Below are positions 1 to 64,000 of a stretch of 64,000 nt of DNA, piece by piece. The stretch comes from Desulfatibacillum sp. (GTDB lineage: Bacteria; Desulfobacterota; Desulfobacteria; Desulfobacterales; Desulfatibacillaceae). Where the stretch lies: positions 1 to 64,000 of the forward strand of contig JAEINP010000012.1 of assembly GCA_016342355.1 (NCBI GenBank), written 5' to 3'. The translations under genes were made by a program, and so were the position numbers. The notes beneath the pieces were generated by a model. It ran no database searches, had not been told where the DNA came from, and saw only the letters and a program-made list of their open reading frames with translations. Every line of letters begins with the position of its first letter. The first letter of the stretch is position 1.

Positions 1-219
1 GCCATTGACGGCTCCCTGATTGACGCCACCCTTTCCATGCACTGGGCTGATTATCGCAGAAAATCCAACAAAGCCAAAGTTCACGTGGGCTTTGACATAA
101 ACCGCTCCATTCCCAGAAAGGTTTACCTTACCACGGGAAAAGGCGCGGAAAGACCTTTCGATCTGCCTGAAATGGGCTTGTTCATGGGCTTTGCGGGACA
201 TCCGTCAAAAAGTGAGTAA
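1..219 (+). pseudogene. IS4-like transposase fragment, open at left edge
   Basis: The frame is open from base 1 and reads AIDGSLIDATLS followed by a WADYRRKSNKAKVHVGFD stretch. This matches the DDE-domain core of IS4-type transposases, where DG(T/S)LID precedes a conserved KxHxGFD segment. The transposase-like text stops around ERPF near base 160. The remaining 20 codons to the stop do not look like a transposase, and the C-terminal catalytic Glu region is missing. I therefore read it as a truncated insertion-sequence remnant. The part left of the window is unseen. Confidence 0.6.
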
Positions 220-615
220 CTTGGTTTTTGGACATATTGGGGTCGCATCCTGCGGGTTGGAGGTTGGGATAAATTTCGGTGACTTGGTCGGCTGTTTTTG
301 AGTATTGGCCGAGTTTAAAAAAATGCATGGCGGTTAAGGCCAATTCGATTGCTTTACGAATGGTCCGGGAGGATACACCACGGCTCTTAATGGCAACCTG
401 GCATCTCCGCATCCTTTACGGTTTGTAAACAGCTTTTACGCTTTTTTGTTGTCCGTGAAATTCAAAAATTGACATGAACAAAAATTATATTTTATATCAA
501 GTAGTTAGATTGAGCTATGGATTTTGGTTTTGTGGTACGGATCGTGCTCCTGGTTAGAATTGGAACCAGCCAACAACGGCTGGCCGACCATTCACCCTAA
601 GGCAAGGGGGTAGCC
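220..615. other. Intergenic stretch with degenerate sequence
   Basis: There is no convincing gene here. A 76-codon minus-strand frame (412 to 182) overlaps the transposase remnant, has no recognisable domain and lacks a good ribosome binding site. It may be debris of the same mobile element. The right part is AT-rich and holds the promoter of the downstream stress-protein gene. Confidence 0.4.
469..498 (+). promoter_or_regulatory. Candidate sigma-70 promoter for the universal stress gene
   Basis: A perfect -35 TTGACA (469-474) lies 17 to 18 bases before an AT-rich -10 (TTATAT/TATATC, 492-498). The predicted start is about 110 bases before the ATG at 616. This is a motif match only. Confidence 0.45.
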
Positions 616-1566
616 ATGAACGAATCACCCAAAAGAATTTTGTTAGCGCTGGACGGCTCCGAGCAATCATACAACGCCGTGGAATATGCAGCCGGAGTTC
701 TGGCGCCGGGACAAGCCCATTTTGTCCTGTATCACGTGTTGCCGACTGTTCCCGACATTTACTATGACCTGGACGCCTATGCCGGAGGAAGGGCATGGAT
801 CCACACCAGCCACGCGTGGTATGTAGGTCAGAAAAAGCAAATGGAAGACTTCATGAAAATGGCTCAAAGCGCCCTGGAAAAGGCGGGGCATCCCCCGGAA
901 AACATCTCCGTGGACATCCACGAAAAAAAGGTGGGGATCGCCCGGGACATTGCCTACGAAGTGCAATCCGGATACGATGCCGTGGTATTGGGTCGGACCG
1001 GCATAAGCAGGATTAAGGACATTGTCCTGGGAAGCGTGGCGAACAAACTGTTGGGCAGGATTTCCGGCACGGCGGTCTGGTTCGTGGGCGGACAGCCCAA
1101 GCCCGGAAAGATCCTGATTGCGGTGGATCCTTCGGAAGGCGCACAGAGGGCCGTGGAACAGGCCGTAGCCATGAATCAGGGCAAGGATACCGAATACATC
1201 CTTCTGCACGTACAGCGCGGCCTCATGCAGTTTGCGCCGGTCATGGTGGAAGCCAGGATGACCCTGGAGGAAACAGAACTGCAAGCCAAACTCCAGGAGC
1301 ATCAAAAGGACCAGCAGGTTTTTGTGGAAAGGTTGAAAGAGCGGTTGGTGGCTGAAGGAGTTCCCGAAGACAAAGTCCGCACCCATGTGATCACCGGAGC
1401 ATACAGCCGGGCCGAGGCCATTGTGGATTATGCCTCGAAAAATGATATCGGCACCATTGTGGTGGGCCGCAGGGGCCTGTCCAAGGTTCAGGAATTTTTC
1501 ATGGGCCGGGTGGGTTACAAGGTCATGCAGTTGGCCTACCGGTCTGCTGTTTGGGTGGTTGCCTGA
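616..1566 (+). CDS. Tandem universal stress protein (two UspA domains)
   Basis: This is a 316-residue cytoplasmic protein with two UspA folds, about residues 5-155 and 160-316. Domain 1 carries the ATP-binding motif G-x2-G-x9-G-S (GRTGISRI...LGS). Domain 2 has the same motif with Arg in place of Ser/Thr (GRRGLSK...MGR), so nucleotide binding may differ between halves. Tandem Usp proteins bind ATP and help cells survive stress or energy limitation; partners are unknown here. The start follows a good AAGGGGG ribosome site. The 3' end overlaps the convergent lnt gene by 44 bases. Confidence 0.9.
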   Translation: MNESPKRILLALDGSEQSYNAVEYAAGVLAPGQAHFVLYHVLPTVPDIYYDLDAYAGGRAWIHTSHAWYVGQKKQMEDFMKMAQSALEKAGHPPENISVDIHEKKVGIARDIAYEVQSGYDAVVLGRTGISRIKDIVLGSVANKLLGRISGTAVWFVGGQPKPGKILIAVDPSEGAQRAVEQAVAMNQGKDTEYILLHVQRGLMQFAPVMVEARMTLEETELQAKLQEHQKDQQVFVERLKERLVAEGVPEDKVRTHVITGAYSRAEAIVDYASKNDIGTIVVGRRGLSKVQEFFMGRVGYKVMQLAYRSAVWVVA

Positions 1567-3082
1567 CAGTCATGCGGATTTTTAGTTGCCGGCGTGTCAG
1601 AAAGCCGACTAACACAGCCAGGCCCGCCAGGTACACCACCCAGCTTCCGAAGCAGGAAAATGGGGTGAGTTTGTCCGACGGAGTGCAAATGCCCCGGATC
1701 ATCTGGGGTTTGCCCAGGTCTGATTGGGCTTCCACGCTTCCGTCCGGGGCGATGATGGCGCAAAACCCGCTATTGGAAGCCCGAAGCACATAGCGCCTGT
1801 TTTCTATGGCGCGCATGCGGGCTGCGTCCAGGTGCATATACGGCATGGTGGAGTTGAACCAGGAGTCATTGGAAAGATTCACCAGCACCCGGGCTCCATC
1901 GCACACGGATTTGCGGACATGGCCGGGATACAGGATTTCAAAGCAAATGGACGCCCCGATTTTTCCCAGGGAGGTGTCCATGCATAAAGGCGAAAGCCCG
2001 GGGATAAACTGGGATGGCGCGGTGTAATAATCCCCCAGGACATCCCCTGCCGGAGCATTTTCCGCATAGGGCAGCAAAATGTGCTTGTCGTAGGCAGTCA
2101 CACGGCCCTGCCCGGAAATAAAAAAGGCCGTGTTAAAGGTTCCCTGGCCGTTTGGCGGTTTTCTTAACCCGCCGGAAATTAACAGGTTATTGGGACCTAT
2201 GGCGCGGATTACATCCCGGAAAAAATTATCATCCACCCTGGTGCTGGAATTGAGTACGGTTTCCGGCCACATCACAATGCCCGGCGGGGTGATGGAATCC
2301 AGCTCGGAGAGTTTTACATAGGTTCTGATGCGGTTGGCAAAGCCCAGGCCGCTCCACCGATCCTTTTGGGAAAAACAGGCCTGAACCAGGGTGGCCTGGA
2401 TAGGCTGTCCGGCAGGTTCTTTTTCGTCGGGAAGAAGGCGCACAATCCCGTAAACATGGGGCATGGCGAAAGCCAGAAAAAGCAGCCCCACGGCAAACCT
2501 GTTTTTTTTCAGGCATGCTCTCACATCCCTGATTTTTCCTTTCATAAATTCCCTGCCAAGATATCCAATCAGGGAATTGACCATAACCAGGAAAAATGAA
2601 ACCCCCAGCCCTCCGCACAGTTCCGCTATCTGAACGTAATACCTGCCGCCCAATGCGGCATAGCCCAAATCCGCCCAGGGAACCATGCATGGAATCACCT
2701 GTTTGAGAAACTCCATGCAAGCCCATAGGCCCGGGACAACCAGGGCATAAAAAAACAAACTATCCCTTTTCAGGTAACCATAAGCCAGGGCAAAGCAACT
2801 AAACAATAAGCCATAGGGCAGGATAGCGAACGCGGAGACAAAGAAAAGCGCCGTGGTCCAGGTTTTTTCGTACTCATGGATCAGGGCGTAAAAAAGCCAG
2901 TGGGCCGTACCCAACACCATGCCCGCCCCGAATAGAAAGCCAAGGGCCGCATTTTTCCAGGGTTGGGAGGCTTTTTCCAAGGCCCAAAAAAATGGGACCA
3001 ACGCAAAAAAGCAAAGCCACCAAATAGAAAAAAACGGGAAAGACAAAGTATAGAGAATTGATGCAACCAGTGTAAAAAACAT
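1523..3082 (-). CDS. lnt: Apolipoprotein N-acyltransferase
   Basis: This is a 519-residue inner-membrane enzyme that adds the third acyl chain to the N-terminal cysteine of lipoproteins. About six hydrophobic helices fill residues 1-200, followed by a nitrilase-type domain (about 225-480) and a C-terminal anchor helix. The catalytic Glu-Lys-Cys set is visible as WPE, YDKHILLPYAE and ASICFE. The length is normal for Lnt. The start has AAGGGG a few bases upstream. Several lipoproteins in this window would be substrates. The last 44 bases overlap the stress-protein gene, which runs towards it. Confidence 0.93.
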   Translation of the reverse strand: MFFTLVASILYTLSFPFFSIWWLCFFALVPFFWALEKASQPWKNAALGFLFGAGMVLGTAHWLFYALIHEYEKTWTTALFFVSAFAILPYGLLFSCFALAYGYLKRDSLFFYALVVPGLWACMEFLKQVIPCMVPWADLGYAALGGRYYVQIAELCGGLGVSFFLVMVNSLIGYLGREFMKGKIRDVRACLKKNRFAVGLLFLAFAMPHVYGIVRLLPDEKEPAGQPIQATLVQACFSQKDRWSGLGFANRIRTYVKLSELDSITPPGIVMWPETVLNSSTRVDDNFFRDVIRAIGPNNLLISGGLRKPPNGQGTFNTAFFISGQGRVTAYDKHILLPYAENAPAGDVLGDYYTAPSQFIPGLSPLCMDTSLGKIGASICFEILYPGHVRKSVCDGARVLVNLSNDSWFNSTMPYMHLDAARMRAIENRRYVLRASNSGFCAIIAPDGSVEAQSDLGKPQMIRGICTPSDKLTPFSCFGSWVVYLAGLAVLVGFLTRRQLKIRMTVRQPPKQQTGRPTA

Positions 3083-3656
3083 ACTGCCCCTTACAGGAGT
3101 GTTTTTGCTTCCTGTTCCAATGGAAAAAACTATCTCCTGCCGTTGGGTTCGGGAATGATTGGGGTTTTCATAAGTGGCTGACTTTCTATTGCAAGAATAG
3201 CAGACAGCCCATCATGTTCATTGCAGTACCTGTATGCAGACATTTTGTAGCACAGGGCTGTCGATCCTGCAATTGGTATCAACCAGTTTTCTGGGGAGAA
3301 AAAATAACTCTCCTTTTTGCTTGAATCGTTTTAGGGCCTTGGTCCTGAAGCCCCTTCCACACATTATGGCGAAAAACCAAGGGACAATCCGGACACGCCC
3401 GAATTGTCCCTTGGTGGGTAATTTCCGCGCCAAGCTGTTTTCAACCTTCATGCCATTCCTGAAAATTGGGCTGTTTCCCAAAAAATATTGGCAAGCAGGC
3501 GTTCCCCTGTTGTACATTGGATGCACAAAAGGATTGCCTCTCGTCCAAATTCGGGTGATACTTTATTAGCTCCATGTCAGATGCTGGCCAGTCCCAAATA
3601 TGCGCCTTAAAAAGAAAACCGTGACAATAGCTAACGCGATGTAGGAGGTTTTTATA
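3083..3656. other. Intergenic region between lnt and a secreted-protein gene
   Basis: There is no supported gene. The region is shared upstream DNA of two divergent genes. Its only distinct structure is the 13-bp inverted repeat at 3376-3415. Open frames of up to 111 codons on both strands lack recognisable domains and ribosome sites. Confidence 0.5.
3376..3415. repeat. Perfect 13-bp inverted repeat, 14-base spacer
   Basis: The arm ACCAAGGGACAAT (3376-3388) is mirrored perfectly by ATTGTCCCTTGGT (3403-3415). There is no T-run after either arm, so a simple intrinsic terminator is unlikely. It could be an operator, an mRNA hairpin or the end of a small mobile element. Confidence 0.75.
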
Positions 3657-4580
3657 ATGAATCATGCAATCAAGACATTGGCGACATGCATCCTAATTGC
3701 GGGTCTGATTTTGGCCTCGCCTGCGATGGCTACGGCGGCGGAACCCTCCGAATCGCATACCAAAGCCCTGCAATCGATGATCAGCGACCTGGAAAGCGCC
3801 ATTAAGGACGCTGACAAGAGAATGATCGCCCACCCCAGTTTTCTGGACGAGCTCAGGGTCTTGGTGGAGCGTTACAAGGCAAAGATCCGGCAGGTTTTTT
3901 TCTCGGATGATTTCAAGGACGGCAACTACAAGTCTTCGCCCCAGTGGACGGTTGACTCCGGTTTTTTTATTGTCACGCCCGATAAGCGCCTTCGCAGTCA
4001 GGTGAACGAAAAAAAATCCGTGTCCCAAAAGAAGGAAGTAGACCAGGGCCAGGAGGTCTTCAACATCTTAAGGGGGGTTTTGGACGCCGCCACAGATAAT
4101 AAAACGTCCCGGGAGCCCGCCGCGCCAAGCCCAAAAGAATACGAGGGCAAGTCTGTTATCCAAACCAAATGCTCTATTCCAGCGGCTTTTGAAGTGGATG
4201 TGTCTTTTGTTGCGGAACCATCCCAGGGGGCCATGGAAATGGTTTTGAGAGGCGGAAGCCCGGCCCAGAATCTTTATCGCCTTGTTTATAACGCCTCTCC
4301 TTCCCAGGATCGCCCCCTGCAAATCATCCGGGAAAAGGGAGGGCGCAGCTACATCATTGATACGGCGGCTGAGTATCCCAACCTGGAGGACGGCGCTTTG
4401 CACCAGATCCAGTGGACCAGGGATGTCAATGGCAATATGCTGGTTATGGTGGACGGAAAAACCGTCATCAAGACCGTGGAGTTGTTCTATCGCGATTCCT
4501 TTACCGGGTTCGCCCTGGCAAACCAGGGCGGGGTTTGGGAATGGGATTCGGTCAAGATACTTCAGCCTTTGACAAAATAA
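3657..4580 (+). CDS. Secreted protein of unknown function, jelly-roll-like C-terminus
   Basis: This is a 307-residue protein with a clear Sec signal peptide (MNHAIK, then a hydrophobic core ending near AMATAAE). Residues 30-75 look helical or coiled-coil. From about residue 80 a segment beginning FSDDFKDGNY..WTV resembles the opening of LamG/DUF1080-type beta-sandwich domains, seen in many secreted Desulfobacterota proteins. The ligand is unknown. AGGAGG sits 8 bases before the ATG. A DUF2959 lipoprotein gene follows 68 bases later on the same strand, so the two may be co-transcribed. Confidence 0.7.
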   Translation: MNHAIKTLATCILIAGLILASPAMATAAEPSESHTKALQSMISDLESAIKDADKRMIAHPSFLDELRVLVERYKAKIRQVFFSDDFKDGNYKSSPQWTVDSGFFIVTPDKRLRSQVNEKKSVSQKKEVDQGQEVFNILRGVLDAATDNKTSREPAAPSPKEYEGKSVIQTKCSIPAAFEVDVSFVAEPSQGAMEMVLRGGSPAQNLYRLVYNASPSQDRPLQIIREKGGRSYIIDTAAEYPNLEDGALHQIQWTRDVNGNMLVMVDGKTVIKTVELFYRDSFTGFALANQGGVWEWDSVKILQPLTK

Positions 4581-4648
4581 GCCCATGGCCGCGGCTGGCG
4601 GACCATTTTAAACAGGATTTACCCTTTGACAGATTATGGGAGTGTAAA

Positions 4649-5320
4649 ATGTTGTACGAAAATAGCCGGTTAACTAAAATTGCCGTCCTCTTGATTACTG
4701 TTTCGGCGCTTATGCTTTTAGGGGCGTGCGCATCGACCTACTATAACGCCATGGAAAAGGTGGGCGTTCATAAACGCGATATTCTGGTGGATAGAGTGGA
4801 GAACGCCCGGGACGCCCAGTCTGATGCTCAGGAACAATTCAAGTCCGCCCTGGAACAATTCCGCAGCGTGGTGAATGTGGAACCCAGTGACCTGAGTGAG
4901 GCCTATGAACGACTAAATGCAGAATATGAAGCCAGCGAAAACGCCGCTGAAAAGGTGTCCGATAGGATCGACAGCATTGAATCAGTCGCCGATGCATTGT
5001 TTACAGAGTGGGAAGAAGAACTGGAGTTGTACAAACGGGCTGATTTAAAAGCGAAAAGCAGAAAACAAATGCTGGCCACAAAAAGCCAGTATAATAAAAT
5101 GCTGGCAAGCATGCACCGGGCGGAAAAAAGCATGGCGCCTGTTCTATCGTCCTTTCAGGACAATGTTCTTTTTCTCAAGCACAATCTCAACGCCCAGGCA
5201 ATCAGCTCTTTGCGCTCCGAATTCTCTTCCATGAAGGGCGAAATTGACAGCCTGATCAAGAATATGAACGAGGCCATCGAGTCTTCCAACCGGTTTATTG
5301 CGGACATAAAGACAAATTGA
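4649..5320 (+). CDS. DUF2959 family lipoprotein
   Basis: This is a 223-residue predicted lipoprotein. A short N-terminus is followed by a hydrophobic stretch and a lipobox LLGAC with the lipidated Cys27. The mature part (KRDILVDRVENARDAQ...LKHNLNAQAI) matches the DUF2959 family and is mostly long helices likely to form a coiled coil. The role is unknown, but it is probably anchored in the periplasm. I start at 4649 rather than an upstream in-frame codon because only this start gives a signal peptide, with GGGAG six bases upstream. Confidence 0.8.
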   Translation: MLYENSRLTKIAVLLITVSALMLLGACASTYYNAMEKVGVHKRDILVDRVENARDAQSDAQEQFKSALEQFRSVVNVEPSDLSEAYERLNAEYEASENAAEKVSDRIDSIESVADALFTEWEEELELYKRADLKAKSRKQMLATKSQYNKMLASMHRAEKSMAPVLSSFQDNVLFLKHNLNAQAISSLRSEFSSMKGEIDSLIKNMNEAIESSNRFIADIKTN

Positions 5321-5418
5321 GCCGAAAACCGTTGCCGGGTGAGTTCCTCATATACAATTGCCCATAAATGGCGGAGTGGGACAAGGTTCAAGGCCCCCGG
5401 GCATCAAACGGAGAAAAT

Positions 5419-5883
5419 ATGAACTTACACATTTTGTGGCTGGTGCTTATCGCCCAGGCAATTCATGTAATCCTGGAGGAAAACCCCCGGTTTGTGGAGT
5501 GGGCAAGGGGGTATAATCCGGATTTTAGCAGAAAACAGTTTCTCCTGGGGAACGGGGTGATCGGCGGATACATTGTGTTTTCCATTCTGCTGGCAGTCTT
5601 TCTCCCCGGCAAATGGACCCTGGCCTTGGGCCTTTCCACAGCCAGCTATATTGTCTTTAACTTTTTGTACCATGCCGCAACCACCCTGGCTTCGGGAGTG
5701 TATTCGCCCGGAGTGGTGACGGGCGGAGGCATCAACGTACCCGTGGCCCTGTATGTTTACCTGCATTTTTACAATGCGGGGGCCGTAGGGGTTTTCACGG
5801 CGGGCGTGTCCGTTTTCCTGGGGTTTCTACCCATGATCCTCATCCTCAAAAACATCGGCATGAAGCCCCATCACCACGCATAA
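5419..5883 (+). CDS. HXXEE-domain membrane protein
   Basis: This is a 154-residue protein with about four membrane segments. It carries the family signature near the N-terminus, HVILEE (His-x2-x-Glu-Glu type), which defines the HXXEE domain family of unknown function. The ATG at 5419 follows GGAGAAAAT; an upstream in-frame ATG at 5368 would only add polar residues. It is followed 17 bases later by a strong terminator shared with the convergent glnA. Confidence 0.7.
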   Translation: MNLHILWLVLIAQAIHVILEENPRFVEWARGYNPDFSRKQFLLGNGVIGGYIVFSILLAVFLPGKWTLALGLSTASYIVFNFLYHAATTLASGVYSPGVVTGGGINVPVALYVYLHFYNAGAVGVFTAGVSVFLGFLPMILILKNIGMKPHHHA

Positions 5884-5900
5884 ACATTCCCAAAAAAATC

Positions 5901-5937
5901 CGGGGGAGGCCCCTTTTCAGGAGCCTCCCCCGTTTTA
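5901..5937. terminator. Bidirectional intrinsic terminator
   Basis: A 10-bp perfect GC stem (CGGGGGAGGC 5901-5910 with GCCTCCCCCG 5923-5932) is followed by TTTT on the right and preceded by seven A on the left. It can therefore stop both the HXXEE gene and glnA. Confidence 0.85.
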
Positions 5938-5978
5938 TTCGCCGCCAAGGCATCTGTTTTCAGATGCCCACATGCAGT

Positions 5979-7391
5979 TTAAATGTCATAGTACAGGAAG
6001 AATTCGTGCGGATGGGGACGCAGGTTGACAGCGTTGACTTCGTTTTCCATCTTGTAGTCGATCCACATGTCAATGGCGTCCTGGGTAAACACGTCGCCCT
6101 TAAGCAGGAATTCACAGTCTTCCTTAAGTCCTTCCAGAGCTTCGCCCAGGGAGCCGGGAGCGGAAGGGATGTTGGCCAGTTCTTCTCTTGGCAATGCGTA
6201 AATATCTTTATCCAGGGGCTGACCCGGATCAATTTTGTTCTGGATGCCATCAAGAACAGCCATGAGCACGGCGGAGAATGCCAGGTAGCCGTTGCAGGAC
6301 GGGTCAGGGGTCCGGAACTCAACTCTCTTAGCCTTGGGCGAAGAGGAATACATGGGGATACGCACCGCGGCGGAACGGTTCCGGCTGGAGTAAGCCAGGT
6401 TCACGGGAGCTTCAAAGCCCGGCACCAGTCTCTTGTAAGAGTTGGTGGTGGGGTTGGTAAAAGCGCACAACGCCTTGCAATGCTTCAAGATGCCGCCGAT
6501 GGCGTACAAGGCGTTTTGGGAGACTCCGGCGTATTTGTCGCCTGCGAAAGTGGGCTGGCCGTCTTTCCAGATGCTGATATGGGTGTGCATGCCCGAGCCA
6601 TTGTCGCCATAAAGGGGCTTGGGCATAAAGGTGACGGTGTGCCCGGCCTTGTAAGCCACGTTTTTCAAGACATACTTGAACCACATGAGCTGGTCGGCCA
6701 TCTGCAGCAAGGGAGCAAAACGCATGTCGATTTCAGACTGGCCTGCGGTTGCCACTTCGTGATGCTGACATTCCACGGCGATTCCCAGCTCTTCCAGGGT
6801 CAGCATCATCGTGGAGCGCAGATCCTGAAACTTATCCATGGGCGGTACAGGGAAGTAGGCTTGTTTGTGGCGGGGCTTGTAACCCAGGTTGGGCTCTTCG
6901 CAACGGCCGGTGTTCCATGCGCCTTCCACGGAATCCACTTCATAGAAACTGCCGTTGGAGGCGGATTCGAACTGCACATTGTCGAAGATAAAGAACTCGG
7001 CTTCAGGGCCGATGTATGCCGTATCGCCAATGCCGGTGCTCTTGAGGTAGGCTTCGGCCTTTCTGGCGATATTGCGCGGGTCCCTGGAATATGGTTCGCC
7101 CGTGATGGGGTCCTTAATGTCGCCGATGAGCACCAGGGTGGTATGGGCGAAAAAGGGATCGATCAGGGCCGTGGAAGCATCGGGCACCACCAGCATATCG
7201 CTGGCGTGGATGGGCTGCCACCCACGGATACTGGAGGCGTCAAAGCCAAAACCTTCTTCAAAACTATCCTCGGAAAGCTCGCACAGGGGCACGGAAAAAT
7301 GCTGCCACAGACCGGGAAAATCCATAAAACGAATGTCCACTTCCCTGACGCCTTTTTCCTTTGCAAACTCCAATACCTCTTTGGGTGTCAT
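5979..7391 (-). CDS. glnA: Glutamine synthetase, type I
   Basis: This is a 470-residue enzyme that condenses ammonia and glutamate to glutamine with ATP; it is a dodecamer in the cytoplasm. Hallmarks visible are the N-terminal beta-grasp region (DIRFMDFPG), the metal/substrate motifs ([34 protein letters not shown]) and the adenylylation tyrosine in KDIYALP. The regulatory Tyr suggests GlnE-type control. AAGGAGG precedes the ATG. It is the last gene of glnD-amtB-glnK-glnA, 112 bases after glnK, so it may also have its own promoter. Confidence 0.97.
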
Positions 7392-7503
7392 AATACTTCC
7401 TCCTTGGTTGTGTTTGCGGCCTTCACCGCATTTTTGTGTATAAAAGAACCTTCATGTATTGTTTGTAGACCCGCTCGCCATGCCTAAAACCATGACAGTG
7501 GGA

Positions 7504-7860
<357 letters not shown>

Positions 7861-7892
7861 TTACTCCCTGGTGCATGTATCAAACGTTAGTC

Positions 7893-9110
7893 CTAAACGA
7901 TACGGTACCCTACCTCACTATGCTGGGAAAGGTCCAGGCCCTGATGCTCGTCTTCTTCATCAATCCTGAGACCCACAACTCCATCCACCACTTTCAGAAT
8001 GATGGCGGTCAGTATCAGGGAATATGCAATGGCCGCTACCGCACCAATGGCCTGGATTGCAAATTGTTTGGGGTTGCCGTAAAATAGGCCGTTTACTCCG
8101 CCAAAGGCCTCGCAAGCAAAAAGCCCGGTGGCCAACGCGCCCCACAAACCTCCTACGCCATGGATGCCAACAACGTCCAGGGCATCGTCATAACCCAACC
8201 TGCTTTTCATGACCACCGCGCCATAACACAACACGCCAGCTACCCCGCCGATCATGATGGATGCAACAGGCCCCACAAAGCCCGCCGCCGGGGTGATGGC
8301 CACCAAGCCCGCCACGGCGCCCGAAGCCGCGCCCAAGGTGGTGGGCTTGCCCTGATAAATCCATTCAGCAATGACCCAAAACACCGCGCCCGTTCCAGCG
8401 GCCACCTGGGTCACGAACAGGGCCATGGATGCTGTGCCGTTGGCAGCGAGGGCGCTTCCGGCGTTGAATCCAAACCACCCGAACCACAGGATGCCCGCCC
8501 CAAGAATGGTCAGGGGCAGGTTGTGGGGATGCATCTGCTCTGTGCCGTACCCTTTGCGTTTGCCCAAAAACAGGGCGCAAACCAGAGCCGCTATACCTGA
8601 GTTGATGTGGATGACCGTGCCGCCGGCAAAATCCAGGGCGCCCAGTTCGCGCAACCACCCGCCTTCGCCCCAAACCCAATGGCAGACAGGAAAATACACC
8701 AGGGTGGTCCACAAAATAGTGAATATCAAAAAGGCGGAAAACTTCATGCGTTCGGCAAAAGCGCCCGTAATAAGAGCCGGGGTAATGACCGCAAACATCA
8801 ACTGAAAGGCGCAAAACAGGATGTGCGGGATGGTGTCGGAATAAGGCCCGATATCCGCGCCCACGCCTGCCAGTCCCAAATACTTGGCGCCGCCCAGAAG
8901 CCCGCCTCCCATATCAGGGCCAAAGGCCATTGTATAGCCATAAAGAACCCACATGATGGACACCACGCCCATGATGATAAAACTGTGCATCATGGTTCCC
9001 AATACGTTCTTAGACCTGACCAGACCCCCGTAAAAAATCGCCAGACCCGGGGTCATAAAAAGAACCATGGCCGATGCGCACAACATCCATGCTATATCGC
9101 CGGAATTCAT
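7893..9110 (-). CDS. amtB: Ammonium transporter
   Basis: This is a 405-residue inner-membrane channel with about eleven helices, forming a trimer. The twin-His pore residues are seen in GGTVIHINSG and VVGIHGVGG. The phenylalanine gate and recruitment-site regions look normal for Amt/MEP/Rh. There is no obvious signal peptide. It lies 12 bases after glnD and 50 before glnK, the usual PII-coupled arrangement in which unmodified GlnK blocks the pore. Confidence 0.96.
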   Translation of the reverse strand: MNSGDIAWMLCASAMVLFMTPGLAIFYGGLVRSKNVLGTMMHSFIIMGVVSIMWVLYGYTMAFGPDMGGGLLGGAKYLGLAGVGADIGPYSDTIPHILFCAFQLMFAVITPALITGAFAERMKFSAFLIFTILWTTLVYFPVCHWVWGEGGWLRELGALDFAGGTVIHINSGIAALVCALFLGKRKGYGTEQMHPHNLPLTILGAGILWFGWFGFNAGSALAANGTASMALFVTQVAAGTGAVFWVIAEWIYQGKPTTLGAASGAVAGLVAITPAAGFVGPVASIMIGGVAGVLCYGAVVMKSRLGYDDALDVVGIHGVGGLWGALATGLFACEAFGGVNGLFYGNPKQFAIQAIGAVAAIAYSLILTAIILKVVDGVVGLRIDEEDEHQGLDLSQHSEVGYRIV

Positions 9111-9122
9111 CTAATACACTCC

Positions 9123-11810
9123 TTAATCAAGAAATTGGTTGGATGCGCCGAGGCTGTCCCCGGTCAAGCCAAAGCCAGCGGGCCTAAGGCCCTTGCCATC
9201 TTCCTGCACCCCGTTCAGCATAGCCAATACCGCGGATTGTATGGCTTCCACGCCTTCGGGGGAGTCCACCTTCTGGCCGTCAAAATCCCGCACATAAAAG
9301 ACGTCCACCACCTGATCCGCCTTGGTGGCGATTTTGGCGACCCAAATATCCAGCCCGCACTGGTACAGTGCGTCCGTGATCTTGTACAAAAGCCCCAACT
9401 GGTCGTAAGCAAAGACCTCCACAATGGTGAAAAAGCCGGAGCTGTCATTATCCACGATTACCCGCTCGCGCCTCAACGCCGTGGAGTTGGAATCCTCACC
9501 CCTGGAGGCGGGCTTGTTGGCCAGGGCCTTGGCCAAGTCCATCTCGCCGGAAAGGACCTTGCCTAAATCCCTTTCCACGCGCTGCCAGGTGCGTTTTTCA
9601 AACAAAGAGTCCAGGGGCGGAGACACCTGAAAAATATCCATGGCCACATGGTTGCGCCAGGTAAAAATCTGGGCGTCAAAAATATTCAGGTTGTTGAGCG
9701 TAAAAACTCCGGCAATTTTGGAAAACAGACCAGGCCTGTCCTTGGCGCATACTGTGACAGTCCGCAGATTGGCCTCCCTGGCAGGAGCCGCTTCAATGAC
9801 TACTTCGGAGCCCTTCATTCTTTCGTAAAGCCTTATGTGGTCCACAATCTCTTTGGGCTGGCTGAACTGGAGATATCGGGGCGACATGAGCGTAAACAGA
9901 TTGAACCACTCCCTTTTCATGCTCTCGGGGGCGGCCGCCAGGACCAGCTTCCGCTTTTCCTTGGCCATGTTGGTGGCCTCTTCCGTGGCCAACTCTCCCT
10001 TGGTCAGGATCTGATGGGCTTTGATGAAAAGGCTCTGAAGCAAAACAGCGGTCCAGTCGTTCCAGGCCTTGGGGCCTGTGGCCTTGGAGTCTGCCACAGT
10101 AAGAAGATAAAGCATTTTCAGCCGCTCGGGATCTTGCACCTTCCTGGCGCAGGCAATGGACGTGCCTTCGTCATGCAGGTCGCGGCGGGTGGCTGTCTTG
10201 GCCAGTAAAAGATGCTCCCGAATCAGGAACTCCACGTCCTTAATCATGGATTCCCCGTATCCCATGCGATCAAGAATCTGCCGGGCCATGGCTGCGCCCC
10301 TGCCCGAATGCCCCTTGTCCGGGCTACCTTTGCCTATGTCATGGAGCAAAGTGGCCCAAAGCAGGGTCTTCCTATGGGGGATTTCCTGGTACAGACTATT
10401 GTATAAATGGTTGTCCTTGGACTCCACATCCCTGGATCCAAAGGATTTGATGATCTGGACCGCCTTGATGGAATGTTTATCCACCGGATACACATGGTAA
10501 TGGGTGTATTGTATCCGATCCATGATGGCGCCCATTTCGGGAATAAAAGCCGTGATAAAACGGGTGGCGAACATTTCCTCCATGGGGTTGAAGTCCTGGG
10601 CCGGAGTGGTGAGAATCCGCTCAAAAGCCCTGACTACCCGGGGATCAGTCCGAAAGGACTCGCCCACTTCCTGGGAGAAATCCCGCACCAGACGGTTAGC
10701 GTCCAGACTCAGGGGCAAACTCTCCCGGGCGCTTTCGGCAAAGATCTCCATAAGCAGGGGGGGATCTTTTGCCAAATCATTGGGGTTCTCAAAAACCAAG
10801 GCGCCTTTTTCCACAATAATGCCCGGAGTCCTGGTGGGCCGCACCGCCTTGAAAGGCCTGCCCGGTCTGCTCTTGGGCAGGGCCGAAAGCATGAACATCT
10901 TGTGGCGCTGTTTGACCTGCTCCATGGCCCGGTGCAGGGTTTTTAAAAACTGTTCAATCCCCTGGAGGTCCTGGTCCCCGCCAAATTCCAGGGCCTGGGC
11001 CACCAAAGGCTGGTATTCGAAAAAAAGCTGGTCGCACTTGCGCTTGGCAATACGATGCAGATGGTTCCGGACCTTCCAGATAAAATCCAGGGCTTTGGTC
11101 AGGGTGGCGTACTCTTCGTGGGACAAAAGGCCCAAATATTCCAGGTCCCGGGGGTCGCGGACCCCATGGGCGATCCGACCTATCCAAAGCATGGTGTGAT
11201 AATCCCGAAGCCCTCCCCTGCCCTCTTTGAGATTGGGCTCCAGCAGATAACTGGAATCGCCGTAACGGCCGTGCCGCTCCTGTTTGGTTGTGGCAAGCCA
11301 TTTGAGATAGGCGGTCCGGGTTTTGGCATTTAATACCTTTTCGTGGATTGATTCCATAAGCCGGGTATACAGAGGCGACATGCCGCAAATAAACCGGGCA
11401 TCCAGCAAGGGCGTCAGAACATCAAAATCCTTGGCCGCCAAGGTGGTGCATTCCTTCAAGGTCCGGGTGGCGTGCCCCACATCCATGCCAAGATCCCACA
11501 AAGGGTAGATGGCCTCCTGAACCAGTTCCGTGGCCTGATCCGGCATCTTTTTTTCAAAAAGAAACAGGATGTCCACATCCGAACCAATACATTGCTCCCG
11601 ACGGCCATAGCCGCCCAGGGCGATGAGGGCGTAGGGGTTCTTGTCCACCCGCATGCGGGGGCCCACGGCGCTGTTTTGAAAGGTATCCCGGAAATAATCG
11701 TCAATGGCTGCCGCCCTGGCATGGAGATTGTCCAACTCCCGGGGGTGTTCCAGGGTCAGGAGTTCTTCCAGGCTTTGGGTCAGACTTATGATGGCTTCGG
11801 GGTTTTTCAT
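9123..11810 (-). CDS. glnD: Bifunctional PII uridylyltransferase/uridylyl-removing enzyme
   Basis: This 895-residue glutamine sensor modifies PII at Tyr51 when nitrogen is scarce and removes UMP when it is plentiful. The nucleotidyltransferase motif GGYGRRE..SDVDI lies near residues 68-85. A central UTase-linker region precedes an HD hydrolase domain (HYHVYPVDKHS..LLHDIGK). Two ACT domains (about 700-780 and 805-875) bind glutamine. It is the first gene of the operon, directly behind the sigma-54 promoter. This is unusual but sensible, because sensor, channel, PII and GS are then made together. Confidence 0.95.
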   Translation of the reverse strand: MKNPEAIISLTQSLEELLTLEHPRELDNLHARAAAIDDYFRDTFQNSAVGPRMRVDKNPYALIALGGYGRREQCIGSDVDILFLFEKKMPDQATELVQEAIYPLWDLGMDVGHATRTLKECTTLAAKDFDVLTPLLDARFICGMSPLYTRLMESIHEKVLNAKTRTAYLKWLATTKQERHGRYGDSSYLLEPNLKEGRGGLRDYHTMLWIGRIAHGVRDPRDLEYLGLLSHEEYATLTKALDFIWKVRNHLHRIAKRKCDQLFFEYQPLVAQALEFGGDQDLQGIEQFLKTLHRAMEQVKQRHKMFMLSALPKSRPGRPFKAVRPTRTPGIIVEKGALVFENPNDLAKDPPLLMEIFAESARESLPLSLDANRLVRDFSQEVGESFRTDPRVVRAFERILTTPAQDFNPMEEMFATRFITAFIPEMGAIMDRIQYTHYHVYPVDKHSIKAVQIIKSFGSRDVESKDNHLYNSLYQEIPHRKTLLWATLLHDIGKGSPDKGHSGRGAAMARQILDRMGYGESMIKDVEFLIREHLLLAKTATRRDLHDEGTSIACARKVQDPERLKMLYLLTVADSKATGPKAWNDWTAVLLQSLFIKAHQILTKGELATEEATNMAKEKRKLVLAAAPESMKREWFNLFTLMSPRYLQFSQPKEIVDHIRLYERMKGSEVVIEAAPAREANLRTVTVCAKDRPGLFSKIAGVFTLNNLNIFDAQIFTWRNHVAMDIFQVSPPLDSLFEKRTWQRVERDLGKVLSGEMDLAKALANKPASRGEDSNSTALRRERVIVDNDSSGFFTIVEVFAYDQLGLLYKITDALYQCGLDIWVAKIATKADQVVDVFYVRDFDGQKVDSPEGVEAIQSAVLAMLNGVQEDGKGLRPAGFGLTGDSLGASNQFLD

Positions 11811-11878
11811 ACGTCCTTTGTGCGCCGGTGTTGTTTGCTGTTTTGGTTATAATTACCTTGCAACTGACCAGACATAAG

Positions 11879-11894
11879 AGCAAAGGGCGTGCCA
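11879..11894 (-). promoter_or_regulatory. Sigma-54 promoter of glnD-amtB-glnK-glnA
   Basis: On the minus strand the sequence reads TGGCACGCCCTTTGCT, with GG and GC exactly ten bases apart. It matches the -24/-12 consensus TGGCAC-N5-TTGC fully. It lies about 70 bases before the glnD start. This implies RpoN and an NtrC-type activator, neither of which is encoded in the window. Confidence 0.85.
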
Positions 11895-12055
11895 CAATCC
11901 AAAATCTTAAAATTTAACCTTTAAATTCAAAAACTTAAACCAAATTTCCGAGGCAAAATTATATATTACAATAACACAATTTTGTATTTTTACTACCATA
12001 AAAGTTACAATTTTGTTTTGCACAAACCCAAATATCCCGATTTGGAATCTCCTGA

Positions 12056-12099
12056 CAAAAAAAAGGGGAGCCTGCCCCCAACCAGGAACCCGCTCCCCT
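12056..12099 (-). terminator. Intrinsic terminator after the purH-like gene
   Basis: On the minus strand a hairpin with arms AGGGGAGC/GCTCCCCT (12092-12099 and 12064-12071) is followed by eight T. It lies 29 bases after the stop codon at 12128. Confidence 0.85.
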
Positions 12100-12127
12100 C
12101 CTGCCAATAGGTCAAAACGCAAAAAAG

Positions 12128-12814
12128 CTATAAACCCTCGATAGTGTAACAAGGCCCAACCGAATCAAAGGGCGTTTCCTGCAAGTAATCGGCAATGGCC
12201 CGGTCATAGGCCGCCGTATGGCGGAAAGCCTTGCGCGCCAAACGATACCGGGTACGTATATTGGTCGCCCCGTTATTGGCCTTTAACTCATCCAGAATCA
12301 TGGAATAGTCGTCCGGGTCCACCACCGAAGCCACCCGGAGGAAATTCTTGGCCGAAGCCCGGATCATGCACGGACCGCCGATGTCGATCTGGCCCCGGGC
12401 CATTTCAGGCGTGACCTTGGGCTGGGCGATGGTTTCCCTAAAGGGATACAGATTCACCACCACCATATCGATGGGAATTCCGCCGGTCCGCTCCAGGTCC
12501 GACTGGTGGGAATCATTATAGGTTTCCGTAAGAAGCCCCAGATAGATTTTGAAATCCAGGGTTTTCACCAAACCTCCCTGGGTTTCAGGCTGACCCGTGT
12601 AATCAGACACAGCCTCCAGGCGCCCCTTGGCCTTGTCTCCCAGAATTTCCGCAATTTTGTTATAAGTTCCGCCCGTGGATAAAATCTTCACCCCGGGTGC
12701 GGCCTCCAACAGGCCCGGCACAAACTGCTCCAGGCCAGCCTTATCCGATACGCTCATGAGGACGTGCTTGATTTGTACGGGGCCGTCCACCTGCGCCACT
12801 ACATTCACTGACAT
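12128..12814 (-). CDS. IMP cyclohydrolase-like protein (PurH N-domain only)
   Basis: This 228-residue protein corresponds to the MGS-like IMP cyclohydrolase half of PurH, the last step of purine synthesis (FAICAR to IMP). Matching motifs are VLMSVSDKAG, STGGT, VSDYTG, MVVVNLYPF and IDIGGPCMIRASAKN. The AICAR formyltransferase half is absent, so that step needs another protein. The usual RVKTLHPKxHGG motif is changed to LVKTLDFKIYLG, so activity is not certain. I start at 12814, preceded by GGGAGG, rather than 13 codons upstream. A strong terminator follows. Confidence 0.8.
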   Translation of the reverse strand: MSVNVVAQVDGPVQIKHVLMSVSDKAGLEQFVPGLLEAAPGVKILSTGGTYNKIAEILGDKAKGRLEAVSDYTGQPETQGGLVKTLDFKIYLGLLTETYNDSHQSDLERTGGIPIDMVVVNLYPFRETIAQPKVTPEMARGQIDIGGPCMIRASAKNFLRVASVVDPDDYSMILDELKANNGATNIRTRYRLARKAFRHTAAYDRAIADYLQETPFDSVGPCYTIEGL

Positions 12815-12969
12815 ATCAACCTCCCATAATGGTATATTTTCATTGGTTATCATAAAACAATACCGGCTTTTTCGTGTACAGTCAATCGGCTTTGTTGTTT
12901 AGCCTTGACCCTGCAAGGCCGTGTATGACATTTATGAGAATATATAATCATGCACCCAAGGGAGATGGT

Positions 12970-14133
12970 ATGCAATTCATTGACTTAAATACGCAACAAA
13001 AACGGATCAGGGACGACATTGAGGCAAGACTCAAGGCCGTCCTGGACCATGGCCGCTATGTAATGGGGCCCGAAATCGACGAAATTGAAGAAACCCTGGC
13101 GGGTTTTTCCGGCGTAACCCACGGGATGGGATGCGCCTCCGGCACAGATGCCCTACTCCTGGCCCTTTTGGCCAAAGGCATCAGCCCGGGCGACGTCATC
13201 CTGACCACGCCCTTCACCTTTATCGCCACCGCGGAAGTGGTGAGCCTCCTGGGGGCAGTGCCCGTGTTTGTGGATATTGATCCCCGAACATTCAACATGG
13301 ATCCCCAGGCCCTGGAACAAACCATCCTGGCCATGGACTCCGGCTCCGGGGATGCCGCCCTGCCCGGAATCAAAAACCTGCCCAAGGCCATGGGCATTAT
13401 TGTGGTGGATCTTTTCGGACAGATAGCCGATTACGACCGTATTGAAGCCATTGCCGACAAGCACGGCATGTTTGTCATCGAGGATGCGGCACAGTCTTTC
13501 GGCGCTCTCCAAAAGGATAAAAAGTCCTGCTCTTTCGGCCACATCGCCTGCACCTCCTTTTTCCCGGCCAAACCCCTGGGATGCTATGGGGACGGCGGCA
13601 TGTGCTTTACCAATGACCAGGAAGCCGACACCATCATGCGCTCCCTGCGCATGCACGGCCAGGGATCGGACAGGTACGACAACGTGCGCATTGGCATCAA
13701 TGGCCGGATCGACTCCTTCCAGGCTGCCGTACTTCTCAGCAAATTCTCCGTTTTTCCCGAGGAACTGGAACTCCGCCAACAAGCGGCGGAGCGCTACAAC
13801 AGCCTTTTGGGAGACTCGGACAAGGTTCTTTCCCCTCTGGTGGAACAGGATAACCAAAGCGCCTGGGCCCAATACACCCTCATGGCCGCCAAGGCCTCGT
13901 GGCGGGATCAGATACTGGACCACATGAAAACCCGGGAAGTGCCCACAGCTGTATACTATCCCAAACCCCTCCACCTCCAGGACGCCTTCACCAACCTGGG
14001 CTACAGTATTGGCGATTTTCCTGTTACCGAAGACTGCGCCGCCAGGGTCTTTTCCCTGCCCATGCATCCCTATCTGTCGGAAGAGGACCAGGAAATCGTC
14101 GCCAAGGCCGTATTGTCTTTTGAGCCGGAATAG
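12970..14133 (+). CDS. DegT/DnrJ/EryC1/StrS family sugar aminotransferase
   Basis: This 387-residue PLP enzyme probably transaminates a nucleotide-linked keto-sugar for surface polysaccharide synthesis. The family signature GCASGTDAL and the PLP lysine in FFPAKPLGCYGDGG (Lys201) are present, as is VIEDAAQSFGA. It resembles the WbpE/ArnB-like branch, but the substrate cannot be read from the sequence. No glycosyltransferase or sugar gene is near. The ATG at 12970 has AAGGGAG five bases upstream; an in-frame codon at 12874 has no such site. Confidence 0.88.
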   Translation: MQFIDLNTQQKRIRDDIEARLKAVLDHGRYVMGPEIDEIEETLAGFSGVTHGMGCASGTDALLLALLAKGISPGDVILTTPFTFIATAEVVSLLGAVPVFVDIDPRTFNMDPQALEQTILAMDSGSGDAALPGIKNLPKAMGIIVVDLFGQIADYDRIEAIADKHGMFVIEDAAQSFGALQKDKKSCSFGHIACTSFFPAKPLGCYGDGGMCFTNDQEADTIMRSLRMHGQGSDRYDNVRIGINGRIDSFQAAVLLSKFSVFPEELELRQQAAERYNSLLGDSDKVLSPLVEQDNQSAWAQYTLMAAKASWRDQILDHMKTREVPTAVYYPKPLHLQDAFTNLGYSIGDFPVTEDCAARVFSLPMHPYLSEEDQEIVAKAVLSFEPE

Positions 14134-14198
14134 TGTTGACTAATAGTAACTATTATCATATATTATTTCAGCTTTAATTCTTAGAACAGGAGACTGCC

Positions 14199-14396
14199 AT
14201 GAAATGCCCTGTATGCCAATGCCAACGCTTTTATGTAAAGGATCCTGAGGACGAGTTTGAGGTCTATTGCTTTGATTGCCAAACCGGCGAACCGGTTTTT
14301 GACCAGAAAGTCTCGGATCAATGCGATCTGGAAGATGATACGGACGTCCACTGCGACCGGTGTAGCTGGCACGGAACCTTGGATACCTTAAAATAG
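14199..14396 (+). CDS. Small zinc-ribbon-like protein
   Basis: This is a 65-residue acidic protein with three CxxC pairs (Cys3/6, Cys24/27, Cys52/55) plus Cys8 and Cys42, typical of a zinc ribbon or small metal-binding domain. Start and stop are well defined, and ACAGGAG precedes the ATG. It lies 10 bases before the rubredoxin gene and is probably in the same transcript. Function is unknown; a redox or zinc-chaperone role is only a guess. Confidence 0.65.
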
Positions 14397-14406
14397 GAGG
14401 AAACAC

Positions 14407-14565
14407 ATGGACAGTTATGAATGCCCCTGCGGATATGTTTACGACCCTGAATTGGGCGATCCCGAACGGGAAGTTCCGCCCCATACCGCATTTGAAGACC
14501 TGCCCGATGGTTGGGTTTGCCCCCTGTGCGGAGCGGAAAAAGAGTATTTCGAAAAAGTCGGATAA
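14407..14565 (+). CDS. Rubredoxin with shortened first knuckle
   Basis: This 52-residue protein is a one-iron electron carrier of the cytoplasm. It has the rubredoxin text [26 protein letters not shown] and a C-terminal aromatic region. The second knuckle is the normal CPLCG (Cys38/41). The first reads YECPCG, Cys6-x-Cys8, one residue shorter than the usual CxxCG, which may alter the iron site. AGGAGG lies seven bases before the ATG. A strong terminator follows. Confidence 0.85.
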
Positions 14566-14592
14566 GACAGGATTTATCCCCTGCTTTGATTC

Positions 14593-14642
14593 CCAGTCCT
14601 GGCTGCTTCCTAAAACAGGAAAGGCCAGGACTGGTTTTTTTC
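14593..14642 (+). terminator. Strong intrinsic terminator after rubredoxin
   Basis: An 11-bp perfect stem (CCAGTCCTGGC 14593-14603 with GCCAGGACTGG 14624-14634) contains a further inner TTCCT/AGGAA pairing and is followed by eight T. Confidence 0.9.
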
Positions 14643-14682
14643 CCATGATTACCACCCACCGTGTAAAAACCCGGAATTTCAA

Positions 14683-14995
14683 TTGCTGGTCCCAAAAACA
14701 ATAGAACAGGTTTTAAATGCCTACCACCTTGAATTCTCCAAGGAACGGCCGGACCTGCCCCTGGAAGGCAGTCCCCAACGATCCCTGGAAAGGCATGCGG
14801 TAGAGGACAGCCCGGGCAAAATTTTCATTGTGGAAGCCCTGGAGCCCGGTATGGTGGACAGAAAAGAAACCATTGCAGCTACCCTGGACAAACTGTCGCT
14901 GGCAGGCCTGAAGGACTTGGCGCCCTACCAGCGCCTTAAGCAGGGCGATCACATCCTGTCCCTGGAAAAAGGCCATTACCAGGTCAGCCCCTATG
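14683..14995 (+). pseudogene. N-lobe half of a split APH-type phosphotransferase gene
   Basis: Residues 1-104 (TTG start, weak ribosome site) look like the N-lobe of an aminoglycoside phosphotransferase/choline-kinase-like protein, ending ..GHYQVSPY. After TATG at 14995 the sequence switches to group II intron text, so the frame runs on only as an artefact to 15063. The missing C-lobe is on the other strand at 32507-33154. Joining TAT-G here to TC-CGG there restores one frame of about 319 codons, the usual size for this family. The gene is therefore broken by rearrangement, not absent. Confidence 0.85.
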
Positions 14996-15245
14996 AAGGA
15001 AGCCGCAGGCAAAACGCTGGCCTGATGAACAGAAATCGCATACGAGGCGGTCATGCCGGGTGAGGAGTCCAATATCTCCAAAGCCCCATACTTGTACGGA
15101 AGGCATGGCCGTATATGCGGCGGGCATAAGCGGGAAGGCGGGTGCGCATTACCCGGGGAGGTCTGTCCGCCTGCCAAGTGCTACTGGCGTCGCGAGGCGT
15201 TGGGATGGCCATGCCCAAAAAGTTCCTGGGGGTGTCCCTGTATCG
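14996..15245 (+). mobile_element. Group II intron remnant, inner 5' half
   Basis: The sequence starting AAGGAAGCCGCAGGC, with later stretches AACAGAAATCGCATACGAGGC, CGGCGGGCATAAGCGGGAAGG and TTACCCGGGGAGGTCTG, matches the conserved domain I-IV region of bacterial group II introns. The true 5' end is found on the other strand at 33154-33260. There is no reverse transcriptase gene and no domain V/VI, so it is a non-functional remnant. The right boundary is approximate. Confidence 0.8.
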
Positions 15246-15286
15246 CTTGCAGATTTCAAATCATGAATATTTTATATCAACATTGA

Positions 15287-16048
15287 TTATCCACAGGTTG
15301 TATCCCAGATCAGCTTGGCAAGCGTTACGCCAACTACCGCGAGAAATACATTTCGGACAAAGCCGACACTGCGCACTATCACCATTCTGGACCCTAAAAA
15401 GGCGCCTGCCATCTGGCCTCCCCCCATGAGCAACCCAATTGTGAACAGCACGTTGCCGCCGAGAATGAATGCGGTCAGGGCCACAATATTACTTGTAAAA
15501 TTGACAACTTTAGTTAAGGCGGTGGCCTTTTTCAAATCGAGGCCAAGGAGAAGAACAAGGCCGATGGTCCAGAATGATCCGGTTCCCGGGCCGAAAAAAC
15601 CGTCATAAAATCCAAGGGTCAAACCGGCTGAAACATAAAACATATGCTTGCCCATACGGGCCTTCCGGTCTTCTTGTCCTAACTGGGGGGTAAGCAGGGT
15701 ATAAGCAAAGATGGCCGCCAATAAAAATGGAATGATCTTACTCAGAAAATCAGCCGATAGCATTTGAATCGACACAGTGCCGATTGCAGCTCCAATTGCT
15801 GTAAATAATACTGGCTTCCAGATCCCGGAAACTGAAACCAATCCCTTGCGGCTGTAATTCACCGCTGCCGTAAAGCTGCCAAAACTCGCCTGGAGTTTGT
15901 TTGTTCCGAGCGCCAGATGCGGGGGAACCCCCATGGCAAGCAAAACAGGCATAGAGATAATTCCGCCCCCGCCAGCTATGGAATCCACAAATCCGGCGCA
16001 AAGACCGGCCATTATAAACGCCGCATAGTGATAAAACTCAAATTCCAT
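15287..16048 (-). CDS. TSUP (TauE/SafE) family permease
   Basis: This 253-residue membrane protein has about eight helices in two repeats, each with the family Gly/Asn-rich motif (GFVDSIAGGGG and GFYDGFFGPGTG; LGTNKLQ and LTKVVNF). TSUP proteins export or import sulfite, sulfoacetate or other sulfur-containing organic anions. In a sulfate reducer a sulfur anion is plausible, but the substrate is unknown. It lies at one end of the inverted block, next to the intron remnant. The gap before trmO is 191 bases, so co-transcription is doubtful. Confidence 0.85.
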   Translation of the reverse strand: MEFEFYHYAAFIMAGLCAGFVDSIAGGGGIISMPVLLAMGVPPHLALGTNKLQASFGSFTAAVNYSRKGLVSVSGIWKPVLFTAIGAAIGTVSIQMLSADFLSKIIPFLLAAIFAYTLLTPQLGQEDRKARMGKHMFYVSAGLTLGFYDGFFGPGTGSFWTIGLVLLLGLDLKKATALTKVVNFTSNIVALTAFILGGNVLFTIGLLMGGGQMAGAFLGSRMVIVRSVGFVRNVFLAVVGVTLAKLIWDTTCG

Positions 16049-16196
16049 AGCTTACCGTTCCAGCACTTTCAAATCCACCGTCAAATGCCATTGCACGCCC
16101 AATCCGGCTGTCGGCATCGAGCCCTTCGATAACTTCTATGGGACGTCGGCTAAAAAATCAATAATTCCATCCTTCAAAAGCTCTTTAAAGATAATT

Positions 16197-16241
16197 ACCG
16201 GGCGAGGGCCTTTTTCAAGAGGCCCCCACCGGTTTTTTTTT
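16197..16241. terminator. Hairpin with T-run at the end of trmO
   Basis: A two-part stem (ACCGG/CCGGT outside, GGGCCT/AGGCCC inside) is followed by nine T on the plus strand. On the minus strand it is followed by a weaker TAATTATCTTT. It lies directly after the trmO stop and probably ends that transcript. Confidence 0.6.
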
Positions 16242-16785
16242 ATTCTTCCTTTTCCAAATCTTCGTGCAATTGGTCGAGCCAGGCCGGGACGGTCACCCTT
16301 TCGTAGTCGGGATAACTGAGGGTGAATGGCTTGATGTCCAGGATCGGGCTGCCGTCCACGGCGTCCAGGCCCTGGACTCTGAGGATGTTATCTTTCCTTT
16401 CCAACAGGCGCACGGCGGAAACCAAAATGGGGTTGGGCCGGGCCGGGCTGCATGTGGCGTAAATACCTTTGATGGGCATGTCCTTTCGGCCCATGGGGTG
16501 GACTTGTTTTAAGGATCGCCTGTCCTCGGGGATCAAATGGGGCCAGAAGATCACCAGGATGTGGGAATAGTCTTCAATGCCGTCCAGGATTCCTTCCAGG
16601 CCGGGATCAATTTCCACCTCGCTTTCCAGGGTTTGCAGGGTTTTCCAGCTTTTCCTATGCTCCTTGATTCGCTCCTCATACGCCTGATCCCCTATATCTG
16701 GCCTGAACGCGGGTTTGAGCACGGAGGCGTGGACCACGCCCACGGGCCGGACAGTCATTTCCTGCATATCCTTAAACGATGTCAT
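16240..16785 (-). CDS. trmO: tRNA m6t6A37 methyltransferase family protein (TrmO/TsaA)
   Basis: This is a 181-residue protein of the UPF0066/TsaA beta-barrel family. Known members use S-adenosylmethionine to methylate N6 of threonylcarbamoyladenosine at tRNA position 37. The family signature CSPARPNPI is present, together with GLDAVDGSPILDIKPF. The ATG at 16785 is chosen because AAGGAG lies eight bases upstream; the frame is open 16 codons further. It diverges from a metal-type ABC transporter and shares a similar leader hairpin with it, so in this lineage it may have a metal-related function instead. Confidence 0.82.
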   Translation of the reverse strand: MTSFKDMQEMTVRPVGVVHASVLKPAFRPDIGDQAYEERIKEHRKSWKTLQTLESEVEIDPGLEGILDGIEDYSHILVIFWPHLIPEDRRSLKQVHPMGRKDMPIKGIYATCSPARPNPILVSAVRLLERKDNILRVQGLDAVDGSPILDIKPFTLSYPDYERVTVPAWLDQLHEDLEKEE

Positions 16786-16821
16786 AAATTTCTCCTTTTT
16801 CGGACAATGGTTTTTCCAAAT

Positions 16822-16871
16822 AAAAAAAGCCACAAGGAAACCTCCCTGTATGGGCCGTTCACCTTCGTGGC
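16822..16871 (-). promoter_or_regulatory. Leader terminator hairpin in front of trmO
   Basis: On the minus strand GCCACGAAGG pairs with CCTTGTGGC (16871-16829) and is followed by seven T, then ATTTGG. It lies after the predicted promoter but 37 bases before the start codon, so it would act as an attenuator. A near copy precedes the divergent transporter gene. Confidence 0.65.
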
Positions 16872-16940
16872 GTGTTTTTATTCTGTCATGAATTTTTTTT
16901 GGGCTGCAATGCCGCGCTTTCGTAGCGCTGTTTTACACAA

Positions 16941-16969
16941 CTATAAGTCCCGCCCATGGTGATTGTCAA
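16941..16969 (-). promoter_or_regulatory. Sigma-70 promoter for trmO
   Basis: On the minus strand TTGACA (16969-16964) and TTATAG (16946-16941) are separated by exactly 17 bases. The predicted leader is about 150 nucleotides. Confidence 0.65.
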
Positions 16970-17019
16970 TGTTTGACGCCCAAGGCGACCTGCGGATTTT
17001 TTTGTTCACAAAATGCACC

Positions 17020-17048
17020 TTGACTTTGGGAGCGTTTTTTTTTAGACT
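17020..17048 (+). promoter_or_regulatory. Sigma-70 promoter for the FecBCD-type transporter
   Basis: TTGACT (17020-17025) and TAGACT (17043-17048) are separated by 17 bases. The predicted leader is about 130 nucleotides and contains the terminator hairpin at 17118-17168. Confidence 0.6.
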
Positions 17049-17117
17049 CATGACAATTCCTGTCTGAAGGCGGGAAATTTTATAAGCAACAATAAAATCA
17101 GCATTTTGAAACTATAC

Positions 17118-17168
17118 AAAGCCACGAAGGCCGACGCGGGAGACGCGTGTCGCCTTTGTGGCTTTTTT
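17118..17168 (+). promoter_or_regulatory. Leader terminator hairpin in front of the transporter operon
   Basis: AAAGCCACGAAGGC pairs with GCCTTTGTGGCTTT around a GC-rich inner arm and is followed by a T-run and ATTTGG. It stands 18 bases before the start codon with no plus-strand gene upstream. It is therefore an attenuator or riboswitch-type terminator rather than the end of another gene. Confidence 0.7.
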
Positions 17169-17186
17169 ATTTGGGGAGAATGAAAC

Positions 17187-18296
17187 ATGAAAAAACGCCT
17201 TTGGCCTTTATTGGGTGGAGTTCTTATATTTTTTTTGCTTTCAGGCATTTGTATGGCTGAGCAAAACATTGTGGACGCCATGGACCGGACCATCGCCATA
17301 CCCTCGAAAGTGGAAAGGGTCATCTGCTCCGGCCCGGGATGCCTCCGCCTGTTGACCTATCTTCAGGCCCAGGACCGCATTGTGGGCGTGGACGACATGG
17401 AAACCCGCAGATCCCGCTTTGACGCCCGTCCCTATGCCCTGGCTCATCCAGAATTCAAGGAATATCCGGAATTCGGCAGTTTTCGGGGGCATGACAACCC
17501 GGAGCAAATCCTTGTTTTGGATCCCCAGCCCCAGGTGATTTTCAAGACCTTCGCCGCCCTGGGGCACGATCCTATCGAGCTTTCCGAAAAAACCGGCATT
17601 CCCGTGATTGTGCTCAACTACGGCGACCTGGGTGCAAATCGGGATCAGTTGTTCCAGGCTCTTCGGATCATGGGAAAGGCCCTGGGCCAGGATGAGAGGG
17701 CCGAAAACGTCATCGCCTTTTTTGAGGAGGCCATAGACGACCTTCACCAACGGACCTACGACATCCCCGGGGAAAAGCGCCCCTCCTGCTTTGTGGGAGG
17801 CATCGCCTCCAAAGGCCCCCACGGCTACCAGTCCACGGAGCCGGGGTATCCTCCCCTGGCCTTTATCCATGCCGACAATGTGGCCTACGACACGGGCCTG
17901 AAAGGCAAGGCTCTTTTGCATAGCAGTGTGGCCAAGGAAAAAATTGTGGAATGGGACCCGGATATTCTTTTCCTGGATCTCTCCACCCTCCAGATGGGCG
18001 ACAAAGTCGGCGGCCTGCACGAGTTGGGGACTGATCCCGCCTACCAGTCGCTCAAGGCGGTCCAGCAGGGCAAGGTCTACGGCGTGCTTCCCTATAACTG
18101 GTATTCCGGGAATTACGGGTCCATTCTGGCCAATGCCTATTACATGGGCAAACTCCTGTATCCCGACAGGTTTGAGGACGTGGATCCCCGGGTCAAGGCG
18201 GACGATATTTACGGGTACCTGATCGGCAAGGGTGTTTTTGGCATCATGGACCAGAGCTTCCAGGGACTGGCTTTCCAACCCATACCCCTAAACTAA
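17187..18296 (+). CDS. FecB-type ABC transporter substrate-binding protein
   Basis: This is a 369-residue periplasmic protein with a signal peptide ending near CMA-EQN. Two Rossmann-like lobes joined by a long helix are expected of the iron-siderophore/cobalamin/molybdate class III binding family. The RVICSGPGCLRLLTYL and DRIVGVDDME segments are typical of the family. The ligand (iron chelate, corrinoid, molybdate or tungstate) cannot be decided. It is first in an operon with its permease (10 bases on) and ATPase. Confidence 0.85.
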   Translation: MKKRLWPLLGGVLIFFLLSGICMAEQNIVDAMDRTIAIPSKVERVICSGPGCLRLLTYLQAQDRIVGVDDMETRRSRFDARPYALAHPEFKEYPEFGSFRGHDNPEQILVLDPQPQVIFKTFAALGHDPIELSEKTGIPVIVLNYGDLGANRDQLFQALRIMGKALGQDERAENVIAFFEEAIDDLHQRTYDIPGEKRPSCFVGGIASKGPHGYQSTEPGYPPLAFIHADNVAYDTGLKGKALLHSSVAKEKIVEWDPDILFLDLSTLQMGDKVGGLHELGTDPAYQSLKAVQQGKVYGVLPYNWYSGNYGSILANAYYMGKLLYPDRFEDVDPRVKADDIYGYLIGKGVFGIMDQSFQGLAFQPIPLN

Positions 18297-18306
18297 GGCG
18301 GTTTAC

Positions 18307-19377
18307 ATGCATTTGATGCACGGTGCAAAGCACGAGGAGTATTCCCGGTATGTGGGGCGAAAAATCACCCTGGTTTTTTTGGGCCTGGCAGTATTGATCG
18401 GCCTTTCCCTCATAAGCATGTCCAAGGGCGCGGCCAGCCTTCCCGTCCGGGAGGTGGCGAAGGCCCTCCTGGGACTGGACGTGGCCAGGCAGTGTGAACT
18501 CATTGTCTGGAATATCCGTCTGCCCCAGGTGCTTGCGGCGGTTGTGGCCGGGGCCGGGTTGTCTTTGTCCGGGGCCGTGATGCAGTCCGTCCTGCGCAAC
18601 CCTCTGGGTTCGCCCTTTACTTTGGGCATTTCCCACGCCGCCGCGTTTGGGGCCGCATTCGCCGTTATGATCCTGGGTTCGGGAACCATGGCCAGTTCCC
18701 AAGTGGGCGCAATCTCCATTTCCAATCCTTACCTGACCACGGGCATGGCGTTCTTTTTTTCCATGGCGGCCTCGGGGGTGATCGTGGGCATTTCCCGCAT
18801 GCGAGGGTCTACGCCGGAGGTCATGGTGCTTTCCGGGGTGGCTCTGGGCGCCCTGTTCACCGCGGGAACCATGTTTCTTCAGTTTTTCGCCGATGACGTC
18901 CAGCTTGCAGCCATGGTCTTTTGGACCTTTGGCGATGTGGGCCGGGCCTCCTGGTCCGAATTGGGCGTGTTGTCGATCGTCACCGGGTTGGCTTCCGTCT
19001 ATTTCCTTCTGAATGCCTGGAATTACAACGCCGTGGACGCCGGGGACGAAACCGCCCAGAGCTTGGGGGTTCGGGTCCAGCGAGTGCGGATTTTGGGCAT
19101 GATCATGGCCTCGTTGGTTACATCCGTCGCCGTGGCTTTTTTGGGAATTATTGGGTTTGTGGGCCTTGTCTGTCCTCATATGGTTCGGCGCCTAATGGGT
19201 GGCGACAACCGTTTTCTTCTGCCCGCTTCCATGCTTCTGGGGGCCATTCTGCTGCTGGCTTCGGACACCGCGGCCCGGCTGATCCTGGCGCCCCATCTGC
19301 TGCCGGTCTCCATCCTCACGGCGTTCCTGGGCGCTCCGGTGTTTTTGGCGCTCATTATCAGGGGGTATGCAAGATGA
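18307..19377 (+). CDS. FecCD-type ABC transporter permease
   Basis: This 356-residue inner-membrane protein has about ten helices and belongs to the BtuC/FecCD family. Typical motifs are VREVAKALLGL, LPQVLAAVVAGAGLSLSGAVMQSVLRNPLGSP, and GIIGFVGLVCPHMVRRLMGGDNR. AAGGCGG precedes the ATG. Its last bases overlap the ATPase start (ATGA), showing translational coupling. Confidence 0.92.
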   Translation: MHLMHGAKHEEYSRYVGRKITLVFLGLAVLIGLSLISMSKGAASLPVREVAKALLGLDVARQCELIVWNIRLPQVLAAVVAGAGLSLSGAVMQSVLRNPLGSPFTLGISHAAAFGAAFAVMILGSGTMASSQVGAISISNPYLTTGMAFFFSMAASGVIVGISRMRGSTPEVMVLSGVALGALFTAGTMFLQFFADDVQLAAMVFWTFGDVGRASWSELGVLSIVTGLASVYFLLNAWNYNAVDAGDETAQSLGVRVQRVRILGMIMASLVTSVAVAFLGIIGFVGLVCPHMVRRLMGGDNRFLLPASMLLGAILLLASDTAARLILAPHLLPVSILTAFLGAPVFLALIIRGYAR

Positions 19378-20129
19378 TTCTGGAAGTCAATGAAGTAAAG
19401 TTCGGATATAATGGCAAGGAAATCCTCAAGGATGTCAAGCTAAGCGTGGACCAGGGGGAAATGCTTGTGATCCTGGGTCCAAACGGCGTGGGCAAAACAA
19501 CCCTCCTGCGCTGCATCAACGCCATTCTGAAACCCCGCTCCGGCGCCATTATGGTGGAAGGCCGGGATGTGCTGAAAATGGAACCTTCCGCCATCGCCCG
19601 CAGGATTGGTTACGTGGCCCAATACCAGGCGAAAACCCGCATGACAGCCTTTGACGCAATTCTCATGGGCCGAAAACCCCACATTCGCTTTCGCACCTCC
19701 GAAAAGGACCTCCACATGGTGGACGGAGCCATCAAGATCCTGGGCCTGGAAGATTTGGCCATGCGCCACATAGACGAAATGAGCGGCGGCGAACTGCAAA
19801 AAGTAGCCGTGGGCCGGGCCCTGGTTCAGGAACCCCGTCTGCTCCTGCTGGACGAGCCCACCAGCAGCCTGGATCTCAAAAACAGTATGAATATCCTTTC
19901 TCTTATCCAACATGTGGTCCGGGACCACGGCGTGAGCGCGGTCATGACCATGCATAATCTCAATTCCGCCCTTCGCTTCGCCGATAAATTTGTGTTCCTG
20001 AAAGACGGCATGATCCATTCCGCCGGGGCGATAAAAGAGGTTTCTGAAGATATGATTCAGGACGTCTACGGCATTCCTGTGGAAATCCTCCATCATAAGG
20101 GCAGGCCCTTGGTGGTGCCGTTAAACTGA
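19374..20129 (+). CDS. FecE/BtuD-type ABC transporter ATPase
   Basis: This is a 251-residue cytoplasmic ATPase. The Walker A (GPNGVGKTT), Q-loop, signature (MSGGELQKV), Walker B (LLLLDEPTS) and H-loop (MTMHN) are all intact. The start overlaps the permease stop by four bases. It completes the importer encoded from 17187. Confidence 0.93.
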   Translation: MILEVNEVKFGYNGKEILKDVKLSVDQGEMLVILGPNGVGKTTLLRCINAILKPRSGAIMVEGRDVLKMEPSAIARRIGYVAQYQAKTRMTAFDAILMGRKPHIRFRTSEKDLHMVDGAIKILGLEDLAMRHIDEMSGGELQKVAVGRALVQEPRLLLLDEPTSSLDLKNSMNILSLIQHVVRDHGVSAVMTMHNLNSALRFADKFVFLKDGMIHSAGAIKEVSEDMIQDVYGIPVEILHHKGRPLVVPLN

Positions 20130-20293
20130 AGCTGATGTTTCAAAAATATAAAAAATAGTGGTTTGGTCGTGGACGATATACGGTGTGCATCCCTAAACCC
20201 GAATTATCCGGGATAGGCTCTGTTTGGGTGACGCAGGTCAGGTGAGGCTTGTTGTTAAATTAGGGGATGATCAGGAGTGAATTTTCCAAGGGC

Positions 20294-21691
20294 TCACGAT
20301 TTTTTTGAGAAAACAGAAAGGAATATGGAAATCAGAGTCTTAAGGACCCATTGGCGGTAGGATTCAGAGGTTGGGTCCATGCCAAGGAGTCTGGCGGGAT
20401 ATTCCGGGGCGCCTGCAAAAGTGTATAAGACGGTGATCAGGGTATAAAGCCACATGCGCAAATCCCGATCAGGCGCGTCAACGGGGAGCAGGCTCAGGAC
20501 CATATCATAGATTTGGGGATGGAGCCTGGCCACATACGCAAATCCGTCCAGATCAACAAACTGCTCAGCATGGGCCATGTTGTGCATGAGTATGCCCAGG
20601 GCCTCTCTATGCTGAAAACAATATGTGAGGGTTCTGTCCAGATAGATAGTCAAGGCCTGAGGAAAGGGTCTCCCTTCCAAGCCAAAACCCCACATACGCG
20701 CCGCCTGTATGAATTCATTAAAAACATCTTCAGCAGCGGCTTCAAAAAGATCCGCCTTTGTGGGGAAATAGTGGCGGATCAGCGTATGGTCAAATTTCCC
20801 CTGTTTGCCGATCATGCGGATGCTTGCCGTGTCGTAGGGGTTTTGGGAAAAAACATGTCTTGCCGCCTCCAGTATCATGGACCGGGCGGCTTCTCTTTTA
20901 TTCGCCTTTTGGGACCGCTCCAACTCCATGGCTTCCGTTTTCCACAAATACACCCTGTCAAACATGGAGTCTTTTTTGGAACACTCCTTAATCAGCGAGG
21001 AAACAGGAGGGGGATTTCCTTTGGCGATTGCCTCCATGGCAGGCATGAAAAGAAATTCAAACATGTCGCCCGTCCACTGTCTGTATTCGGGACTTTCATG
21101 GGGAAGACCCAGCGCTTTGGCGTGAAACTCGGAGGCGCCCACAAAATTGGCTATGCAGAGAATATAGACAAAGAAAAACATGTCGTCCGAACCTTGAAAT
21201 GAAACTCCGAACACGTCTTTACTCAGCAGGTTCAAAATCTTGCGGCGTATTTCAGCCATGCGGCCTAGCCCCGGCAATGCAATTTTCAGGTTACTCGTTT
21301 CTCCCACATTGAGCATAATCGCCTTGAATGCATCCGGGCGCCGGAAGCTGTACTCCAGCATGAGTCTGAGGAAAAGCATAAAGCTCTCCCCGGGGCCACG
21401 GCCTTCAATGACCTGGACCAGGTGCGGAAGATTGGAGAGGACCTCCGCTTCCAAATCCTGTGCAATTCTTTCAAACAGGGATGTTTTCGACCCAAAATAG
21501 TGGATGATGAGGGGATGCTTCACTCCCGCAGCGTCTCCGATCATCCTGAGGCTGGCGCTTTGAAACGGATGGCGGACAAAAACGCTGCGCGCCGCTTCCA
21601 GAATTCTCTGGCGGGTGGCTTCCTTTCTTGCCTCCCTCGAATTCTTGTAGCTCTCTGCCGGGGTCTCACTCTCTATGGCGGTTTTTTTCAT
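20294..21691 (-). CDS. Double TetR/AcrR-type regulator (two repressor units in one chain)
   Basis: This 465-residue protein is made of two complete TetR units. Unit 1 has its helix-turn-helix at about residues 25-70 (ILEAARSVF..SLRMIGDAAGVKHPLIIHYFGSK). Unit 2 starts near residue 265 with ILEAARHVF..SIRMIGKQGKFDHTLIRHYFPTK. Each is followed by a helical ligand domain. TetR proteins normally dimerise, so one chain may act as a built-in dimer with two different ligand pockets. It diverges from the alkylsuccinate synthase-type operon and is the obvious candidate regulator, which is an inference from position. Confidence 0.88.
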   Translation of the reverse strand: MKKTAIESETPAESYKNSREARKEATRQRILEAARSVFVRHPFQSASLRMIGDAAGVKHPLIIHYFGSKTSLFERIAQDLEAEVLSNLPHLVQVIEGRGPGESFMLFLRLMLEYSFRRPDAFKAIMLNVGETSNLKIALPGLGRMAEIRRKILNLLSKDVFGVSFQGSDDMFFFVYILCIANFVGASEFHAKALGLPHESPEYRQWTGDMFEFLFMPAMEAIAKGNPPPVSSLIKECSKKDSMFDRVYLWKTEAMELERSQKANKREAARSMILEAARHVFSQNPYDTASIRMIGKQGKFDHTLIRHYFPTKADLFEAAAEDVFNEFIQAARMWGFGLEGRPFPQALTIYLDRTLTYCFQHREALGILMHNMAHAEQFVDLDGFAYVARLHPQIYDMVLSLLPVDAPDRDLRMWLYTLITVLYTFAGAPEYPARLLGMDPTSESYRQWVLKTLISIFLSVFSKKS

Positions 21692-21870
21692 ATTTCCAGT
21701 CTAAATCGAGTTCAATTCCCTGCAGATTGCCGCGCAATAGCGGACACACCTATTTTTGATACCCCGTAGCTTGCTGCGGGGAGTCTCATTGCTATTCGAT
21801 TGCTCTCACCGGGTATGTAGTATTTCCCAATTTTCATTGCATAGTATCATGGGCGCATTTTTTTGGAAAG

Positions 21871-21945
21871 TCATTTACCGAGTGCAGAAATGTTCTTGAC
21901 ATGGCAATATTTGATTGGTATTTGTTCATTTACCGTATGTAGAAA
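21871..21945 (+). promoter_or_regulatory. Promoter of the glycyl-radical enzyme operon flanked by two repeats
   Basis: TTGACA (21896-21901) and TATTTG (21919-21924) are 17 bases apart. Direct repeats TCATTTACCGAGTGCAGAAA (21871-21890) and TCATTTACCGTATGTAGAAA (21926-21945) agree at 17 of 20 positions. One ends just before the -35 and the other covers the expected start site. This is a classic repressor layout. A third, weaker copy may lie near 21808-21820. Confidence 0.65.
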
Positions 21946-21961
21946 CAGCTTGGGGGTAAAA

Positions 21962-22012
21962 ATGGAAAAGAAAGGTTTTCCGAAAAAGGCGGATCAGGCC
22001 AATCAACTTTAA
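21962..22012 (+). CDS. Possible 16-residue leader peptide
   Basis: A short frame, MEKKGFPKKADQANQL, begins 8 bases after a good GGGGG ribosome site and ends 17 bases before the first subunit gene. It lies in the untranslated leader of the operon. Its length makes coding by chance quite possible; it could also be a translational coupling peptide. Confidence 0.3.
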   Translation: MEKKGFPKKADQANQL

Positions 22013-22029
22013 AAGGGAGGTGATTTGAA

Positions 22030-22194
22030 ATGGCTGAATGCAGAGAGTGCAAGAGCTTTTTTGTCAGTGAAGATTCTCCGGAAAAGGGGGATTGCATCCA
22101 AAGGGTGGTGGATCCCAGGCAGGCCTATTACCGGTCGGTGCCGGTGAATGCAGACAAAAGTGCGTCCCAATGCTTAAATTTCATAAAAAAATAA
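22030..22194 (+). CDS. assC: Small Fe-S subunit of fumarate-adding enzyme (BssC/AssC-like)
   Basis: This 54-residue protein has four cysteines (Cys4, Cys7, Cys22, Cys48). Gamma subunits of benzylsuccinate and alkylsuccinate synthases are of this size and bind one [4Fe-4S] cluster through four cysteines in a HiPIP-like fold. The gene order, small subunit directly before the large one, matches. AGGGAGG lies about nine bases before the ATG. It is followed 31 bases later by the catalytic subunit. The assignment rests on size, cysteine pattern and position. Confidence 0.75.
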   Translation: MAECRECKSFFVSEDSPEKGDCIQRVVDPRQAYYRSVPVNADKSASQCLNFIKK

Positions 22195-22225
22195 CCGCCG
22201 AAAGGCCTTGTAGGGAGGTTATGCT

Positions 22226-24739
22226 ATGACTGCTGAAGCAGCAAGAAATCTTGAGAGCGTTGAGGATCTGGAAAAAAAGCAGCAGTGGTGGTGGGTGGCT
22301 GAAAAAACGCGCTCGCGGCGACTGGATTATTTACGAAAGGCGATTTGGAAAAAGGGCGCCATCGGAGGACTTTACAATCCTGGTGTGAAAGTGGACCTGG
22401 AGTTCGGGCTGCTTGCCATGGAATCATGGAACGCCGCTCAGGTACTTGCGGATCCCAAGGTGATCCAGTTCGCCAAACATCTTGCCCATTACCTGGACAA
22501 TAAAACCATTTTTATAACCGATCACGCCCAGCTTGTGGGCTATGTGGGAAGCCTCCCCCATACGGTTTTTTGGGATCCCACCATGGGGGAAATGCTGAAT
22601 GAGGAGATTTATAACGATTCCACGGCGATCCCCGAGCCTGTCGAAGAAAGTATAAAAACTGTGGCCGAGTTATGCGATTTCTGGGCTGGCAAGACCATGC
22701 AGTCTGAAATCCTGCCGACATTTGATATTGAGGACATGATGAAGGTCATGTCCGGCGCCGTGGGATGGGGCCTTCCCATGTCAAGGACCGGTTATTCCGG
22801 CAAGGATTATGAATATCTCATGACCGGAAAACGCGCCTTCCAGGATATTTTGGATGAACTCAACCAAAAGATTGAGGAAGCGGACTACAGGATTCACAAC
22901 GAGACGCCCACTCCTGAAATACTCGACCTTTATGACAAAATTGATTGCTGGGAGGCCATGACCATCATGCTGGAGGCCGGCATGCGCCATGCGAAGCGCT
23001 ATGCAAGGCTGGCAAGAACATTGGCTGAACAGTTTGAGGCGGACTCAACCCGGAGAGAGGAATTGCTGTTAGTGGCCGAAACCTGCGAACAGGTTCCGGC
23101 CAAGCCCCCCAGGAGCCTCCAGGAATCCCTGCAGTACGACCTTTTCATACAGCTTTTTTCCAGGACTGAAGCAGTGGAAGGGGCTTGGCCAAGCAGGCCC
23201 GACTATTACCACGGACCTTATTATCAAAAAGACGTTAACGAAAAAAAACGCCTTACCGAGCAGGCAGCCATAGATCTTGTGGGCGAATTTTTAATACGCG
23301 CTGCGGAAGTGGGCCAGTACAAACCCCGGTGGACAAAGGAAGGTCTTCAGGGCATTGACGGCACATGGGTCTGGACATTGGGAGGCGTGAACAAGGACGG
23401 CTCGGACGCGTGCAACGACCTTACCATTGCATTTATGAAGGCGGCAAGACAGGTGCGGGTGGCAAACCCCACATTCGCGCTAAGGTGGCATCCTGAAGTA
23501 AGGGACGAGGTCATGCGCGAAGCATTTGAATGTATCCGTCACGGCCTTGGATATCCTTCCATACGCAACGACCCTGTTCTTATTGAAAACGCCATGTTCT
23601 GGCACGGACATCCTGTGGAGGAAGCCAGGACCTGGCTGCATCAGGCCTGCATGAGCCCGGCGCCCACCACCAAACATGGTTTCCAGCCAATGCGCATGGC
23701 CTCCGCTACGGCCAATTGCGCCAAAATAATCGAGTATGTTTTCACCCGGGGATTTGACAAGACCGTGAACATGCAAATGGGCGCACTGACGGACGATCCC
23801 AGAAAATTCATGGATTTTGAGGAGGTGAAAACCGCCTGGTCGGCTCAGATGGAGTCCATATTCGGTCTGCTGGTGCGGGTCGTTAATCGGGGAAGGGCCA
23901 CTGCTCCCAAAACATGCCCCCGCCCATATCTTTCGGCCATCTCAGAAAGATCGGTTGAGACCGGAATGGATGTATGCGATCCAAGCCTTTCCAGAGGCAA
24001 CGCCTGGATTACGGGTTTTACATGGGTGGAAAACGCGGACTCCCTGGCCGCCGTGAAAAAACTGGTGTTCGACGATAAAAAATACACCATGGACCAGCTC
24101 TGCGACGCCTTGGAGGCGGATTGGGAAGGCCATGAAGCCATGCGTCTTGATTTTGTCAACAATGCACCCAAATGGGGCAATGACGACGACTACGTTGACG
24201 ACATCATGGTCTGGTGTCTGCGGGACGTGGCCCGATTCTCCAAGGAGATGAAGTGTCCCAGCGGAAACAACTGGCCCCTGTTGCCCGAGAATGTCAGCGG
24301 CAACATCCACTATGCCAACATGGTGGGGGCGCTTCCCAACGGCCGCCGCCTGGGTGACGCCCTGTATGACGGAGGCATCTCTCCGGGGCCCGGGCTGGAC
24401 AAAAAGGGGCCCACGGCAGTCTTGAAATCCTGCGGAAAAATCAATCATGTGGAAGACGGCAGGGCCTTTTTGCTCAATCAGAGGCTGTCGCCTTCCCAAC
24501 TGGCGGGAGAAAAAGGCTTCACAATGTGGAAGGCTTATCTCAAGACATGGGCCGACCTTGGCCTGGATCATGTGCAGTTCAATATGGTCTCGGATGAAAC
24601 CTTGCGCGCGGCGCAAAGCGATCCGGAAAAATACCAGGAAGTCATCGTGAGAGTGGCCGGATACAGCGCTCATTTTGTGGATATTTCCCGAAAAACCCAG
24701 GACAACATTATCCAGAGAACCGTTCAGGGGATCGGATAG
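22226..24739 (+). CDS. assA: Alkylsuccinate synthase-type glycyl-radical enzyme, catalytic subunit
   Basis: This 837-residue enzyme adds a hydrocarbon carbon to fumarate by radical chemistry, the first step of anaerobic alkane (or alkylbenzene) degradation. The glycyl-radical site is near the C-terminus in RVAGYSAHFVDISRKTQDN (Gly812). The thiyl-radical cysteine is Cys475 in HQACMSPAP. The motifs SDACNDL and PKWGNDD are shared by the bss/ass clade and set it apart from pyruvate formate-lyase and diol dehydratases. Length fits AssA/MasD better than BssA, so alkanes are favoured, but the substrate is not proven. GGGAGG lies seven bases before the ATG at 22226. It needs a radical SAM activase, which is not nearby. 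Confidence 0.92.
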   Translation: MTAEAARNLESVEDLEKKQQWWWVAEKTRSRRLDYLRKAIWKKGAIGGLYNPGVKVDLEFGLLAMESWNAAQVLADPKVIQFAKHLAHYLDNKTIFITDHAQLVGYVGSLPHTVFWDPTMGEMLNEEIYNDSTAIPEPVEESIKTVAELCDFWAGKTMQSEILPTFDIEDMMKVMSGAVGWGLPMSRTGYSGKDYEYLMTGKRAFQDILDELNQKIEEADYRIHNETPTPEILDLYDKIDCWEAMTIMLEAGMRHAKRYARLARTLAEQFEADSTRREELLLVAETCEQVPAKPPRSLQESLQYDLFIQLFSRTEAVEGAWPSRPDYYHGPYYQKDVNEKKRLTEQAAIDLVGEFLIRAAEVGQYKPRWTKEGLQGIDGTWVWTLGGVNKDGSDACNDLTIAFMKAARQVRVANPTFALRWHPEVRDEVMREAFECIRHGLGYPSIRNDPVLIENAMFWHGHPVEEARTWLHQACMSPAPTTKHGFQPMRMASATANCAKIIEYVFTRGFDKTVNMQMGALTDDPRKFMDFEEVKTAWSAQMESIFGLLVRVVNRGRATAPKTCPRPYLSAISERSVETGMDVCDPSLSRGNAWITGFTWVENADSLAAVKKLVFDDKKYTMDQLCDALEADWEGHEAMRLDFVNNAPKWGNDDDYVDDIMVWCLRDVARFSKEMKCPSGNNWPLLPENVSGNIHYANMVGALPNGRRLGDALYDGGISPGPGLDKKGPTAVLKSCGKINHVEDGRAFLLNQRLSPSQLAGEKGFTMWKAYLKTWADLGLDHVQFNMVSDETLRAAQSDPEKYQEVIVRVAGYSAHFVDISRKTQDNIIQRTVQGIG

Positions 24740-24752
24740 GGGGAGGTGGGCC

Positions 24753-25103
24753 ATGTCAAGAAGGGATGAACTTCGCAAGGTGCAGGCAGGCAGGCTCAGC
24801 GCTCAACGAGCCCCCAAAGCGACGCAAGTAAAGGCTGAGAAGATTTGCGGCCTGTGCAGCAACTATTCCGAAGGAGCGTTTTCCGGAGAGGGGGCGGGTT
24901 CCTGCCGCATTTTAAAGGTGAAGTCCGACATTTCCGCTGATCCCCCCAAGTATGATCTGGAAAGTACGGATGGATACCAGACCATGAACCTTATGGACGC
25001 AGGCAAGTGCCAATATTACGAAAAAATGAGCTTCGTGGATAAGGACGGCACAGAGTGCAGCGATCCCCGCTACCGGAGATCCATGAGGCAAATGCAGGAC
25101 TGA
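24753..25103 (+). CDS. assB: Second small Cys-rich subunit (BssB/AssB-like)
   Basis: This 116-residue protein has a basic N-terminus and cysteines at 32, 35, 51 and 86 plus Cys102. CxxC..C..C is the pattern of the beta subunit of benzylsuccinate-type synthases, which holds a [4Fe-4S] cluster and regulates access to the active site. It lies 13 bases after the catalytic gene. The start at 24753 follows GGGGGAGG; the frame extends upstream only inside the previous gene. It is longer than typical BssB, mainly because of N- and C-terminal tails. Confidence 0.72.
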   Translation: MSRRDELRKVQAGRLSAQRAPKATQVKAEKICGLCSNYSEGAFSGEGAGSCRILKVKSDISADPPKYDLESTDGYQTMNLMDAGKCQYYEKMSFVDKDGTECSDPRYRRSMRQMQD

Positions 25104-25126
25104 GGCCAATCAGGGAGGTTAGTGCA

Positions 25127-25345
25127 ATGCAATGTATGGAATGTGGTTTTGAAGCGCCCATAAGCGGCTATCGTTATTTGTACAACGCACGAATAGATGC
25201 GTCCGTGGCCATGAGACAGTGTCCCGCCTGTCAGGCATGGCTTGCAGTGGATCAGCTTAACGAAAAGCCCTTGCAGGCTGTAGGGCCCGGCCAGGCCCCC
25301 TGGGGCAAATCCGCAGGCATAGAAAACCTTGCCGAGGACCGCTGA
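25127..25345 (+). CDS. Small two-CxxC protein, possible fourth subunit (MasB-like)
   Basis: This 72-residue protein has two CxxC pairs (Cys3/6 and Cys32/35), rubredoxin- or zinc-ribbon-like. GGGAGG lies eight bases before the ATG, and the gap to the previous gene is 23 bases, so it is clearly in the operon. A fourth small protein (MasB) is known in (1-methylalkyl)succinate synthase operons. Equivalence is inferred from size and position, not from a recognised sequence match. Confidence 0.6.
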   Translation: MQCMECGFEAPISGYRYLYNARIDASVAMRQCPACQAWLAVDQLNEKPLQAVGPGQAPWGKSAGIENLAEDR

Positions 25346-25367
25346 CCCTGGCTATTCAAACCTTCAC

Positions 25368-25408
25368 CCGGGCGCGCCGGATTTGGAAACAACCACCGGC
25401 GCACCCGG
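25368..25408 (+). terminator. GC-rich hairpin at end of operon
   Basis: CCGGGCGCGCCGG (25368-25380) pairs with CCGGCGCACCCGG (25396-25408) in a 13-bp stem with one G-T pair. The T-tail is weak, so it may stop or stabilise the transcript rather than be a full intrinsic terminator. Confidence 0.55.
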
Positions 25409-25675
25409 TTAATCGAAATTCTTTGTAGCTTGTTCAATCCTGCCGAACATATACACCGTATGGCTTTTATATACGGTTCTTCATGACTCATGTTTCATAA
25501 TCTTTTCCTTATTATAATCAAATTGTTAAGTATGATTTGTTCCCCTTTTCCTCGAGGATGCGGGGAAAATCACCCCTTCCGGGGGCGTATATTTTTTTGT
25601 GACATTTTTGGGCGGCGCGCTTTTGAAATTTCAATATTTATCATGAAATCAGATATTTGAAAATATAATATCTCC

Positions 25676-25692
25676 TTGGCACGGTTGATGCT
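25676..25692 (+). promoter_or_regulatory. Sigma-54-like promoter for the dual-receiver regulator
   Basis: TTGGCACGGTTGATGCT has GG and GC ten bases apart. It matches the -24 element perfectly and the -12 element with ATGC instead of TTGC. The expected start is near 25703, leaving a short leader to the ATG at 25747. Confidence 0.65.
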
Positions 25693-25746
25693 TTTACATA
25701 AAGCGACGGCACAACCTGCAACACCTTTTAACATAAGGAGGGCCTT

Positions 25747-27081
25747 ATGAAAGATATCCAAAGAATTCTGGTGGTGGACGACGAACCGGGCATCCTGCAA
25801 AACGTATCCAAAATCCTCGCCCGGTCCGACTATGAGGTCTTCCAGGCGTCCAGCGCCAAGGAGGCCCTGGATGAGATGGCCAAGCGGTCTTTCTCCCTGA
25901 TGATTTCGGACATTGTCATGCCTGAAATGAATGGCCTGGAGCTTCTCAAGTTGGTCAAGAACCAATGGCCGTTGACCCAGGTGCTCATGATGACGGCGTA
26001 CGCTTCCACGGAAACCGCTGTGAAGGCAATCCGCCTGGGTGCCCTGGATTATCTTCCCAAGCCCTTTACACCGGATGAGCTTCGGACCCTGGTGGACCGT
26101 TCCGTGTCCGGGGATTTGGCGGAAGCCCAGGTGGGAGAGGTGGAGCGGGACGATATTGACGCCATGCATTTGAACCTGCCCATGGACAACCTGATGGAAG
26201 CGGACGTGGGAGAGGGTTTTTGCGAAACAGGCTTGAAGGTGTGCGACGTGTTCCAGAAACTGGGCCATACCTGCAAGGCTGGCGAGAAAAAAGGCATATG
26301 CCCCCAGGAAGCCAAAAAGGCGAAAGGCGGTGACGAGGCTTCGGCCATTCAGGAATTGATCGGCGTGGACATGCCTTTCAATTACGAGGAGGTGGTGGAG
26401 GCCACAGGCCCGGAATACGTGGCCAATCTGGGGAGGGACGGTGTTGCCTTCCTGCCTTACGAAGAGTTGAAAGCCAGCGCCGCACGCATGGAAGCCCGGC
26501 TGCGCCGGTCCAGGCTGGCGGCCATGTACAAAAGGAAGGAAAGTCATATCCCGGGGACCACGGACGCGTTGTCCGAGGTGGCGGACGCTCTGGGGACGGA
26601 ATATGTCAAGCATCTGGATCGGGACGGATTTTCGCGCGTTCCCTATGAAGAACTGAAGCGTAATGTAGCGCACATGGAGGCGAGGTTGCACGGGAAGGAA
26701 ATGGATTTGGCTTTGGCCTCGGACATCCTGGTGGTGGACGACGAAGTGGCTGTCAATAACAACATACGGAAGATACTCAAGAAGGGGCAATATTCGGTGG
26801 ATCAGGCCACCACAAGGGAAGAGGCCCTGGAAAAGGTCTCCAAGGGATTTTACCGGGTCATTATCCTGGACCTGAAAATGCCGGGTGTGGTGGGTCTGGA
26901 GCTTTTGGAGGCGGTGCACACCATGCAGCCCCAGGCGAAAATTATCATCGTCACAGGCTACGCCAGCATTGAAACGGCTGTGGAAACCTCGCGCCTGGGG
27001 GCTATGCTGTACGTTCCCAAGCCGTTCACACCGGCGGAAATGCGCACAGCAGTGGAAAAGGCCTCTCGTCTGGCCGCGTAA
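25747..27081 (+). CDS. Response regulator with two receiver domains and a repeated middle section
   Basis: This 444-residue protein has no DNA-binding or enzymatic output domain. Receiver 1 (residues 5-120) has Asp11/12, phospho-Asp55, Lys105. Receiver 2 (325-444) has Asp331/332, Asp375, Lys425. Between them lie four cysteines (159, 166, 176, 185) and two copies of a module around ATGPEYVANLGRDG..PYEELK (about 213-252) and ALGTEYVKHLDRDG..PYEELK (about 275-314). The cysteines could bind metal or sense redox state. AAGGAGGG precedes the ATG. It is followed by a terminator and then the NuoF/HdrA genes. It may be a phosphorelay protein that acts by protein contact. Confidence 0.85.
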   Translation: MKDIQRILVVDDEPGILQNVSKILARSDYEVFQASSAKEALDEMAKRSFSLMISDIVMPEMNGLELLKLVKNQWPLTQVLMMTAYASTETAVKAIRLGALDYLPKPFTPDELRTLVDRSVSGDLAEAQVGEVERDDIDAMHLNLPMDNLMEADVGEGFCETGLKVCDVFQKLGHTCKAGEKKGICPQEAKKAKGGDEASAIQELIGVDMPFNYEEVVEATGPEYVANLGRDGVAFLPYEELKASAARMEARLRRSRLAAMYKRKESHIPGTTDALSEVADALGTEYVKHLDRDGFSRVPYEELKRNVAHMEARLHGKEMDLALASDILVVDDEVAVNNNIRKILKKGQYSVDQATTREEALEKVSKGFYRVIILDLKMPGVVGLELLEAVHTMQPQAKIIIVTGYASIETAVETSRLGAMLYVPKPFTPAEMRTAVEKASRLAA

Positions 27082-27100
27082 CAAGGCATAACTTCAAGAT

Positions 27101-27140
27101 AAAGGCCGCGGGTTTGCAGGTATCCCGCGGCCTTTTTTTT
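27101..27140 (+). terminator. Strong intrinsic terminator after the regulator
   Basis: AAAGGCCGCGGG (27101-27112) pairs perfectly with CCCGCGGCCTTT (27124-27135) and is followed by a run of T. Confidence 0.92.
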
Positions 27141-27141
27141 A

Positions 27142-27170
27142 TTGACAATTTGGCCCTCCCTCACTATTCT
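27142..27170 (+). promoter_or_regulatory. Sigma-70 promoter for the NuoF/HdrA pair
   Basis: TTGACA (27142-27147) and TATTCT (27165-27170) are spaced by 17 bases. The promoter starts immediately after the preceding terminator. Confidence 0.6.
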
Positions 27171-27307
27171 TCGGATTTCTTGTTATTTGGCGAGAGATGG
27201 TTCTTGCCCTCTCAGTCAAACCTGCTGAGACCAAAAAAAATCGAATGCATATTCACTGCGTGCTTCAAGCAGCAAAGTCATACGGGTTGCAGGGGCAACG
27301 GAGGTAA

Positions 27308-29164
27308 ATGGTGGACAGGTTAGAAAATAGAGAAGCGCTTATCACACTTCGCAAAGATCTTATCGCCCGGCACAAAGAGGGTGGTAAAAAACTCATTTCC
27401 CTGTGTTCCGGTTCGGGGTGCGGCGCGTATGGCACTGCCAGCGTGTACGAGACCCTGATGGCCGAACTGAAAAAGGAAGGCCTGGAAGATCAGGTGGAAG
27501 TGAGGCTTACGGGCTGTCATGGCTTTTGCGAAAAGGGTCCTATTATGGTTATCCATCCTGAGGGTATTTTCTACCCCCAGGTCAAGCCGGAAAAGATTCC
27601 CGATATTGTGGAGACAACTCTCAAGAATGGGGAAGTGGTTGAGAATTTTCTTTTCAAGGATCCGATCAGCAAAAAGAAAATCGTTCATGAAAAGGACATT
27701 CCTTTTTATAAGCTCCAGAAGCGGGTTATCTTTGGCAGCAACCAGATGATCGACCCCACAAACATCCTCCATTACGTCGCCGAGGATGGATACATGGCCC
27801 TGGAAAAGGCCTTGTTTGACATGGAGCCCGCCCAGATCATCCAGGAAATCAAAGGCTCGGGCCTCAGGGGCCGGGGCGGAGGCGGTTTTCCCACAGGCAT
27901 CAAGTGGGCCACCTGCGCCAAGCACGACGGGGACCGCTACGTCATATGCAACGCCGACGAAGGCGACCCCGGCGCCTACATGGACCGCAGTCTTTTGGAG
28001 GGCAACCCCCACAGCATTATTGAAGGCATGCTGGTGGCGGCGGTGGCCATGCAGTCCCACAACGGACTCATTTATGTGCGCCACGAGTATCCCCTGGCGG
28101 TCAAGAATCTGACCAGCGCCCTTAAAAGCGCCCGGGAAGTGGGTCTTTTGGGGAAAAATATTTTGGGCTCGGGTTTTGACTTTGACATCAAGGTCAGCCG
28201 GGGCGGCGGTTCCTTTGTCTGCGGCGAATCCACGGCCCTCATGGCCTCCCTGGAAGGAAAGCCCGGGCGGCCCCGCGCCAAATACGTCCATACTGTGGAA
28301 AAGGGATATAAGGACAGTCCCTCTTCCCTGAACAACGTGGAAACCTTCGCCAACGTGCCCGGAATCATTAAAAACGGGGCCGAATGGTACGCCTCCATGG
28401 GAACCGAAGGGAGCAAGGGCACCAAGATTTTCTCCCTGGTGGGCAACGTGGTCAACACGGGGCTGGTGGAAGTGCCCATGGGAACCAATCTCCGCACCAT
28501 CATTTATGATATTGGCGGCGGCATTCCCAAGAAAAAGAAATTCAAGGCGGTCCAGAGCGGCGGGCCTTCCGGTGGATGTATTCCCGAGCAATTCCTGGAT
28601 ATCCCCGTGGATTTTGACGAATTGGTCAAGATCGGCTCCATGATGGGTTCCGGCGGCATGATCGTCATGGACCAGGACACCTGCATGGTGGACGTGGCCC
28701 GGTATTTTCTGGATTTTCTCAAGGAAGAATCGTGCGGCCAGTGCAATCCCTGCCGGGAAGGGATCAAGCAGATGCTGGACGTACTGACCAATATCTGCGC
28801 CGGCAAGGGCAAGCAGGGCGACATAGAACTGCTGGAGGAACTGGGCGCTATGGTCCAGAAATTCTCCCTGTGCGGTTTGGGCACCTCGTCTCCCAATCCG
28901 GTTTTAACCACCCTCATGTATTTCCGGCACGAGTACGAAGCCCACATCAAGGACAAAAAATGTCCCGCTGGTGTGTGCAAGGCCCTGTTCCATTACGAAA
29001 TCGTGGACGGAACCTGCACGGGCTGCGGCCTTTGCGCCCGGAAATGTCCTCAGGACGCCATCACGGGAGCCAAAAAGGAAACCCATGTGCTGGACCAGGA
29101 CAAATGCATCAAGTGTGGCATTTGCTACGATGCCTGCAAGTTTAACGCAATAGCAATCCGATAA
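27308..29164 (+). CDS. NuoF-like NAD(P)H-binding flavoprotein with fused ferredoxin domains
   Basis: This 618-residue protein is built like HydB/HndC. A thioredoxin-like [2Fe-2S] domain comes first (Cys33, 38, 70, 74). An FMN- and NADH-binding core follows (GRGGGGFPTGIKW, CNADEGDPGAYMDR). Then comes an N3-type [4Fe-4S] site (ESCGQCNPCREG plus a later Cys), and two C-terminal [4Fe-4S] clusters (CTGCGLCARKCP, CIKCGICYDAC). It oxidises or produces NAD(P)H in a soluble complex. The partner is the fusion protein 21 bases downstream. GGAGG lies close before the ATG. No NuoE or hydrogenase gene is adjacent. Confidence 0.9.
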   Translation: MVDRLENREALITLRKDLIARHKEGGKKLISLCSGSGCGAYGTASVYETLMAELKKEGLEDQVEVRLTGCHGFCEKGPIMVIHPEGIFYPQVKPEKIPDIVETTLKNGEVVENFLFKDPISKKKIVHEKDIPFYKLQKRVIFGSNQMIDPTNILHYVAEDGYMALEKALFDMEPAQIIQEIKGSGLRGRGGGGFPTGIKWATCAKHDGDRYVICNADEGDPGAYMDRSLLEGNPHSIIEGMLVAAVAMQSHNGLIYVRHEYPLAVKNLTSALKSAREVGLLGKNILGSGFDFDIKVSRGGGSFVCGESTALMASLEGKPGRPRAKYVHTVEKGYKDSPSSLNNVETFANVPGIIKNGAEWYASMGTEGSKGTKIFSLVGNVVNTGLVEVPMGTNLRTIIYDIGGGIPKKKKFKAVQSGGPSGGCIPEQFLDIPVDFDELVKIGSMMGSGGMIVMDQDTCMVDVARYFLDFLKEESCGQCNPCREGIKQMLDVLTNICAGKGKQGDIELLEELGAMVQKFSLCGLGTSSPNPVLTTLMYFRHEYEAHIKDKKCPAGVCKALFHYEIVDGTCTGCGLCARKCPQDAITGAKKETHVLDQDKCIKCGICYDACKFNAIAIR

Positions 29165-29185
29165 CAGCGTCACGAGGCAAAACAG

Positions 29186-32100
29186 ATGATAACATTTAAG
29201 TTAAACGGCAAAAAGGTCCAGGGGGAAGACGGACAAACAGTTCTGCAGGTTGCCGAAAAATACGGGGTGGATATCCCTACACTGTGCCACCATAAGGCGT
29301 TGACTCCCGCCGGGATGTGCCGCATGTGTACGGTGGAAATGTTTGACGGCAGAAGGACCAAGTTCGTCACGGCATGCAACTATCCCATTTGGGAAGGCAT
29401 GGAGATTTTCACGGACACGGAAACGGTCCATGAAGGCCGCAAGCTCATCGTGGAAATGCTGCTGGCTCGGAGCACCACGGTTCCTGCGATCCAGACCCTG
29501 GCCAAAAAATACGGCCTCGAAAAATCCCGCTTCGGCGCCGACGACAATACCTGCATCCTGTGCGGTCTGTGCGTGCGCGTGTGCGAAAAGATGGGAAACA
29601 GCGCCATCACCCTCACGGGCCGGGGCCTGGAAATGAAGGTGGACACCCCCTTCAGCGTCCAGTCCGACGTGTGCCGGGGATGCGGCGCCTGCGAGTTCAT
29701 TTGTCCCACGGGCCACATTAAGCTGGAAAATATTTCCAAGGGCGAGATCAAACTCATCCCTTCGGAATACGAATTGGGCTTGGCGGGCCGCAAGCCCGTG
29801 TATGTGCCCTACGCCCAGGCGGTGCCCAATACCCCGGCCATTGATCGGCGGTACTGCATGCATTTCAAGACCGGCGGGTGCCAGATTTGTACGGAAGTCT
29901 GCGGTGTGAACGCCATTGACCACACCATGCAGGACGAGATTGTGGAACTGGAGGTGGGCTCCATTGTCTTGGCGCCCGGCGCCAAGGTGTACGATCCTTC
30001 CGCGCACGATACCTTTGGGTACACGACCAATCCCAACGTGCTCACCAGCCTGGAGTTCGAACGTATCCTGTCCGCATCCGGCCCCTTTGGCGGTCATCTG
30101 GTGCGGCCCTCGGACCATTTGGAACCCAAGAAAATCGCCTGGATCCAATGCGTGGGCTCCCGGGACGAGCATCTGGACAACAAGGGCTATTGCTCGGGCG
30201 TGTGCTGCACCTACGCGGTCAAGGAAGCCATGCTGGCCAAGGATCACTGCCCCGAAGGCCCTGACGGCCTGGACGCGGCCATTTTCTATATTGATATCCG
30301 GACCAACGGCAAGGACTTTGAACGGTTTTACAACCGGGCCAAGGACGGCGGCGTGCGCTTTGTCAAATCCAAAGTGACCACGGTGGACCACAATGACGAC
30401 ACCGGCATGGAAGTCCTGCGCTATGTGGACCCGTCCGGCAAGCTCATGGAAGAGGAATTCGACATAGTGGTTCTCTCCGTGGGTTTTGAAATCGCCGAAG
30501 AAACCAAGGAAATGGCTAAAAAGTTGGGTCTGGAAGTGGACAAGAGCGGATTCGCCGTGTCCAGCAGCTTTAAGCCGGTGGAAACTTCCAGGCCGGGCGT
30601 GTTTGTTTGCGGGTCTTTTGCCGCACCCAAGGACATTCCCACCTCGGTCATCGATTCTTCCGCCGCCGCCGGTGTAACGGGCAGCCTGCTGTTCGACTCC
30701 CGCTTTACCCTGACCAAGACTGCGGTAATTCCGCCGGAAAAAGCCACCAAGGGCGATCCCCCCCGGATTGGTGTGTTCCTTTGCTGCTGCGGCAGCAACA
30801 TTGCCGGGGTCGTGGAAATGCCCAAGCTGGAGGAATTCGCCAAGACCCTGCCCAACGTGGCCTATGTGGAAACCAATATGTATTCCTGTTCCCAGGATAC
30901 CCAGGAGAAAATGTCCGACGTAATCCGGGAAAAGGGACTCAACAGGGTGGTGGTGGCGGCGTGTACGCCCAAGACCCACGAGCCACTGTTTCAGGAAACC
31001 CTTATTGCAGCCAGCCTGAACAAGTATCTCTTTGAAATGGCCAATGTTCGCAACCATTGCTCCTGGGTCCATAAGAATACTCCGGACAAGGCGACTCTCA
31101 AGGCCATGGACCTGGTGCGTATGTCTGTCCAAAAGGTCGCCCTGGCCCAACCCCTCACCGAGCCCCGACTCAGTATTGTGGAAAAGGCCCTGGTGATCGG
31201 CGGGGGCGTGGCGGGTATGGAAGCCGCCAAAACCCTGGCAAGCCAGGGGTATGAAACCCATGTTTTGGAACGCACCGCCGAGTTGGGCGGTCAGGCCCGC
31301 GCCCTGCATAAAACGTGGAGGGGCGAGGATGTTCAAGGGTATTTGAAGGATCTTATCAGCGAGGTTCAGAACCACGAAAAGATTACGGTTCACTTGGAAT
31401 CGGAAATCACGGACGTGGAAGGCTTTGTGGGGGATTTTAAGACCACCTTCAAGACCGGCGACCAGTCCACCACATACGGTCACGGAGTGACCATTTTTGC
31501 CTGCGGGGCTTCGGAATATAAGCCCAAGGAATACCTTTACGGCCAGGACCCAAAGGTTATCACAAACCTGGAATTGGAACGGAAACTGGTGGAAGGGGAT
31601 TCCGCCCTCAAGAGCAACGGCGCGGCTGTTTTCATCCAGTGCGTGGGTTCGCGCATTCCCCAACGGCCCTACTGCTCCAAACTGTGCTGCACCCAATCCA
31701 TCAAAAACGCCCTGGCTCTTAAAGAGGCCAATCCCAAAAAACCGGTTTTCGTGCTGTATAGGGATATGAGGCCTTATGGCCTGAGGGAAAACCTGTACCG
31801 GGAAGCCCGGAAAAAAGGCGTGACCTTCATCCGTTATAACGACGACAAACCCTTGGAGGTAACGGGCGGGGAAAAGGGTCTGGCAGTCGCCTTCACCGAC
31901 TATGTGCTTGGCAAGAAAATGCAGGTCAGCCCCGAGCTGCTGGTTTTGGCCGCCGCTATCATCCCGGAAGAAAGAAATCCCCTGGCTCAGGCGTACAAAG
32001 TCTCTCAGAACCAGGATGGCTTTTTCGCCGAGGCTCACGTCAAGTTGCGTCCCAACGATTTCGCCACGGACGGTGTGTTCCTGTGCGGCCTGGCCCACGG

Positions 32101-32416
32101 ACCCAAGCCCCTGGACGAGTCCATCGCCCAGGCCCAGGCTGCGGCGGCAAGGGCGGTGACGCTCCTTTCCCGGAAAGAGATTTCCGTGGCTGGAACGGTC
32201 GCCAGCGTGGACGGGGCGGCATGCAGCGCGTGTAAGGTGTGTGTTTCCTTGTGTCCTTACTCCGCGCCCATGATCAACGAAAAGACGGGCAAGGCGGAAA
32301 TCCAGTCCACCTTATGCAAGGGTTGCGGATTGTGCGTGGCTTCCTGCCGGAGCGGCGCCATTCATCTGGCGGGATTTGATACGTCCCAGATATTCAGCAT
32401 GATCGACGCTTTTTAA
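29186..32416 (+). CDS. NuoG-type ferredoxin fused to two HdrA-like units
   Basis: This is a 1076-residue electron-transfer protein. Residues 1-180 resemble the NuoG N-terminus: [2Fe-2S] Cys34, 45, 48, 64 and two [4Fe-4S] sites (Cys123-133, 163-173). The His-ligated NuoG cluster is missing. Residues 220-530 resemble HdrA after its flavin Rossmann motif (extra cysteines 224, 232, 235, 239). Residues 540-1000 are a full HdrA with FAD motif GGGVAGMEAA near 670. Two ferredoxin clusters close the chain (CSACKVCVSLCP, CKGCGLCVASC). Together with the NuoF-like protein it may link NADH, ferredoxin and a disulfide or quinone-side acceptor, perhaps by flavin-based bifurcation, which is inference. Confidence 0.88.
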   Translation: MITFKLNGKKVQGEDGQTVLQVAEKYGVDIPTLCHHKALTPAGMCRMCTVEMFDGRRTKFVTACNYPIWEGMEIFTDTETVHEGRKLIVEMLLARSTTVPAIQTLAKKYGLEKSRFGADDNTCILCGLCVRVCEKMGNSAITLTGRGLEMKVDTPFSVQSDVCRGCGACEFICPTGHIKLENISKGEIKLIPSEYELGLAGRKPVYVPYAQAVPNTPAIDRRYCMHFKTGGCQICTEVCGVNAIDHTMQDEIVELEVGSIVLAPGAKVYDPSAHDTFGYTTNPNVLTSLEFERILSASGPFGGHLVRPSDHLEPKKIAWIQCVGSRDEHLDNKGYCSGVCCTYAVKEAMLAKDHCPEGPDGLDAAIFYIDIRTNGKDFERFYNRAKDGGVRFVKSKVTTVDHNDDTGMEVLRYVDPSGKLMEEEFDIVVLSVGFEIAEETKEMAKKLGLEVDKSGFAVSSSFKPVETSRPGVFVCGSFAAPKDIPTSVIDSSAAAGVTGSLLFDSRFTLTKTAVIPPEKATKGDPPRIGVFLCCCGSNIAGVVEMPKLEEFAKTLPNVAYVETNMYSCSQDTQEKMSDVIREKGLNRVVVAACTPKTHEPLFQETLIAASLNKYLFEMANVRNHCSWVHKNTPDKATLKAMDLVRMSVQKVALAQPLTEPRLSIVEKALVIGGGVAGMEAAKTLASQGYETHVLERTAELGGQARALHKTWRGEDVQGYLKDLISEVQNHEKITVHLESEITDVEGFVGDFKTTFKTGDQSTTYGHGVTIFACGASEYKPKEYLYGQDPKVITNLELERKLVEGDSALKSNGAAVFIQCVGSRIPQRPYCSKLCCTQSIKNALALKEANPKKPVFVLYRDMRPYGLRENLYREARKKGVTFIRYNDDKPLEVTGGEKGLAVAFTDYVLGKKMQVSPELLVLAAAIIPEERNPLAQAYKVSQNQDGFFAEAHVKLRPNDFATDGVFLCGLAHGPKPLDESIAQAQAAAARAVTLLSRKEISVAGTVASVDGAACSACKVCVSLCPYSAPMINEKTGKAEIQSTLCKGCGLCVASCRSGAIHLAGFDTSQIFSMIDAF

Positions 32417-32440
32417 CAAAGCGTTTTCATAAGTTGTTCA

Positions 32441-32477
32441 AAAGGGGGAATTCCACATCCGGGATTCCCCTTTTTTT
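32441..32477 (+). terminator. Intrinsic terminator after the HdrA fusion
   Basis: AAAGGGGGAAT and ATTCCCC with a short loop form an imperfect stem, followed by seven T. Confidence 0.8.
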
Positions 32478-32506
32478 GTATAGTGGATTAGCTGAAATCA
32501 AGGGGT

Positions 32507-33154
32507 TTAGCAGATGGTGGAGAACAGAGCTGTGAGGTCTTGGGCATGGCTGGTGAGGAAATCCAGGTAATCCAGTTCCAGGGAGATCATGGCGGTTTCT
32601 CTGTTTCGCAGCCATTCGGAAAGCCACGCTAAGCGGATGAGCAGGGCAAGAGGAAAAAAATGCTCCCAGCTTTCCCGCTTGAACAGGCCGCTCCGCCACA
32701 GGCGTGTGAGAAAGGCCCCTACATAATCACCTGAAATTCCGGGAGGATATTCAAATCCCGCGCAGCCGACCATGAGGGCCGCGTCGTACATTTCCGGTCG
32801 GATTCCGCAGAACTCCCAATCAATGACCGCCTTCAGGCAATCTTCTCCCCAAATAATGTTTGCAGGATGAAAATCTCCATGGCAAAAACCGGCGGGAAGA
32901 CCTTCCAGGACGGGCAGGAACGGCTCCGCAATGGCCAGGGCCGGAGATACCCTCTCCAATACTTCAGGATCACGTTTTTCTATGGTTTTTATCAGATTTC
33001 GGATGAAATCTTCCAGAGAAAAATGCCCCCGGGTTGCCCGGGTGACTCCGTCGACTTGCGCCGCCTGCCTGAGCCTGATTAAAAAATCGGCCATGGCCGC
33101 GCCGCGCCAGGCATGGTTCAGGTATTGGGGCCTGGGGTGTTTCACCACCCGGAC
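32507..33154 (-). pseudogene. C-lobe half of the split APH-type phosphotransferase gene
   Basis: From 33154 down, the frame encodes VRVVKHPRPQYLNHAWRG and then the catalytic core FCHGDFHPANIIW and the metal-binding VIDWEFCG of aminoglycoside-phosphotransferase-like kinases, 215 codons in all. Upstream codons to 33268 are intron sequence and not part of the protein. The matching N-lobe is at 14683-14995 on the other strand. Both catalytic motifs are intact, so the break seems recent. The original substrate is unknown. Confidence 0.85.
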
Positions 33155-33260
33155 AGACCCCGCCTCGCGCCGACGCCCTTGCCGTCCAGCTAACAGTTCC
33201 CCTTGTCGGGCCTGCATAGGACTTGCACCTCCAAGCGAATGCACCCTGCCAGGCGCAACA
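33154..33260 (-). mobile_element. Group II intron remnant, 5' end
   Basis: Reading the minus strand, GTTGCGCCTGGCAGGGTGC, then GGAGGTGCAAGTCC, CTGTTAGCTGGACGGCAAGG and GAGGCGGGGTCTG match the conserved 5' domain I of bacterial group II introns. The text breaks off exactly where the plus-strand fragment at 14996 resumes (AAGGAAGCC). The exact first base is uncertain. Confidence 0.8.
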
Positions 33261-33319
33261 AACAACAACGGCTGGGCAATATCTGCCCCGCCGCCTTGGT
33301 TTAAAATATTTTCAGAACT

Positions 33320-34156
33320 CTACTTACCAAATGGGAAGCCCCGCTTCCAACTGAATTTCAACACAGCATTGTACAAAACCGGGGACAGCCTGTGCAAGAG
33401 GTACTGGGGCCAAGCATGGAGGGGGGAAGGCATGATGCCAATATCCCGCCGCAAGGCGCGAAGCCCGTCCCTTGCCACCAGGTCGGGCGATACCCCCTTG
33501 GTGGCGTAGAATTTCACCACATCCCCGGATCTGCTGGCGCCCTTGTCGTCCCTGAGGTCAATCTTGCCGTTTTTCACGATATTGGTGTTGATGAAGCCGG
33601 GACACAGGGCGCTCACCCCAATGTTATGAGCCCCCAATTCAGCCCGCAATGACTCGGATAGCCCCATGAGGGCGTATTTGCTGGTGCAATAGGGCGACAT
33701 GCCCGGCAAGGGCGAAAACCCCGCAATGCTGGAGGTAATGAGGATGCCGCCCCCTTGCTGGCGTTCAATCATTTTGGGAACAAAATGATGCAGCATGTAA
33801 ATGACTCCCCACAGATTGACGCCCAGCACCCATTCCCAGTCTTCCAGGGAAATGCGCTCCAGGGGCGCGCCGTGCCCTACCCCTGCGTTCAGACACAGGA
33901 TGTCCGGGCACCCGTGTTCGCTGATGAATTGGTCTGCGAATTTGCCCGCTGCTTCCTTGTTGCCATGGTCCACGCCCAGGCCCCAGGCTTCAGCACCCAA
34001 TGCCCGAACCTCTCCGGCCACCTGACCGGCCCTGTCCTCATGGATGTCCGTGACCGCCACACTGGCGCCGGCCCTGGCCAGCCCCATGGACAAAGACCTG
34101 CCTATGCCGGAGCCTCCGCCTGTTACGATTGCCAGTTTATTCTTGAATGTTTTCAT
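33320..34156 (-). CDS. Short-chain dehydrogenase/reductase
   Basis: This 278-residue NAD(P)-dependent oxidoreductase has TGGGSGIG (cofactor binding), NAGVG, and the Ser..Tyr-x3-Lys catalytic set (SSIAG..YCTSK). The C-terminal 60 residues are longer than the core fold and may bind a bulky acyl substrate. It starts three bases after the ThDP-enzyme gene ends, so the two are co-transcribed. The product of the ThDP enzyme, such as a 2-hydroxy ketone or aldehyde, could be its substrate, which is inference. Confidence 0.88.
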   Translation of the reverse strand: MKTFKNKLAIVTGGGSGIGRSLSMGLARAGASVAVTDIHEDRAGQVAGEVRALGAEAWGLGVDHGNKEAAGKFADQFISEHGCPDILCLNAGVGHGAPLERISLEDWEWVLGVNLWGVIYMLHHFVPKMIERQQGGGILITSSIAGFSPLPGMSPYCTSKYALMGLSESLRAELGAHNIGVSALCPGFINTNIVKNGKIDLRDDKGASRSGDVVKFYATKGVSPDLVARDGLRALRRDIGIMPSPLHAWPQYLLHRLSPVLYNAVLKFSWKRGFPFGK

Positions 34157-34159
34157 GGC

Positions 34160-35827
34160 TTATTCCATTTTCAGGGATTCGGAAAAAAGCAGGGTTGCCG
34201 GACTGGTAACGCAGGGGTCGGTCAGGGCGTTGACGCAGGCGGGCTTGCCGGATTCCAAAGCGCGGTGCACAGCGGGGATGATATCCTCGTCCTTTTCCAC
34301 AAATTCCCCGTGTCCACCCAGGGCTGCCGCTACTTGTTCGTAATGGACCACTCCCAGTTCGGAGCCGATCAACCGCTCATTGCCGTAGCAAATTTCCTGG
34401 CCGTGCTTGATCATGCCCCATGCCTGATCATTGTTCACCACGCAAAGAAACGGGAGATCATGGCGTTTGGCCGTATCAAACTCCATGGCGTTAAAACCGA
34501 AGGAGCCGTCCCCGTTAAACACCACCACCTGTTTGTCCGGGCAGGCCGCCTTGGCGCCCAGGGCAAAGGGCAGGCCCGTGCCCAAACACCCCAGAAGTCC
34601 GCCCGAGGCAGCCAGCACATTGGCGCGTTGGGTGGCCTTGAATGCGGTCAGGCCGAAATAGGCGGTATCCCCGCCGTCCATGATGTAAATGGCGTCGTCC
34701 CCCACTGCCTGCCTTACTTGATGGGCCAGCCTTGCCGGATGAATGGGATCGGAGGGGGTTTTCCTGGCTTCGTCCTCTGCCGCGTCCAGGGGGAGGTAGG
34801 AATCTTTCAGGTCTGCAACCCACTGGGACCGGTCAGCTTTTTCAATGAGGGGCAGAAGGGCCTTGAGGGTCATTTCCATGTCCCCGGCCAGACCCACGTC
34901 GCAGGACCGGTTGCGGCTTAGCTCGGAAGTGTCGATATCCGCACGAATCACACAGGCCTGGGGAAAGCCTTCCCCGAACATGAGCAGCCAATTAAAGCGG
35001 ATGCCCAGGGCAATGATCAGGTCGGCCTGGGGCATTCCAGCCAAAAGTCCCATCTGGCCGCCGTCCCACATGGACAGAGGGTGTAGGTCGCTCACCGCGC
35101 CCCGGCCATTGTTCGCCAGGCAAAAGGGGATATGGGCCTTTTCCAACAATTCCGACAAAAGCGCGCCTGCCCGATCCGTGGCGATTCCCGAGCCAGCCAT
35201 GAGCATAGGCCTTTGGGCCTGATTGATCATCTGGGCGGCCCGGGCCACACTGGCGGGGTCCGGCCCGGCCATGTGGGTCATACCGCCCTTGGACGCCGGG
35301 CGAATTTCATTTTCAGGGGCGCTGACGTTCAGAACATCCGGGGGAAGCTCCAGAAAAACCGGCCCCGGACGCCCGGAAACCGCATGGCGGAAAGCCGTGG
35401 AAATATACTCCGGCACACGGCGCACATCATGACAGGTGGCAGCCCACTTCACAAAGGGCTTGACCATGGCCGCCTGCTCGATTTCCTGGAGCGCTCCCTT
35501 TTGCCAGTCCCTCACGGCCGTGGCCCCGGAAATAAGCACCAGGGGCGCGTTTTCCATGGCCGCGTTCACCAGCCCCGTAAGGGTATTGGTAAAACCCGGA
35601 CCCGCGGTTGCGATACACACTCCGGGCTTGCCCGTGAATATGGACCACGCATGGGCGGCCATGGCCGCCGCCTGCTCATGGCGCACGTCTATAAGCCGGA
35701 CCCCGTACTCCAGAAATCCATCGTAAATCCGGTCTATGTGACCGCCTGACAGGGAAAAGACCGTGTCTATCCCTTCTGTTTCCTTCAGGTGCTTCGCCAC
35801 CAGATGTCCGCCGTAAATACCTTGCAT
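34160..35827 (-). CDS. Thiamine-diphosphate enzyme, acetolactate synthase-like
   Basis: This 555-residue protein has the three ThDP-family domains: Pyr (catalytic Glu51 in RHEQ), central, and PP domain with GDGSFGFNAMEF..VVNND metal/ThDP motif. It is related to acetolactate synthase, oxalyl-CoA decarboxylase and 2-hydroxyacyl-CoA lyase. No regulatory small subunit gene is beside it, which argues against classical branched-chain amino acid synthesis. AAAGGAG precedes the ATG. Operon with the SDR and opposite a TetR gene suggest an inducible catabolic role. Confidence 0.85.
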   Translation of the reverse strand: MQGIYGGHLVAKHLKETEGIDTVFSLSGGHIDRIYDGFLEYGVRLIDVRHEQAAAMAAHAWSIFTGKPGVCIATAGPGFTNTLTGLVNAAMENAPLVLISGATAVRDWQKGALQEIEQAAMVKPFVKWAATCHDVRRVPEYISTAFRHAVSGRPGPVFLELPPDVLNVSAPENEIRPASKGGMTHMAGPDPASVARAAQMINQAQRPMLMAGSGIATDRAGALLSELLEKAHIPFCLANNGRGAVSDLHPLSMWDGGQMGLLAGMPQADLIIALGIRFNWLLMFGEGFPQACVIRADIDTSELSRNRSCDVGLAGDMEMTLKALLPLIEKADRSQWVADLKDSYLPLDAAEDEARKTPSDPIHPARLAHQVRQAVGDDAIYIMDGGDTAYFGLTAFKATQRANVLAASGGLLGCLGTGLPFALGAKAACPDKQVVVFNGDGSFGFNAMEFDTAKRHDLPFLCVVNNDQAWGMIKHGQEICYGNERLIGSELGVVHYEQVAAALGGHGEFVEKDEDIIPAVHRALESGKPACVNALTDPCVTSPATLLFSESLKME

Positions 35828-36296
35828 GACTGTCTCCTTTTATTTACCGGTTATGAATGGCGCCTTTTAGGGAAGGCGTCAGAAAATCACTGGTCCACAG
35901 TGTTTTAAAACAAGATTGAAACGGGCTGCATTATGAAGTGGGGAGACCTGAAAAGCATGTGATCTTCAATGGCGGACCTGAAGCAATTGGAGTCTTTTGG
36001 CCTGCCGTTGGAATTGTATTGCAAGTAGTCAGGCCCGGTCAGATCCCCCCGAAGCGTTCGGGCCTGAGTGAAATCGCTTTTTTTGATTGAACAATCATTC
36101 AATAAGTGCAATGTAAAGGGAACGGAAATGCTTGTCAAGCATTTTGGCTCTGGGACGGAAAAAATCCGATGATTAAAAATACCCTGTTTACTGTGGAAGG
36201 GCAACATGCTTTTGTGAGGCGCAGGCAGGGTTGACGAAACCCTGCAGGTCATTGGAAACAGCCGTACGAAAAACAAGCGGGAGACAGATATAAGAC
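35828..36296. other. Divergent promoter region between ThDP enzyme and TetR genes
   Basis: There is no gene. It contains an operator-like palindrome at 36086-36103. Frames up to 137 codons on the minus strand have no recognisable domain. Confidence 0.55.
36086..36103. promoter_or_regulatory. Palindromic TetR-type operator candidate
   Basis: ATTGAACAATCATTCAAT has arms ATTGAA/TTCAAT around six bases, the size and style of TetR-family operators. It lies between the divergent ThDP and tetR genes. Confidence 0.5.
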
Positions 36297-36905
36297 ATGG
36301 CGCGAGATCGCAAGACAAACGAAGAACGGAGAAAGGCCACCCGACAGAAGATTGTACAGGCCACCCTGGACCTGTGCGCCGAGCGCGGGTATCACATGGT
36401 TTCGCCCAAGGACATATCGCAGGAAGCCGGGGTTTCCGTGGGGATTCTGTACCACTATTTCAAGAACAAGCGGGAAATCGCCATTCACTTGATTGAGACC
36501 TTGGGCTTTGCCCTGGCGGATCAGGTGGAGCAGGGATTTTACCATGCCGCCACATACAAGGCCAGTGTGGAGCAGGGTTATGGCATGCTGTTCGATTATG
36601 TGGAACAGAACAAGGCGGGATTTACGGCCCTAATCCGAGAGTTCGGAAATCAGGAGTTAAAGGAGCATTTGGACCAGGTGATCGAACGGTTGATCATGGA
36701 TTCGGCCCGGAGGATTGGAGAGCAGCAGGGTTTGGGTATTCTCCGTAAGGACATCCATGGCGAGATTGCCGCCAGACTGGTGCAGGACCTGGCGTTTTCA
36801 GCGGTCAGATTGTATTTGGAGGGGCGTTTTTCCCGGGAGGATGTTCTGGACGTGCTCATCAAGATTCAGGCCCAGGGACTGGAGGCTGGCAAGCCTACAT
36901 CGTGA
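36297..36905 (+). CDS. TetR/AcrR family regulator
   Basis: This 202-residue repressor-type protein has an N-terminal helix-turn-helix (residues about 15-60, KDISQEAGVSVGILYHYFKNK) and a helical ligand domain. It diverges from the ThDP/SDR operon with a palindrome between, so local control is likely. The ribosome site (GGGAG) is distant and weak. The gene ends 13 bases before the convergent kinase gene. Confidence 0.87.
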   Translation: MARDRKTNEERRKATRQKIVQATLDLCAERGYHMVSPKDISQEAGVSVGILYHYFKNKREIAIHLIETLGFALADQVEQGFYHAATYKASVEQGYGMLFDYVEQNKAGFTALIREFGNQELKEHLDQVIERLIMDSARRIGEQQGLGILRKDIHGEIAARLVQDLAFSAVRLYLEGRFSREDVLDVLIKIQAQGLEAGKPTS

Positions 36906-36917
36906 ACAATTACGGTA

Positions 36918-39900
36918 TCATGATGGACTGGTGAATTCCGGAGGGTTTTGGGGCAGGTGGATGATGAACCGGGCGCCTTTCCCGGATTTTGATTCCACGG
37001 TCATGGATCCTCCATGGTCCTCGGCGATAATGAAGTAGGAAACGGAAAGCCCCAGGCCTGTGCCTGTCCCCACGCTTTTTGTTGTAAAAAACGGCTCGAA
37101 AACCCTTTTGCGCGTTTTTTCGTCCATGCCAGGGCCATTGTCTTCCACCTCAATGCGCACCCTTTGGTTTTCCTGGGCGGTGCGCAGTGTGATGGCGGGG
37201 TTTTCGCAGGTGTTTTCACCCTCGGCCATGGCATGGGCTGCGTTGCGTAAAAGGTTCAGCAGGACTTGTTGAATTTTGCTTATCTGGCACCATACATGGG
37301 GGTTGGCGGGATCATATTCCCGAATGATCTGAATCTGTTTGAAGTCAAATCTCTTTTTCAGGTCATAGTCGCTGGAGGCCAGTTCCAGGGTGTTTTCCAT
37401 GATGTCGTTGATGGAATGGGAACTGCCGTCCGTCTCGCTTTTTCGGCTGAAGCTCAGCATGTTCGCCACAATTTTTCCCGCCCGGACACCTGAGCTATGT
37501 ATGGAATCTAACATACGGATCAGGCCCCGTTTTTCCATGTATCTGTGAATGGCCTCCATGGAGGCGCCGCATTCCTCAGCCACAGCCTGGTTTTTTTCCG
37601 TCATTTCCACGGTTCTGTTTTTCAAAACCTGGGCGTTTTGGATAATCCCGGCCAGGGGGTTGTTGATCTCGTGAGCCATGCCAGCGGCAAGCCCTCCCAC
37701 GGAAAGCATTTTTTCTGACTGGATCATCATTTCTTCAATACGGACCCTGTCTGTCACGTCATCCATTCGGATGACCGCACCCTGGATGCCGTTGGCTATG
37801 AGGGGAAAAACCGTCACATCCGCAAAATGCACCTCTCCGTCCACCTGGGAGGGAATGCGCGCTTCGGTTTTGGGGGTGCGTTCTGCAATAGCCTCCCGGA
37901 CCTTTCCCATTTCCCGGGCCAACTGGGGAAAGACATCTGTCAAGGAGCGGCTTTGTGCCTGTTCCGCGCTGATGCCGGTGACCTTTTCCGCTTCCAGGTT
38001 CCATTGAGTGACCATTCCCTGAGGGTCCACGCCCACCAGGACCGAAGGCATGGAGTTGACGATATTGGACAGGAGGTTTCTAAGATGTTTCACCTCATCC
38101 TGGGCCTTTTCCTGCTCCCTCATATCGCTCAGCATAAGCAGAAGATGGTTTTTTTCCTCGATGGTGAAGGGAACCAGTTGGGCGTCCATGATCATTTCCT
38201 GCCCGTAAGTGGAAATCCCTTTCAGAGCGTGGCGCAAAGGCGTTTTGTCCTTGAAGACCCTCATGGCGACCTCATAAAGCCCCATTTGCTTCCAGGATTG
38301 GATTTGATGGAAATTCAGGGACAGGATTTGCTCCCGGGTTCCGCCCACCATGTCCGCAGCCGACTGGTTGGCGGTCATGCATTGCCCTCCAGGCTCGTAC
38401 AACAGGATGCCAACCGGCGATTCCGACACGATTTTCTCGGCAAAGGCCAGGGCGTTGGACAGTTTTTTCTCGTTGATTTTCTGCTCGGTAAGGTCCACGA
38501 TAATGCCCCGCATGCCAACGGGAACCCCGTTTTTCACAATGCGTGCAGAGTGGATCATGACCGGAAAGCGCGAGCCGTTCTTTTTAAGGGCTGTGTATTC
38601 CAGCCCTCCCAGGCTATGACCTTCCAGGACCTTGGCCATGTTGGCCAGAGCCCGTTCCTCGTCTCCGGGCTCCAGGGTATCCAGAGCTGAAACGCCCGCC
38701 TCAACCTCTTCCCTGGAATACCCAAAAATTTCGTAGGCGTTCTGATTCACAAAGGTCAGCGTTCCCACCGCGTCGGTTTCGAAAACTATCTGGGGGAGGG
38801 AGTCCGCCAGGGTGCGGAATCTTTCCTCACTGCCCCGCAGGGCCTGTTCGGTTTCCTTCTGTTGGGCGATTGTTTGTTCCAGGCTTCCAATAAGCGTCCT
38901 AAGCTGGCTGGTCATGCTGTTGAACGCATGGGCAAGGGCGCTGATTTCATCATCCCCTGTGATGGAAAGGCTGCGATCCAGGTCGCCCCGGGAGATAGCC
39001 ACGGCGTTTGCGCTCAACCTGTTGATGGCCCTCATGGGGCGCCTCAGGACCAGGAAGCTGAGGGTGGTGGTCACCAAAACGCCCAGCAGCACCAGCCCGA
39101 TCAGGTAATAGGTCATGAGTCTTAGGGAGGCGAAAGCCTCTTGGGTGGGCATTTCCACAACCACAGCCCATGGGGTGGCCGGGATGGACACATATTCCCC
39201 GATGACCGGTTTGGCATCCAACCCGTCGTATTCATGACTTAGATGTTCAGGATAGATATTATTCTGAATAAACTCAGCAACCGGGGGGAAATGGCTCAGG
39301 TCCCGGCCATGCTGCTCCAGCACCCTGGCGGGGTTTTGATGGGCCATGAGGCGTCCCGCGCCATCCACGATGTAGGCATAGCCGGTTTTGCCGATTTCAA
39401 CCTTGGCGATTGTTTTCCACAGCCGGGCCACATTGATGTCGGCGGTAAGGACACTGACAATCTTTCCATTACGGGAACTCAGGGGAATGGCAATGGGGAT
39501 GGATAGGCGTCCCCCATCCGCCTGGGAATAAAAGGGTCCGACAAAAACCTCCCCCCTTTTGACCGTGGCAAACATTTCTGTTCTTGAAAGGTCTCCCAAT
39601 TCTTTTGGCAGATAGGTATAAGACTCGGAAACCTTGACGATCTCCTTTCCTTCAGCATCCAGCAGGGCAAGTTCGCTGAATGCATTGGATCGGTTGATAA
39701 GCACATATTCCAGGGCCTGTTTTTGTTCTTGGGGTTCCTTGTCAATGAGAGAAACCAGGTCTGCATAAAAATACATGTTGGTAATGGCTGAATGGATGTG
39801 GTCGGAGACCAGCCTGGCGACCTCATTGGCATTTCGGATCTGAAAAGCCTGGATGAGGCGTTTTTGATTGTTTTGGGAAATGGATATAAGACCGACGCCC

Positions 39901-40010
39901 ATGGTGACCAGGGAGATAACCATGGAAAGAGTGACTGCCCATCCCAACTTTGTTCCAAACTTTCTGCGCCATGGTATGGAAGGGGTGAGTATTTGGCTGC
40001 GTGTTTTCAC
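36918..40010 (-). CDS. Membrane PAS-domain sensor histidine kinase
   Basis: This 1030-residue kinase has one N-terminal helix (about 25-47) and an extracytoplasmic Cache-like sensor (about 50-300). A second helix and HAMP domain follow, then about three PAS domains with FGYSREEV and similar signatures. A HisKA domain has the phospho-His in [10 protein letters not shown], followed by an HATPase domain (NAAHAM, DNGPGM, GTGLGLS). It starts with GTG. It follows a binding-protein gene by 15 bases, suggesting that protein presents a ligand to the sensor. No cognate response regulator is adjacent. Confidence 0.92.
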
Positions 40011-40025
40011 AAAGGAATCCGTTTT

Positions 40026-41291
40026 TCACCTTTCAAGGGGCGTTTTCCCGTTTGGGAGCGCATCCCCCTCCGCTGATTTCAGTCCAGCCCACTGCACCCG
40101 GGCCGATGAAAAGGGTTCGGGCCACACAGGAACCAGTTCCCCCTTTTGGATCTGCACCACCAATAAGGTGGTGTATTTATTTTGTCCGCTTTGGTCAAAG
40201 GCCAGCCGGTCGGAGGGCAGAATCATGTCCTTGCCAAAGGGAAGGTCTGTTTTGGACAAGGCCTCTCTCAAATGGTTTTTATCCAGGGTGGCGGCCCTCT
40301 CCAAAGCGTCTTTCAGCACATACACACACTGGTAAGCAAGAACTCCGTCTCCAGTCAGGTGCTTGCCATAGCGTTGGCGGAAAGTGCGGTACAGCTCTTT
40401 GCCGGCGGGAAAAAACCGGGAGTATTCTGAGACGCTGAAAAAGCCTTCCGCCGCTGGCCCCAATTCCTGAACAAACCGGGTTGAAATGACGCCTCCCGCC
40501 GTGTCTATCACAGGGACATTTGCCCCGGCCTTTTCCAGGGCCCTGGCGATAAGGATGCTGTCCTCAATATAGGTGGTTGTGATAATGGCGTCGGGCTTGG
40601 CGTTTAAAACCCTGGCAACCTCCTGGGACAGGTCTGTCGCGTCTTCAATGCGATAACTCTCCTCCCCCACCAGTTCCAATTCAGTGTGCATGATGGCCTG
40701 CTTTTGGGCCAGGGCCGCGGACGTGCCAAAGGCGGTGTTCTCATGCAACAGGGCGACTCGTTGTATAGGATACCCGGCCAGCCTCTCCAGGTCCAGCAGA
40801 AACCGTATCTGGTCCCGTCCGTAAAACTCGGCCTTGGAAATCAAACGAAAAGTATATTGGAAGCCCCTCTCCGTAATGATGTCGGCGATTCCCGAATTCA
40901 GAATAATGGGGGCGCCCAGCCTTTCCGTCACTTCGGTGACAGCGGTGGCCACGCTGCTTTGATACACTCCGATGATGGCGCACACGCCCTCTTCGTTGAT
41001 CAGCCTTTCCGCTTCTCTGACACCCTTGATAGAGTTGCCTTCGGTATCTCCGAAAACCAGCTCCAGCCTAGCACCGCCCAGGGACTGTATTCCGCCATTG
41101 GCGTTTATTTCCTCAGCCCCCAAAATAACGGCGTCCCGGTTCAGTATGCCTGTTTCGGACAGAGCTCCGGTTATGGGAAACAGCACCCCTACCCTCACGG
41201 TTTGAAGAGAGGGCGGTTGTCTGTCGCAGGAAGTGGTGAGGACAAGCGCCCCGCAAACAAATATCCTGCAAATTTTCAAAACAAAGCGCAT
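40026..41291 (-). CDS. Periplasmic branched-chain-amino-acid-type binding lipoprotein, copy 2
   Basis: This is a 421-residue protein of the Peripla_BP_6 (LivJ-like) family. A signal ending LTTSC (Cys22) suggests lipid anchoring. The start at 41291 gives the signal peptide and has GGAAAG nearby; an in-frame start 12 codons upstream does not. There is no permease or ATPase gene near. It sits directly before the PAS kinase and is a clear paralogue of the gene upstream (shared TVRVGVLFP, IQSLGGARLEL, VYQSSVA, ALLHENTAFGTSAALAQK). Ligand sensing rather than transport seems likely. Confidence 0.85.
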   Translation of the reverse strand: MRFVLKICRIFVCGALVLTTSCDRQPPSLQTVRVGVLFPITGALSETGILNRDAVILGAEEINANGGIQSLGGARLELVFGDTEGNSIKGVREAERLINEEGVCAIIGVYQSSVATAVTEVTERLGAPIILNSGIADIITERGFQYTFRLISKAEFYGRDQIRFLLDLERLAGYPIQRVALLHENTAFGTSAALAQKQAIMHTELELVGEESYRIEDATDLSQEVARVLNAKPDAIITTTYIEDSILIARALEKAGANVPVIDTAGGVISTRFVQELGPAAEGFFSVSEYSRFFPAGKELYRTFRQRYGKHLTGDGVLAYQCVYVLKDALERAATLDKNHLREALSKTDLPFGKDMILPSDRLAFDQSGQNKYTTLLVVQIQKGELVPVWPEPFSSARVQWAGLKSAEGDALPNGKTPLER

Positions 41292-41543
41292 TGGCTTTCC
41301 AGTATTTAATAGGGATTCAACACCCATGGCATGGCAGCTTGGCCGACGGTCATAACCGGTTCCTTTTTGGTGTTTTCCTCCATGTGAACATGGTCGGCAT
41401 CAATCGGCACCAACGAAGCAGCCCCAAAAAAAGTAAAGACCTATCCTTGCAAGCGTTCAGTCTTTGTATCCACAATTATGGATGAGGTTTCCATATGGGT
41501 TCGATTTTCCTCATTTTGCGTTGAACTGTTGGCTGAAGGACAA

Positions 41544-42794
41544 TCATTCCTGCAATTTCCCCTCTGCGTCAAAGGCATAACAAGTCCCTTTCCAGGAAAT
41601 TTTTCCATGGGCATATTCCGGGGGCCACACCGGCGCAATTTCTCCATTTTGTACCTGAATCACAAAAGCCCTGGAATATTTGTTCTGGCCTTCTTGATCA
41701 AAGGATAAAGAGGGAACCGCCAGGATCATGTGCTCGCCCGCAGGCATGTCAGTGGCTGCGAGAGCATCCCTGATGGCATTTTTGTCAGTGCTTGCCGCCT
41801 TTTCCAGGGCTTCTTTGATGATCCAGACGCACTGATAGGCCAGCGCGCAGTCTCCCGGCATTTCCAGTCCAAAACGTTTTTGGTAAGACTCATTCACTCT
41901 TGCGGCAGCAGGCAGATATTTGGAATAGTCCGTAAGGGCGAAATATTTTTCAATCGCAGGACCCAGTTCCTGGATAAACAAGGGGGATATCATGGTGCTT
42001 CCCGTATTGACCAAGGGAATGTCCATACCGGCTTTTTCAAAGGCGCGGGCCATGAGAATGCTGTCCTGGACATAAGTCGCTGTAAAAATGGCATCAGGCC
42101 CAGCGTCTAAAACCCGGCTCACCTCCCGGTTCAGGTCAGTCACCTCGGCAGCCCGATAGCTTACTTCAACCACAACCTCCAGCCCAGCTCTATGCAGCGC
42201 CTTTTTTTGCGCCAGAGCTGCGGAGGTGCCGAAGGCGGTGTTTTCGTGGAGCAGGGCCAGCCTCTTAATAGGATGGCCCACTATCTGGGAAAGGCCCGCC
42301 AAAAACTCCACCATGTCCCGGCCATAATGTTCGGCCTTGGCCATTACCCGGAAGGTGTAATGAAGTCCCTTTTCCGTCACAACATCGGCCATTCCAGAGC
42401 TAATAAGAATAGGGACGCCCAGACGCTCCGTCACTTCTGTGACGGTATTGGCCACACTGCTTTGGTACACTTCAATTATAGCAGAAACACCTTCATTTCT
42501 AATCAGGCGTTCAGCCTCCTGATCCGCGATGCGGCTTTGCCCTTGTGTGTCGGCGAGGACCAATTCCAACCTGGCTCCGCCCAGGGATTGAATTCCACCC
42601 AGTGCGGTGATCTCATCAACGGCAAGAATTACGGCATTGACGTTGTTTGTCCCCGCTTCTCCAAGGTCCCCGCTAAGGGGAAAAAGTACTCCAATACGCA
42701 CTGTTTTGGGGTGGTCGGGTTCCTTTTCGCAGGAAGACAAAAAGGGTAATGCTGTCAAAACAAGCAGGCATGAAAGCATACAAAGCAGACGCAT
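41544..42794 (-). CDS. Periplasmic branched-chain-amino-acid-type binding lipoprotein, copy 1
   Basis: This 416-residue Peripla_BP_6 protein has a lipobox FLSSC and CGGAGAT before the ATG. It is closely similar along its whole length to the next gene downstream, so the pair arose by tandem duplication. There are no transporter partners. The 250-base gap to copy 2 contains no gene. It may bind a related but different ligand for the same kinase. Confidence 0.85.
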   Translation of the reverse strand: MRLLCMLSCLLVLTALPFLSSCEKEPDHPKTVRIGVLFPLSGDLGEAGTNNVNAVILAVDEITALGGIQSLGGARLELVLADTQGQSRIADQEAERLIRNEGVSAIIEVYQSSVANTVTEVTERLGVPILISSGMADVVTEKGLHYTFRVMAKAEHYGRDMVEFLAGLSQIVGHPIKRLALLHENTAFGTSAALAQKKALHRAGLEVVVEVSYRAAEVTDLNREVSRVLDAGPDAIFTATYVQDSILMARAFEKAGMDIPLVNTGSTMISPLFIQELGPAIEKYFALTDYSKYLPAAARVNESYQKRFGLEMPGDCALAYQCVWIIKEALEKAASTDKNAIRDALAATDMPAGEHMILAVPSLSFDQEGQNKYSRAFVIQVQNGEIAPVWPPEYAHGKISWKGTCYAFDAEGKLQE

Positions 42795-42998
42795 TGGTTA
42801 TCTCCGTTTGTTCGAGCCGGACCCGGTTTTTCTCTTGGCCTCCGACCTCATCCATGCAAGATATGTGCACAAAACACAGACGCCATATTTGCAGAAGCCA
42901 ATCTCCGGGCTGGCAGGTTGCATTTCCGGCCGGTTCTGATACAGTCAACCCAATTCCCCGACTCGGGTTTTTCCACCACAACAATGGAGGAGATTAGC

Positions 42999-43820
42999 AT
43001 GACCACATACAAGGAACAGGTAAAGCAGGCTGCCGCATGGATCAGGGAAAAAACCGGCCAGGCGCCTGTTTTGGGACTCATTGCCGGAACCGGCCTGGGA
43101 AACAGCGTCCAGGGCCTTGAAGTAAAAACCAGCCTGGACTATTCCCAAATCCCCCATTTCCCGGTATCCACAGTGCAGAGCCATGAAGGCAAGCTGCTTT
43201 GCGGCGCGGCCCGGGGCCACGCCTTTGTGGCGCTTCAGGGGCGATTTCATCTGTACGAGGGGTATTCGGCCAAAGAAATCACCTTTCCCATCCGGGTCAT
43301 GCAGGAGTTAGGAGTCAAGACCCTTATTTTCGCCAGCGCCGTGGGCGGCCTCAACCCGGAACACAGCCCCGGAGACATCATGATTGTGGAAGACCACATC
43401 AACCTTTCCGGCGAGAACCCCTTGGTGGGAGAAAATGTGGATTCCTGGGGCGTTCGCTTTCCCGAAATGTTTGAAGCCTATGACAAGGGGCTTATCCGAA
43501 AAGCCCTGGACGCTTCGGCGAAGTTGGGCATTCCCCTCCGTCAGGGGGTTTATGTGGGTCTCAAGGGGCCGTCCCTGGAAACTCCGGCGGAAATGCGTTT
43601 TTTGCGGAACATCGGCGCGGACGCGGTGGGCCTTTCCACTGTCAACGAAGTCATAGCCGCCGTGCATGGAGGCATGCGAGTCCTGGGTTTCGCCATCATC
43701 ACCAATGTCAACGTCCCGGGCATGCTCACTCCGGCTTCCATGGATCAGATCATCGCCGTGGCGGACGGCGCATCTCCCTTGGTGGGCTCTGTCATCGACG
43801 AAGTCCTGAAAAATCTGTAG
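42999..43820 (+). CDS. Purine-nucleoside phosphorylase
   Basis: This 273-residue trimeric-type enzyme cleaves purine nucleosides with phosphate to base and ribose-1-phosphate. Family motifs are GTGLG, VQSHEGKLL, GRFHLYEGY, ASAVGGLN, and GPSLETPAEMR followed by VGLSTVNEVIAA. The ATG at 42999 has GGAGGAG upstream. It is followed 34 bases later by an MTA/SAH-type deaminase, giving a nucleoside salvage pair in which the deaminated product would be its substrate. Confidence 0.92.
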   Translation: MTTYKEQVKQAAAWIREKTGQAPVLGLIAGTGLGNSVQGLEVKTSLDYSQIPHFPVSTVQSHEGKLLCGAARGHAFVALQGRFHLYEGYSAKEITFPIRVMQELGVKTLIFASAVGGLNPEHSPGDIMIVEDHINLSGENPLVGENVDSWGVRFPEMFEAYDKGLIRKALDASAKLGIPLRQGVYVGLKGPSLETPAEMRFLRNIGADAVGLSTVNEVIAAVHGGMRVLGFAIITNVNVPGMLTPASMDQIIAVADGASPLVGSVIDEVLKNL

Positions 43821-43854
43821 CATACTTAAAAGCACTCTTTCAAGGAACCTGATA

Positions 43855-45174
43855 ATGAAAGCGGATATTCTGATAAAAAACGGGATTGTCCTGACCATGG
43901 ACGCCACCGGGCGCATTATGGACAAAGGGGCTGTGGCTGTGAAGGGCCATACCATTGCCTGGCTGGGGAATGATGAGGACTGCGGCCACATCCAGGCGGA
44001 AAAAGTACTGGACGCCCGGGGCGGAATCATTATGCCAGGCCTTGTGAACGCCCATACCCACGCTTCCATGACCTGCTTCAGGGGCCTGGCCGATGACCTG
44101 CCCCTCATGACCTGGCTGAACGACCATATTTTTCCCGCCGAAGCCAGGCTGACAGAGGACATGGTATACAAGGGGGCGCTCCTGGCCTGCGCGGAGATGA
44201 TCCTTTCGGGCTCCACCAGTTTTTGCGACATGTACCTGTTTGAGCGGGCCGTTGCCAGGGCTGCGGACGACTCAGGCATGCGGGCCGTTGTGGGAGAGGT
44301 GCTGTATGATTTTGACTCCCCCAATTACGGGCCTTTGGAACAGGGTTTCGCCTATACCCGGGACCTGTTGGAGGAATACAAAAACCACCCCCGGGTGCGC
44401 ATTGCCGTGGAACCCCATTCCCCCTATTTATGCGCCCCGGATCTGCTGGTCAAAGCCCGGGAAATGGCAGACGCCTGGAACGCCCCCTTGGTCATCCACG
44501 CCTCCGAATCCCAAAACGAGGTGGCCCAGATACAGGAAAAATACGGATGCACGCCCATTGAGCATCTGCACAAAACAGGCTTTTTATGTTCCAGGCTCAT
44601 GGCTGACCATTGCGTGGTCCTGACGGAGAAAGACATCTCCCTGCTGGCGGAAAACCAGGTCAAGGCAGTCCATAATCCTGAAAGCAACATGAAGTTGGCT
44701 TCCGGCATAGCCCCTGTCCCTGCTTTGCTGGGTGCCGGGGTGTGCGTGGCTTTGGGCACAGACGGGTGCGCCAGCAACAATAACCTGGACATGTTTGGGG
44801 AAATGGATTCGGCGGCCAAAATCCATAAGGCGGTCACCCTGGACCCCACGGTCATGGACGCCAAGACCGTGCTGACCATGGCCACAAAAAACGGAGCCAT
44901 AGCCCTGGGCCTGGAAAACCAGGCCGGAACCCTGGAAGTCGGCAGGCTTGCCGACATTATTATTGTTGACACCCATAAACCCCATTTGACACCTATGTAC
45001 CATCCCATGTCCCACATGGTCTATGCGGCCCGGGGCAGCGATGTGTGTCACTCGATCATCCATGGCAGGCTGGTGATGGAAAACCGTCAGATACTGACCT
45101 TTGATGTGGAGCAAGCCATGGCTCATGTTCGTGAACTGGCGTGGAGCATCGGCAAAGGCTCAGGGAGCACCTGA
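43855..45174 (+). CDS. mtaD: MTA/SAH deaminase family amidohydrolase
   Basis: This 439-residue zinc or iron amidohydrolase deaminates 5'-methylthioadenosine, S-adenosylhomocysteine or 5'-deoxyadenosine to the inosine form. Metal ligands are His67 and His69 (NAHTHASM), later His in VIHASES and DHC, and Asp in GTDGCASNN. Together with the phosphorylase it can recycle products of SAM enzymes. This would be useful in a cell with radical SAM chemistry. The exact substrate is uncertain. Confidence 0.88.
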   Translation: MKADILIKNGIVLTMDATGRIMDKGAVAVKGHTIAWLGNDEDCGHIQAEKVLDARGGIIMPGLVNAHTHASMTCFRGLADDLPLMTWLNDHIFPAEARLTEDMVYKGALLACAEMILSGSTSFCDMYLFERAVARAADDSGMRAVVGEVLYDFDSPNYGPLEQGFAYTRDLLEEYKNHPRVRIAVEPHSPYLCAPDLLVKAREMADAWNAPLVIHASESQNEVAQIQEKYGCTPIEHLHKTGFLCSRLMADHCVVLTEKDISLLAENQVKAVHNPESNMKLASGIAPVPALLGAGVCVALGTDGCASNNNLDMFGEMDSAAKIHKAVTLDPTVMDAKTVLTMATKNGAIALGLENQAGTLEVGRLADIIIVDTHKPHLTPMYHPMSHMVYAARGSDVCHSIIHGRLVMENRQILTFDVEQAMAHVRELAWSIGKGSGST

Positions 45175-45175
45175 C

Positions 45176-46057
45176 ATGCAAAAAAACGACAGCGTGGAAT
45201 GCGCGGCGCCTGACTGGACTTTTTCCAGCTGGGCCTGGAACATCCTGCTTATCACCGTGGGCACCATTGTGATGGCCCTTGGCCTCAAGGCCATTGCCGC
45301 GCCCCACAATTTTGTGTCGGGCGGCATATTCGGGACCGCACTTTTGTTCAATTACGCCACCGGCCTTGTAAGCCCGGGGTTCGGGTTCTTTCTCCTGAAC
45401 ATCCCCTTATTCATACTGGGCTGGATCTATGTCAGCCGCCGTTTTATTTTTTATACGGCCTACGCCGTGGTGGTGGCCACCCTGGCTTTTGAGTACGTGC
45501 CCTGGGACTTTCACATCAAACAGCAGATTTACGCAGCCATTGCCTGCGGGGGGATAAACGGCGCGGGCTGCGGCCTGGTGCTAAGAAGCCTGGGGTCAAA
45601 CGGCGGGCTGGACATCATGGCCGTCATACTCAACCAGAAATTCAACCTGGGTATAGGCAAGTTCTATTTCGCCTTCAATCTGGTCCTTTTCAGCATTGCC
45701 AGCATTTTTCTGGACATAGATCAGATCATGGCCAGCATCATCGTGGTTTTCGTCACTTCGGTGGTTCTGGATTATGTGCTCTCCATGTTTAACCAAAGGA
45801 AACTTGTGCTAATCATTTCCAAAGAAAACGCGCAAATCGCCGATACCATCATCGACATGGGCCTGGGCGCCACCTATCTCAAAGGCAAGGGAGCATATTC
45901 GGGAGAAGAAAAGGACATCATCATGACCATCACCAACAACGTGAGGCTGAAAAGGCTGGAAGAGATTGTGTTTTGCGCGGACCCCCAGGCCATTTTTATT
46001 GTGGAAAACACATTCAACGTGCTGGGCACCGGCTTCTCCAAACGAAAAATTTATTAG
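45176..46057 (+). CDS. YitT family membrane protein (DUF161/DUF2179)
   Basis: This 293-residue protein has five to six membrane helices (about residues 20-210) with the YitT signatures PHNFVSGG and GSNGGLDI, and a C-terminal cytoplasmic DUF2179 domain. Function is unknown in the family. It starts one base after the deaminase stop with GGGAG upstream, so it is in the same operon. A nucleoside- or base-related transport role is only a guess. Confidence 0.82.
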   Translation: MQKNDSVECAAPDWTFSSWAWNILLITVGTIVMALGLKAIAAPHNFVSGGIFGTALLFNYATGLVSPGFGFFLLNIPLFILGWIYVSRRFIFYTAYAVVVATLAFEYVPWDFHIKQQIYAAIACGGINGAGCGLVLRSLGSNGGLDIMAVILNQKFNLGIGKFYFAFNLVLFSIASIFLDIDQIMASIIVVFVTSVVLDYVLSMFNQRKLVLIISKENAQIADTIIDMGLGATYLKGKGAYSGEEKDIIMTITNNVRLKRLEEIVFCADPQAIFIVENTFNVLGTGFSKRKIY

Positions 46058-46664
46058 GGCCTCGGTTGCGGGACCTGGATGGAAAACATGCCCGGCGCCC
46101 GTGACGGTTTTCATGGCGAATGGCAGTCGAGACTGGTTAAATATACGGAATAGTGTTGCTGCTTAAAATATATTTTGCTAAGAAGAGGCTGTAATGCCTT
46201 ATGAAAATATGGAGGTTGCGGTCAGGCGTCTTCCGTTTTATTTATAAGGCGTTATCAGACAAAAAAACACCATCGTTCCGGACCTCTGCCTGTCAGCGGT
46301 CCTGGGCGTGGATGAACCGGGAAAGTCTGTCCTCCTTTGGGAGGCGCACCTTTATAAGGCCTGGTCTCCTCCACATTGCCAAAGCCCCTGCGTCCCCCCA
46401 TATGTATGGCGCAGGGGCTTTTTTGCCTTGTAATTGCCGGGCGCACTGCAAAAATACCTGAGCTTCCGCCCTCTCCATGGTTTTCCCTGCAAACCCATTA
46501 AAAACAATGTCTTATTTTGACAACAAAAGCCCCGCGAAGAACAAACCCCCTGCCTGTGGGGGAATCGGGCTAAAGCCGGCGCCGGAACTTGACCCCATGT
46601 CTCTTTCCATGTATTTATCCTTCCAATTAGTATGCTGTACACCTTATGGGAAAGGAATATACCG
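46058..46664 (+). other. Long leader/intergenic region with structured segment
   Basis: There is no gene. From about 46211 to 46377 there are several possible pairings: GGAGG..CAGGC with GCCTG..CCTCC as an outer helix, a GGACC/GGTCC hairpin, and CCTCC-TTT-GGGAGG. These are followed by the strong terminator at 46381-46424. That order, structure then terminator 240 bases before a gene, suggests a small RNA or an attenuated leader. No known riboswitch class was recognised. Confidence 0.4.
46381..46424 (+). terminator. Intrinsic terminator with no gene upstream
   Basis: AAAGCCCCTGCG (46381-46392) pairs with CGCAGGGGCTTT (46410-46421) and is followed by T. The nearest upstream stop codon is 320 bases away. 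Confidence 0.88.
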
Positions 46665-48239
46665 GTGATCATAACCGAAATACTAGCCAGAAACGCCCGC
46701 ATGTACGGGAACGAAACAGCCCTTGTGGAAAGGGAGCCGGAAAAGCGCCTTCGCAGGGAAATCACCTGGACCGGGTTCAAGGAGGAGTCCGACACCCTGG
46801 CCTGCGCTCTGGCCCGGACGGGCGTGACCAAAGGGGACAAGGTCATTCAATTGATGACCAACTGCATTGAGTGGCTGCCCGTTTATTTTGGAATTCTTTC
46901 GGCGGGCGCGGTGGCCGTGCCCCTGAATTTCCGGTTTACCGGCGAGGATATCGCCCTGTGCTGCGAAATCTCCGAGGCAAAAGTTTTTATTTTCGGGCCG
47001 GAATTCATTGAACGGATTGAAAGCATCAAGCAGGATCTGGACCGGACGGTTTCCACCTACGTGTTTTACGGGCCGGACGCAGAGTGCCCGGATTTCGCCG
47101 TCCATGCCTCCCGGTTTGTGTGTGAAGCCCCGGCCAAAGCCCCTGACGTGGAGATTTTCCTTCGCGACCCCGCGGGGATCTATTTTACCTCCGGCACCAC
47201 AGGAACCCCCAAGGCCACCCTGTTGAACCACAGGAACCTGGAATTCGCATGCTACCTGGAAAACCGCCACCACAACCAGACCCACAAAGACAATTTTTTG
47301 TGCATCCCTCCCCTGTACCACACGGGCGCCAAGATGCACTGGTTCGGCAATTTTATTGTGGGGGCCAGGGCGGTCATCCTCAAGGGGGTTACCAGCGAAT
47401 GGATTCTGGAAGCGGTTTCAGAAGAAAATGTGACCATTGTCTGGCTTTTGGTGCCCTGGGCTTTGGACATTCTGTTCGCCCTTGAAAGCGGCGAAGTGCG
47501 GTTGAAGGACTACCAACTGGACCAATGGCGTCTCATGCATATTGGGGCCCAGCCTGTCCCCCCCAGCCTGGTCAAGGAATGGCTGAGCGTATTTCCCCAT
47601 CATCAATACGACACCAATTACGGGTTGACCGAGTCCACCGGCCCCGGATGCGTGCATCTGGGTCTGGACAACATCCACAAGGTGGGGGCCATAGGCAAAC
47701 CCGGCTTTGACTGGGAATTCAAGATCGTGGATGCGGAGCGCAAACCCTTGCCTGCAGGAAGCCCCGGCGAACTGATGATGAGGGGACCCGGCGTCATGCA
47801 GGAGTATTATAAAAATCCCCGGGCCACCAAAGACACCCTCATTGACGGGTGGCTGGCCACCGGAGACGTGGCCCGAGTGGACGAGGACGGATTCATCTGG
47901 TTGGTGGACCGGAAAAAGGACGTGATCATCACCGGGGGAGAGAACATTTACCCCGTGGAAATCGAGGATTTTCTCCAAGCCCATCCCGACGTGGCGGATG
48001 CAGCGGTCATAGGCGTGCCCAGCCTGCGCCTGGGGGAACTGCCTGCGGCGGTCATCAAGATCAAGCCCGGAAGGGAGTTGACCAAGGAGCAATTGACCGA
48101 GTATTGCCAGGCCCTGCCCCGGTACAAAAGACCCCGGCGATTCTTCTTCGGAGATGTCCCCCGCAACCCCACAGGCAAGATAGAAAAGCCAAAACTCAGG
48201 AAACAATATGCTGGTATTGATAATAGTTTCCGGGTATGA
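46665..48239 (+). CDS. Acyl-CoA synthetase (AMP-forming)
   Basis: This 524-residue ANL-superfamily ligase activates a carboxylic acid with ATP and CoA. Motifs are YFTSGTTGTPKA (P-loop), YGLTES (A5), the hinge Asp region GWLATGDVARVDEDGF, DRKKD, and catalytic Lys in PTGKIEK. I prefer the GTG at 46665, eight bases after AAAGGAA, giving MIITEILARN; an ATG 11 codons upstream lacks a site. It probably acts on fatty or aromatic acids. Together with the CoA-transferase downstream it forms an acid-activation pair. Confidence 0.88.
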   Translation: MIITEILARNARMYGNETALVEREPEKRLRREITWTGFKEESDTLACALARTGVTKGDKVIQLMTNCIEWLPVYFGILSAGAVAVPLNFRFTGEDIALCCEISEAKVFIFGPEFIERIESIKQDLDRTVSTYVFYGPDAECPDFAVHASRFVCEAPAKAPDVEIFLRDPAGIYFTSGTTGTPKATLLNHRNLEFACYLENRHHNQTHKDNFLCIPPLYHTGAKMHWFGNFIVGARAVILKGVTSEWILEAVSEENVTIVWLLVPWALDILFALESGEVRLKDYQLDQWRLMHIGAQPVPPSLVKEWLSVFPHHQYDTNYGLTESTGPGCVHLGLDNIHKVGAIGKPGFDWEFKIVDAERKPLPAGSPGELMMRGPGVMQEYYKNPRATKDTLIDGWLATGDVARVDEDGFIWLVDRKKDVIITGGENIYPVEIEDFLQAHPDVADAAVIGVPSLRLGELPAAVIKIKPGRELTKEQLTEYCQALPRYKRPRRFFFGDVPRNPTGKIEKPKLRKQYAGIDNSFRV

Positions 48240-48348
48240 TTATCCCTTAGCTGCGTTTTCCACAGGGCCTTTTCTCCTGATTGAAAAGAGCCATCCATAA
48301 AGGGGATGTGGGGGCGGTTTTGCGCCATCTTGCAATGCGGAGGCTTAC

Positions 48349-50256
48349 ATGGACCACTATAAATGGCTGACTGAGCAAAACTACCAGAAAAAGGTGGTTT
48401 CGCCTTCTGAGGCCGTTTCTCATATTAAACGGGGAAGCCGGGTGTTTATCGGCACCGGATGCGGGGAGCCCCAGGCTCTCATCCACGCCATGGTGGCGGA
48501 CCCTTCCATTCAGGATGTAAGCATCCACCAGATGCTTTCCTTCACCCTTGCCCAATATGTGGATGACCCCAGTTTTTTAAGACGTTTTTCGGTCAAGGCC
48601 TTTTTTGTGAGCGAAAGCATGCGAAAGGCCACTTATGAGGGCAAGATTGACTACGTGCCCGCCTATCTTTCCCAGATCCCCCGTTTATTCGAAAGCCAGA
48701 GGGTGGGCATAGACGTGGCTCTTATCCAGGTTTCCCCCCCGGACCGCTTCGGCTATTGCAGCCTGGGGGTTTCCGTGGACGTGACCCGGTCCGGCGCCAA
48801 AAACGCCAAAAAGATCATAGCCCAGATCAATCATCAGATGCCCCGCACCTGGGGGGATTGCTTTGTCCATGTGAACGACATCGACCTGATGATCCTCCAG
48901 GACGAACCCCTGGTGACCTGGGGCACCGACATCAAGGATTCGGAGGTGGCCCGGCGAATCGGCATGTACGTGTCCCAGTTGGTGGAGGACGGCGCCACCC
49001 TCCAGATTGGCTTTGGCCGTCTTCCCAACGCCATCCTGAGCCACCTCAACGGAAAAAAGGACTTGGGAATCCACACCCAGGTTATTACCGACGCCTTTTT
49101 ACCCCTCATTGAACAGGGGGTTATCACCAATAAAAAGAAATCCTATTTGCCGGACAAAATCGTAGCGTCCCTGTGCATGGGCTCGGAAAAACTTTACCGC
49201 TTTGTGGATAACAACCCCCTCTTTTACTTCCGGGGTTCAGAATTCGTCAACGACCCCACGGTCATTGCCCGGAACGATAATCTGGTTTCCATCAGTTCGG
49301 CCCTGGAAGTGGATCTCACAGGCCAGGTGTGCAGCGACTCCGCAGGCAGAATCTTTTATAGCGGTATTGGCGATCAGGTGGATTTCCTCCGGGGCAGTTC
49401 CATGTCCGAGGGCGGTTTTTCCATTGTGGCCCTGCCGTCCACGGCCAAAGGCGGCACGGTTTCCAGGATCGTGCCCCAACTTTCCGACGGCGCTGGCGTG
49501 GCAACCACCCGCGGCGACGTGAACTTTGTGGTGACCGAATACGGCATCGCCGAACTCCAGGGCCAGAGCATTTACCAAAGGGTCATGGAGCTGGCCCAAA
49601 TCGCCCATCCCAAATTCCGCAAGCAACTGATTGAAATGGCCAAGGAGCGGCGATACATCTTTGCGGACCAGCTTCCCCCTCCGGAAGACGACCTTATTTT
49701 TCTGGAGGAATACAAGTCCAGCCGTCTGCTGCCCAACGGCAAGGTGGTGGAGTTTCGTCCCCTGTTGCCATCCGACGAGATTGACTACCGGAACTTTTTC
49801 TATTCCCTCAAGGAAGAGACCATCTATTACCGGTTTTTCCACAACAAAAAGACCTTTTCCCACGAGGTGGTCCAAAAGCAATGGGCTGCCGTGGATTACC
49901 GGAAAAACATGTCGGTCATCGGCCTGGGTCCCAAGGGCGGTTATAAGGAGATCATAGCCATCGGCTCCTATGCCGAGTCTGAAAACGGGTTTGCCGAAGT
50001 GGCCTTTGTCACCAGCGAATCCTACCAGAAGCAGGGGATTGCCTCCTATACGTTGGAAATGCTGGAACGCATCGCCCGGGAAAACGGGTACAAAGGCTTT
50101 GTGGCCACGGTCATCCGGGACAACATCCCCATGCTGCGGGTGTTTGAAAAACGCTATCCCAATCTAAAATCCTGTTTTGACGGCGGGGAAATCACCTTGG
50201 AAATGCTGTTCGTCCAGGAAGAGGAACACGCCGGAGATCAAAAGGAGCACGCATGA
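48349..50256 (+). CDS. Acetyl-CoA hydrolase/CoA-transferase fused to GNAT acetyltransferase
   Basis: This is a 635-residue protein. Residues 1-440 are a class I CoA-transferase/acetyl-CoA hydrolase of the 4-hydroxybutyrate CoA-transferase type (GTGCGEPQ, QIGFGRLPNAIL, TEYGIAELQGQS). Residues about 465-620 are a GNAT fold (FRPLLPSDE, FVTSESYQKQGIASYTLEMLERIA). The GNAT part may acetylate a partner or sense acyl-CoA. GCGGAGG precedes the ATG. It overlaps the following lipoprotein gene by four bases. Confidence 0.88.
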   Translation: MDHYKWLTEQNYQKKVVSPSEAVSHIKRGSRVFIGTGCGEPQALIHAMVADPSIQDVSIHQMLSFTLAQYVDDPSFLRRFSVKAFFVSESMRKATYEGKIDYVPAYLSQIPRLFESQRVGIDVALIQVSPPDRFGYCSLGVSVDVTRSGAKNAKKIIAQINHQMPRTWGDCFVHVNDIDLMILQDEPLVTWGTDIKDSEVARRIGMYVSQLVEDGATLQIGFGRLPNAILSHLNGKKDLGIHTQVITDAFLPLIEQGVITNKKKSYLPDKIVASLCMGSEKLYRFVDNNPLFYFRGSEFVNDPTVIARNDNLVSISSALEVDLTGQVCSDSAGRIFYSGIGDQVDFLRGSSMSEGGFSIVALPSTAKGGTVSRIVPQLSDGAGVATTRGDVNFVVTEYGIAELQGQSIYQRVMELAQIAHPKFRKQLIEMAKERRYIFADQLPPPEDDLIFLEEYKSSRLLPNGKVVEFRPLLPSDEIDYRNFFYSLKEETIYYRFFHNKKTFSHEVVQKQWAAVDYRKNMSVIGLGPKGGYKEIIAIGSYAESENGFAEVAFVTSESYQKQGIASYTLEMLERIARENGYKGFVATVIRDNIPMLRVFEKRYPNLKSCFDGGEITLEMLFVQEEEHAGDQKEHA

Positions 50257-50768
50257 TGGTCAGGCAATGCAGGCGTATGTTAGGAATGGCGGCCTTATTT
50301 CTGATAGTGGCCTCTTGTGTTTCCATGAACCAGTTCGGCGCCATCCGGGGCAACAGCGAAGTGACCCAGTCTTTCAAGAATTATGAAGTAAGCTCCCAGT
50401 ACCGGTATTACACCATCGGTCCCGGGGGCCAGCCCACGGCCATCCTGGGCATTGACAGGGAGTATTCGCTGAATTCCAGCATCTGGCAGGCCGTGGAACT
50501 CACCCCGGAGATGCTGAAAACCATGGTGGACCTTGTCAACCTGGGATCCCCGGACAAGGACCGGTACTGGGGCTCGGTAGTCCTGGACAACGCGGGAAAC
50601 ACGGTAGGAGTTTTCTATTCCACATGGCGCAAGGGAATCGTCAAGGTCTCTCAAGACAAGACAGTCATGGTCTCCCCGGACAAATCATCAACCTTCAAAG
50701 GCCCCCGGGCCTTACGCTCCGGCATTCCTGCTTGCTGGATGGAATTGTCAGGTTATGCCCAAAGTTAA
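50253..50768 (+). CDS. Small lipoprotein of unknown function, first of a paralogous pair
   Basis: This 171-residue protein has a lipoprotein signal ending LIVASC (Cys22). After SMNQFG the mature part shares a pattern with the next gene: YYTIGPGGQPTAILGIDREYSLN..W..VELTPEMLKTMV and GVFYSTWRKG. The start overlaps the upstream stop (ATGA). The domain is not recognised. Tail residues after about 150 differ from the paralogue. Confidence 0.72.
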   Translation: MMVRQCRRMLGMAALFLIVASCVSMNQFGAIRGNSEVTQSFKNYEVSSQYRYYTIGPGGQPTAILGIDREYSLNSSIWQAVELTPEMLKTMVDLVNLGSPDKDRYWGSVVLDNAGNTVGVFYSTWRKGIVKVSQDKTVMVSPDKSSTFKGPRALRSGIPACWMELSGYAQS

Positions 50769-51219
50769 TTTTTGCCGCTACTTTTTGCTCGCATGCGTAG
50801 CCGCTCTTGCCTGGGGATGCGTTTCCCTGGACCAGTATGGCAGCCTGAGTCTGGACTCTTCGGTGAGGGAGGCCTTTACCACCGGTGAAGTGTCCAGGAA
50901 TCAAGTCTATTACATCATGGGTTCCCGGGTCACTCCGGATGCCATTATCGGAATCAACAAGGCTTTCACCCTGAATGATGACTCCTGGCAGCCCGTGGAT
51001 ATGACCCCGGATATGCTGAGCCAGTGGGTGGGACGCATGGACACAAGTGCGGACCCCACAAAGGGCGTTGCGGCAGCCGCCATATACGACAACCAGGGCC
51101 AGGCCGTGGGCGTCTGGTATTCCCCGTGGCAGGAAGCCACAATCCTTGTCACAAAGGAAAATCAGGTTGTGGTCCATCCTGCTAAAACCAAAAGCGCAGG
51201 CGGAGGCGGCTGTGGCTGA
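50755..51219 (+). CDS. Small lipoprotein of unknown function, second of a paralogous pair
   Basis: This 154-residue protein has a signal ending LAWGC (Cys22) and the same mature pattern as the gene before (SLDQYGSL, YYIMGSRVTPDAIIGINKAFTLN..W..VDMTPDMLSQWV, GVWYSPWQEA). It ends in a glycine-rich tail. It overlaps the previous gene by 14 bases. The pair is a tandem duplication; function is unknown. Confidence 0.72.
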   Translation: MPKVNFCRYFLLACVAALAWGCVSLDQYGSLSLDSSVREAFTTGEVSRNQVYYIMGSRVTPDAIIGINKAFTLNDDSWQPVDMTPDMLSQWVGRMDTSADPTKGVAAAAIYDNQGQAVGVWYSPWQEATILVTKENQVVVHPAKTKSAGGGGCG

Positions 51220-51314
51220 AATTGATTTTGCCGCCGGTCCGGCGGCCTAACATTGTGATTTTCGGAGATTGCGGCCAGGACGGAGCCTTTGTTCCAGGCT
51301 AACCGAATGCAACC

Positions 51315-52694
51315 ATGCTTTCCTTTATAAAACAGGCAAAGCGCCCCATAAGGTCTAATGCCAACCAGTTGGCCATTATGGGATTTCTGGGCCTTATTCT
51401 CCTGGGGACCCTGCTCCTTATGCTGCCGGTTGCAGCCCGGGGAGAAGATCTGTCCTTTATCGACGCCCTCTTCACCTCCACCTCCGCCGTGTGCGTCACG
51501 GGCCTGACCGTGGTGGACACGGGAACCCACTTCACCCTGTTCGGGCAAATCGTCATACTGTTTTTGATCCAACTGGGCGGACTGGGAATCATGATCCTCA
51601 CCACCTCCATCCTGTTCATGCTGGGCAAACGGCTGTCCATCGCCCTGAGCGACGGGATCAGCGGTTCTTTTCTCCCGGCCAGGCATATGAGCCTGGGAGG
51701 GATGATCAAGATCACCTTGGCCTGGACCTTCCTGATCGAGTTGGCGGCGGCCCTGGTCCTTTTCGCCCGCTGGATGGGGGATTTCCCCCCGGGCATGGCG
51801 GCGTGGCTGGCTGTCTTCCATGCAGTCTCCGCCTTTTGCAACGCGGGTTTCTCCCTGTTTCCCGACAGCCTGGTACGCTACGCCGGAGACCCTCTGGTCA
51901 CCGGCGTCATCATGGCCCTGATCATTAGCGGGGGCATTGGTTTTTTTGTCATGATAGATGTCTGGGGGGCGTTCAAGGGCCGCTTTCAACCCGGACGCAT
52001 GGTGAGTCTCCACACCCGACTGGTCCTCACCATGACCATCTTTCTGATTGTTTTTGGCGCCCTGGCCTTTTGGGGGATAGAGCATAATCACAACCTCAAG
52101 GACCTTTCTCCTTTCCAGGAAGCCTTGCGCGCCCTGTTCCAGTCCGTGACAGCCCGCACTGCGGGCTTCAATACCATGGAAATTCCTGAACTGGCCAACG
52201 CCAGCCTGTTTTTGCTCATCATGCTCATGTTCATCGGGGGCGCACCCGGGTCCACGGCCGGGGGTATCAAGGTCACCGCCGCCTGCGTGGTGGTCATCGC
52301 AGTCATAGCCAGGCTCCGGGGCATGCAAAAAGCCTCTTGGGCAGGGAGATCCTTATCCAGGGGGGACCTGGAACGGGCCCTGGTGCTCATTTTATTGTCC
52401 GGGGCATTGGTGGGCCTTATCACCATGCTGTTGCTCATTACGGAATTGGGGGGAATAGCTCATACCCATAGCCGGGGGCTTTTTTTGGAACTGGTTTTCG
52501 AATGCGTTTCCGCCTTTGGCACCGTGGGACTAACCACGGGAGTCACCCCCGGGCTCACCACAACAGGCCGATTGCTTATAATTTTCGCCATGTTCGTGGG
52601 CAGGCTGGGACCCTTTACCCTGGTGTACGCCATGGAAAGCCGCAAGACGCCCGTGCGCATGCAATACCCGGAAGAAAAAATAATGATCGGTTAG
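51315..52694 (+). CDS. ktrB: Potassium uptake channel subunit
   Basis: This 459-residue inner-membrane protein belongs to the TrkH/KtrB family. Four pore-loop filters are visible: SAVCVTGLT, SAFCNAGFS, TARTAGFNT and SAFGTVGLT. The third and first are typical, with the filter glycine in each. It forms a dimer gated by the RCK ring encoded next (26 bases on). Length favours KtrB over the longer TrkH. Transport is probably sodium-dependent, as known for Ktr. Confidence 0.9.
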   Translation: MLSFIKQAKRPIRSNANQLAIMGFLGLILLGTLLLMLPVAARGEDLSFIDALFTSTSAVCVTGLTVVDTGTHFTLFGQIVILFLIQLGGLGIMILTTSILFMLGKRLSIALSDGISGSFLPARHMSLGGMIKITLAWTFLIELAAALVLFARWMGDFPPGMAAWLAVFHAVSAFCNAGFSLFPDSLVRYAGDPLVTGVIMALIISGGIGFFVMIDVWGAFKGRFQPGRMVSLHTRLVLTMTIFLIVFGALAFWGIEHNHNLKDLSPFQEALRALFQSVTARTAGFNTMEIPELANASLFLLIMLMFIGGAPGSTAGGIKVTAACVVVIAVIARLRGMQKASWAGRSLSRGDLERALVLILLSGALVGLITMLLLITELGGIAHTHSRGLFLELVFECVSAFGTVGLTTGVTPGLTTTGRLLIIFAMFVGRLGPFTLVYAMESRKTPVRMQYPEEKIMIG

Positions 52695-52720
52695 CAAACC
52701 GGACACAAGAGGAAAAACAA

Positions 52721-53377
52721 ATGGCCCAAGTAGCAGTCATAGGCATCAACAGTTTCGGATACCATGTCGCCAGGGCCCTGGCCAGAAACGGCAACGAAGT
52801 CCTGGCCATGGACCAGCAGGAGCCCATCATCGACCGCATAAAGGGGTATGTTTCCAAGGCTGTTATGGCCGACGCCACGGACAAGCGGGTTTTGAGGGAG
52901 TTGAACATGTCCCAAATGGACGCTGTGGTCCTGAGCCTGGGGTCCAAACTGGACGCCAGCATTTTGGTGGCCATGCATCTATTGGACCTGAAGGTGAAAA
53001 ACATCGTGGCCAAGGCGGTGTCGGACGACCATGTGAAAATCCTGGAACGCATCGGCGTACACCGGGTGGTCTTTTTGGAGCGGGACATGGGCGAACGCAT
53101 CGCCGCCAGTCTCCAGGGCGTACACATCATGGACTATCTGCCCATTGGCTCGGATATGTCCATCATCGAGATGAGCCCTCTCAAGGAAATGATCGGCAAA
53201 AACCTGATTGAGCTGGATTTCAGGAATCGCTACAATTGTCAGGTTCTGTCCATCCGGGACACCCAGTCAGGCCTGACCTTGTCCCCGCCCGAGGCGGACA
53301 CCCAAATAGAGCCTTTCCATGTGCTCACGGTCATGGGAACCAAAGATCTCATCGCCTCCCTGAGTAAACGCAAATAA
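52721..53377 (+). CDS. ktrA: Potassium uptake RCK regulatory subunit
   Basis: This 218-residue cytoplasmic protein has an N-terminal RCK/Rossmann domain (VAVIGINSFGYHVARAL, then Asp in AMDQQEP) that binds ATP/ADP or NAD, and a C-terminal RCK_C domain (about 135-215) that can bind c-di-AMP or cations. It gates the KtrB channel. The ATG at 52721 follows AAGAGGAAAAAC; the frame extends upstream only within ktrB. Confidence 0.92.
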   Translation: MAQVAVIGINSFGYHVARALARNGNEVLAMDQQEPIIDRIKGYVSKAVMADATDKRVLRELNMSQMDAVVLSLGSKLDASILVAMHLLDLKVKNIVAKAVSDDHVKILERIGVHRVVFLERDMGERIAASLQGVHIMDYLPIGSDMSIIEMSPLKEMIGKNLIELDFRNRYNCQVLSIRDTQSGLTLSPPEADTQIEPFHVLTVMGTKDLIASLSKRK

Positions 53378-53511
53378 TTCCGTCAGCCGCCCCTGTTTCA
53401 TGCAAAAGGCTTGGGCGCATTTGCGAAAAACAATGTACACCAGATTGCAGTAATGGCGGCGGCTTCAAACAGCTGGAGGAAATTTTCGGACCTCATACAA
53501 TACGGCGCTGA

Positions 53512-56196
53512 CTATGGTTTATCCAGCGCCTTCCGCACGGCGGCGGCCATGGCTTTCACCGCAAAAGGTTTCTGAATAAAATTCACATCCTCGTCCACCA
53601 CCCCATGATGGGCGATCACATTGGCGGTATAGCCGGACATGAACAGGACTTTTATGTCAGGCCTTTGCCCCTCAATCCTGTCCTTGAGATCCTTGCCGTT
53701 CATTTCGGGCATGACCACATCTGTGACTAACAGGTGGATTGGCCCTTCGTGCCTTTCGGCCAAGTCCAGGGCTTCGCCAGGACTTCCCGAGGCCAGGACA
53801 TGGTACCCGTAGCGTTCCAGGATTGATTTCGCCAGTTTCAAAATCGCCGATTCATCTTCCACCACCAGCACGGTTTCCTTGCCTTGGGCTGGCTCCGGTT
53901 CTGCGCCCGCCTTGAGAACGGAGGCGTCTTCCATAACCCGGGGCAGGTAGATTTTGAAGGATGTTCCCTGACCGGGCTCGCTATAGACGTTGATGAATCC
54001 CTGATTTTGCTTCACCATGCCATAAATGGTGGCCAACCCCAAACCCGTGCCGTCTTCCATTCCCTTGGTTGTAAAAAACGGTTCAAACAAATGTTCCAGG
54101 GTTTCCTTGTCCATGCCGGCCCCGTTGTCGCTCACCGCCAGCATGACGTATTCCCCGGGAACAAAATCCGCATGGGCAGAGCAGTAGGCCTCGTCAAAAA
54201 CCACGTTCCGGGTTTCAATGAACAGGTTCCCCACTCCGGCGATGGCGTCCCGGGCATTGATGGAAAGGTTGGCCAAAACCTGATCAACCTGACTGGGGTC
54301 CATTTTCACGGTCCAGAGTTCAGGCTCCGGCTTCCATTCCAGAGTGATGTTCTCTCCGATAAGCCGTTTGAGCATTTTGAGCATGCCGGAAACCGTGTCG
54401 TTCAAATCCAGCAGCCTGGGTTGGATGGTTTGCCTGCGGGCAAAAGCCAAAAGCTGCCGGGTGAGATCGGCGGAGCGTTGAGCTGCGTGCTGAATTTCAT
54501 GGAGGTCCTCCTGGATAGGCAGATTGGAATCAATCCGGCTCATGGCCATCTCTGCATGGCCGAGAATCACCCCCAGCATGTTGTTGAAGTCGTGGGCCAC
54601 GCCCCCGGCCAACCGGCCGATGGCCTCAATTTTCTGGGCCTGCCGGAGTTGGTGTTCCATTTGATGGCGTAAGGTGATGTCACGGGTTACCCCCTGGAGT
54701 CCCACGGGCGTCCCATCTTCATCCAGAAGCACCCTGCCGGTAATTTCCACGCGAATGGGGTCCCCGTTTTTTTTTTGCATATCCGCTTCAAACACAATAC
54801 CGGAATTGTCGGGGAGATTTTCCAGAGCAGTAATGACAACGCCCGCCATGTCAAAGAAGTTTTTCTCGTCACAGTGATCCTGAAGATTCGATCCCACCCA
54901 TTCTTCCACCGTGTATCCCATCATCCTGTAAACAGCCGGATTGATGTAGCTGAATGCAAAATCCATATCCATCAGCCAGATGCAGTCCTCGATATTGTCG
55001 GCCAAAAGCCGGTATCTGGCTTCACTGTCCAGCAACGCAATCTCGGCCTGTTTGCGCTCGGCGATGTCCTCTCCGGAACTCAGGGTTCCAATCACCCTGT
55101 TTTGGGCATCCGTCAAAACCGTGTTATGCCATGCCACATACCGTGGCTCGCCGTAAGCTGTCTTTATCCGGTTTTCCACATACCCCAAATCCGGAACGTT
55201 TTCTTGGATGATTTGGGAAAAAACGTTTTCTATCCTGGTCTTTTCATCCTCCGCCACAAACGTCTCCAGCCAGTTCTTACCCACAATCTCGCTTTCCGAT
55301 AGCCCCAGCACTTCGCAGCCTTTCCGGTTGATGAGAGTAACCCTGCCGACGGAATCCAGAGCAACAATAATGACGCCGGCAATATCCAGGTAATTTTGGG
55401 CGCGATCCCGCTGCTCCCGTATGGCGCTTTCCGCCCTGCGCCGCTCCTTGATTTCAATCTCCAATCGTTCTTTTGCCGCCTTCACCACATCGGCCTGGCG
55501 AAGTTTTTCCATGGATTCACTGATGGAAATCCTCATGGAATCCAGGGCGCCTGAAAACTCGCCGATCTCATCCGCCGAATCCATGGCGATGGGCTCGTCC
55601 AGGTTGCCGGCTGCAATCCTTTCTGCGGATTGTTTCAAACGGGAGAGGGGAGCGAAAACAAATTTCCGGGAAAGCAAACCCGTTGTCAAGGAAATGGCGA
55701 TCAAGACCAATACCATGAGCGCAAAGGCTGCGCGGGCTTCCTTGTAGGCGGCCCTGCGAATTTTTTTTGTTGAAAACGCCAGTCGAATGCGGCCTACTTG
55801 CTTGTCCTTGTAATAAATCTCTTTGGAAAGGGTCAGGTAATCGGACGAGCTTTTAAAAAACGCGAAGGGTTTATCCGTGAATTGGAGTCTGGCCTTTTGG
55901 CTGACGACCCGTTTTTCCGTGACCACCTCGGCAAACACAATGTCATCGGACAAGAAAATGGATTCCAGAAAATCGGTCACGTACGAGTCGTTGAAATGCC
56001 ATAATGCATTGGCCAGACTGAGTTGGGCCAGATCGGCGGTGCTTTGCAAGCTGGATTCCAACTGGTTTCTGGTATTGTTGGCATTGATAGCTACAAGGAG
56101 AAGGGTGAAGACCGCCAAAATGGCAATCATGACTCCGGCCAGGGCGCCAGCGAATTTGCGGCTGATGGACGTGTTAAAAAAAAATGGATTTATCAT
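53512..56196 (-). CDS. Hybrid histidine kinase with C-terminal receiver
   Basis: This is an 894-residue membrane kinase. Two helices (about 15-38 and 158-178) flank a periplasmic sensor, followed by HAMP, two PAS domains (about 260-380 and 390-510), HisKA with AHDFNNMLG, HATPase (NARDAI, DNGAGM, GTGLGL) and a receiver (TVLVVEDE..VTDVVMPEMNG) near 770-890. It can pass phosphate from its own receiver to a phosphotransfer protein. It lies 41 bases after a binding-protein gene that may supply the ligand. Confidence 0.92.
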   Translation of the reverse strand: MINPFFFNTSISRKFAGALAGVMIAILAVFTLLLVAINANNTRNQLESSLQSTADLAQLSLANALWHFNDSYVTDFLESIFLSDDIVFAEVVTEKRVVSQKARLQFTDKPFAFFKSSSDYLTLSKEIYYKDKQVGRIRLAFSTKKIRRAAYKEARAAFALMVLVLIAISLTTGLLSRKFVFAPLSRLKQSAERIAAGNLDEPIAMDSADEIGEFSGALDSMRISISESMEKLRQADVVKAAKERLEIEIKERRRAESAIREQRDRAQNYLDIAGVIIVALDSVGRVTLINRKGCEVLGLSESEIVGKNWLETFVAEDEKTRIENVFSQIIQENVPDLGYVENRIKTAYGEPRYVAWHNTVLTDAQNRVIGTLSSGEDIAERKQAEIALLDSEARYRLLADNIEDCIWLMDMDFAFSYINPAVYRMMGYTVEEWVGSNLQDHCDEKNFFDMAGVVITALENLPDNSGIVFEADMQKKNGDPIRVEITGRVLLDEDGTPVGLQGVTRDITLRHQMEHQLRQAQKIEAIGRLAGGVAHDFNNMLGVILGHAEMAMSRIDSNLPIQEDLHEIQHAAQRSADLTRQLLAFARRQTIQPRLLDLNDTVSGMLKMLKRLIGENITLEWKPEPELWTVKMDPSQVDQVLANLSINARDAIAGVGNLFIETRNVVFDEAYCSAHADFVPGEYVMLAVSDNGAGMDKETLEHLFEPFFTTKGMEDGTGLGLATIYGMVKQNQGFINVYSEPGQGTSFKIYLPRVMEDASVLKAGAEPEPAQGKETVLVVEDESAILKLAKSILERYGYHVLASGSPGEALDLAERHEGPIHLLVTDVVMPEMNGKDLKDRIEGQRPDIKVLFMSGYTANVIAHHGVVDEDVNFIQKPFAVKAMAAAVRKALDKP

Positions 56197-56237
56197 GAAC
56201 CTTTACCATGTCCCTTGCTTTCATGAAAACCAATATG

Positions 56238-57092
56238 TCAATCCAACTGGAGGAAGTAGGTGGAGTAATTGTCCTGCATCAGATCTCTTTCCTCCTGGTT
56301 GGTATAGCCCTTTTGCAGTATGCGCAGATACTCCGGGTCTTGTTTGACCTTTTCCAGCATGGTGTTGATGTCCTTGAGGACCATCTCGCCCCATTCATTT
56401 TTTGGGCAGGCCACATAGCTCTCGTAAAATCGGGGACCGTCTTCAATGGGTATGCTGATCAGGGGTTCCTTGTATAGAGAGGCGTGTTTTTCGGCCAGAT
56501 AATAGGCCACAAAAGGGTATTCGATGGAGTAGTCCACCCGGCCCGAAAGCAGCATTTGAATCACGCTGTCAGAAGGTATGGCGACTCTTTCGAAATTTAC
56601 GCTCCCCTGGATGCCCGTCAAAATTTTGTCCAGGGCTGGACCATAGGAGCGTTTGCTCTCCAGAACTCCCTTTAATCGCCGGTCCTTCACAATATCCGAA
56701 AGCGAAACGGAAAGAGGATTCCCCAGGCTTTCAGACGTGGATTTTCTCATGACCGCCCGGACAGGTATGCCAAAGGAATTGGCGGTGGAAAAGGCCGCGA
56801 TTTGCTCTCTTTCCTCGGTTTTGATGGCGAATATGTTGCACACCTCCTGGCCTTCTTTCACGCCTGTCCAAAACCTGGCCCAATTCATTTCCACTTTTTT
56901 ATGGTCGTATTGGGGAAGGTTTTTGATGTACATGTCCAACAAGGCGTCAAAACGGCCCATGCCCTGCTCCGGCCCCTCCAGCATTTGATAGGGGGGCCAG
57001 TCAATAACCAGCCATTTCAGTTCTTCCTTGGACCACGCGTTCGAGTGCAGGAGAAAGACTGTCAGGACCCCCAAGACAAGATATTTTTTCAT
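56238..57092 (-). CDS. Periplasmic solute-binding family 3 protein
   Basis: This 284-residue protein has a signal peptide (MKKYLVLG..SNAWS) and a type II binding-protein fold similar to amino-acid binding proteins (LKWLVIDWPPYQMLEG, SGRVDYSIEYPFVAYYL). The start at 57092 has GGAGAA about ten bases upstream; the longer frame adds a non-signal N-terminus. It has no transporter genes and is co-oriented with the hybrid kinase, so it probably serves sensing. Confidence 0.8.
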   Translation of the reverse strand: MKKYLVLGVLTVFLLHSNAWSKEELKWLVIDWPPYQMLEGPEQGMGRFDALLDMYIKNLPQYDHKKVEMNWARFWTGVKEGQEVCNIFAIKTEEREQIAAFSTANSFGIPVRAVMRKSTSESLGNPLSVSLSDIVKDRRLKGVLESKRSYGPALDKILTGIQGSVNFERVAIPSDSVIQMLLSGRVDYSIEYPFVAYYLAEKHASLYKEPLISIPIEDGPRFYESYVACPKNEWGEMVLKDINTMLEKVKQDPEYLRILQKGYTNQEERDLMQDNYSTYFLQLD

Positions 57093-57446
57093 GAATACAA
57101 TTCTCCATAAAGCGCTATCCCGGTTGGGAGGGTGCAACCTCCAAAACCATACAGCAAATATCCGATATTTTAATAATTATCAGCAAAAGGCAAGCCGCTA
57201 CAGGCCCGCAACTATGGGGATTTTGAATGCAATAATTGCGCCATTCATAACAAGGCCCATTCCGTCCAGGACACTCCACCGACTTGAATATACATAGAAA
57301 AACCACTCGCTGCATGACAAACAGGGTTAAAAAGGCCTTTTCATTCTTCTAAAAATGGGATATCCTCATGGTATCCGGAAAAAGAACACTCCAACCAAAC
57401 TGGTTCCTCTGTTTTCTGTAAAGCACAATGGTTTCCGAGGTGCGAC
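57093..57446. other. Divergent intergenic region
   Basis: There is no gene. It contains an AT-rich core, a 12-base palindrome AAAAGGCCTTTT (57330-57341) and a small GGAGG/CCTCC hairpin near 57127-57142. Promoters for both flanking genes must lie here, but none stands out. Confidence 0.45.
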
Positions 57447-58088
57447 ATGACTAAACAGGTCAATGAAACAAACATGCTGGACACCCTCAAGGCCACCTAC
57501 CTTTTCAAGGAAAAATTCAGCGAAACCCTTTTGGATGAAATCCTCCACAACAGCAGCTATGTGGATATTTCCCAAAACGCCTGCCTGTTCCGCCAGGGCG
57601 ACGAAGGGGACGCCATGTATATCGTGGCGGAGGGGTCTCTCAAGGTGGTCATTGTTTCGGAAAACGGCGCTGAATCATGCGTGGCGAAAATTGGACCGGG
57701 AGAACCTGTGGGCGAAATTCAACTCCTTACCGGCGGCAGACGCACGGCCAGCGTTCTGGCTGAACAGGATACCCGGCTTTTGTGCATCAACAGGGAATGC
57801 ATTGATCCGGTGGCTGCATCACACCCCAATTTTTTCGAGGAACTGAACCGCATTGTCCTGGAACGCCTGCGGGAGAACCAGTTACTGACCGTATTGCTTC
57901 TGCTGTTCGGATATCTGGACAGGCAAAAACTCCGGTTTATCAAAAGACAACTGGAATGGGTTCTCATCAAAAAGGGCGAAAGGCTTTTCAGCCAGGGAGA
58001 ACCTATCGACTGCTTTTATATCCTGACCAACGGAAGACTGAGCGTGGTGGCGGATGATCCCTCGGGCAAAAAAAACACATCAACATAA
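57447..58088 (+). CDS. Cyclic-nucleotide-domain N-terminal part of a patatin protein, cut by frameshift
   Basis: These 213 codons contain one complete cNMP-binding domain (residues about 25-140, GDEGDAMYIVAEG, GEPVGEIQLLTGGRRTASV) and the first half of a second (about 165-210). The frame stops at TAA 38 bases before the next frame's first ATG. The second domain clearly continues in the -1 frame (INIIRPGECVGEMGM). The change falls at eight A (58068-58075). GAGGTG precedes the ATG at 57447. I read it as the 5' part of one gene ending at 59716. Confidence 0.8.
   Translation: MTKQVNETNMLDTLKATYLFKEKFSETLLDEILHNSSYVDISQNACLFRQGDEGDAMYIVAEGSLKVVIVSENGAESCVAKIGPGEPVGEIQLLTGGRRTASVLAEQDTRLLCINRECIDPVAASHPNFFEELNRIVLERLRENQLLTVLLLLFGYLDRQKLRFIKRQLEWVLIKKGERLFSQGEPIDCFYILTNGRLSVVADDPSGKKNTST
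58068..58076 (+). other. A8 run and slippery heptamer at the frame change
   Basis: In the upstream frame the codons are AAA AAA AAC, so A-AAA-AAC lies in the exact register of a -1 ribosomal slippage site. A one-base slip back yields a continuous double-cNMP domain. A missing A in the sequence or a real mutation would look the same. Confidence 0.6.
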
Positions 58089-58105
58089 TCAGACCCGGCG
58101 AGTGT

Positions 58106-59716
58106 GTGGGCGAAATGGGCATGATTGCCGAAACCCCGCGCAACGCCGCCATCTATGCCATCCGGGACAGCCAATTGGTCCGGATCGACAAGGCGGCCTT
58201 TGAAAAAATACTGGATCAGTATCCCAGGATTTCCCTGAACTTCATGCGGAGCCTTGTGGACCGGACAAAGAAAATGGAGGACGCGGAACATAAAAAAGGA
58301 ACCCAAATAAACATAGCCGTGGTCCCGGCCAGCCCCCGGGTCGCTCTGAGGGGTTTTGCCGCCCGTTTAAACAAGGCCCTCTCCAAATACGGCAGGGTAT
58401 TGCACCTTTCCAGCGACCGCCTGGACCGCCATTGGGGTATGCCTGCAATGAGCCAGGTCTCCGCCGAAGATCCCAAATACAGCCGCCTTTCCACGTGGTT
58501 GGACGAACAGGAAACCAAATACCAATACATTGTCTACGAAACCGACCGGGAATCCTCCAACTGGACCAGCCGGTGCCTGCAACAGGCGGATCATATTCTG
58601 GTGGTGGCCGACGCCGGAACCAGCTCAAACATCAAGGAAATCGAGTGGGAGCTGTACTCGGAAACCGACACAATGGCCAAGCCGAAAATCTCCCTGATCC
58701 TGATCCATCCCGATGATTCCAAGCCCCCATGGGGCACCCGCTACTGGCTGGCGCCCCGAAAACTGGACATGCACCACCATGTTTGCTGGAACAAAGACGG
58801 GGATTTTGAAAGGGTGGCCCGCTTTGTCACGGGAAATCCCATCGGCCTGGTCCTGGGCGGCGGCGGCGCCAGGGGTTTTGCCCATCTTGGCGTCATAAAG
58901 GCATTGGAGGAATCGGGCATCCCCATCGACATGATTTGCGGCGCCAGCATCGGGGCCATCATGGCAGGATTTATGGCCATGGGCCTGGATCACGCCACCC
59001 GCATGGATCTGTGCCGAAAAGGCTTTGTGGACATCAACCCCCTGGGAGACTATACCCTGCCCCTGGTGGCCCTGGTCCAAAGCAAAATCCTGGACAAACA
59101 AATCAGACAAGGCTTCGGGGATACGGACATTGAAGACCTGTGGATCAACTATTTCTGCGTCTCATCCAACCTCACCACCGCCCGCATCGTCATCCATGAC
59201 CGGGGCGCCCTATGGCAAGCGGCCCGGTCCAGCATTTCCCTGCCGGGAATCCTCATGCCCGTCCTCCGCAAGGGCTGCCTGCTGGTGGACGGAGGGGTGA
59301 TAAACAACCTTCCGGCGGATATCATGCGCGAACGCTTTGGGGGATTCATCATGATGGTGGACGTAAGCCCGGACGAAGACCTTAAAATCCCCAAGGACCT
59401 GCAAAAAATCCCCTCCACCAACTCCCTGCTGTGGAGCCGCATCAATCCCTTTAAAAAACGCATCGCCATCCCCGGCATTCTGGATATCATCATGCGCACC
59501 ATCCTCCTGTCCAGCATCAACCAGTCCGACAGGGTTCGGAAAGAGGTGAATCATTTCTTCTATCCCCCCACCGAGGCTTTCGGACTACTGGATTTTAAAA
59601 TGTTGGACCCAATTTGCCGGGCGGGGTATGAATACGCCCGCCAGGAACTGGAAGACTGGAAACTGCTGACAGAGGATATGTGGGAGTTCAAACTTTCCCA
59701 AAGCATGCTGCATTAA
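58106..59716 (+). CDS. Patatin-like phospholipase, C-terminal part (NTE family)
   Basis: This frame (536 codons from its first ATG) holds the end of the second cNMP domain, a linker of about 200 residues, and a patatin lipase domain. The oxyanion loop GGGGARGFAHLG, nucleophile GASIGA (GxSxG) and catalytic DGG (LLVDGGVINNLP) are intact. The architecture two cNMP domains plus patatin is that of neuropathy-target-esterase-like lysophospholipases. The first ATG has no ribosome site, so translation must enter from the upstream part. Confidence 0.85.
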   Translation: MGEMGMIAETPRNAAIYAIRDSQLVRIDKAAFEKILDQYPRISLNFMRSLVDRTKKMEDAEHKKGTQINIAVVPASPRVALRGFAARLNKALSKYGRVLHLSSDRLDRHWGMPAMSQVSAEDPKYSRLSTWLDEQETKYQYIVYETDRESSNWTSRCLQQADHILVVADAGTSSNIKEIEWELYSETDTMAKPKISLILIHPDDSKPPWGTRYWLAPRKLDMHHHVCWNKDGDFERVARFVTGNPIGLVLGGGGARGFAHLGVIKALEESGIPIDMICGASIGAIMAGFMAMGLDHATRMDLCRKGFVDINPLGDYTLPLVALVQSKILDKQIRQGFGDTDIEDLWINYFCVSSNLTTARIVIHDRGALWQAARSSISLPGILMPVLRKGCLLVDGGVINNLPADIMRERFGGFIMMVDVSPDEDLKIPKDLQKIPSTNSLLWSRINPFKKRIAIPGILDIIMRTILLSSINQSDRVRKEVNHFFYPPTEAFGLLDFKMLDPICRAGYEYARQELEDWKLLTEDMWEFKLSQSMLH

Positions 59717-59729
59717 ATCCGGAATCGGA

Positions 59730-60407
59730 CTAGGACCAATACAACCCGGCCAATACGGCATAGACAATGGCTGGCGCAAGGTTTCCGGTGCGGATTTTCT
59801 TCAAGTCCAAAATATTAAGCCCAATGGCCATGACCAGAATCCCCCCCGTGGATGTGAGGGCGTTCAATACCGCAGGCGCCTTTAAAAACAACATGTGGGA
59901 GGCGGCCAGAGTCAGGCCCCCCTGGACCACCAACACGGAAAGAGCGGAAAACGCCACCCCAATCCCCAGAGTGGAGGCCAGAGCCAAAGAAGCCGCGCCA
60001 TCCAGAATGGATTTGGTAAACAACAGGGTGGGATCATGCTTGACGCCGTCATCAATACAGCCCAGGATCATCATGGCGCCCACCAGATAGATGATTGTGG
60101 CCGTGACAAAACCCTCCACAAAGGTGGGAGAAGCCGAACCCATCAGGCCCTTCAGTTTTTCCGCCATTTTTTCCAGGAGCCGTTCAATCTGCATCATTTC
60201 CCCGGTGAGGGCCCCCAGGGCCACACACGCTACCGTAACCAATGGTCTGGTCCCTTCCAGGGCCATACTCATTCCCAGGTAGATAATGCACAGGCCAAGG
60301 CCCTGCATGAGGATTTCCTTAATGCGCGCAGGCAGGCGTTTTCCCGCCGCCATGCCCACAAAGCTGCCGATCAATATGGCCCCGGTGTTTACTATGGTTC
60401 CTAACAC
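59730..60407 (-). CDS. DUF554 family membrane protein
   Basis: This 225-residue protein has about seven hydrophobic segments. MLGTIVNTGAILIGSFVG, LCIIYLGMSMALEG and GGILVMAIGLNIL are typical of the DUF554 (YdfK/YqgA) family, putative transporters of unknown substrate. It ends 13 bases from the convergent patatin gene. It lies 43 bases after the PilZ gene and could share its transcript. Confidence 0.85.
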   Translation of the reverse strand: MLGTIVNTGAILIGSFVGMAAGKRLPARIKEILMQGLGLCIIYLGMSMALEGTRPLVTVACVALGALTGEMMQIERLLEKMAEKLKGLMGSASPTFVEGFVTATIIYLVGAMMILGCIDDGVKHDPTLLFTKSILDGAASLALASTLGIGVAFSALSVLVVQGGLTLAASHMLFLKAPAVLNALTSTGGILVMAIGLNILDLKKIRTGNLAPAIVYAVLAGLYWS

Positions 60408-60450
60408 AATATTTCCTTAAGAGTGTCCGGGGCAAAGCATGGCAGACAGC

Positions 60451-60870
60451 CTATTCGCCCAGGTGTTTCATGAGAATCCGGTAATCGTCCTCGTAAATGT
60501 CCACAAACCGAATGCCCACTTCATACCCCGAGCCCCCGGAATTGATTGTACACCGGACAACCTCCCCTTCCGCTGCAATGGGAATAGAGGAAACCGCCAA
60601 ATACATGGGAAGGCGTCTTTTGATTTGGTCCAGGTCCGCAATCCGGATGATCAGGCCCAGCACGGCGCCCACTTCATAAGAGGCGGCGCTGTAAAAACAA
60701 AGGCCTCCCTCGCTGATATCCTTTCCCTTCGCTATTTCCGAGGCCTGGTTGAAACTGTCATGCTCCAGCCTCCCGGAAAGGGCACGGGAACGGTTGTTGA
60801 TCTGGATCGTGATATTCTTTGCGTACCTTGTGTGGGTTCTTCTTTCCTCCCCGGTTTTTGGCAGGCCCAT
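60451..60870 (-). CDS. PilZ-domain protein
   Basis: This 139-residue cytoplasmic protein has the c-di-GMP-binding motifs RRTHTR (RxxxR, residues about 10-15) and DISEGG (D/NxSxxG). It is essentially a stand-alone PilZ domain and probably relays c-di-GMP to motility or secretion. I start at 60870, preceded by AAAGGGGGAAG; a longer frame to 61026 has no such site. The degenerate GGDEF protein at the right edge may belong to the same signalling network. Confidence 0.8.
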   Translation of the reverse strand: MGLPKTGEERRTHTRYAKNITIQINNRSRALSGRLEHDSFNQASEIAKGKDISEGGLCFYSAASYEVGAVLGLIIRIADLDQIKRRLPMYLAVSSIPIAAEGEVVRCTINSGGSGYEVGIRFVDIYEDDYRILMKHLGE

Positions 60871-61146
60871 CAGAAACTTCCCCCTTTCACTCCTCCAAAG
60901 GCTTGCACGGCCAATTTCATCCGCAAGCCAAATAGCCAATTGACTGGCATTTACACACTGTCCCTGAAATTTGTCAAGAAAGGACCACAGGCAACCCCGA
61001 GGGCGGGGATGCCGCCCCAAAGGCAAGGGAAAAACCTTTTAATCCCCGGGGAAGTGTGGCACAATAAAAGTTTGGGCTTTTCCCGCAAACACGGTTCCGA
61101 CGAACCCCGGGCAAAGCCGGTATCCATCATTGTGTAAGGAGACACC

Positions 61147-63114
61147 ATGGTCCCCAATAAACCGGAAATCCTGGCCCCTGCCGGAGACAAAACCTGTTTC
61201 CTGGCCGCCGTTGCCGGAGGCGCAGACGCCATTTACATGGGCCTCAAACATTTTTCAGCCCGTATGGCGGCCCAGAATTTTTCCATGGCCGAGCTGGCCC
61301 AGTTGCGCCACCTTGCGGACGAAAAAAATGTGCGCATGTACATTGCCATGAATGTCATGGCCAAGTCCGGGGACCTGGAAGCCGTGGGCAGGCAGGTGGA
61401 CAAACTCCGGCGCTACGTCGGGCCGGACGCCCTCATTGTCCAGGATCTTGGCGTGGCCGCCGTGGCCCGGCAGGCGGGATATCAGGGCGAAATACACCTT
61501 TCCACCCTGGCCAACGTCACCCATCCCGCGGCCCTGGCCATGGTCCATGAAAAACTGGGAATCAACCGGGTGATCCTGCCCCGGGAGCTTTCCATCGACG
61601 AAATCAAGCTGTGCAGCCAGGCCTGCCCGGAGACCATGACCCTGGAAGTCTTTGTCCACGGCGCCCTGTGCTACGGCATATCCGGCAGATGCTACTGGAG
61701 CACCTACCTGGGAGGCAAAAGCAGCCTGAGGGGACGCTGTGTCCAGCCCTGCCGCAGGCTGTATTCCCAAAGAGGAGGCGCCAAAGCCAGGCTTTTTTCC
61801 TGTCAGGACCTGAGCCTGGACGTTCTGGCGAAAATCATGCTGGAAGCCCCCAAGGTGGTTGGGTGGAAAATCGAAGGCCGCAAAAAGGGTCCCCATTATG
61901 TGTACCATGTCACACGGGCCTACAAGCTCCTGCGCGATAATCCCGGACCGGACGAAAAAAAAGAAGCCCTGGAATTGCTGGAACGCGCTTTGGGCCGCCA
62001 GGGTTCCCGATACAATTTTCTGCCCCAACGGCCTTTCAGCCCCATTGTCCCGGAAAAAACCACGGCTTCAGGCCTGCAAATAGGCAGAACCCACCGGGAA
62101 AAAAGGGGATTCTCCGTGTCCTGCCGGGAAAAACTCCTGGGTGGAGACATTCTCCGCGTGGGCTTTGAGGACGAAGCCTGGCACCAGACCATCCTCATCC
62201 GCAAAGGCCAGCCCAAGGCAAAACCCGTGCTTTGCAAACAAGCAGGCGCCCTGCCCCCGGAAGGCGCCCCGGTTTTTCTCATCGACCGCAAAGACCCGGA
62301 AATGATGCAGGAAATCAAGGACCTGAGCGCCCGACTGGAACAATTCCCCACCCGGGAAATCACGCCTTCCACCTTTTCCGTACGCATGCCCAAGCCTAAA
62401 ACAGGCCGAATCAACACCCAGACCATGCATGTAAACCGCCATCCCCCCAAAGGGCGGGCTCCGGGCAGCCGGGGCCTGTGGCTGGACCCGACCAACGTCA
62501 AAGGTACGCATCAAAAAATAGCCTCGGACATCTGGTGGTGGCTGCCGCCCGTGATCTGGCCCAACGAGGAGGAATGGTTCGCCAAACTCGTGGCAAAGGC
62601 CCTGTCAAAAGGCGCCAAACGGTTCGTGGCCAACGCGCCCTGGCAGGCGGCTTTCCTCGCCATGTCCAAAAGGCCCGTCACCATGTGGGCCGGTCCCTTT
62701 TGCAACGCCGCCAATGTGCTGGCCATCAACCAATTGCGCAAGCTGAACTACGAAGGGGTGATCCTCAGCCCCGAGCTTACGGCTGACGACTATCTCAGGC
62801 TGCCTCGGGAAAGCTCCCTGCCCCTGGGACTGGTCACGGACGGCCTCTGGCCCCTGTGCGTATCCCGCACCATCGCCGAGGGAATCCGGGAGGAGGAAGC
62901 CATCACCAGCCCCATGGGCGAAACCCTGTGGGTGCGAAAATACGGCCAGAATTATTGGGTGTACCCTGGCTGGCCCATGAGCCTGTCCACTGAGAAAAGA
63001 GCCCTGGACGAGGCGGGCTACGCCTTATTTGTAGGCTTGCACGAGCCCTGGCCCAAGACGGTCCCCAGAGCCAACCGCACCAGCCAGATCAACTGGAACC
63101 TCAAACTGCTGTAG
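61147..63114 (+). CDS. U32 peptidase family protein
   Basis: This 655-residue protein starts with the U32 core (PEILAPAGDKTCFLAAVAGGADAIYMG) and carries the signature EVFVHGALCYGISGRCYW..GRCVQPCRR with its cluster-type cysteines. Characterised relatives (RlhA, TrhP, UbiU/V) are Fe-S-linked RNA or ubiquinone hydroxylation proteins rather than proteases. The C-terminal 250 residues are an extension of unknown role. AAGGAG lies seven bases before the ATG. Confidence 0.85.
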   Translation: MVPNKPEILAPAGDKTCFLAAVAGGADAIYMGLKHFSARMAAQNFSMAELAQLRHLADEKNVRMYIAMNVMAKSGDLEAVGRQVDKLRRYVGPDALIVQDLGVAAVARQAGYQGEIHLSTLANVTHPAALAMVHEKLGINRVILPRELSIDEIKLCSQACPETMTLEVFVHGALCYGISGRCYWSTYLGGKSSLRGRCVQPCRRLYSQRGGAKARLFSCQDLSLDVLAKIMLEAPKVVGWKIEGRKKGPHYVYHVTRAYKLLRDNPGPDEKKEALELLERALGRQGSRYNFLPQRPFSPIVPEKTTASGLQIGRTHREKRGFSVSCREKLLGGDILRVGFEDEAWHQTILIRKGQPKAKPVLCKQAGALPPEGAPVFLIDRKDPEMMQEIKDLSARLEQFPTREITPSTFSVRMPKPKTGRINTQTMHVNRHPPKGRAPGSRGLWLDPTNVKGTHQKIASDIWWWLPPVIWPNEEEWFAKLVAKALSKGAKRFVANAPWQAAFLAMSKRPVTMWAGPFCNAANVLAINQLRKLNYEGVILSPELTADDYLRLPRESSLPLGLVTDGLWPLCVSRTIAEGIREEEAITSPMGETLWVRKYGQNYWVYPGWPMSLSTEKRALDEAGYALFVGLHEPWPKTVPRANRTSQINWNLKLL

Positions 63115-63191
63115 AAAATGGGGAGCAACAAGGGGTCTCCCCTTCCCTGGCGCGAGATTTCCATTGTTTTCATGAGTATGCCCTGAAAGAT

Positions 63192-63563
63192 TTATTGCAG
63201 GACGATAAGCGGCAAATGAACGCCCCCGACCAGGGCGGTGGACACCAAGATGGTTTTTGACAGGGCGTTGCCAAACTCGTTTTGCCCGTGCCCCCTAAGC
63301 AAAAGATGCAATCCCAGATGGACCATAAAAAAAATATCCATGGTCACCTGAAACCAAAACCGGGCGGTTTGGGAGGGGTGTCCCGCAAACCAAAGCACCA
63401 GCATGAACAGAGGGATATGGAGAACCACAAAGGTTTGGTAGGCCGCGTCCTCTTTAAGCCTGTTGATGAGGGGAAACATGCGCCATTCATGCCGGTGAAT
63501 GGCGTCCAGTTCGTGGGTGATTAGCAGGGCGATTCCCAAATAAAACAGTACATCGATTGCCAT
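63192..63563 (-). CDS. Small four-helix membrane protein
   Basis: This 123-residue protein has four likely membrane helices (about 4-20, 44-62, 72-90, 100-120). The N-terminal motif ITHELDAIHRHEWRMFP resembles the DUF6713 type. CGGAGCGTGTAA precedes the ATG. Function is unknown. Confidence 0.7.
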   Translation of the reverse strand: MAIDVLFYLGIALLITHELDAIHRHEWRMFPLINRLKEDAAYQTFVVLHIPLFMLVLWFAGHPSQTARFWFQVTMDIFFMVHLGLHLLLRGHGQNEFGNALSKTILVSTALVGGVHLPLIVLQ

Positions 63564-63626
63564 TTACACGCTCCGTTCAGGGCTTCATGCCTCGGGCATA
63601 CCTGAAATCATTCCGAAAAAAGAACT

Positions 63627-64000
63627 CTACAGCTTTCGGATCACGGGTTGATCCCCCTCTTCCCGGCTTGTCTTGAGGGCCTGGAGGGCCTTGCCCAGGA
63701 GTTGCCCCGACCCCCGGTTTCCGTCCCGGCCGGACAGGACGAATCCCATGGCCACGCCCGGCTTCCAACCCGAAATTCCATCGTCACACGCCTGTTGGAC
63801 CGCAACAAATAGATCCTGGCAGGCGCTTTCCAGGGCGCAGGCGTCCGTGTCCGACACCAGCACGCCAAACTGGCGATCATCCAGCCGCGCAAGGACCGCA
63901 TGTTTGGGAAGCAGGCGGTTGAGAAGCCGTCCTGTTTTTTCCAGCATTTGGTTGGCGGCGTTTTCCGGGGCCGGGGTTTGCCCGGGCGCCAGGAGTTCCA
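63627..64000 (-). CDS. C-terminal part of a degenerate GGDEF-domain protein, cut by right edge
   Basis: The minus frame is open from base 64000 to the stop at 63627 and reads like the second half of a diguanylate cyclase domain: RLLNRLLPKHAVLARLDDRQFGVLV.., GVAMGF, GQLLGKALQALKTSRE. The GGDEF active-site motif is replaced by LDDRQF, so it should not make c-di-GMP. The upstream part is outside the window. A possible internal ATG at 63947 is not the start. Confidence 0.65.
   Translation of the reverse strand, partial: ELLAPGQTPAPENAANQMLEKTGRLLNRLLPKHAVLARLDDRQFGVLVSDTDACALESACQDLFVAVQQACDDGISGWKPGVAMGFVLSGRDGNRGSGQLLGKALQALKTSREEGDQPVIRKL

Follow-up and report, generated by a model that had tools for sequence, protein, structure and literature searches.

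The DNA analysed here, referred to as the window, is a 64-kb stretch of contig C34 (113,030 bp) in a Desulfatibacillum genome (G000). A relative in the same genus, Desulfatibacillum alkenivorans, is an alkane-degrading sulfate reducer. At positions 22030–25345 the window carries four closely packed open reading frames in the same direction, preceded by a divergent regulator gene and, between the two, by a putative promoter region:

20294–21691, minus strand: fused double-TetR regulator, 465 aa, divergent from the operon (Pfam TetR_N found twice)
21874–21890, plus strand: putative operator site 1, TTTACCGAGTGCAGAAA (0 in 100 shuffles; conserved in 6 genomes)
21896–21924, plus strand: putative sigma-70 promoter, TTGACA, 17 bp, TATTTG (TTGACA position kept in six genomes)
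21929–21945, plus strand: putative operator site 2, TTTACCGTATGTAGAAA (55 bp from site 1; overlaps the expected transcription start)
22030–22194, plus strand: gamma subunit (MasC/AssC/BssC-type), 54 aa (PF08201 BssC_TutF, E 7e-17; MasC 9o8u_C, E 2e-8)
22226–24739, plus strand: catalytic alpha subunit (AssA/MasD), 837 aa (MasD 9o8u_A, 1254 bits; tree; active-site residues; purifying selection)
24753–25103, plus strand: beta subunit (MasB-type), 116 aa (MasB 9o8u_B, E 2e-20; Cys32/35/51/86 as in HxN1 MasB)
25127–25345, plus strand: delta subunit (MasE-type, rubredoxin-like), 72 aa (MasE 9o8u_D, E 1.5e-23; Cys3/6/32/35 as in HxN1 MasE)

An earlier note on this DNA had described a small Fe-S subunit, a catalytic glycyl-radical subunit and two further small cysteine proteins in one tight operon. 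All four reading frames are present, and the two further cysteine proteins match MasB and MasE, the beta and delta subunits. The catalytic residues lie exactly where they had been placed, Gly812 within RVAGYSAHF and Cys475 within HQACMSP. That note covered the operon only and stands for this part; the double-TetR regulator (20294–21691) and the paired sites (at 21874 and 21929) are additions to it. Directly 3′ of the operon, positions 25747–27081 encode a response regulator that has two receiver domains and lacks any recognised output domain.

The alpha subunit consists of a PFL-like and a Gly_radical domain. Among solved structures, MasD of strain HxN1 (9o8u_A) is by far its best match with 1254 bits, against 468 bits for the alpha subunit of BSS and at most 341 for other glycyl radical enzymes (GREs). 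The HxN1 enzyme, the (1-methylalkyl)succinate synthase (MASS) MasBCDE (PDB 9o8u, PMC12358834), resembles the predicted window enzyme in its four subunits, its metal ligands, its catalytic cysteine and glycine, and its fumarate-binding Arg/Tyr/Thr/Glu. The iron ligands of the HxN1 subunits are Cys 32/35/51/86 in MasB and Cys 3/6/32/35 in MasE (PMC12358834), and cysteines are read at identical positions in the window beta and delta sequences. The fumarate site of HxN1 (Arg492, Tyr194, Thr598 and Glu690) corresponds to Arg490, Tyr190, Thr596 and Glu688 in the window alpha subunit; these residues, together with Cys475, Gly812, Phe598 and Trp181, are the equivalents of the HxN1 active-site residues. 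With one-to-one matches to the four MASS subunits and the ligands kept, the sequence comparison confirms the operon as a predicted complete enzyme gene set, encoding all four subunits (gamma, alpha, beta and delta) of the (1-methylalkyl)succinate synthase type. It differs from the HxN1 cluster in that the latter includes the activase gene masG, while the window operon has none, and HxN1 MasD belongs to another AssA/MasD lineage. Comparison of the window alpha subunit with its orthologue in a relative (G005) gives a dN of 0.17 and a dS near 2.5; the window alpha subunit is under strong purifying selection.

The alkane pocket of HxN1 MASS extends towards Phe192 (PMC12358834). The equivalent position holds Thr188 in the window alpha subunit, Gly, Ser or Thr across its clade, mostly Gly in the sister lineages, and mostly Tyr or Phe in the lineage of D. 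alkenivorans and HxN1. As a lead only, the alkane pocket of the window enzyme could be larger or differently shaped. A role for residue 192 as a determinant of chain length is a weak lead, since the residue is Tyr in the D. alkenivorans lineage and Phe in HxN1.

The phylogeny of the catalytic subunit was computed from 103 relatives plus five structural references, with TutD (BSS) representing the aryl-type X-succinate synthases in place of NmsA and HbsA; the genome-contig scan covered the best 80 matches, and rarer lineages are under-sampled. The tree shows no grouping with dehydratases or decarboxylases, the outcome the earlier note had named as contrary to its assignment. Instead, the window alpha subunit falls within the X-succinate synthases (SH-aLRT 100) and, inside AssA/MasD, within a 28-member AssA lineage (SH-aLRT 100) that excludes HxN1 MasD as well as AssA1 and AssA2 of D. 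alkenivorans. Nine sequences of the family Desulfatibacillaceae form one clade in this lineage. A genome search for other assA copies, which the earlier note had suggested, found two, in tandem on contig C88, with 70% and 67% identity to the window copy; in the tree they are one-to-one orthologues of D. alkenivorans AssA1 and AssA2. The window operon is thus the third alkylsuccinate synthase (ASS) gene set of this genome and represents a separate AssA lineage. A separate tree divides the nine family sequences in two: the standalone copies (window, G005 C15, G006 C36 and L044), grouped with moderate support (87/77), and the copies standing in tandem behind the main cluster, grouped with support of 97/98.

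The two D. alkenivorans loci (NZ_FQZU01000001 and NZ_FQZU01000012; L060 and L073) share enzyme class and genus with the window operon, but both have activases, one with ActA and the other with ActA and ActB (defined below). D. alkenivorans itself contains no counterpart of the window copy and no exact match to the 17-bp site described next. Sister ass operons, such as those of Smithella SCADC (L057, L047 and L053), share the AssA lineage and the gene order masC-D-B-E with the window; unlike the window operon, they are immediately preceded by an activase gene and followed by MoxR and VWA genes.

Between regulator and operon, two copies of the asymmetric 17-bp sequence TTTACCGNNYGTAGAAA bracket the putative TTGACA promoter. 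The exact pattern, in which one further position may be C or T, has two hits in the window and none in 100 shuffles; its only exact occurrences in the genome are those at 21874 and 21929. The pair is kept in six genomes (G000, G003, G005, G006, G007 and G008) at a start-to-start distance of 55–56 bp, and in all six TTGACA lies 22–24 bp after the start of site 1. Across 291 genomes belonging to the order, a stricter paired pattern gave hits in 4, always at this locus and in Desulfatibacillaceae, with no match for the reversed control; G003 and G007 are absent from these matches because one site deviates in each. We regard the sites at 21874–21945 as a putative operator pair of the double-TetR regulator, and the TTGACA/TATTTG elements as a putative promoter of the operon. 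A regulon joining the window operon with the activases on C88 was considered and rejected at exact-match stringency: with exact sites only at 21874 and 21929, the regulator does not obviously control ActA and ActB.

In each of G005, G006, G007 and G008, the same paired sites adjoin an orthologue of the regulator (41–45% identity). In G005, G006 and G008 the gene is divergently upstream of the standalone copy, and in G003 it would fall beyond the contig end. In G007 (L195, C185) what follows the regulator gene and the paired sites is an acyl-CoA ligase gene rather than masC, and a related CoA ligase gene is found 3′ of the standalone masD-masB in G005 (L147) and G008 (L155); these contexts suggest a co-regulated pathway. 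Most of the relatives are draft genomes or MAGs, with the standalone loci of G003 and G006 on short contigs and that of G008 split between contigs.

The AlphaFold2 model of the regulator chain has a mean pLDDT of 81 and a pTM of 0.80. A Foldseek search of the PDB gave Mce3R (9b7y) as the sole match with an E-value under 0.001 (E 5e-6, 449 columns); at 14% identity, a TM score of 0.48–0.55 and an rmsd of 8, this is a fold-level match. Mce3R of Mycobacterium tuberculosis is described as an unusual double TFR whose two binding sites are asymmetric, 25 bp long and 53 bp apart (PMC11667970). The modelled regulator resembles it in fold and layout: both have two TetR units per chain, two asymmetric sites about 50 bp apart and a position divergent from the target operon. 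The sites themselves differ in sequence and in length, 25 bp in Mce3R against 17 bp here. The two recognition-helix regions of the regulator differ from each other, each being fairly conserved, and the 17-bp site is not palindromic, as expected if each half of the protein reads one half-site. Further double-TetR proteins or tandem TetR matches occur in this genome (C20, C98 and C82) and in G001 (C34), and the fused regulators seem to make up a small family within the genus; upstream of the genes on C20 and in G001, no evident site pair was seen. Our searches of the open-access literature found nothing usable on fused or tandem TetR proteins, and no paper on regulation of anaerobic alkane use by such a paired-site, double-TetR promoter.

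The earlier note had pointed out that the radical SAM activase is missing from the operon and from the entire window. This absence is borne out and extends to the whole contig C34, on which neither TIGR02494, nor phmmer searches with two ass activases, nor a scan for the CxxxCxxC motif found an activase. An activase in the same cluster is usual, if not strictly defining, for MASS and ASS. Among the matches listed, there are 26 ass loci at which the catalytic gene is flanked on each side by 9 kb or more; 8 of these, spread over six genomes, lack an activase within 10 kb, which indicates that an activase-free locus is not rare. In at least two other genera of Desulfatibacillaceae there are standalone copies that share this promoter architecture and likewise have no activase. 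Sister lineages outside this family carry an activase in cis, in the order activase-masC-D-B-E; this order implies that one activase was lost in the window lineage before the genera of the family diverged. The standalone locus of G005 also lacks masE, so the delta subunit may be shared as well in that genome. The combination seems to be new: an isoenzyme that stands alone and forms a separate lineage, has no activase beside it in several genera, and is equipped with a dedicated tandem-TetR promoter.

A search of the genome for activase homologues, as the earlier note had advised, identified six TIGR02494 members above the cut-off. Two of these are AssD-type activases on contig C88:

C88:31414–32376: ActA, AssD-type activase (331 bits; TIGR02494 cut-off 174)
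C88:30467–31408: ActB, AssD-type activase (305 bits; TIGR02494 cut-off 174)

Both contain radical SAM and ferredoxin domains and adjoin each other and the two other assA copies; both are also found at the main cluster of G005. The radical domain of the window alpha subunit (residues 700–837) is 89–91% identical to those of the C88 copies, compared with 62–66% for the remainder of the protein. We know of no ASS for which cross-activation has been demonstrated. Among X-succinate synthases, the activase IbsAE works in vitro on BSS, which is not its native partner; the same paper cautions that a GRE activase as a rule acts with high specificity on its own enzyme, and that cross-reactivity of this kind is atypical among GREs (PMC10239695). 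Together, the identity of the radical domains and the action of IbsAE on BSS support cross-activation, and installation of the Gly812 radical in trans is the best reading for the window enzyme. ActA of Desulfatibacillaceae is placed with the activases belonging to the other AssA lineage, although deep support for this is weak; the window enzyme may therefore rely on an activase with which it did not co-evolve. In the proteobacterial-type ass clusters, ActB is always accompanied by a second, divergent rubredoxin-like delta protein encoded just before ActA (for example L012, on C88 of this genome); among the matches listed, this protein is present in 9 of 9 clusters with ActB and in none of about 22 with ActA alone.

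The earlier note had left a choice between an activase shared from elsewhere and one left behind by rearrangement. Sharing fits the two AssD-type activases on C88, while rearrangement fits only as an old event. A recent loss, with the operon as a decaying remnant, would accord with the activase-first gene order of the sisters, from which the window lineage has departed by losing the gene, but it is very unlikely given the strong purifying selection and the activase-free standalone copies, with the same regulator and sites, in other genera; decay as such was rejected on dN/dS and conservation, with the catalytic and metal-ligand residues intact. Still less probable is an activase gene that lies physically near and is missing from the assembly. 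The draft assembly has 142 contigs, and the window begins at the end of one, but the operon sits 22 kb inside a 113-kb contig with no gaps noted, which makes an activase just past the break unlikely, and the standalone copy of G005 is equally without an activase in the surrounding 60 kb of a 221-kb contig.

Activation by one of the other four activases of the genome, on contigs C33, C22, C35 or C127, is improbable, if less so than either of these. In its favour, the genome encodes eleven GREs against six TIGR02494 activases, and some sharing across families seems to occur. However, those four activases adjoin other GREs and fall outside the ActA and ActB clades, and in this genome, as in relatives, ass genes are linked to ActA and ActB alone. 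GREs on C46, C4 and C31 (L014, L016 and L017) are likewise without an activase within the stretches read; with the surplus of GREs over activases, this suggests that activase sharing may be common in this genome.

Our preferred reading, to which we assign a probability of about 0.8, is that the operon encodes a complete and functional third alkylsuccinate synthase isoenzyme, activated in trans on Gly812 by ActA and/or ActB and expressed from a separate transcription unit under double-TetR control. The regulator would bind the two asymmetric sites and hold the promoter off, with the second site covering the expected transcription start, until a hydrocarbon-derived ligand releases the repression. 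Once the alpha, beta, gamma and delta subunits had been made from their separate transcription unit, the radical would be placed on Gly812 by ActA and/or ActB, which the main ass cluster on C88 encodes. The activated enzyme is predicted to add n-alkanes or similar hydrocarbons to fumarate. A family-wide extension is more tentative, and we rate it slightly below even odds: one locus with ActA and ActB would serve several ASS isoenzymes, a standalone isoenzyme of separate lineage would be switched alone by a tandem-TetR sensor acting on a paired asymmetric operator, and ActB would be paired with a second rubredoxin-like protein of its own.

If activation in trans is correct, ASS isoenzymes share one pair of activases, transcription would decide which enzyme is made, and the partners of an activase may include alpha subunits from a different AssA lineage. 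Such cross-activation would be of use: high specificity is the general expectation for GRE activases, and among those of X-succinate synthases few are soluble. Surveys that demand an activase beside assA would then miss real ass operons. The double-TetR, paired-site promoter may also provide a handle on the regulation of anaerobic alkane use.

A further arrangement of GRE genes was observed on contig C33, where a pair (32022–34343 and 38058–40397; L013) is accompanied by one activase, as it is in D. alkenivorans (L158). GREs of this type form a clade outside the X-succinate synthases, and a homologue is encoded directly downstream of AssA in L092.
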